The position numbers were made by a program, and so were the translations under genes. 20,436 bases of DNA from a virus. Shown here piece after piece: positions 1 to 20,436 of the stretch; the stretch's first letter is position 1, and every line of letters starts with the position of its first letter. The stretch spans positions 1 to 20,436 of the IMG/VR virus record IMGVR_UViG_3300046311_000109; one strand, given 5' to 3'. Below the pieces are notes generated by a model. The model was not told where the DNA came from. It saw only the letters and a list, made by a program, of their open reading frames with translations, and made no database searches.

Positions 1-763
1 TACGTGAGCCATCCTTTAGGTACTCGTTGTATGCGTGAGCCCATGGCAGTGCAGGGAAAGCGTCTGGCACACCAAGCACTTGACCAGCTCGGCGGTTTAC
101 GTGAAAGTTGAACATGCGGAAGCCAACGTCAACTGGGTTACCCTGGATGGTTGGAGCGTAGCGACCGTTCTCAGGGGTGTAAGTGTCTACTGGGTACCAT
201 ACTTGCTTTACGGTTTCCTTGGCTGCACCCGATGAAAGCTCCTGCACCTTGTTAGTCCAGGTACGGCGGATGTAGCGGATTCGCTCTGCATCATCTGGGT
301 CAGTCACAATGGCAGAGATTTCGCCAAATGGGATACGCTGGAACTGCTTAGTCGAAACATTCGCAAGCAAGAAGAACTGGCCATCAGTGAAGTTAGCACG
401 CTCGTTGATGACCTGTGCCTCAGGAGAGAACAAAACTTCCTGGTTGCGTGGGTCCTGAATGTACTTCTGGATGCGTGGAGGCTGGTCCGAGAATGAAACG
501 CCACGTCCGAAGATGTATGAAGTACGTAGACCGCAACCGCGCTTTAGTAGTGGGTTACCTTCGGTCTGCTCGCGGATACGCTTAGCTGCATCCTGCAATT
601 CCTGAAGGGCGAAGCCATCTCCAGAGCCAGACGCGTTTGCCGTGTTCCAGCCAGCGTCATCAAAGGCGAGGATGGCCTGAGCCATCGAGCTATAGGATTC
701 GCGAAGAAACTCATTCTCCGAGATTTGTGCCTGCAATTCAGCTGAAAAGTCTGAAGAAGTCAT
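1..763 (-). CDS. Phage portal protein (N-terminal part, runs off the left edge)
   Basis: The frame reads leftwards from an ATG at 763 and stays open to the window edge, giving 254 residues of the N-terminal part. It begins MTSSDFSAELQAQISENEF. The residues around 70-85 (NPLLKRGCGLRTSYIFGRGV) and the stretch RIPFGEISAIVTDPDDAERI resemble the portal proteins of actinobacterial siphoviruses, and the gene lies directly downstream of the large terminase, where portal genes normally sit. Portals form the twelve-subunit ring at one capsid vertex that docks the terminase and lets DNA in and out. An AAGGAC ribosome binding site lies at 773-778, seven bases from the start. Portals of this kind are usually 450-500 residues, so roughly half is missing. 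The family is judged from sequence character and position, without a search. Confidence 0.85.
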   Translation of the reverse strand, partial: MTSSDFSAELQAQISENEFLRESYSSMAQAILAFDDAGWNTANASGSGDGFALQELQDAAKRIREQTEGNPLLKRGCGLRTSYIFGRGVSFSDQPPRIQKYIQDPRNQEVLFSPEAQVINERANFTDGQFFLLANVSTKQFQRIPFGEISAIVTDPDDAERIRYIRRTWTNKVQELSSGAAKETVKQVWYPVDTYTPENGRYAPTIQGNPVDVGFRMFNFHVNRRAGQVLGVPDAFPALPWAHAYNEYLKDGSR

Positions 764-778
764 ATGAAAAGTCCTTAA

Positions 779-796
779 AATAGGTATAAACCTATT
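779..796. repeat. Perfect 7-bp inverted repeat between the terminase and portal genes
   Basis: AATAGGT and ACCTATT are separated by ATAA in the 45-base gap between the large terminase and portal genes. The site lies just upstream of the portal ribosome binding site. Read on the minus strand, TATGATAGAAT beside it could serve as a -10 element, but I see no good -35. It could be an operator or a small hairpin affecting portal translation. There is no U tract, so it is not a classical terminator. Confidence 0.4.
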
Positions 797-808
797 CTAT
801 CATACGAT

Positions 809-2314
809 TTACCAAGTCCAGCCAGATAGGAACGGGTCGTAGTCATCGATGCGATTGGTATCGTAAGTGATTCTATCGCCCGGTCGGTGCTGTGCGTACG
901 GCGCATTTATGATGTGGTCTAGGTTTGCAGCGGCATACACAAGGGCATCGAGGCTGTCCGGGGACTTTACCCCTCGGTGTCGCATGTCATCCTTGGACTC
1001 AATCTGGATTGCACCCTTAGCGGAGAACTTATACTGAATCATCAGCAGTTCGTCCATGAGCACCTTGTCATCTGGGTCAATGTCAATGCGACCATCGAGC
1101 ATACCCTCTCGCAAAGTATCGTAACTGTGGGCACGAGCGTTTAACCAGCGAGTGTTATCAGGTGAGGCAGCCGAGCCAAGCATAGATATAATAGTATACC
1201 TATCTTCAGCTAGTGCTACCACCTGGTCTACAATCGGGCCACCAAGACCCGCAGCGTCAATGCGAACTTGAGTAGCGCCTTGCTCGATTGCCAGATTGTG
1301 GATTCGAGTTGCTGACTCAATCGAGGTAGCCTTTGTCCACGTTGCAATCTTACGGCAACGACCTCCACGATTGACGTAAACCACGCTATCGTCTTCACCA
1401 AAGCGAGCAAGGTCCACGCCCAGCCACGCATCAGTAGTGAAGTCTTCCGCGATGTCTGTGTCCACGGCACGGTCAATAGAACTCTGTGAGAAGAATGTAT
1501 TGTCTGCTTCATCTGGAAACTCCGCTAGAATCTTCGACTTATAGCGAGCGCTATCTACGCCCCATGAGATTTTCTGACGTTCAACCCAGGCAGGCTGGAT
1601 TAGTAGTGGCTTTAGCTCCTCGGGGATAGCCTCGCCAGTAAAGTTTGGCGTGTCAAACGCCGAGATTTTAATCTTATGCCACGTAGGGTCTTCGCGGAAT
1701 ATTTTATGGAACGGCGTTCCTCGCGAGTCGGGGTTGCCAATAGCAAGTACACGTGCACCCTCCGTATTAGTAACAGCTTCAGTAGCAGTGTAGAGGTCTT
1801 CAGGGATACCACCGGCTTCATCAAGGATGACCATGACGTAACGGCGGTGAATACCTTGGAAGGCAGAGACGATATCTTTATCAGCTGGTCTACGACCCCA
1901 GGCCATGACTGTGCCATCTTCTAATTTCCATTCTTGTGACTGTGTAATGTAACCCGGCAGGGTTACGCCGTGTTCTTTTGCCAAGCGGAAGTTGTCCTGG
2001 ATTTCCTTGAACAACACTCGGGCAATCTGGATGTAGGTTGGTGCCGAACAAATCACAGCTACATCGCGTGGGTCATGCACTGCTACCCACCATACCGCAA
2101 TGATACCAGCGAGCCCTGACTTACCAGCACCGTTACATGATACTACCGCGGTGTGCGAGTTCTCGACTACTGATACTGCAATCTCTTCTTGCTTTGACCA
2201 GAGAGTCTTACCCAGAACTTCTCTAGCCCAAAGCTTAATGTCAGTTAGATACTCGGCCTTCTTTGAGCGAGCGCGTATATCTGCGATTACGCTATCTAAT
2301 ACATTATCAATCAT
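809..2314 (-). CDS. terL: Terminase large subunit
   Basis: This is the packaging motor: an ATPase that drives DNA into the prohead and a nuclease that cuts the concatemer. The 501-residue product has a Walker A-like CNGAGKS at 60-66, a Walker B MVILDEA at 161-167, the GNPDSRGTPFH segment near 193-203, and an RNase H-like nuclease domain with GVDLARFGEDDS (Asp301), RIDAAGLG (Asp353) and SPDSLDAL near 451-458. Length fits the family. I start at the ATG at 2314, with GAAGAAG just upstream and an eight-base overlap with the preceding gene. A TTG at 2350 would add 12 residues. It is the fifth gene of the leftward packaging operon and is followed by the portal. Confidence 0.95.
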   Translation of the reverse strand: MIDNVLDSVIADIRARSKKAEYLTDIKLWAREVLGKTLWSKQEEIAVSVVENSHTAVVSCNGAGKSGLAGIIAVWWVAVHDPRDVAVICSAPTYIQIARVLFKEIQDNFRLAKEHGVTLPGYITQSQEWKLEDGTVMAWGRRPADKDIVSAFQGIHRRYVMVILDEAGGIPEDLYTATEAVTNTEGARVLAIGNPDSRGTPFHKIFREDPTWHKIKISAFDTPNFTGEAIPEELKPLLIQPAWVERQKISWGVDSARYKSKILAEFPDEADNTFFSQSSIDRAVDTDIAEDFTTDAWLGVDLARFGEDDSVVYVNRGGRCRKIATWTKATSIESATRIHNLAIEQGATQVRIDAAGLGGPIVDQVVALAEDRYTIISMLGSAASPDNTRWLNARAHSYDTLREGMLDGRIDIDPDDKVLMDELLMIQYKFSAKGAIQIESKDDMRHRGVKSPDSLDALVYAAANLDHIINAPYAQHRPGDRITYDTNRIDDYDPFLSGWTW

Positions 2315-2519
2315 CGTCTTCTTCAATGTCTGGGAACTGGCTGAAGCCAATTGGGTGGTAACTTGCTAATTCGGAACGTGCGGAATCTGTTACTACTAAG
2401 TCTACTCTATCAGGAATGACGCATTTATGGTTAATTCGCCAAGCATTTAGTTGCTTCATCTCGTCCGAACGCTCAGCCGAGAATGATGCACCACAGGAAC
2501 AGGACTCAGATACGCTCAC
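2307..2519 (-). CDS. Small Cys/His protein between the terminase subunit genes
   Basis: The 70-residue product starts at a GTG that overlaps the end of the upstream small-terminase-like gene by 14 bases and has GAGGAA just before it. Its end overlaps the large terminase start by eight bases, so translation is probably coupled across all three. C7 and C9 followed by H31 and C33 could bind one zinc ion, and the C-terminus is acidic (DIEEDDD). The function is not recognised. Its position suggests a packaging accessory role, but that is inference only. Confidence 0.7.
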   Translation of the reverse strand: MSVSESCSCGASFSAERSDEMKQLNAWRINHKCVIPDRVDLVVTDSARSELASYHPIGFSQFPDIEEDDD

Positions 2520-3045
2520 TTTCCTCTTCCATAATCTCGTACTTAGCTTTCACCAAGCCTTCAGCAACTAATTCTTCTAGCTCGCTTCGGGTGATATTAG
2601 GGTAGCGCTCCGCCAACTGGTCCTTAGCAAAAGCCAAAGCGGTGTCCATTGCACGAATCAGCACAGACTGCTGGTACTGGCTGAGCTTGATTACGTTCTC
2701 ATCCAGAGTCTGCTGCTGTGAGTCTAGTCGCTTACCGATTACCTCTAGGGACTTTAGCATCAATCTAGCCGAGTCTAGGTCACCTGCCTTTAGCGCCTGG
2801 TCTCGCAGACTGTCCTTTAGCTGGTGTAGCTCGTTCAATAGCAACTGACGCTGTTGGTGTTCGGTCCAGACATCCCTTGATTCAAGCAGCTTCTTTACAT
2901 GTTGCACAGCCTGGGCAGCAGGGATACCGGAGATTCGCTCCATCTCAAGTGGGCTTCGTCCATCAGCCGCTGCTTTTAGTAGGATATCATCTAGTACCGA
3001 TGAGCCCCTGAATGTAATTGCTGACACTATAGACCACGCTTCCAT
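2506..3045 (-). CDS. Probable terminase small subunit
   Basis: The 179-residue, mostly helical and charged product lies two genes upstream of the large terminase, where the DNA-recognition subunit normally sits. Residues about 30-55 (PLEMERISGIPAAQAVQHVK) look like a helix-turn-helix. They are followed by long amphipathic helices with coiled-coil character (LLLNELHQLKDSLRDQALKA), as expected of an oligomerising small terminase. The end is acidic (EIMEEESERI). The ATG at 3045 has little ribosome binding site. A GTG at 3027, which shares a base with the upstream TAG stop, would shorten it by six residues and matches the overlap style of this genome. The call rests on position and architecture. 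Confidence 0.65.
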   Translation of the reverse strand: MEAWSIVSAITFRGSSVLDDILLKAAADGRSPLEMERISGIPAAQAVQHVKKLLESRDVWTEHQQRQLLLNELHQLKDSLRDQALKAGDLDSARLMLKSLEVIGKRLDSQQQTLDENVIKLSQYQQSVLIRAMDTALAFAKDQLAERYPNITRSELEELVAEGLVKAKYEIMEEESERI

Positions 3046-3224
3046 GGCTTAGGCTTAGTCTCTGACTTGCTGTCAGCTAGCATGTGGTCGAGTTTTCGCT
3101 CTAGGTCAACGAGTCGGTCGTGAAGTTTATTCTGGCCCTTGATGAGCTCATTGATAACGTTGGTCACTTCGTCATCATCCTGGGCCTGTGGCTGTACTGG
3201 TTCATCAGCAAGTCCTCTTGACAT
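3027..3224 (-). CDS. Small coiled-coil protein of the packaging operon
   Basis: The 65-residue product begins at an ATG preceded by a strong AAGGAG. An acidic N-terminal part is followed by a clear heptad region near residues 22-52 (VINELIKGQNKLHDRLVDLE), and it ends in a basic tail (KPKPWKRGL). It overlaps the start of the small-terminase-like gene by 19 bases. The function is not recognised. A small oligomeric accessory of packaging or head assembly would fit. The helical heptads and good ribosome binding site make it a convincing gene. Confidence 0.7.
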   Translation of the reverse strand: MSRGLADEPVQPQAQDDDEVTNVINELIKGQNKLHDRLVDLERKLDHMLADSKSETKPKPWKRGL

Positions 3225-3256
3225 TTGGTCTCCTTCTGAAAGATTTAAAAATTACA

Positions 3257-3271
3257 GCGAAAAATTTTTGG
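3257..3271 (-). repeat. Copy 1 of a CCAAAAATTTTTCGC element upstream of a leftward gene
   Basis: Read on the minus strand this is CCAAAAATTTTTCGC. A near-identical copy (one T fewer) lies at 3550-3563. The near edges are 33 and 32 bases upstream of the start codons at 3224 and 3518. Equal placement before two consecutive leftward genes suggests a promoter component or operator. It contains an A-tract joined to a T-tract, which would bend DNA. Confidence 0.45.
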
Positions 3272-3284
3272 GGTGGGGCATTTG

Positions 3285-3518
3285 CTACATAGTGATTTCT
3301 TGGCGATAATTCTGAATCGCCTCATCAATTAGGTCCCACGCTTCGTAGTCAGTGCCCATCTCAAAGAAAATGATGTCGCAGTCATCGGTATCCTGGTCGC
3401 AGAAAGTTGCCCTCCATACCTCTACCTGGTCTAGGTCGTCTGGGTTTGATGGGTCAACTAGGTCCAGGGTCATGGTGAACTTGGAAGAGCCTAGCACTGA
3501 GATTATGATTTCTGACAT
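3285..3518 (-). CDS. Small acidic protein, first gene of the leftward operon
   Basis: The 77-residue, strongly acidic product (MSEIIISVLGSSKFTMTLDL, then several Asp-rich stretches) is not recognised. It resembles the small acidic hypothetical proteins common in actinophages. No Shine-Dalgarno sequence precedes the ATG at 3518. Instead a TAAGAT lies six bases upstream of the start codon, which would place the transcript start on or beside the A of ATG. Leaderless mRNAs made this way are common in Actinobacteria. It is the most upstream gene of the leftward block. Confidence 0.65.
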   Translation of the reverse strand: MSEIIISVLGSSKFTMTLDLVDPSNPDDLDQVEVWRATFCDQDTDDCDIIFFEMGTDYEAWDLIDEAIQNYRQEITM

Positions 3519-3524
3519 ATCACT

Positions 3525-3563
3525 ATCTTAGCATAGCGTTTGAATTGTGGCGAAAAATTTTGG
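3525..3563 (-). promoter_or_regulatory. Possible leftward promoter (leaderless) with copy 2 of the A/T-tract element
   Basis: On the minus strand, copy 2 of the element (CCAAAATTTTTCGC, 3563-3550) is followed about 19 bases later by TAAGAT (3530-3525), a fair TANNNT -10 box six bases from the ATG at 3518. No TTGACA -35 is present. The -10 placement and lack of a ribosome binding site support leaderless initiation. The assignment is tentative. Confidence 0.4.
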
Positions 3564-3639
3564 AAAGTGCGTGAAAATGGTTACGGGTGTGCCCGGCCTA
3601 GAATCCGCATACTGGCAGGGATAAAATGATTTCTTTGGG

Positions 3640-3668
3640 TTGCGACCCTGGTTCGGGTATGTCATACT
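3640..3668 (+). promoter_or_regulatory. Rightward promoter, first of the right arm
   Basis: TTGCGA (3640-3645), a 17-base spacer, then CATACT (3663-3668). The spacer is the same length as in the other sigma-70-like promoters of this window. It lies about 40 bases upstream of the first rightward gene at 3708. Both boxes deviate from consensus. Confidence 0.5.
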
Positions 3669-3707
3669 TTTATTAGTTGGGAAACGCCCGACAGATTGGA
3701 TAGCAAG

Positions 3708-3848
3708 ATGTCAGACCTAGACTTTATTTTTGAGATTCTAGACAACCGCAAGGCACTAGACTACTACCGCGAGGTTGCCGAAGTTAGCGAAGTTCTAGAT
3801 GGCGAACTATTGCCAGACGTGACTTTTGAAGAATACGGTGACAACTAA
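3708..3848 (+). CDS. Small acidic protein, first gene of the rightward block
   Basis: A 46-residue frame runs from ATG to TAA, and its stop overlaps the next ATG by one base (TAATG), the usual junction in this genome. The product begins MSDLDFIFEILDNRKALDYY and is acidic throughout. The ribosome binding site is weak (GGATAGCAAG). It lies directly downstream of the promoter at 3640-3668. The function is not recognised. Confidence 0.6.
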   Translation: MSDLDFIFEILDNRKALDYYREVAEVSEVLDGELLPDVTFEEYGDN

Positions 3849-4156
3849 TGAACAAGCCACTAGACGAGTCGGAATGGTTCGCGTGCGAAGCGTGCGACAT
3901 GCCACGAACTAACGAAGAACTGGCGAAGGGAGCCGAACCATACGGGGAGTCTTACTTTTGTTTCAACCGTTGCGACAGCGTGGGAGACCTAGACCGTTGC
4001 CACCGTTGCGAAGACGTGTATAAGTCCGAAGACCTAACTAACGGCGGGGAATACGACCCATCTAACAACTACTGCCACGACTGCCTAATCAGTGAAGCCG
4101 AAGACCGGAGAGAGTCAAGGCTAGCAAACTCAGATTACAGACACGCCACTAACTAA
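3848..4156 (+). CDS. Small protein with two zinc-ribbon-like modules
   Basis: The 102-residue product has four cysteine pairs: C13/C16 with C38/C42, and C51/C54 with C76/C79. This looks like two successive treble-clef or ribbon modules, each able to bind one zinc. The Cys-rich part is followed by a charged tail. The start shares a base with the preceding stop, so translation is probably coupled. It could bind nucleic acid or a host protein. The family is not recognised beyond the metal-binding pattern. Confidence 0.75.
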   Translation: MNKPLDESEWFACEACDMPRTNEELAKGAEPYGESYFCFNRCDSVGDLDRCHRCEDVYKSEDLTNGGEYDPSNNYCHDCLISEAEDRRESRLANSDYRHATN

Positions 4157-4221
4157 CCAAAAGACCTAGGCACGTCCCTAAACTGCCTACCTAATCACAA
4201 CAAACAAAGGAAACGGAAACC

Positions 4222-4452
4222 ATGAAGCAAGCAAACTACCGCGAGATTGAACAACTACTAGCCGACCGCGCACCATTCAAGGGCAACTCACTAAGTGCCT
4301 ACACCGACAACTTCGGTAACTATCAGGTGTATTCTTACACAACCCTAATCGCGAACACTAAGGCAGACGGCTCGACTTGGGTAGACCCTCGCAAGTATAG
4401 CGTTACAACTTCACGCGCACAGAATCTAATCAAGAAGGCATGGGCAATCTAA
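4222..4452 (+). CDS. Small phage protein, DUF8033-like
   Basis: The 76-residue product carries the pattern FKGNSLSAYTDNFGNYQVYS, then LIA and YSVTTSRAQNLIKKA. I associate this with a small conserved phage family (DUF8033-like) of unknown function. An AAAGGAAACGG site precedes the ATG, in a CA-rich leader that resembles those of other genes here. Its TAA overlaps the next ATG by one base. The family match is from memory of the motif and could be checked with a profile search. Confidence 0.75.
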   Translation: MKQANYREIEQLLADRAPFKGNSLSAYTDNFGNYQVYSYTTLIANTKADGSTWVDPRKYSVTTSRAQNLIKKAWAI

Positions 4453-4628
4453 TGAAGTCTCTACTAGGTAACACTCACGTAATGGGCTTGGTTATCGGCG
4501 TATTCCTAACCATAGATGCCCTTGCAAACCTACAGACAGACGGACACCGAGTAATCGCAGAACTCAGCATTGCATTAGTTGCCATGGTTCTGTCGTTCAC
4601 AGCCTACACAATCAAGCACCGAATCTAA
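4452..4628 (+). CDS. Small two-span membrane protein
   Basis: From the ATG at 4452, which shares a base with the preceding TAA, the product is 58 residues. Two hydrophobic segments are visible: roughly residues 9-24 (VMGLVIGVFLTIDALANL) and 35-51 (ELSIALVAMVLSFTAY), followed by a basic KHRI end, predicting a small inner-membrane hairpin. An upstream ATG at 4440 is in frame but lies inside the previous gene and lacks a better ribosome binding site. The role is unknown. Small early phage membrane proteins often affect host physiology or superinfection, but nothing here shows which. Confidence 0.7.
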   Translation: MKSLLGNTHVMGLVIGVFLTIDALANLQTDGHRVIAELSIALVAMVLSFTAYTIKHRI

Positions 4629-4637
4629 ACTATGCCC

Positions 4638-4666
4638 TTGCATCCCAGCCTAATCTCTGGTATGCT
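4638..4666 (+). promoter_or_regulatory. Promoter upstream of the GTG-start gene
   Basis: TTGCAT (4638-4643), a 17-base spacer, TATGCT (4661-4666). The predicted start near 4673 gives a leader of about 40 bases ending in the CA-rich motif ATCAACAACAAAGGAG before the GTG at 4713. The promoter position supports that GTG over the in-frame ATG at 4632. Confidence 0.6.
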
Positions 4667-4712
4667 TGGGGTTATGTTAGATAACCATCTATCAACAACA
4701 AAGGAGAACAAA

Positions 4713-5081
4713 GTGGATTACACCATCGAACGCAACGCAACCCTAACCAAGGACATGATTAGCGAAGTCATTGACACCGCAGGCTACTCTATCGCCTACT
4801 GGGCAACCAGCCTAATCAACGATGAAGCAAGCAACAGTTTCCTAATCAAGTTCGATGGTGACGACTTTGCCGAAGACTCACCGCTAACAACCGGCCGTGC
4901 CTTCGTTACTTATGCACAGGTAGCAAAGGCTATTGAACTGGTAGTGACTGGCAACGCTAGCATCGGAGACTGGCTAGTCTTGCAGGGCAACCAGTGGCTA
5001 AACGGAGAGCCGACACTAGACGGAGACCTCGCAGACGTTATTGTGCAGGTAGCAACATTCGGAGAACTAATCTACGGATAA
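4713..5081 (+). CDS. Hypothetical protein, 122 residues
   Basis: The start is a GTG at 4713, six bases after AGGAGA. The longer in-frame ATG at 4632 would include the promoter region and is rejected. The product begins MDYTIERNATLTKDMISEVI and is acidic, with mixed alpha/beta character and no Cys cluster. The segments GYSIAYWATSLINDE and FLIKFDGDDFAEDSPLTTGR, with a later DLADVIVQVATFGELIYG, look like a small folded domain. I recall similar actinophage proteins, all unassigned. No function is proposed. Confidence 0.75.
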   Translation: MDYTIERNATLTKDMISEVIDTAGYSIAYWATSLINDEASNSFLIKFDGDDFAEDSPLTTGRAFVTYAQVAKAIELVVTGNASIGDWLVLQGNQWLNGEPTLDGDLADVIVQVATFGELIYG

Positions 5082-5137
5082 ACTACGGGCTGGCATCCCT
5101 AACTGCCACCATTCCATTACTAACAAGGAGATAACTA

Positions 5138-5239
5138 ATGGCACGACCAGACTCAACCCGAACAATCCAAGCCAAAGCTTACACCATGCTACTACGCAAG
5201 GCACGCCAGACTAAGCAACTAACAGGCAGGGGCATCTAA
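5138..5239 (+). CDS. Very small basic protein
   Basis: The 33-residue frame starts six to seven bases after AAGGAG, and its TAA overlaps the next ATG by one base. The product is strongly basic (begins MARPDSTRTIQAKAY, with LLRKARQTKQL after it). The good ribosome binding site and the junction style support a real gene despite the size. A basic peptide of this kind could bind nucleic acid, but the function is unknown. Confidence 0.55.
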   Translation: MARPDSTRTIQAKAYTMLLRKARQTKQLTGRGI

Positions 5240-5376
5240 TGAAGTGCAACTTTTGCCAGTGGAGTAGCAAGTGGGTTAGCGACCTATCCTTTTGCCCGAC
5301 TTGCGGTTTATCAAACCATCTAGTAAACTATAACCCCATGCCAGTATTTACCTACGAACAACTAGGAATGAACTAA
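5239..5376 (+). CDS. Small zinc-ribbon protein
   Basis: The 45-residue product has C3-x2-C6 and C19-x2-C22 in the form CNFC and CPTCG, the typical zinc-ribbon knuckle pair spaced for one zinc. The remaining part is short and unstructured-looking. Both ends use the TAATG one-base overlap with neighbouring genes, so it is translated in a coupled series from 5138 to 5906. No partner or reaction can be inferred. Confidence 0.65.
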   Translation: MKCNFCQWSSKWVSDLSFCPTCGLSNHLVNYNPMPVFTYEQLGMN

Positions 5377-5906
5377 TGATTGACTCAGGAATGACACCAC
5401 TAGTAATAAACGAGACCACCAGAGTCCGTGCCTACTATGACGAAGACAGTTACAGTCTTGACTACGCAGTCGGTGATGAACTGGGAGTCTATACGCTGGA
5501 GATTAGTCGAGGCTATAGCGACATAGCGCAAGGTAACTACACTAAAGAACTGGGTTACTTACAGGAGAAACTAACACGCGACCAGTGGGAGTCTGGCATA
5601 GGTAAATACCTTGCGCTCGCAGGAATGAACTATAAGTTCGTGTCACTAAGGGGTTACTCGCAAGGTGACTGGGCCGAGGTTGTCATCTACACGCCGGACG
5701 ACTACGACCTAACCGCAAGTGCCGAAGCCTTAGACACTTGGTTCAAGGGTGACATATTTACCGTATGCCTGGAGAAACTTGAAACCTACACCAGTCCGTT
5801 TGGCGATAAGACTATTGAACGCTGGGAAATTGAGGACAGCATCGGTTGCATTACATTCGATGATGACTACACGCTGGAGTCCGTGGCAAAAGACTACTTC
5901 ATCTAG
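5376..5906 (+). CDS. Hypothetical protein, 176 residues
   Basis: The acidic, Tyr- and Asp-rich product begins MIDSGMTPLVINETTRVRAY. It has segments LGYLQEKLTRDQWESGIGKY and VSLRGYSQGDWAEVVIYTPD that recall a widespread unassigned family in actinobacterial phages. The start shares a base with the preceding TAA. It is the last gene before the long promoter region at 5907-6403. No catalytic motif was recognised. Confidence 0.75.
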   Translation: MIDSGMTPLVINETTRVRAYYDEDSYSLDYAVGDELGVYTLEISRGYSDIAQGNYTKELGYLQEKLTRDQWESGIGKYLALAGMNYKFVSLRGYSQGDWAEVVIYTPDDYDLTASAEALDTWFKGDIFTVCLEKLETYTSPFGDKTIERWEIEDSIGCITFDDDYTLESVAKDYFI

Positions 5907-5913
5907 CACCATA

Positions 5914-5955
5914 GCCAGGCCGGCAGACATTCGGGTTCGAGTCCCGAACTGGCAC
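5914..5955 (+). other. tRNA-like minihelix (acceptor end plus T-arm only)
   Basis: A perfect T-arm is present: stem TCGGG/CCCGA (5931-5935 and 5943-5947) around the loop TTCGAGT. It is flanked by GCCAG (5914-5918) and CTGGC (5949-5953), which pair as an acceptor-like stem. Only 12 bases (5919-5930) replace the D and anticodon arms. No matching 5' half sits at the distance a full tRNA would need. It could be a tRNA remnant, a phage attachment core copied from a tRNA 3' end, or a transcription-terminating or processing hairpin. It directly abuts the -35 at 5956. Confidence 0.5.
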
Positions 5956-5984
5956 TTGACAAGCGACATATTCTATGCTAAACT
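5956..5984 (+). promoter_or_regulatory. Array promoter 1
   Basis: TTGACA (5956-5961), 17-base spacer, TAAACT (5979-5984). A TATACT follows at 5984-5989 but with a spacer too long for normal use. It is the first of five rightward promoters in a gene-free stretch of about 500 bases (5907-6403), immediately after the tRNA-like hairpin. Confidence 0.65.
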
Positions 5985-6061
5985 ATACTTATAAATAAAC
6001 AGAGTTACACCAGAGTCAGCCCAAGCACTCAAGTCAAAAGGGAGAGAACCGACCCTACCCG

Positions 6062-6121
6062 GATTACGATTATAACGATTAGATAACATGGCTTGACATA
6101 TACCACCCAATCTGATAGACT
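6062..6121 (+). promoter_or_regulatory. Array promoter 2, within duplicated module copy A
   Basis: TTGACA (6093-6098), 17-base spacer, TAGACT (6116-6121). Upstream, 6062-6092 contains GATTAC, TTATAACGATT and TAAC in the same order and spacing as the region before promoter 3. The two blocks look like a tandem duplication carrying promoter plus operator. Confidence 0.65.
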
Positions 6122-6227
6122 TGGTTTGATACCCGATTACTTTTATAACGATTCGGTAACTTTGCTTGACAATCTCACAACTTTGTGATAGGAAACGCAT
6201 AGTTTGACCGTTATAAAACCGTTATAA
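6070..6227. repeat. Four copies of TTATAACG, two in each orientation
   Basis: TTATAACG occurs at 6070-6077 and 6143-6150. The reverse complement CGTTATAA occurs at 6209-6216 and 6220-6227. The first two lie about 16 bases upstream of the -35 boxes of promoters 2 and 3. The last two lie upstream of promoter 4. Their placement fits binding sites for a phage or host regulator of this array. Confidence 0.5.
6134..6194 (+). promoter_or_regulatory. Array promoter 3, within duplicated module copy B
   Basis: TTGACA (6166-6171), 17-base spacer, TAGGAA (6189-6194). The -35 and the upstream GATTAC/TTATAACGATT/TAAC block match copy A, while the -10 is poor. It may be a decaying copy or need an activator. 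Confidence 0.5.
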
Positions 6228-6244
6228 ATATATGCCATATTGAC

Positions 6245-6273
6245 TTGACAAGGGCATGTTATACCTGTATACT
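6245..6273 (+). promoter_or_regulatory. Array promoter 4
   Basis: TTGACA (6245-6250), 17-base spacer, TATACT (6268-6273). A near-consensus sigma-70-type promoter. About 60 bases downstream lies an A/T-rich stretch before promoter 5, with no good ribosome binding site or start codon between them. Confidence 0.7.
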
Positions 6274-6345
6274 TATAACATAACAACTAAACAGCACCGC
6301 AGATATATCAAGTCAAAAGATATTTCAAAAGTTTTCAAAATAGAC

Positions 6346-6374
6346 TTGACAGCGTGGATGATACGTGTTATACT
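6346..6374 (+). promoter_or_regulatory. Array promoter 5, driving the gene at 6404
   Basis: TTGACA (6346-6351), 17-base spacer, TATACT (6369-6374). The predicted start near 6381 begins the CA-rich leader ATCAACAAACAAGGGAG, which ends in the ribosome binding site of the gene at 6404. Confidence 0.75.
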
Positions 6375-6403
6375 TCATATATCAACAAACAAGGGAGATA
6401 GCA

Positions 6404-6508
6404 ATGAACGAATGGACAGACGGCAGTCTAATCAACAATGATGCCATTGACAACATGGATGAAGCGACACTAGACATGGTGCTAGCAATCCTAAGCAAGG
6501 TGAAGTAA
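6404..6508 (+). CDS. Very small acidic protein after the promoter array
   Basis: The 34-residue frame begins MNEWTDGSLINNDAIDNMDE, starts seven bases after AAGGGAG, and ends in TAATG overlapping the next gene. It is acidic with a helical end (LDMVLAILSKVK). The five upstream promoters would give it very high expression, if they act together. The function is unknown. The strong leader and coupled junction make translation likely. Confidence 0.6.
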   Translation: MNEWTDGSLINNDAIDNMDEATLDMVLAILSKVK

Positions 6509-6606
6509 TGGCAGAGATGATTCTAATCGGATTCGGTTCCAAAGACAAGACTATTGACCTAACTGGTAAGACACCAGAACAAGTTATCGAGGAGATGACC
6601 AAGTGA
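6508..6606 (+). CDS. Very small hypothetical protein
   Basis: The 32-residue frame begins MAEMILIGFGSKDKTIDLTG and ends EEMTK. It is coupled by one-base overlap to the gene before it and by a GTGA overlap to the gene after it. It has a beta-strand start and a helical end (PEQVIEEMTK). I do not recognise a family. Confidence 0.55.
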   Translation: MAEMILIGFGSKDKTIDLTGKTPEQVIEEMTK

Positions 6607-6851
6607 ACTACACCGTAATCAACGAAGACGAAGCCGGACAGATGTTCGATGAATACCTAGACGATTCAACCGAACCAGTCAAGTTGGGATTCGGGACATT
6701 CTACGCCAGTGACATTCTGAAGAAGTGTGACCCAGTTGCCTATGACCTTGGGCTAAGTGAGTTCTATGACCATCTCGCAGAGAACGCCGACATCTATGTT
6801 CTAGGATTCACCGACGACCTAAAGCCAACCGATGACGAGGACGAAGAATGA
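6603..6851 (+). CDS. Small acidic protein, 82 residues
   Basis: The start is GTG, inside the GTGA junction with the preceding stop. The product begins MNYTVINEDEAGQMFDEYLD, carries VKLGFGTFYASDILKKCDPV in the middle, and ends in a highly acidic tail (DDEDEE). It is a plausible small folded domain of a kind repeatedly seen in actinophages, including the phrase FYASDILK, but no function is known to me. It overlaps the next frame by four bases. Confidence 0.7.
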   Translation: MNYTVINEDEAGQMFDEYLDDSTEPVKLGFGTFYASDILKKCDPVAYDLGLSEFYDHLAENADIYVLGFTDDLKPTDDEDEE

Positions 6852-6964
6852 CCGACAACTGGCAGAGTGAACTAACAATCTTGACCGAAAAGTTATCAAC
6901 AGACATGAGTGAGTTATCCACAGATTTCACGTTTTTTTTGGTGAACCCACCCTCTACGCTATAA
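6848..6964 (+). CDS. Small frame carrying DnaA-box-like sites
   Basis: The 38-residue frame begins MTDNWQSELTILTEKLSTDM at an ATG overlapping the previous stop (ATGA). Two of the three DnaA-box-like sites lie inside it. It also contains a run of eight T (6931-6938), read as FFL, so an indel would change its end. It could be a genuine short protein or the fading edge of the operon within an origin. No family recognised. Confidence 0.4.
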   Translation: MTDNWQSELTILTEKLSTDMSELSTDFTFFLVNPPSTL

Positions 6965-7000
6965 CACAATAATACTATAATAAATATATATATAAAGAGA

Positions 7001-7029
7001 TAGACAGGTATAAAAAACAGTGCTATATT
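7001..7029 (+). promoter_or_regulatory. Promoter in the AT-rich candidate origin
   Basis: TAGACA (7001-7006), 17-base spacer, TATATT (7024-7029). Five of six bases match consensus in each box. It is oriented rightwards, and could make a primer or activating transcript through the candidate unwinding region or add to expression of the gene at 7219. Confidence 0.5.
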
Positions 7030-7074
7030 CATCATATATGTTTCGACACGCCGTAGACAGCATTGAATATGTCA

Positions 7075-7103
7075 TTGACAAAGCCAAAAACACCTGCTAT
7101 AAT
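7075..7103 (+). promoter_or_regulatory. Consensus promoter in the candidate origin
   Basis: TTGACA (7075-7080), 17-base spacer, TATAAT (7098-7103): a perfect match in both boxes and spacing. The transcript would cross the AT-rich palindrome and the third DnaA-box-like site before reaching the gene at 7219, a leader of about 110 bases. Confidence 0.75.
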
Positions 7104-7218
7104 CCACTTATACTATTCGCTATATATAGTATATACTATTTATAACTTATAGCACTATCACTAGCAAAATAGAAAACTATTCCAATAAGTTATCCACAGA
7201 CAAAGGTAGGAGATTGTT

Positions 7219-7719
7219 ATGAAGAGAGCAGAACTAGAGGTCGGCATGGAGGTCGCTTACAAGTGGCGCAGGAACACAGACCACATCTACCATGGCGTAG
7301 TAGCCAATGTCGGTAGCGGTCATTCGCCAGTCATGCTAAACGTCACCAGAACTGATGGCGTAGTCCGTAGTGTCGAAGTGACACTAGCCAACCTTGTTGG
7401 AGAATGGAATAAAGCCAAGGCAGAATACGATTTGAATGAAGCCAATAAGCAGATTCGCCAACTGAAGAATACACTCGCAAGAAAAGAGCGCGAGGAGTCT
7501 ATCAACCGCTATAAGGATATCATTGAGCGCGAACTTACGGTGCCGTCATACAACATCAGCAACGGGTATTCCGATTCATATATCACCATGAGACTTACGC
7601 AGGATTCATTCCGCAAACTAGGCATGTTGATTCAGACCGTAGATAGCCAGATTACTTATATTCAGCGATTGAATGACCGCATCGAGGAACTAAAGTCAAA
7701 GGAGACCGCAAGTGTTTAG
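7219..7719 (+). CDS. Hypothetical protein with a central coiled coil
   Basis: The 166-residue product starts about six bases after TAGGAGA. Residues 1-60 look like a small beta-rich domain (EVGMEVAYKWRRNTDHIYHG and VEVTLANLVGEW). Residues about 62-100 form a charged helix (NEANKQIRQLKNTLARKERE), and the C-terminal part has another helix (RLNDRIEELKSKE). It is the first gene after the candidate origin, and a perfect-consensus promoter drives it. Beta-domain plus coiled coil could suit a DNA-binding or scaffold protein, but no function is assigned. Confidence 0.75.
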   Translation: MKRAELEVGMEVAYKWRRNTDHIYHGVVANVGSGHSPVMLNVTRTDGVVRSVEVTLANLVGEWNKAKAEYDLNEANKQIRQLKNTLARKEREESINRYKDIIERELTVPSYNISNGYSDSYITMRLTQDSFRKLGMLIQTVDSQITYIQRLNDRIEELKSKETASV

Positions 7720-8089
7720 GTATTCAGTAGAAGCAACACGAACCCATTACTACACAGTTGAGGTAAACGCCCTTGACGAGATGGATGCCATCCGCAAACT
7801 TGACGATTGGCTAGCCGATGATTTCGAGGACTATGAGACTAACGCCCAGTGGGATTTTGAAGCCACTAGATTGACCGAGACCCGAGTATGCCCGAACCAC
7901 GAGGGAGCGTTTGATTGTAATCCATTCTGTTCAGTATGCGAGGGTGAGCAGGAGTATGAATATACCGAGACCAGACCATGCCAATATTGCCGAACCGAGA
8001 TTGACCACGACATTTGGTTTGAGGAACTAGGCATGTGTGTCGAGTGTTCAAACAAGTATTACAACCACGAGGACATGGAGACCAAGTAA
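7712..8089 (+). CDS. Small protein with a Cys-rich zinc-binding half
   Basis: The GTG start at 7712 follows AAAGGAGA and overlaps the previous gene by eight bases. The 125-residue product has an N-terminal alpha/beta part (RTHYYTVEVNALDEMDAIRK). From residue 60 it is Cys-rich: C60, H63, C69, C73 and C76, then C90-x2-C93 and C109-x2-C112, the last four forming a clean zinc ribbon. It is likely to bind one or two zinc ions. The N-terminal part resembles the small EVxAxDExxA fold seen in many phage proteins. The role is unknown. Confidence 0.75.
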   Translation: MFRYSVEATRTHYYTVEVNALDEMDAIRKLDDWLADDFEDYETNAQWDFEATRLTETRVCPNHEGAFDCNPFCSVCEGEQEYEYTETRPCQYCRTEIDHDIWFEELGMCVECSNKYYNHEDMETK

Positions 8090-8328
8090 TGGAGATTTGT
8101 GAGTCATACACAGCACGCTGGAATGATGACGGATACCCAGAGGGGACATTCATCGCACAGATAGCGCGACTGGACAAGCCAGAGAACCTAGCATACTGGG
8201 AATCGCTAACCGAGCAGGAGCGCGAACTAGAGGACAACTACGTATTTTACTACGTCTACCAAGAGGGAGAGATTGAGTCTCTATTCGAGGATGATGACCA
8301 CGACTTCAAACTAATCAAGGAGGCATAA
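8089..8328 (+). CDS. Hypothetical protein, 79 residues
   Basis: I start at the ATG at 8089, which shares a base with the previous TAA, rather than at the upstream in-frame GTG at 8035. The product begins MEICESYTARWNDDGYPEGT and is rich in Glu, Tyr and Asp, with LTEQERELEDNYVFYYVYQE centrally. Its end overlaps the next ATG by one base. No family recognised. Confidence 0.65.
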   Translation: MEICESYTARWNDDGYPEGTFIAQIARLDKPENLAYWESLTEQERELEDNYVFYYVYQEGEIESLFEDDDHDFKLIKEA

Positions 8329-8489
8329 TGAGCGAGAGTGAACTTGTCCAATGGCTACGACTACAACTAGAGATAGCCGAAAAGGATATGGATATGACCA
8401 CAGAGACCGATTGGTATGACTATCACCAAGGGCAGGTCGAAGCATACGGAGACACGCTAGCCCACTTAGGCATTGTGCTTGACAACTAG
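8328..8489 (+). CDS. Small helical protein, 53 residues
   Basis: The start ATG shares a base with the preceding TAA and follows AAGGAGG. The product begins MSESELVQWLRLQLEIAEKD, a clear amphipathic helix, and ends AHLGIVLDN. The TTGACA of the next promoter lies inside its last codons, overlapping its end. Function unknown. Confidence 0.6.
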   Translation: MSESELVQWLRLQLEIAEKDMDMTTETDWYDYHQGQVEAYGDTLAHLGIVLDN

Positions 8490-8507
8490 CAATATCTGAT
8501 ATATACT
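8479..8507 (+). promoter_or_regulatory. Promoter of the ssDNA-binding protein gene
   Basis: TTGACA (8479-8484), 17-base spacer, TATACT (8502-8507). The -35 lies in the last codons of the upstream gene. The predicted start near 8514 leads into the CA-rich leader ending AAAGGAG before the ATG at 8536. Confidence 0.75.
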
Positions 8508-8535
8508 TATACCAACAACAAACAAAGGAGATTCA

Positions 8536-9009
8536 ATGGGTCAGCAGATTTCAGTTCAGGGCTTGGTAGCCACTACGCCACGACACCTAAAGCGAGAAGA
8601 CGGAACGGACATTCTAAGTTTCCGTCTGGCATCATCAGAACGCCGATACGACTACAATCAGAAGCGTTGGATTGACGGACAGACTAACTGGTATACCATC
8701 ACCGCTTACAACCAGTTGGCAGTGAACGCACACAAGTCAATCAGCAAGGGAGACCGAGTTATCGCCATTGGAGACCTAGCGATTCGTGACTGGGACAACG
8801 GCACCCGAGCAGGGACTTCAGTTGATATCGAAGCGCAGACACTAGCGCACGATTTGTCTTGGGGTTATTCAGTATTCACACGCACCGTCTTGGTAAAAGA
8901 CCCAGAGCCACGAGACAAGGGATACATTGACAACGACAGGGTTATCGAACTAGAGCAGGAACTAAAGAATCTACGAGACACACTAGCATCACTAGCAGAG
9001 GGAGAGTAG
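8536..9009 (+). CDS. ssb: Single-stranded DNA-binding protein (SSB, OB fold)
   Basis: The 157-residue product coats ssDNA during replication and recombination. Its first ~110 residues have the SSB pattern: ISVQGLVATTPRHLKREDGT, ILSFRLASSERRYDY, TNWYTITAYNQLAVNAHKSI, then KGDRVIAIGDLAIRDWDNGT and SVDIEAQTLAHDLSWG. The C-terminus is not the usual acidic DDDIPF tip for partner binding. It ends in a predicted helix and LASLAEGE, so partner recruitment may differ. A dedicated near-consensus promoter and strong AAAGGAG site precede it. Confidence 0.92.
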   Translation: MGQQISVQGLVATTPRHLKREDGTDILSFRLASSERRYDYNQKRWIDGQTNWYTITAYNQLAVNAHKSISKGDRVIAIGDLAIRDWDNGTRAGTSVDIEAQTLAHDLSWGYSVFTRTVLVKDPEPRDKGYIDNDRVIELEQELKNLRDTLASLAEGE

Positions 9010-9011
9010 TA

Positions 9012-9521
9012 ATGGGACTAGACATGTATCTATACGCACGTAAGTATGTATCAGGCACTAACTTCAGCAAAGCAGGGGGTCAGTTCACCATGACACCTAA
9101 CGCCGAACTGGACACCATCATTGAGCCACTAGGACTAACACGCAAAGACCTAGACGATGAGTATCCATCAGTAGTAGTCGGAGTCAAGATTCTTCAGTGG
9201 CGCAAGGCTAACCAGATTCACGAATGGTTTGTTCAGAATGTTCAGGACGGCGAGGATGACTGTAAGGATTACTACGTCAGCCGAGAGAACTTAGAGGAAC
9301 TACTGGCAGTCCTAGGCAGTCTCATCAAGGCGAAGCATAACGGCGCAGACGAATCAACCTTTGAGGATATCCTGCCAACGCAGTCGGGATTCTTCTTCGG
9401 GGGAACCGAGTATGATGAATACTACTGGTCAGAGGTAGAGCGCACATACGAATCAATCAATGCGATACTGAGCAACGAGAAGTTTACGGACTTCGACTTT
9501 GAATATTCATCTAGTTGGTAA
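9012..9521 (+). CDS. Conserved phage protein of the MGLDMYL family
   Basis: The 169-residue product begins MGLDMYLYARKYVSG, an N-terminal signature of a family widespread in phages and bacteria with no known activity. Further conserved-looking parts are VGVKILQWRKANQIHEWFVQ and the GFFFGGTEYDEYYW segment. The gene follows the SSB gene by two bases. AGAGGGAGAG at the end of the SSB gene provides the ribosome binding site. The strict N-terminus is probably part of the fold. Family assigned from memory of the signature. Confidence 0.85.
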   Translation: MGLDMYLYARKYVSGTNFSKAGGQFTMTPNAELDTIIEPLGLTRKDLDDEYPSVVVGVKILQWRKANQIHEWFVQNVQDGEDDCKDYYVSRENLEELLAVLGSLIKAKHNGADESTFEDILPTQSGFFFGGTEYDEYYWSEVERTYESINAILSNEKFTDFDFEYSSSW

Positions 9522-9531
9522 GGAGATAACC

Positions 9532-9879
9532 ATGGCAACACCTAAGTATGACTACAACATCTGGTCGAATGAGTCAAGTTCACTAACTCTCACCGCGTAT
9601 CAGCAGTATTACGATTCATCGGATGACAACTGGATTCGCACTGATGTTGAGAACTATGTGAGTATCACGTTCAAGTTCCCAGAGGACTATCGTGAGATTG
9701 AATACCTACTACAGGACTTGTATGTGAATCAGTATCCATTGACCGACTATGATGACTGGGTAGACAATCCATTCCTATTCGGCAATGACGCACCAGAGCG
9801 TATTGCACAGTTCCTAGACAACCTACCGCAGTATAAGTTGGAAACACGAGACAGCACAAAGGAGAACAGTTATGCCTAG
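9532..9879 (+). CDS. Hypothetical acidic protein, 115 residues
   Basis: The start chosen is the ATG at 9532, six bases after AAGGAG, rather than the upstream ATG at 9499 that lies within the previous gene. The product begins MATPKYDYNIWSNESSSLTL and is rich in Tyr, Asp and Trp. YVSITFKFPEDYREIEYLLQ is the best folded-looking segment. It overlaps the next gene by eight bases. The function is unknown. Confidence 0.7.
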   Translation: MATPKYDYNIWSNESSSLTLTAYQQYYDSSDDNWIRTDVENYVSITFKFPEDYREIEYLLQDLYVNQYPLTDYDDWVDNPFLFGNDAPERIAQFLDNLPQYKLETRDSTKENSYA

Positions 9880-10087
9880 CACCATGGTCAAAGATGTAGT
9901 AAACATGGGGAACCTATGTATCTGGTGCCGACAGGATACATCGTTCGGTTCAGGCAAGTTCGTGAATCGCATCCCAGTATCGGCTACGGTCGGAGACCTG
10001 CCGTATCACATCTTCTGGGAGGAAGATTCAACACGTGTCGAGGGTTATGGTTGTGAAGCATGTTACGAGGGAGAAGACAATGAGTGA
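9872..10087 (+). CDS. Small zinc-ribbon protein, 71 residues
   Basis: C16-x2-C19 and C61-x2-C64 (LCIWC and GCEAC) are arranged as a zinc ribbon around a beta-rich middle (KFVNRIPVSATVGDLPYHIF). The start follows AAAGGAG at about seven bases and overlaps the previous gene. The end overlaps the next gene by eight bases. It resembles other small zinc proteins of this phage in style, but with a different core. Function unknown. Confidence 0.7.
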   Translation: MPSTMVKDVVNMGNLCIWCRQDTSFGSGKFVNRIPVSATVGDLPYHIFWEEDSTRVEGYGCEACYEGEDNE

Positions 10088-10241
10088 TTACTATTTCGCA
10101 CAGGATGGCAACTGGGGTTCAGCCGAGGAGATTCTTTTAGTTGATACTACCAACTGGACAGAGGAAGACTGGGAACTGATTGAGGATGCTACCGACAGCG
10201 AGCGTGGTCAGATTGCCCAGCGACTGAGCGAGGAGCGGTAA
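10080..10241 (+). CDS. Small acidic protein, 53 residues
   Basis: I start at the ATG at 10080, overlapping the previous stop. An in-frame GTG at 10035 would give a longer form without support. The product begins MSDYYFAQDGNWGSAEEILL and continues with the acidic helix TEEDWELIEDATDSERGQIA. It shares a base with the next ATG. No family recognised, although GNWGSAEEI-type small proteins recur in actinophages. Confidence 0.65.
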   Translation: MSDYYFAQDGNWGSAEEILLVDTTNWTEEDWELIEDATDSERGQIAQRLSEER

Positions 10242-10411
10242 TGGTAGATATTGAACTAAGCCACAAGCAGGTAGACTTCTTATTCCACGCACTAAAGATG
10301 GCAGAGTCAGCATACACCCAGACTGGCAACTGGAAAGCGTCTAAGACAGTATCCGAGATACATGGCGAACTTCACAAACAGATATATACTTACGGACAGA
10401 TGGAGGAATAA
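10241..10411 (+). CDS. Small helical protein, 56 residues
   Basis: The frame starts at ATG with AGGAGCGG a few bases upstream and has TAATG junctions at both ends. The product begins MVDIELSHKQVDFLFHALKM and reads as two helices, the second VSEIHGELHKQI. Small proteins of this layout occur widely in actinophages without assigned function. Confidence 0.6.
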   Translation: MVDIELSHKQVDFLFHALKMAESAYTQTGNWKASKTVSEIHGELHKQIYTYGQMEE

Positions 10412-10902
10412 TGGCTAAGGAAACGGAGACAATCTCATTAGCAATCAAGACAGCGAGAGCCCACGAGAAGATTGCCATCGCAGAAGCCCAGCGAAAAGCA
10501 GCCGAACAGGTAATCGAAGATACCAAAACCGAACACGAGGTCGTAGTCGAAGCCATCCGGCGAGCGCTGGGGGCTGGAATGTCAGCCCGACAGATTGGTC
10601 AGGCTTATGGTTCGTCAGACCCAAAGACGGCGAAGCGACTTATCTCAGAAGCGATGGCAGGGACTAGCCCAGATAGCCTATCTACTCACCCAGAGTGGAA
10701 ACTCACAGTCAATGATGATGAGACCTTCAACATCAACGCCTACGGACTTGGCGATGCCAAACTCACTGGCTTTGGTAAGTTCAAGATTGACGAGGATGGC
10801 GAGAACTTCAGCCTTGTGGATGGAGATATGTTTATTCAGGTTCAGTTGTATAAGTTGGGTTACAAGGATACAGTTCTAGAAGAAGCGAGGGGTAATGTCT
10901 AA
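10411..10902 (+). CDS. Protein with coiled coil and helix-turn-helix-like segment
   Basis: The 163-residue product begins with a long Ala/Glu-rich helix, residues about 10-50 (AEAQRKAAEQVIEDTKTEHE). It is followed by a likely helix-turn-helix at about 52-82 (LGAGMSARQIGQAYGSSDPK, TAKRLISEAM), the shape of a resolvase-like or sigma-like DNA-binding motif. The C-terminal half is beta-rich (GLGDAKLTGFGKFKIDEDGE). It could be a DNA-binding regulator or partition-like protein. The segment resembles a domain seen in actinophage proteins of unknown function. Confidence 0.75.
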   Translation: MAKETETISLAIKTARAHEKIAIAEAQRKAAEQVIEDTKTEHEVVVEAIRRALGAGMSARQIGQAYGSSDPKTAKRLISEAMAGTSPDSLSTHPEWKLTVNDDETFNINAYGLGDAKLTGFGKFKIDEDGENFSLVDGDMFIQVQLYKLGYKDTVLEEARGNV

Positions 10903-11137
10903 CTATGAAGAACTTTCTGAAACAGTTAGTGGTCTTAGTGACTATTACAGTGATATCACTGGGCGCAATATTAGTATGGGTGTTGATGGTAATCTCGATG
11001 TGTGGTTGGATTCTAATCGCACCAATGGTCGAGAGTATTTCGAGAGTGTTGCGGAAGCGGAACACCGACTAGGGATTCTATACTCAGAATACCTATCTGA
11101 CGAAGACGATTCATTTGACATGTTGGATGAGTTTTGA
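10895..11137 (+). CDS. Hypothetical acidic protein, 80 residues
   Basis: The ATG at 10895 follows GAGGGG and overlaps the previous gene by eight bases. The product begins MSNYEELSETVSGLSDYYSD, is very acidic and ends DEDDSFDMLDEF. Codon use differs somewhat from neighbours: more GTT, AGT and GGT, fewer CTA. This may point to a separate history. A TTGACA-N17-TAGGAT promoter overlaps its last codons. Function unknown. Confidence 0.65.
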   Translation: MSNYEELSETVSGLSDYYSDITGRNISMGVDGNLDVWLDSNRTNGREYFESVAEAEHRLGILYSEYLSDEDDSFDMLDEF

Positions 11138-11143
11138 TAGGAT
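11115..11143 (+). promoter_or_regulatory. Promoter upstream of the helicase gene
   Basis: TTGACA (11115-11120), 17-base spacer, TAGGAT (11138-11143). The -10 has four consensus matches and the GATAGG context seen in array promoter 3. The predicted start near 11150 lies 48 bases before the helicase ATG. Confidence 0.5.
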
Positions 11144-11358
11144 TTATTGGGTTCGTAATCGCAGTATGGATTTTATTTGGTAAGCGAAAGGGAGTAGATG
11201 ACGAGACATCAACTACAGGCACTAACACTAGAGCCGGAGCAGATGAAGGCAGTCGAGAGGATTACATCCGAGGCTACCAAAGCGGCTCTCAACGCCAGCC
11301 TTATGGGAACGGGCAAAACTCTAATGGCAGTGGAGTCGGCTATAAGGCTAGGTTCTAA
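11134..11358 (+). CDS. Possible small membrane protein overlapping the helicase gene
   Basis: A TTG-start frame overlaps the preceding stop (TTGA) and encodes 74 residues: a hydrophobic span (IGFIGFVIAVWILFG), KRKG, then a Gly/Ser/Asn/Gln-rich tail. It overlaps the helicase frame by 161 bases. The span and positive residues look like a real single-pass membrane anchor, and the stretch before the helicase start otherwise holds no gene. Against it: a TTG start, no clear ribosome binding site, and a low-complexity tail that could simply be the helicase read in another frame. Confidence 0.35.
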   Translation: MIGFIGFVIAVWILFGKRKGVDDETSTTGTNTRAGADEGSREDYIRGYQSGSQRQPYGNGQNSNGSGVGYKARF

Positions 11359-12544
11359 GGTCTCACTAATCGTTGGCCCACTCAACACCTACTGGGGTTG
11401 GTGGGACACTATCCAGCGACAGACCGGATACACTCAGACCATTCGCAAGATTGACTCAAGCAAGTCAGGGCAGGAAGCCATGGAACTGCTGAAGTCAAAG
11501 ACCGAGGGTTGGTATTTCATCGGTCGCGAATACTTCAGGACTAAGGATTGGAAGGGCATTGTGCCAGACATCGCACTGATTGATGAATGTCACTTCGCAC
11601 AGAACCGCCACAGCAAGTCATTCAAGTCGCTACAGAACCTAAAGCCTAAGTTCAAGTTGTCAATGTCAGGAACGCCGGCAGGTAATAAGTTCGAGGGATT
11701 CTGGGCAGTAACACGTTGGCTATGGCCAAGTGTTATTCCTGGGTCTTTCTGGAAGTGGGCGAACCAATGGTGTCGTATGGCTTACTCGCCATTTACCAAG
11801 CACGACATCGTTGGAGAGCTCAATGTTGGAGCATTTGCCAACAGCCTGCCATGCTACATCCGACTAGAGCCGAACCACAATCTTGAGGTTGTCGAGGAGA
11901 CTCGCTACGTAGACCTACTGCCAGCGCAGAAGAAGGTATATGAGAAGTTCGAGAAGGACTTGGTTGTGTGGCTAGAGGGCAACCCGATGGTAGCCGAGGT
12001 TCCAATCGCAGCACGTATCCGACTACGCCAGATTACCCTAGCAGTGCCAAGCGTCAATGATGATGGAGAGATTGTCTTTGCCGATGATGCTAAGTCTACT
12101 AAGTATCAGGCGCTCAAGGAAATCATTGAGGACAATCCAGAAGATTCAATGTTACTCTTGACAGATAGCCAAAAATATGCTAGACTGGTATCTAACAGGT
12201 TAGGCGAGCAGGCATTTGAATGGTCTGGTCAGGCTAACCAGAAGCAACGCGAAGAAGCAAAGCAGAAGTTCCTACGTGGCGAAATCAAATACATCGTGGC
12301 AGTAATCCCAGCGATTGCCGAGGGTGTAGATGGATTGCAGGATGTATGTAGCACCATCGTGTGGCTATCGCACAGCGACAGCAACCTAATGAACCAGCAG
12401 GTTGTTGACCGCATCCGCAGACGTGGACAAAAGGAAACAGTAAAGATTTATGACATCGTAGCACGAGACACGTATGACGAGGGGCAACTCTCTACTCTTG
12501 TGAAGCGACAGCTAGATATGAACTCAAGTCTAAAGGAGAAGTAA
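11198..12544 (+). CDS. SF2 helicase, SNF2/DEAD-like
   Basis: The 448-residue product is an ATP-dependent nucleic-acid translocase of superfamily 2. Visible motifs are Walker A MGTGKT at 36-41, the Ia-like region LIVGPLNTYW, DECH at 129-132 (motif II), SGTP at 157-160 (motif III) and motif VI QQVVDRIRRRGQK near 405-417. Motif IV-V parts include VIPAIAEGVDGLQDV. The two RecA-like domains are compact, and no extra nuclease or HNH is attached. GGGAG precedes the ATG. Phage helicases of this type act in replication restart or recombination. Confidence 0.92.
   Translation: MTRHQLQALTLEPEQMKAVERITSEATKAALNASLMGTGKTLMAVESAIRLGSKVSLIVGPLNTYWGWWDTIQRQTGYTQTIRKIDSSKSGQEAMELLKSKTEGWYFIGREYFRTKDWKGIVPDIALIDECHFAQNRHSKSFKSLQNLKPKFKLSMSGTPAGNKFEGFWAVTRWLWPSVIPGSFWKWANQWCRMAYSPFTKHDIVGELNVGAFANSLPCYIRLEPNHNLEVVEETRYVDLLPAQKKVYEKFEKDLVVWLEGNPMVAEVPIAARIRLRQITLAVPSVNDDGEIVFADDAKSTKYQALKEIIEDNPEDSMLLLTDSQKYARLVSNRLGEQAFEWSGQANQKQREEAKQKFLRGEIKYIVAVIPAIAEGVDGLQDVCSTIVWLSHSDSNLMNQQVVDRIRRRGQKETVKIYDIVARDTYDEGQLSTLVKRQLDMNSSLKEK
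12158..12186 (+). promoter_or_regulatory. Promoter-like sequence inside the helicase gene
   Basis: TTGACA (12158-12163), 17-base spacer, TAGACT (12181-12186), boxes identical to array promoter 2. It lies in codons for LLLTDSQKYARL, so it may be fortuitous, or give extra transcription of the small genes that follow from 12547. Confidence 0.35.
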
Positions 12545-12546
12545 GC

Positions 12547-12732
12547 ATGGACCTAAAAGAAGATACCCCAATCTACAATCAGATGCAGCGACACTACGCA
12601 CTTATGCGACAGACTATCAAACTAGAAGTTCGAGCGGATATGGTGAAGCGGTTGAAATCAATAAAGAAACCAACCAAGCAGATTCAAGACTTAATTAAGG
12701 AATACGAGAGTGCCGAAACTCAGAACGCCTAA
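12547..12732 (+). CDS. Small basic helical protein, 61 residues
   Basis: The ATG follows AAAGGAG, three bases after the helicase stop. The product (MDLKEDTPIYNQMQRHYALM, then VRADMVKRLKSIKKPTKQIQ) is helical, mostly basic in the middle and acidic at the end. It overlaps the next gene by 23 bases. It may assist the helicase by position only. No family recognised. Confidence 0.65.
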   Translation: MDLKEDTPIYNQMQRHYALMRQTIKLEVRADMVKRLKSIKKPTKQIQDLIKEYESAETQNA

Positions 12733-13060
12733 GCCACCATGCTCAGTTCAGGACTGTGAGACTGAGAGTTGGAGACTATACGAATACTGCCGTAAGCACC
12801 AAGCGAGACTGATGCGAACTGGAACGGTTGAGGGTATCGAGGCCATTCGTGCAATCAACCGGGAGCGAAAGAGTCAGTGCCTAATCGAAGAGTGCTACGA
12901 GCCAGTTGTGAAGTCAAGACATTGTGAGTGGCACTATGATGATTACAGAGAAGGCATACGCCTAAAGAACAGAGACAACTGGGAATACATGATTGAATGT
13001 GAGAGCATTGATTATGATGATTTTTGGGAATGGATGAAGAAGGAGTTAAAGTTAGCATGA
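12710..13060 (+). CDS. Protein with two Cys4/His-type zinc repeats
   Basis: The start is a GTG overlapping the preceding gene. The 116-residue product contains two similar modules: C11-x4-C16-x10-C27-x2-H30 and C57-x4-C62-x9-C72-x2-H75. Each has the C-x4-C ... C-x2-H ligand set found at the N-terminus of many phage HNH nucleases and related zinc domains (CSVQDC ... YCRKHQARLMRTGTV). No HNH catalytic core follows, so this looks like a stand-alone nucleic-acid-binding zinc protein. The C-terminus is Trp- and Asp-rich. The repeat suggests internal duplication. Confidence 0.75.
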   Translation: MPKLRTPKPPCSVQDCETESWRLYEYCRKHQARLMRTGTVEGIEAIRAINRERKSQCLIEECYEPVVKSRHCEWHYDDYREGIRLKNRDNWEYMIECESIDYDDFWEWMKKELKLA

Positions 13061-13236
13061 ACGAACAAGAGTCACTACGCCAGGGCATAATGCTTGGCAA
13101 GCAGGCAATGCAGAATCAGATAGTTGCAATGTTTGAGTCAATGAAGTCAACAGATAAGACTGACACTTCATACTCTATGGCGAATGTAATAACCATAGAT
13201 GAAGCGATACAGGCTATCAAGAATGAGCAAAAGTGA
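13057..13236 (+). CDS. Small protein, first of three apparent tandem paralogues
   Basis: The ATG at 13057 overlaps the preceding TGA (ATGA). The 59-residue product (MNEQESLRQGIMLGKQAMQN, ending DEAIQAIKNEQK) shares the GxxxGxQxxQ helix and the closing I-x-x-I-K-x-E-K pattern with the next two genes. It lacks cysteines. Proteins of this layout are common and unassigned in actinophages. The upstream in-frame ATG at 13024 is rejected. Confidence 0.65.
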   Translation: MNEQESLRQGIMLGKQAMQNQIVAMFESMKSTDKTDTSYSMANVITIDEAIQAIKNEQK

Positions 13237-13433
13237 GCCATACAGTTAGTCAGCCAGATACTGGATATACTACTGGGTTTTATGACGGCAAGCAGGCAGA
13301 ACAAGACCGCATTATCAAGTTGCTAGAGCCACTTGGTTGTGAGGCTAATGGCGTTGAGCATGATTGCCAAAATGGGCTGGGTTATACAACTGCTGCTGAC
13401 TTGATTGGACTCATCAAAGGAGATAACAAGTGA
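13233..13433 (+). CDS. Small protein, second tandem paralogue
   Basis: The start is GTG in a GTGA junction with the preceding stop. The 66-residue product has GFYDGKQAEQDRIIKLLEPL, then C36 and C45, and ends ADLIGLIKGDNK. The helix QxxRIIKLL and the terminal LIKGD/E are nearly identical in the next gene, so the genes probably arose by duplication. Function unknown. Confidence 0.65.
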   Translation: MSHTVSQPDTGYTTGFYDGKQAEQDRIIKLLEPLGCEANGVEHDCQNGLGYTTAADLIGLIKGDNK

Positions 13434-13678
13434 AGCGATTTATTTTCTATGCTATGGACCAATACACCATCAAGGTTTTATGCCGTAAAGAATGGGAGGC
13501 TGGTGTTCAGCATGGGATTGCTTGCGAGCAGCAGCGCATTATCAAGTTATTACAAAACCAAGCGGTTCTTTGCGGTAGAAGCGGTAGTCAAGGGCATGGC
13601 CTGCGCTGTGCCTTGCGCATTGTTGAGGATGGTTGCAACTGTAATGAAGTTATCGCTCTTATCAAAGGAGAGAAGTAA
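13430..13678 (+). CDS. Small protein, third tandem paralogue
   Basis: The start is GTG in a GTGA junction. The 82-residue product has WEAGVQHGIACEQQRIIKLL followed by a Cys-containing insert (C48, C60, C69, C71) and ends NEVIALIKGEK. Compared with its two neighbours the RIIKLL helix and LIKGE end are kept while the middle varies. The cysteines might bind metal. Function unknown. Confidence 0.65.
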   Translation: MKRFIFYAMDQYTIKVLCRKEWEAGVQHGIACEQQRIIKLLQNQAVLCGRSGSQGHGLRCALRIVEDGCNCNEVIALIKGEK

Positions 13679-13747
13679 ATGAGCAAGATGAACGAAGAGT
13701 GGCTACAAGAGAACTATCCACAGCCAGCAGAGGAGAGCAATGACTAA
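13679..13747 (+). CDS. Putative 22-residue peptide
   Basis: The frame starts seven bases after AAAGGAG and its last bases overlap the next ATG. The product begins MSKMNEEWLQENYPQPAEES. The ribosome binding site is excellent, but the frame could instead be a leader whose translation delivers ribosomes to the gene at 13740. Too short for family recognition. Confidence 0.4.
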   Translation: MSKMNEEWLQENYPQPAEESND

Positions 13748-14033
13748 TAGCAAAGTAAACCCTAAGATGATAGAGGATTACCTAATGTGGAGACGCGACA
13801 AGGAACTCTATCCACCGCGATACTCGGCTGAGGAGTGGGTCAATGAGTTGATAATGTCCGAGGCTAATGTTAGAATCAATCTAATCAAAGACCTGCTAGA
13901 GCGCAATGACCTAGACCCAGTAGAACTAGCTACCGCTATCCACGAGTTAGTATACGATGACATTGGAGATTTATATGACGATGCTGGGATGGTGTCTGAC
14001 GGGGCATCACAGCCTCTGTATCAAGAGGATTGA
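13740..14033 (+). CDS. Hypothetical acidic helical protein, 97 residues
   Basis: The ATG at 13740 lies about five bases after GAGGAGAG and overlaps the preceding short frame by eight bases. The product begins MTNSKVNPKMIEDYLMWRRD and contains LIKDLLERNDLDPVELATAI. It is largely helical and acidic and has no Cys. Its 3' end is overlapped by the next frame for 59 bases. No family recognised. Confidence 0.65.
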   Translation: MTNSKVNPKMIEDYLMWRRDKELYPPRYSAEEWVNELIMSEANVRINLIKDLLERNDLDPVELATAIHELVYDDIGDLYDDAGMVSDGASQPLYQED

Positions 14034-14085
14034 AGGATACGCTTGCGAATGTAAGTGTCATAACGAGGGGGAAGAACCATCGTAG
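13975..14085 (+). CDS. 36-residue Cys/His-rich zinc peptide
   Basis: In a different frame from the overlapped gene, an ATG at 13975 sits six bases after GGAG. The product (MTMLGWCLTGHHSLCI, then GYACECKCHNE) has C7, H11, H12, C15, C24, C26, C28 and H29. This CLTGxHxxC ... CxCxCH pattern is one I associate with tiny actinophage proteins. Its end, GAG GGG GAA GAA, coincides with the ribosome binding site or a possible -1 slip site for the next frame. The gene is small but the ligand pattern is convincing. Confidence 0.6.
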   Translation: MTMLGWCLTGHHSLCIKRIEGYACECKCHNEGEEPS

Positions 14086-14573
14086 ATTATAAGTTCAAGA
14101 AAAAACCACGTGGTAGCCACTGCTCTAAGGGGCACGAGTTCACCGATGACAACACGTTCACTAGAGCCTATGACAACGCAAGAGTATGTCGCGAATGTCG
14201 CAAGCAATATGCACGAGAGAAGTATCAACGCAACAAGGATAAGAATGGTGGCATCGCACGTCTGAAGAAGGACAAGCAACCAATCTTTGAGATGCTTGAG
14301 TCTTCGGAGATTAGTAAAGAAGCGATGCCACACTGGACCAAGTTGCAACTAGGTCTACGTGACGTAACAACTCAGTGTTCCGGGAACCCGGAATACTACG
14401 CAGACAGGTCCATTGAAGTATCAGCCCTAGAAGCAGAGGTGATGTGTCACGGATGCCCACTAATCAAACCGTGTTACGACTACGCAGTTGCCGATAACAT
14501 CAGCGCAGGTATTTGGGGTGGGTTGCACTTCGATGAAGATGATGGTTCAATATTTAAGGAGGAGGATTTTTAA
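14079..14573 (+). CDS. Zinc-finger plus WhiB-like Fe-S regulator, non-canonical start
   Basis: The frame is open from 14064 and encodes, from 14079, about 164 residues. Residues 14-41 carry C15 with H14/H19 and C37-x2-C40 (SHCSKGHEFT and RVCRECRKQY), a zinc-finger pattern seen in phage proteins. The WhiB part has C100, C123-x2-C126-x5-C132 and the G-I-W-G-G motif, the normal 4Fe-4S ligand set. No ATG, GTG or TTG precedes the zinc part. An ATC at 14079 lies seven bases after GAGGGGG. The only ATG (14292) would give the WhiB part alone. A -1 slip from the overlapping frame at 14067-14073 would also reach it. WhiB proteins bind sigma factor A and regulate transcription. Confidence 0.75.
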   Translation: MVDYKFKKKPRGSHCSKGHEFTDDNTFTRAYDNARVCRECRKQYAREKYQRNKDKNGGIARLKKDKQPIFEMLESSEISKEAMPHWTKLQLGLRDVTTQCSGNPEYYADRSIEVSALEAEVMCHGCPLIKPCYDYAVADNISAGIWGGLHFDEDDGSIFKEEDF

Positions 14574-15280
14574 TGGCAGGATGGACAGCAAAAGCGGTCG
14601 AGGAAATGATGGTCAGCCTCTTCCTTCAAGAGTCGGACAGAGACAAGCAGCGCAAGGTCGGAGCATCTCAGATATCTGACCCCTGCACACGTCACTTGGC
14701 TCACGCCCTTGTGAGAACCGAAAGGCCAGCACAGAAGTACTGGCTTGGAGCAAAGATAGGAACCGCAATCCATGCTTTTATTGAGTCTGCTATTGATAAC
14801 TCTAGCGATACTCGCCTCGCTGGTGCTATTGTTGAACGCAAAATCGAACTCGGAGATGTTCCTGGCTATGGGTCTATCTCTAGTAGTCCAGACCTTGTTC
14901 TGGCTGGTAGTGGGCTTCTCGTAGACCACAAGAGTTCTACTCGTGCAAAGGTCAAGAAGGTTCGAGACCACGTAGACGGTATCAAACTTAGCCCCGAGAC
15001 CGAGTATACTCTTCAGAAGTACCTTGGTCAGATGAACCTTTATGCTTGGGGTCGCAACAAGAACCATGGCGACAACATTGACCAACTAGCAATCAACTTC
15101 GTCAATCGAGACGGCACCAATGAGAAGGACTTTTATTGTCTGCTTGTTGACTACGATGAAGAGTTTGCACTCGCACTATGGAATAGACTTCTTACTCTGT
15201 GGCAGGAACTAGAAGATGGCGCACATCCGGATAACTACCCAAGCCACCCGGAGTGCTACAACTGCAAGATGGGTGCATAA
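14573..15280 (+). CDS. PD-(D/E)XK nuclease, Cas4/RecB-like
   Basis: The 235-residue product has the exonuclease core: GASQISDPC (C38), GTAIHAFIE with H67, SSPDLVL with D107, LLVDHKSS with D118 and K120, and the Q-x-N-L-Y motif at Q153. Two more cysteines (C228-x2-C231, HPECYNCKMG) close the chain. With C38 they recall the Fe-S cluster of Cas4-type enzymes, although a fourth ligand is not obvious. It lies between two WhiB genes and just before the annealing ATPase. A role in end resection for recombination is likely. GGAGGA precedes the ATG. Confidence 0.88.
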   Translation: MAGWTAKAVEEMMVSLFLQESDRDKQRKVGASQISDPCTRHLAHALVRTERPAQKYWLGAKIGTAIHAFIESAIDNSSDTRLAGAIVERKIELGDVPGYGSISSSPDLVLAGSGLLVDHKSSTRAKVKKVRDHVDGIKLSPETEYTLQKYLGQMNLYAWGRNKNHGDNIDQLAINFVNRDGTNEKDFYCLLVDYDEEFALALWNRLLTLWQELEDGAHPDNYPSHPECYNCKMGA

Positions 15281-15543
15281 TGCACGCGGATGTAAGTTGG
15301 CAGGATAACGCTAAGTGCCTAGATGAAAAGCCGGAGTTGTTCTTTCCGGTTGGCGATTCAGACAAGGCGCTTAGGCAAACTAAAAGAGCACAATCAATTT
15401 GCAAAAGTTGCAAGGTTGCTGTAAGATGTCTAGAGTATTCAGTAAAAGAATCACTAGAGTTCGGCATCTATGGCGGATACACCGAAGACGAACGCAAAGC
15501 ACTGAAACGTAAGTACATTGAGACACGCCGAGAAACCAAATAA
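15280..15543 (+). CDS. whiB: WhiB-family Fe-S transcription regulator
   Basis: The ATG at 15280 shares a base with the nuclease stop (TAATG). The in-frame ATG at 15253 is rejected. The 87-residue product has the full WhiB layout: a first Cys in AKCLDEKPELFFP, then C-x2-C-x5-C in SICKSCKVAVRC, the turn GIYGGYTEDER and a basic tail (KALKRKYIETRRETK) that suits DNA binding. WhiB proteins carry a 4Fe-4S cluster and bind region 4 of the primary sigma factor. Phage versions can repress host whiB genes. The basic tail is absent from the other WhiB here. Confidence 0.92.
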   Translation: MHADVSWQDNAKCLDEKPELFFPVGDSDKALRQTKRAQSICKSCKVAVRCLEYSVKESLEFGIYGGYTEDERKALKRKYIETRRETK

Positions 15544-15544
15544 T

Positions 15545-15573
15545 TTGCTACAATAAATCATTTGTGTTATAAT
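15545..15573 (+). promoter_or_regulatory. Promoter of the ATPase/recombination genes
   Basis: TTGCTA (15545-15550), 17-base spacer, TATAAT (15568-15573) in the 66-base gap after the second WhiB gene. The leader of about 30 bases is CA-rich (CAACACAAACAATTCAC) and ends in AAGGAGG before the ATG at 15610. Confidence 0.7.
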
Positions 15574-15609
15574 GAACACTCAACACAAACAATTCACTAA
15601 GGAGGAATT

Positions 15610-16353
15610 ATGTCAGAGGATACAAAGGTTACAGCTGCACCGCAGCCACGCTTTCTAAAAGCGATTCACAAGGCCGAGAGCCTAAACAAACCAAAGTCAA
15701 TGCTTTTCTATGGCGATGCAGGTCGCGGTAAGACATGGCTTGCAGCATCTATTTCAGAGGTTGCAGACTTCGGACCAGTTCTACTGATTGATGCCGAGGG
15801 TGGCTCATCTGCCATCGCACGTGACTTCAAGACTGTAGATGTTATTGCGATTGATACTCACTCGCAGTTTCAGGAAGTATATGACTGGCTCATCGCAGGT
15901 GACCACCAGTACAAGACGGTAATCATTGACACCATTGGTGTTGTGATGGACCGAGCAGAGAAGTTCTTTGGGGAGAAGCCAGAGAATCAGAACAATAAGT
16001 TTGGCAAGTGGGGCGACCTAAAGAACTGGGCGAATGAAATCTTCCGCACATTCCACACCGCACCGTTTGTGAGCATCCTTATTGCTCACGCTTTGGACGA
16101 CAAAGATGACAACACTGGTGCAATCAAGACCACAGCAATGTTGCCGGGCTCATTCAAGGCAACGCTACCATCAATCCCGGACATCGTTGGCTACATGACC
16201 ATCGAAGCGTCTGAGGATGGCCCACCTAAGCGTGTGCTAGTAGTCGGACAGTCTGAACTGCTAGTGACCAAGAACCGCTTTGGACTACCGGGCAAAATCT
16301 ATGACCCATCTATGAAGTCAATCATGGAACTAATCAAAACAGGAGGTAAGTAA
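15610..16353 (+). CDS. RecA-like ATPase, Sak4-type ssDNA-annealing protein
   Basis: The 247-residue product has Walker A GDAGRGKT at 35-42, LLIDAEGG at 58-65 and Walker B TVIIDT at 103-108. LIAHALDD at about 158 and the MLPGSFKATLPSIPDIVGYM segment later are typical of phage Sak4/AAA_24 proteins. These are single-domain RecA relatives that anneal ssDNA with help of an SSB. It starts after AAGGAGG from its own promoter and is followed after three bases by a likely ssDNA-binding gene. The call fits by motif and neighbourhood. Confidence 0.88.
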   Translation: MSEDTKVTAAPQPRFLKAIHKAESLNKPKSMLFYGDAGRGKTWLAASISEVADFGPVLLIDAEGGSSAIARDFKTVDVIAIDTHSQFQEVYDWLIAGDHQYKTVIIDTIGVVMDRAEKFFGEKPENQNNKFGKWGDLKNWANEIFRTFHTAPFVSILIAHALDDKDDNTGAIKTTAMLPGSFKATLPSIPDIVGYMTIEASEDGPPKRVLVVGQSELLVTKNRFGLPGKIYDPSMKSIMELIKTGGK

Positions 16354-16356
16354 TAT

Positions 16357-16830
16357 ATGAGTGCAGCAATTAAGATTACAGGAATCACCGCAGACGACCT
16401 AGCGGATAACAACAGTAGCTATGAGCCAGTTCCGGCTGGTAGTTACAACGGAGTTATCTTCGAGGCAAAGCTTGAGTATGTAAAGTCTGGCCCAAATGAG
16501 GGCAAGCCACGTTTCAACGTGCAGTTCAAGCTAACTGACGAGGGCGTAAACAACCGCCGAGTCTTTAGTTACGTACCACTGTACAAGGCTAACGACTTCT
16601 GGAAGACCAAGGCGTTCTTCTCTGCCATCGGCATCGACATGGAGGCTGGAGACTTTACCGTCCCAAGCCCGACATCTCTTGCCGGTAAGCCAATCGGCGT
16701 TCGCGTCAAGATTGGCACCGACATGGAAGGTAAGCCTCGTAACGAGGTAGGTGGCTTTGACAAGTCAACTGACACCGCTGCTGCAGCACTAGCAGCGACT
16801 GGCGCAAAGCCAGTTGGCGATGTCTGGTAA
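16357..16830 (+). CDS. DUF669-type ssDNA-binding protein
   Basis: The 157-residue product follows AGGAGG and the Sak4-like ATPase. The central domain has PAGSYNGVIFEAKLEYVKSG, then RFNVQFKLTDEGVNNRRVFS and LAGKPIGVRVKIGTDMEGKP, the layout of the DUF669 OB-fold proteins that partner phage recombination ATPases. The last 25 residues are Ala-rich and end in GDVW, perhaps the partner-binding tail. With the SSB at 8536 the phage would encode two different ssDNA-binding proteins. Family assigned from pattern and gene pairing. Confidence 0.78.
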   Translation: MSAAIKITGITADDLADNNSSYEPVPAGSYNGVIFEAKLEYVKSGPNEGKPRFNVQFKLTDEGVNNRRVFSYVPLYKANDFWKTKAFFSAIGIDMEAGDFTVPSPTSLAGKPIGVRVKIGTDMEGKPRNEVGGFDKSTDTAAAALAATGAKPVGDVW

Positions 16831-16848
16831 TACCTAAATGGGCAGTCC

Positions 16849-16873
16849 TGAGACATGACTTAAAACTGTCTCA
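16849..16873 (+). other. Hairpin after the ssDNA-binding gene
   Basis: TGAGACA (16849-16855) pairs perfectly with TGTCTCA (16867-16873) around an 11-base loop. Outer GGGC (16840-16843) can pair with GCCC (16877-16880), though that competes with the acceptor stem of the next RNA. No U tract follows, so it may be a processing or attenuation hairpin rather than a terminator. Confidence 0.4.
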
Positions 16874-16875
16874 CA

Positions 16876-16946
16876 AGCCCCTACTGGGTTCCGCGCTTCT
16901 CTCTCCTCCTTTGTGCGCGTGATGCAGTTCGATTCTGCAAGGGGCA
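16876..16946 (+). ncRNA. tRNA-sized RNA with acceptor/T-arm and an anti-Shine-Dalgarno loop
   Basis: Six acceptor pairs (16877-16882 with 16940-16945), a perfect T-arm (TGCAG, loop TTCGATT, CTGCA; 16923-16939) and a total of 71 bases match a tRNA. The middle does not: there is no D-arm and no seven-base anticodon loop. Instead CGCGC (16892-16896) pairs with GCGCG (16915-16919) around an 18-base pyrimidine-rich loop containing CCTCCTTT (16905-16912), the anti-Shine-Dalgarno core of 16S rRNA. It might be a degenerate tRNA or a tRNA-derived regulatory RNA. No amino-acid identity is proposed. Confidence 0.45.
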
Positions 16947-16951
16947 CGAAG

Positions 16952-16974
16952 CTTTATAGATGGCTTCTATAAAG
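16952..16974 (+). other. Perfect 9-bp hairpin
   Basis: CTTTATAGA (16952-16960) and TCTATAAAG (16966-16974) pair perfectly around TGGCT. It directly follows the tRNA-like RNA and precedes a larger structured segment. Function unknown. No U-run follows. Confidence 0.5.
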
Positions 16975-16977
16975 TCA

Positions 16978-17086
16978 GCCACCACTGCTGAAAAGTGGTC
17001 GGGATTTACGCCGTGATACTGTAGACGGGTTTCTGGTTGACGGTTATGAACCAGCAGTGGTAGGCTTTTGCCAAGGGTGCTACCAC
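16978..17086 (+). ncRNA. Structured RNA with competing long stems
   Basis: GCCACCACTGCTG (16978-16990) can pair with CAGCAGTGGT plus GGC (17052-17065) with one bulged base, a 13-bp stem enclosing about 60 bases. Alternatives compete with it: ACCACT (16981-16986) with AGTGGT (16994-16999), CTGGTT with AACCAG (within 17031-17055), and GTGGTAG (17057-17063) with CTACCAC (17080-17086). No protein frame with a ribosome binding site is present. The mutually exclusive pairings look like an attenuator or switch, or a processed RNA of the tRNA cluster. Inferred from pairing by eye. Confidence 0.4.
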
Positions 17087-17090
17087 ATCT

Positions 17091-17163
17091 TCCCTGCTAA
17101 CTCAGTTGGTAGAGTGTCCGGCTGTTAACCGGAATGTCGTTGGTTCGAGTCCAGCGCAGGGAG
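17091..17163 (+). tRNA. tRNA-Asn (anticodon GTT)
   Basis: All arms are present: acceptor TCCCTGC with GCAGGGA, D-arm CTC/GAG around AGTTGGTA, anticodon stem TCCGG/CCGGA with loop CTGTTAA (anticodon GTT), a five-base variable loop, T-stem GTTGG/CCAGC with loop TTCGAGT, and discriminator G. CCA is not encoded. Phage tRNAs commonly support translation where codon use differs from the host's or replace cleaved host tRNAs. Confidence 0.93.
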
Positions 17164-17166
17164 CAG

Positions 17167-17259
17167 AGACCACGGATAAGGCTCTGGTAATCCTTCGGGA
17201 TAGGCCACCCCCCGTTCAGGCAAGTGTGGCCACACTCCTGACGCTGTGACCACAGGTGG
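17167..17259 (+). other. Structured spacer between the tRNA genes
   Basis: The segment contains ATCC-TTCG-GGAT (17190-17201), a stable UUCG-type tetraloop. It also holds a nested hairpin: CCACC (17205-17209) with GGTGG (17255-17259), CAGG with CCTG (17217-17220, 17237-17240), and the 12-base palindrome GTGTGGCCACAC (17224-17235). No gene is seen. It could be a processed leader of the downstream tRNA or an independent RNA. Confidence 0.4.
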
Positions 17260-17275
17260 GTAAAGAATGTGGTAT

Positions 17276-17346
17276 GTTTCCTAAGTGTTACGGTAGCACG
17301 GCGGTCTCCAACACCGCAAGCCCAGGTTCGACTCCTGGAGGATTCG
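17276..17346 (+). tRNA. tRNA-Trp (anticodon CCA) with mismatched acceptor stem
   Basis: The D-arm (GTG/CAC), anticodon stem GCGGT/ACCGC with loop CTCCAAC (anticodon CCA) and T-arm CCAGG/CCTGG with loop TTCGACT are intact, and the discriminator is G. In the acceptor, GTTTCCT (17276-17282) faces AGGATTC (17339-17345), giving U-U at pairs 2-71 and 3-70. The gene may be decaying, or the real transcript may be repaired or bound differently. CCA is not encoded. It lies just ahead of the primase-helicase gene. Confidence 0.72.
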
Positions 17347-17376
17347 CGAGAGACAACTATTATTAGAGGAGGATAT

Positions 17377-19572
17377 ATGAAGACAGGTGATTTTCTACAA
17401 GCCGTCTACGGTGATGCCACCGGCATTGCAGCGTTCTCCATGCGTGGACAGTCTGGTGATTTGACTGACCAGAAGTTCTTTGAGTACCCTGCACAACTGG
17501 CAGACATGGAAGCATTGGCGATTACTAAGGCCAATGACGACCTATACTTTTCGCCAATCTTGTTTAACGCACCACGCCGTATCAAGGAGAACGCTAAGAC
17601 CGTTCACGTAATCTACGCAGATGCTGACGCTTGTGGCCCAGAGAACTTCCTTGTCGAGCCATCTATCTCAGTGCAGACTTCGGATGACCGTTGGCACACC
17701 TACTGGATGCTTGACTCAGAGGTAGACCCACAGGTTGCAGCATTGCTAGCCAAGAAGATTGCCTACGCACATGCCCACCAAGGCTGTGACACCTCTGGCT
17801 GGAACACTACCAAGCTTTTGCGTGTACCTAACACCATGAACATGAAGCCGGGCAAAGAGACTCCAGTGACCGCAACTAGCACTGGCGCAATCTACTCGCT
17901 TCAGGACTTGAACGACCACTACGGCGATGTAGAGGTTGAGCCAATCCGCGACCTGTCGCTTGCTGAATTGCCAGCACAGTGGCCAGCGCTAATGGACGTA
18001 ATGGCCAAGCTAAAGTCAACTCCAGAGATTATGTCTCTATACATGGACGAGCCTTCAGCGAGCGCAGACAGAAGCAAGTTGCTATGGAAACTTGAGAACC
18101 TGCTATTCCGTCAGGGCCTAACAGCCGAAGAGGTATTTGTAGTAGTTCGCAACGCTAAGTGCAACAAGTACCACAGTTCAAACCCAAAGCGCTCAGACCC
18201 AGATGGCGACCTATGGCGTGAAGTTCAGCGAGCAGGCTCTGCAACTGACGGTGGCGAAGAGTATACTCCAGTCGACACCTCTGACCTAGAGAAGCCGATT
18301 CAGATTGACCAGATTAAGCCATCATTCCTAACGGAATCAGAGCGCCTAACTGTGCAAGAGCACCGTAACTTCATTGATGATTATCGTGAATGGGCAACTA
18401 GCAAGACCGATGGTGCAATTGCGTATCAGAACGCATCTGCATGGACGCTGCTATCATGCGTGTTCTCGGACGTAGGCTATGCTGTACCGAAGTTCGGCAG
18501 AATGGGTCTGAACCTTTGGTTCATGGTGCTTGGTGAGACTACCCTAACTCGTAAGTCTACCTCTCGTAACCTCATGCTTCGTGCAGTTCGCATGTACGAG
18601 AAGTTCTCTGGCTACCAGATTGATATCGGTTCGGATGCGACACCAGAAGGTCTGACTTCGATTCTTGCAGAGCGAGACGGACAGACATCTTTGCTACACC
18701 GAGATGAAGTCCAGGGTATGTTCAAGGACTTTATCAACAAGACCTATATGGCATCTGCAGCAGAGCGATTCACCGAACTTTACGATGGCCACGTACCTGT
18801 GACCATTCGTTCCAGCAAGGGCAAGACTCAGACCGAGCGAGCAACTACCAACTTCGTGATGTACCTAATGGGTATCACTAGCAAGACTGCAGACGTTCTA
18901 ACCACCGAGTACTTCCGCTCTGGATTCTTGGCACGATTCATTTACGTAACTGCTCCAACTCCACCACGTACACGCGAGTCTGAGGATATTCAGCAGGCAG
19001 ACGAATACGAGACTGTAGTTCGTGACGAAGTTCTTGAGTCTATGATGAAGCGTCTATCTGATAGCGTTATGTTCTGGCAGAAGAAGAGCAGTAGCAAGCC
19101 AGTTCCAGTTCGCATGAGCCAGCCTGCACTTGAGCGATTCAACCAGTACAAGTGGGAGATGGGCAACTTTGCCGAGAACCACCCAGAGCGTGAATCTATT
19201 GAGCCATCTCGCCAGCGTCTAGCACTCTCCGTGTGGAAGTGTGCCGTGTTGCTTGCTATGGTAGAAAAGTCAGAAGAGGTAAAGACCCGTCACCTGCTAA
19301 CTGCAATCATGTATTCAGAGGAATGGTTTTGGAACTTGACCCAGATGGCTGGAGCAATCTCTGCCTCAGAGTGGCAGCGAGATGTTGACCGTCTGGAGAC
19401 TCTAATCATGGACAAGGGTGGACGAATCCGCTACGAGGACGCTTACAAGAAGTTCAACAACAAGCGTAAGCGAGAGTTCGATGAGATGATTCAGGCTCTT
19501 CACTCGCAGGCTAGAGCGCAGATAGTAATTGAAGAACGTAAGACATACTTGGAGGTGATTGTGAATGGATAG
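17377..19572 (+). CDS. Primase-helicase, AEP/RepB-like primase fused to a DUF3987-type ATPase
   Basis: The start is the ATG at 17377 after AGGAGG. An upstream in-frame GTG would run through the tRNA. The 731-residue product has an archaeo-eukaryotic-type primase half: YADADA at 80-85 (metal site), PSISVQTSDDRWHTYW at about 95-110, and LLRVPNTMNMKPG at 147-159. It is followed by a RecA-like ATPase half with GETTLTRKSTS at 386-396 and LLHRDEV at 439-445 (Walker B). The Walker A lacks the usual Gly before Lys. This would prime and unwind at the phage fork, and is the likely central replication enzyme here. Confidence 0.85.
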   Translation: MKTGDFLQAVYGDATGIAAFSMRGQSGDLTDQKFFEYPAQLADMEALAITKANDDLYFSPILFNAPRRIKENAKTVHVIYADADACGPENFLVEPSISVQTSDDRWHTYWMLDSEVDPQVAALLAKKIAYAHAHQGCDTSGWNTTKLLRVPNTMNMKPGKETPVTATSTGAIYSLQDLNDHYGDVEVEPIRDLSLAELPAQWPALMDVMAKLKSTPEIMSLYMDEPSASADRSKLLWKLENLLFRQGLTAEEVFVVVRNAKCNKYHSSNPKRSDPDGDLWREVQRAGSATDGGEEYTPVDTSDLEKPIQIDQIKPSFLTESERLTVQEHRNFIDDYREWATSKTDGAIAYQNASAWTLLSCVFSDVGYAVPKFGRMGLNLWFMVLGETTLTRKSTSRNLMLRAVRMYEKFSGYQIDIGSDATPEGLTSILAERDGQTSLLHRDEVQGMFKDFINKTYMASAAERFTELYDGHVPVTIRSSKGKTQTERATTNFVMYLMGITSKTADVLTTEYFRSGFLARFIYVTAPTPPRTRESEDIQQADEYETVVRDEVLESMMKRLSDSVMFWQKKSSSKPVPVRMSQPALERFNQYKWEMGNFAENHPERESIEPSRQRLALSVWKCAVLLAMVEKSEEVKTRHLLTAIMYSEEWFWNLTQMAGAISASEWQRDVDRLETLIMDKGGRIRYEDAYKKFNNKRKREFDEMIQALHSQARAQIVIEERKTYLEVIVNG

Positions 19573-19969
19573 GGCAAAAGAGATGCACATCGCTCAGGCT
19601 CTTAATGAAGCAATCTGGCTTCGAGATAATGTCTACTCGCTGGAGGAGGCTGAGTTGCTTGAGAGAATCAAAGCACTTGGCTCATACTCGGTCTTCTCCA
19701 GCCGTCAACTGTCTGCTATAGTAGACGGCAAGGTGCCTCATGGGCGCATTACAAAAATCATTGGCAAAACAGATAAGACTGGTGGCAATCTAAATGTTGG
19801 AACTCTTGACATACTTCGTAGTATTCTTGTTAGTCGCGCTACTGATGGCACCGACTACAGTCTCATTGCTGGCGCTGTTAGCATGGGAACATCTCAAGGG
19901 ATGGTTGCAAAACTTACTGGTGTACCGCAAGGGTCTATCAGTAAAAAAATAAAGGAGAAGCATGGCTGA
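19565..19969 (+). CDS. Helix-turn-helix protein, 134 residues
   Basis: The ATG overlaps the primase-helicase stop by eight bases, with GGAGG upstream. Residues about 75-130 hold VGTLDILRSILVSR and then GAVSMGTSQGMVAKLTGVPQ, GSISKKIKEKHG, a clear helix-turn-helix with a Gly/Pro-containing turn. The N-terminal part has NEAIWLRDNVYSLEEAELLE and SVFSSRQLSAIVDGKVPHGR, perhaps a second, older HTH. Probably DNA-binding and encoded with the replication enzyme. Whether it is a regulator or a replication accessory is not shown. Confidence 0.7.
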   Translation: MDRAKEMHIAQALNEAIWLRDNVYSLEEAELLERIKALGSYSVFSSRQLSAIVDGKVPHGRITKIIGKTDKTGGNLNVGTLDILRSILVSRATDGTDYSLIAGAVSMGTSQGMVAKLTGVPQGSISKKIKEKHG

Positions 19970-20171
19970 TTTAATGGCTAGAAAAGCAAAGTTCGAGGAT
20001 GTCAAGCAAGACCTTAAAGCGGTGCAGTTTCATAAAGAGCGGTATGAGAGTGGGTCCGTAGACGCACTTGCAAAACAGTGCTTTCAGTACTGGCAACTAC
20101 TAAAGAACCGAACAACATATGAAGTGTACTTGGATGAAATGGAGAGAAAATCAAATGGCGTTAGTACTTAG
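19962..20171 (+). CDS. Small charged helical protein, 69 residues
   Basis: The ATG follows AAAGGAG at about seven bases and overlaps the preceding stop by eight bases. The product (MADLMARKAKFEDVKQDLKA, ending DEMERKSNGVST) is helical and charged, with no Cys. It overlaps the resolvase-like gene by 17 bases. No family recognised. Neighbourhood suggests a replication or recombination accessory. Confidence 0.65.
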   Translation: MADLMARKAKFEDVKQDLKAVQFHKERYESGSVDALAKQCFQYWQLLKNRTTYEVYLDEMERKSNGVST

Positions 20172-20436
20172 TCTAGACCCAGGTGGCACAACTGGATACG
20201 CAATCTCAAGCGTTACCGGAGAGACACCGCTACATATCGAGCGCAGTGGTCAAATAAAGGGTGGCCTAAAAGGGTTTCTAGACTTTCACTGGGACGTGCT
20301 TGAGGACATGGAGTTCTCCGCAATTATCTGTGAATCATTCACTCTTCGTGAGGGTATCTACGGTGCAGACCTATCACCCGTGTCTATCATCGGCGCACTA
20401 GAGGCCCTCTATCCAACAACCGAGATATTCTACCAA
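20155..20436 (+). CDS. RuvC-like Holliday junction resolvase (N-terminal part)
   Basis: The first 94 residues are visible and the frame is open at the right edge. The start VLSLDPGGTTGYA is the RNase H-like first strand with the catalytic Asp of RuvC-type resolvases, and AIICESFTLR supplies the second acidic residue (Glu). GAGAG precedes the ATG. RuvC-type phage proteins cut branched DNA before packaging. Other RNase H-fold phage proteins share the beginning, so the sub-family stays open until the C-terminal part is seen. Confidence 0.78.
   Translation, partial: MALVLSLDPGGTTGYAISSVTGETPLHIERSGQIKGGLKGFLDFHWDVLEDMEFSAIICESFTLREGIYGADLSPVSIIGALEALYPTTEIFYQ

Follow-up and report, generated by a model that had tools for sequence, protein, structure and literature searches.

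Gene context of the element

The stretch of DNA analysed here (the window; 20,436 nucleotides) is a 20.4-kb virus fragment. It carries WhiB-like genes, a terminase, a helicase, a Cas4-type exonuclease, a Sak4-like ATPase, a DUF669 (SSB-like) gene and a DNA primase gene. The cultured-phage relatives of the primase are mostly actinobacterial phages, with identities of ∼37% or less. The two WhiB-like regulator genes (14292–14573 and 15253–15543) point to an actinobacterial host. In Arthrobacter phage Molivia, the gene located at the same place as the DUF669 gene is annotated as a single strand DNA binding protein. We found no plasmid bearing this upstream gene, no DNA similarity of the element described below to cultured phages, and no promoter- or terminator-like site in the window stretch examined.

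Between the SSB-like gene and the primase gene we observed a pseudoknot followed by a tRNA-like element (Table 1). A sequence-only reading of the window had described the acceptor pairs, the perfect T-arm and the stem carrying an 18-base loop with an anti-Shine-Dalgarno (anti-SD) motif, and on rereading we agreed with it within one base. That reading had missed the pseudoknot and the place of the element in the primase leader.

Table 1. Features of the window around the tRNA-like element
Feature	Position	Strand	Basis or remark
DUF669 family gene, single-strand-binding-protein-like, 157 aa	16357–16830	+	Pfam DUF669, E 1.3e-5
H-type pseudoknot AGTC-CT-GAGACA-T-GACT-TAAAAC-TGTCTC	16844–16872	+	homologue comparison
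Pseudoknot S1, AGTC/GACT	16844–16847/16857–16860	+	
Pseudoknot L1, CT	16848–16849	+	
Pseudoknot S2, GAGACA/TGTCTC	16850–16855/16867–16872	+	
Pseudoknot linker, T (1 nt)	16856	+	
Pseudoknot L3, TAAAAC (A-rich)	16861–16866	+	
Spacer between pseudoknot and tRNA-like part, 4 nt	16873–16876	+	
tRNA-like element, acceptor to discriminator A	16877–16946	+	read directly and homologue comparison
Acceptor stem, GCCCCT/AGGGGC, 6 bp	16877–16882/16940–16945	+	direct reading
Stemless D-loop remnant, CTGG	16884–16887	+	TGG kept in 45/54 homologues
Long arm	16892–16919	+	direct reading and stem covariation
Long-arm stem, CGCGC/GCGCG	16892–16896/16915–16919	+	direct reading and stem covariation
CU loop, 18 nt, TTCTCTCTCCTCCTTTGT	16897–16914	+	direct reading
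Anti-SD motif, CCTCCTTT	16905–16912	+	direct reading; CTCCT in 50/54 loops
T-arm, TGCAG-TTCGATT-CTGCA	16923–16939	+	perfect; direct reading and homologues
Discriminator A	16946	+	direct reading
tRNA-Asn(GTT), between element and primase	17091–17164	+	ARAGORN, Rfam
tRNA-Trp(CCA), between element and primase	17276–17347	+	ARAGORN, Rfam
Primase Shine-Dalgarno (SD) region, GAGGAGGA	17366–17373	+	direct reading; loop partner in minimum free energy structure
DNA primase, proposed regulated gene	17377–19572	+	PHROG 10514 DNA primase, E 4e-159

The element has an acceptor stem, a T-arm with a TTCGANT loop and the GG of a D-loop, as tRNAs have. It lacks a recognised cloverleaf and a D-stem, and has an 18-nt loop instead of the 7-nt anticodon loop. 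From what is known of tRNA and tmRNA, the D-loop remnant is expected to contact the T-loop. ARAGORN and Rfam called only the two tRNAs of Table 1 in the window and missed the element, and ARAGORN gave no call for it in 11 homologous loci. Rfam had no plausible match for the tRNA-like element or the pseudoknot, and no curated family was found there. A normal tRNA fold, for which the sequence-only reading had advised a search with such programs, was thus not found.

The folding energy of the single window sequence was modestly better than that of its shuffles (z = −2.4), and its minimum free energy (MFE) structure did not contain the T-arm as drawn. The window sequence alone would therefore not settle the fold; the comparison of homologues does.

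Conservation of the tRNA-like fold and its loop

A search with the SSB-like protein gave 11 loci, each having the element in the same position, and a DNA pattern search gave further loci. The search with the primase protein gave 80 loci, nearly all of which have the element 5′ of the primase gene. The comparison set consisted of 75 phage loci found mainly via the downstream primase. Parsing them yielded 54 unique elements, each made up of a pseudoknot and a tRNA-like part; in six loci the parser chose a true tRNA or failed, and these were treated by hand. Nearly all of the 75 primase loci have the element between the SSB-like gene and the primase gene. Helix statistics were counted on the parsed structures and not with a covariance model; the MAFFT alignment of distant members was poor.

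The same architecture is kept in the 54 unique homologues. We observed 2–6 standard pair types per position in the T-stem, the long arm and the outer acceptor, the first T-stem pair being invariant. Since the parser selects canonical pairs only, the evidence lies in this variety of pair types and in the shuffle controls. The long-arm stem of the window is replaced elsewhere by ATACGC/GCGTAT, GTACGC/GCGTAC, CACGC/GCGTG or TATCACAG/CTGTGATA, and a long arm of at least five Watson–Crick pairs was present in 45 of the 54 elements, compared to 3.6% of shuffled central regions. CTCCT was found in 50/54 loops, where 10 were expected from shuffled loops, while the loop length ranged from 8 to 39 nt. 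The 3′ end reads AC in 51/54 elements; seven of the 54 encode ACCA, and the others have no more than AC or GC.

The sequence-only reading had proposed that homologues be checked for loss of the stem or of the loop motif; both are kept, with compensatory changes, and its tRNA-like RNA having an anti-SD loop in place of an anticodon is real. The conserved layout, the compensatory helices and the kept loop motif indicate a selected tRNA-like RNA. We found no description of such an element in the open-access literature. Judged from these sequence comparisons, it is a new conserved RNA family.

Some loci deviate from this layout. Two tandem tRNA-like elements are present 5′ of the primase in L105, L107 and L115, the first with a pseudoknot and a short arm, the second without a pseudoknot and with the anti-SD loop. 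In L147 and L148, the tRNA-like element has lost its large loop; 12 nt separate it from the primase start, whose SD is strong. Matches to CTCTCC(N)TCCTTTGTGCG in the genome collection (50 contigs) were attributed to chance, as none had a tRNA-like context.

A conserved pseudoknot precedes the tRNA-like part

The pseudoknot lies ∼4 nt 5′ of the acceptor in nearly all members. Its strict form was observed in 42 of the 54 unique homologues, compared to 0.08% of shuffled upstream stretches, and both S1 and S2 show compensatory changes. Other versions are CGAG-GG-GTGCG-T-CTCG-TAAACAA-CGCAC and CAGG-CT-GGCA-T-CCTG-TATAATCAC-TGCC. The same pseudoknot is present in cultured Arthrobacter phages, with compensatory changes in stem 1 (AGAC/GTCT in Amavida and Thunderclap; CGTC/GACG in Molivia). 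There it lies 4 nt before genes annotated as tRNA-Gly(ccc) or tRNA-OTHER, in the slot between an SSB or hypothetical gene and the primase gene. This arrangement suggests that a tRNA once occupied that slot and was the source of the tRNA-like part or was replaced by it.

A role of the pseudoknot in readthrough or frameshifting at the upstream stop codon was dropped, as the pseudoknot lies at variable distances from the stop and no slippery site is present. The homologues do not retain a short ORF (ATGGGCAGTCCTGAGACATGA) that lies within the pseudoknot.

We also observed a second class of 28-nt H-type pseudoknots (S1-GG-GTGCG-A/T-S1′-L3-CGCAC) before ORFs of viral contigs, in at least 59 distinct forms (L164–L282, e.g. 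L167:79–101 and L182:1440–1465). Most have no tRNA-like part (a T-loop follows in 2/59), and the median distance to the next ATG is 24.5 nt. Stem 1 covaries, and the class is not in Rfam. This pseudoknot is widespread in phage mRNA leaders and recalls the operator of T4 gene 32.

The loop is matched to the leader of its own primase gene

The element ends 12–50 nt before the primase start in 33/75 loci. A terminator and a promoter of the primase's own would not fit into this space, and the element is therefore part of the primase leader. In 31/75 loci, the window included, more than 130 nt, usually with tRNA genes, lie between the loop and the primase.

We compared the pairing of each loop with its own and with swapped leaders. 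In the near loci, the duplex energy was −15.2 kcal/mol with the own leader and −12.8 kcal/mol with swapped leaders. When one locus per primase cluster was taken and the main effects of loop and leader were removed, the p values of the own-versus-swapped difference, approximate because the loci are related, were 5e-5 (24 clusters at 85% primase identity), 4e-4 (12 clusters at 75%) and 0.011 (8 clusters at 70%). The longest Watson–Crick run was also longer with the own leader (7.75 versus 6.82; p = 1e-4). In 21 of the 24 clusters, the leader pairs more strongly with its loop than with the 16S tail.

Individual loci illustrate this match. In L120 and L129, CTTCTTCTCC pairs with GGAGAAGAAG, and the match extends past the 16S-like core; similar extended matches occur in L137 and L100, the L100 loop fitting two leader segments. 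In L119, whose leader has no AGGAG, CCCTTTCTC pairs with GAGAAAGGG. The energies with the own leader and with the 16S tail were −17.3 versus −9.2 kcal/mol for L119 and −19.6 versus −9.3 kcal/mol for L120. A further match was seen by eye in L289 (loop TTTTCACTCCTTTGT, leader ACAAGGAGATGAAA). To judge from these sequences, the loop can match the leader where the latter departs from AGGAG.

Among the SD-bearing starts of its own locus, the primase leader ranked first in 9/25 cases (2.7 expected); this ranking is contaminated, as some of the competitors come from the element's own antisense strand. The primase start of the window ranks 3 of 25, and the loop there pairs equally well with other starts.

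Two mutually exclusive folds are predicted

Folded alone, the tRNA-like part formed the acceptor in 24/24 near loci (MFE). When the leader was included, pairing of the loop with the leader and a broken acceptor were predicted in 20/24, against 11.8 expected with dinucleotide-shuffled leaders; part of this signal is composition, since a CU-rich loop pairs with nearly any AG-rich leader, and the MFE model leaves out pseudoknots and protein binding. Exclusive folds were also predicted in most of the far loci tried. For L129, the free energy was −37.5 kcal/mol without constraint, against −21.0 kcal/mol when the tRNA-like fold was imposed; for L120, the values were −34.7 and −17.8 kcal/mol, respectively. 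The T-arm hairpin persists in both states of these two loci.

In the MFE structure of window positions 16877–17396, the loop pairs with the SD (17367–17373) and the start (17379–17381), the expected number of loop–SD pairs being 7.2; the partners are here 431 nt apart, with two tRNAs between them. The leader segment that pairs begins 2–8 nt after the acceptor in some near loci. From the dimensions of tRNA we infer that, at this spacing, the loop–SD pairing and the intact L-shaped RNA would be alternatives in one molecule. As in leader switches that sequester an SD, two mutually exclusive folds are thus predicted, one of them on the gene's own SD.

A proposed switch in the primase leader and its alternatives

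The most likely reading, to which we give about an even chance, is that the element, as part of the primase leader, switches translation by changing between these two folds. It is favoured by the slot before the primase, the match between loop and leader, the outpairing of the 16S tail, the exclusivity of the MFE folds and the pairing in the window. A cis switch fits less well at the loci, including the window, where >130 nt and usually tRNA genes intervene, and L147, which is almost without a loop, counts against it.

In the first fold, the 5′ pseudoknot and the tRNA-like fold would be formed with the anti-SD in the long-arm loop, and the primase SD would be free. In the second, the anti-SD loop would lie on the primase SD (up to 14 pairs), the acceptor and the long arm would be broken, the T-arm hairpin alone would survive and the ribosome site would be hidden. 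As the tRNA-like part is transcribed first, the first fold would form first and would be metastable. It may be kept by RNase P/RNase Z excision, by a tRNA-binding protein or by fast ribosome loading; were RNase P/Z to cut out the tRNA-like part, the ON state would be locked in. The conservation of the tRNA-like fold, the pseudoknot and the anti-SD, the loop–leader match and the predicted exclusivity of the folds were computed. That the switch works in living cells, what sets it off and which way it runs over time are inferred.

We also raise, tentatively, a tRNA-fold-gated form of the switch, where translation of the primase would depend on the tRNA machinery recognising or cutting the leader and the pseudoknot would provide a second input via the SSB protein. 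RNase P, RNase Z, the CCA-adding enzyme, EF-Tu or a phage protein might conceivably be this machinery.

The chief rival is a trans-acting small RNA: RNase P and RNase Z would release the tRNA-like part, its CCA being added or encoded, and the stable product would repress the primase mRNA, its main target, by pairing with the SD, and perhaps other phage or host mRNAs likewise. The T-arm, the elbow contact, the acceptor and the 3′ AC or ACCA are kept as in a substrate of RNase P/Z, and the element persists where tRNAs separate it from the primase. An annotated tRNA-Gly or tRNA-OTHER follows the same pseudoknot in the same slot of cultured Arthrobacter phages. The near-locus leader segment 2–8 nt past the acceptor is too close for the loop of the same L-shaped molecule; however, an exclusive cis switch explains this geometry equally. 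Moreover, a regulator of many mRNAs needs only a generic anti-SD, whereas the loop follows the neighbouring leader. We consider a trans-acting RNA rather unlikely. A role as tRNA punctuation, that is, a processing or stability element parting the SSB and primase mRNAs with the loop as an unstructured linker, is improbable. The conserved pseudoknot and tRNA-like fold at a two-gene junction, in a slot of tRNA arrays, and the real tRNA in the same slot of the Arthrobacter phages are what it would predict, but the excess of CTCCT in the loops and the loop–leader match would be left unexplained.

Another alternative is that the loop imitates the 16S 3′ end in a general way and serves as a decoy titrating host or phage ribosome-binding sites. 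The sequence-only reading had proposed such a decoy, or pairing with host ribosome-binding sites, from the motif CCTCCTTT, which we take to be identical to the usual 16S 3′ end, and other starts of the window do pair as well as that of the primase. This proposal was not supported and is very unlikely, as the length and sequence of the loop vary with the primase leader and do not track the 16S end, the L119 and L120 loops fitting their leaders far better. The simpler alternative it had offered, a decayed tRNA with a chance anti-SD loop, would agree with the missing D-stem and anticodon and with the lack of an ARAGORN or Rfam call. Conservation of compensatory helices and of the loop motif in 54 unique homologues refutes it, and we regard it as extremely unlikely.

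Comparison with known systems

The tRNA-like domain of tmRNA has an acceptor and a T-arm, a stemless D-loop and a long second arm. The element shares all of these, and differs in having no tag reading frame in its 69 nt, C3–G70 in the window instead of G3–U70, and no ARAGORN tmRNA call. RsaE/RoxS and csRNA are SD-binding CU-rich small RNAs of Gram-positive bacteria, independent hairpins that act in trans. They have a similar CU-rich loop complementary to SD sites, whereas here the loop is borne on a tRNA-like scaffold directly 5′ of the matched gene.

In the pre-primase slot of Stenotrophomonas phage Jojan60 (L161:2850–2990), the short RNA gene-like stretch GGGGCATGATGGTTTCGACGG...GGACCTGGGTTCGATTCCCAGATGCTCCACCA resembles tmRNA in its tRNA-like domain but has no tag frame. 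Unannotated stretches with a T-arm and acceptor-like ends lie immediately 5′ of the primase in Curtobacterium phage Yappy (L163, ∼2780–2880) and Clavibacter phage CN1A (L162, ∼2880–2990), and are possibly further tRNA-like leaders.

In the leader of the MS2 maturation gene, a stable fold hides the ribosome site and a transient structure delays it (PMC6582335), a kinetic control of folding described by Poot et al. (1997), as cited in PMC6071253. The switch logic is alike, and the transcription order and energies of our element fit a metastable delay, the kinetic step itself being a proposal. MS2 is an RNA phage whose leader has neither a tRNA-like fold with a T-arm nor an anti-SD loop, whereas here DNA phages and a primase gene are concerned. 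The translational operator of T4/RB69 gene 32 is a leader pseudoknot of ∼28 nt bound by the SSB protein (PMC535899). Our H-type pseudoknot is of similar size, 5′ of an SD in a replication operon and right behind an SSB-like gene; T4 has no tRNA-like part, and with the likeness lying in size and place, SSB binding is here a candidate function. The Escherichia coli thrS leader contains a tRNA-like operator bound by threonyl-tRNA synthetase (PMC5723415), and is likewise a case of tRNA mimicry in a translation-controlling leader. It mimics the anticodon arm, whereas our element retains the acceptor/T-arm half and has an anti-SD in place of the anticodon arm. In none of these three systems does a tRNA-like fold bear an anti-SD loop that suits the following gene.

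Implications for phage biology

The leader of a DNA phage replication gene would contain a tRNA mimic, its anticodon loop swapped for an anti-SD fitted to the neighbouring gene. Such a mimic links tRNA mimicry, phage tRNA arrays and the translational timing of replication. The findings suggest that regulatory RNAs may lie behind some of the 'tRNA-OTHER' or odd tRNA annotations of actinophages. Laboratory phages offer a test, as Arthrobacter phages have the same pseudoknot before a tRNA-like gene and the primase gene. If the gated form of the switch is true, the phage would read the tRNA-processing state of the cell to time its DNA replication.
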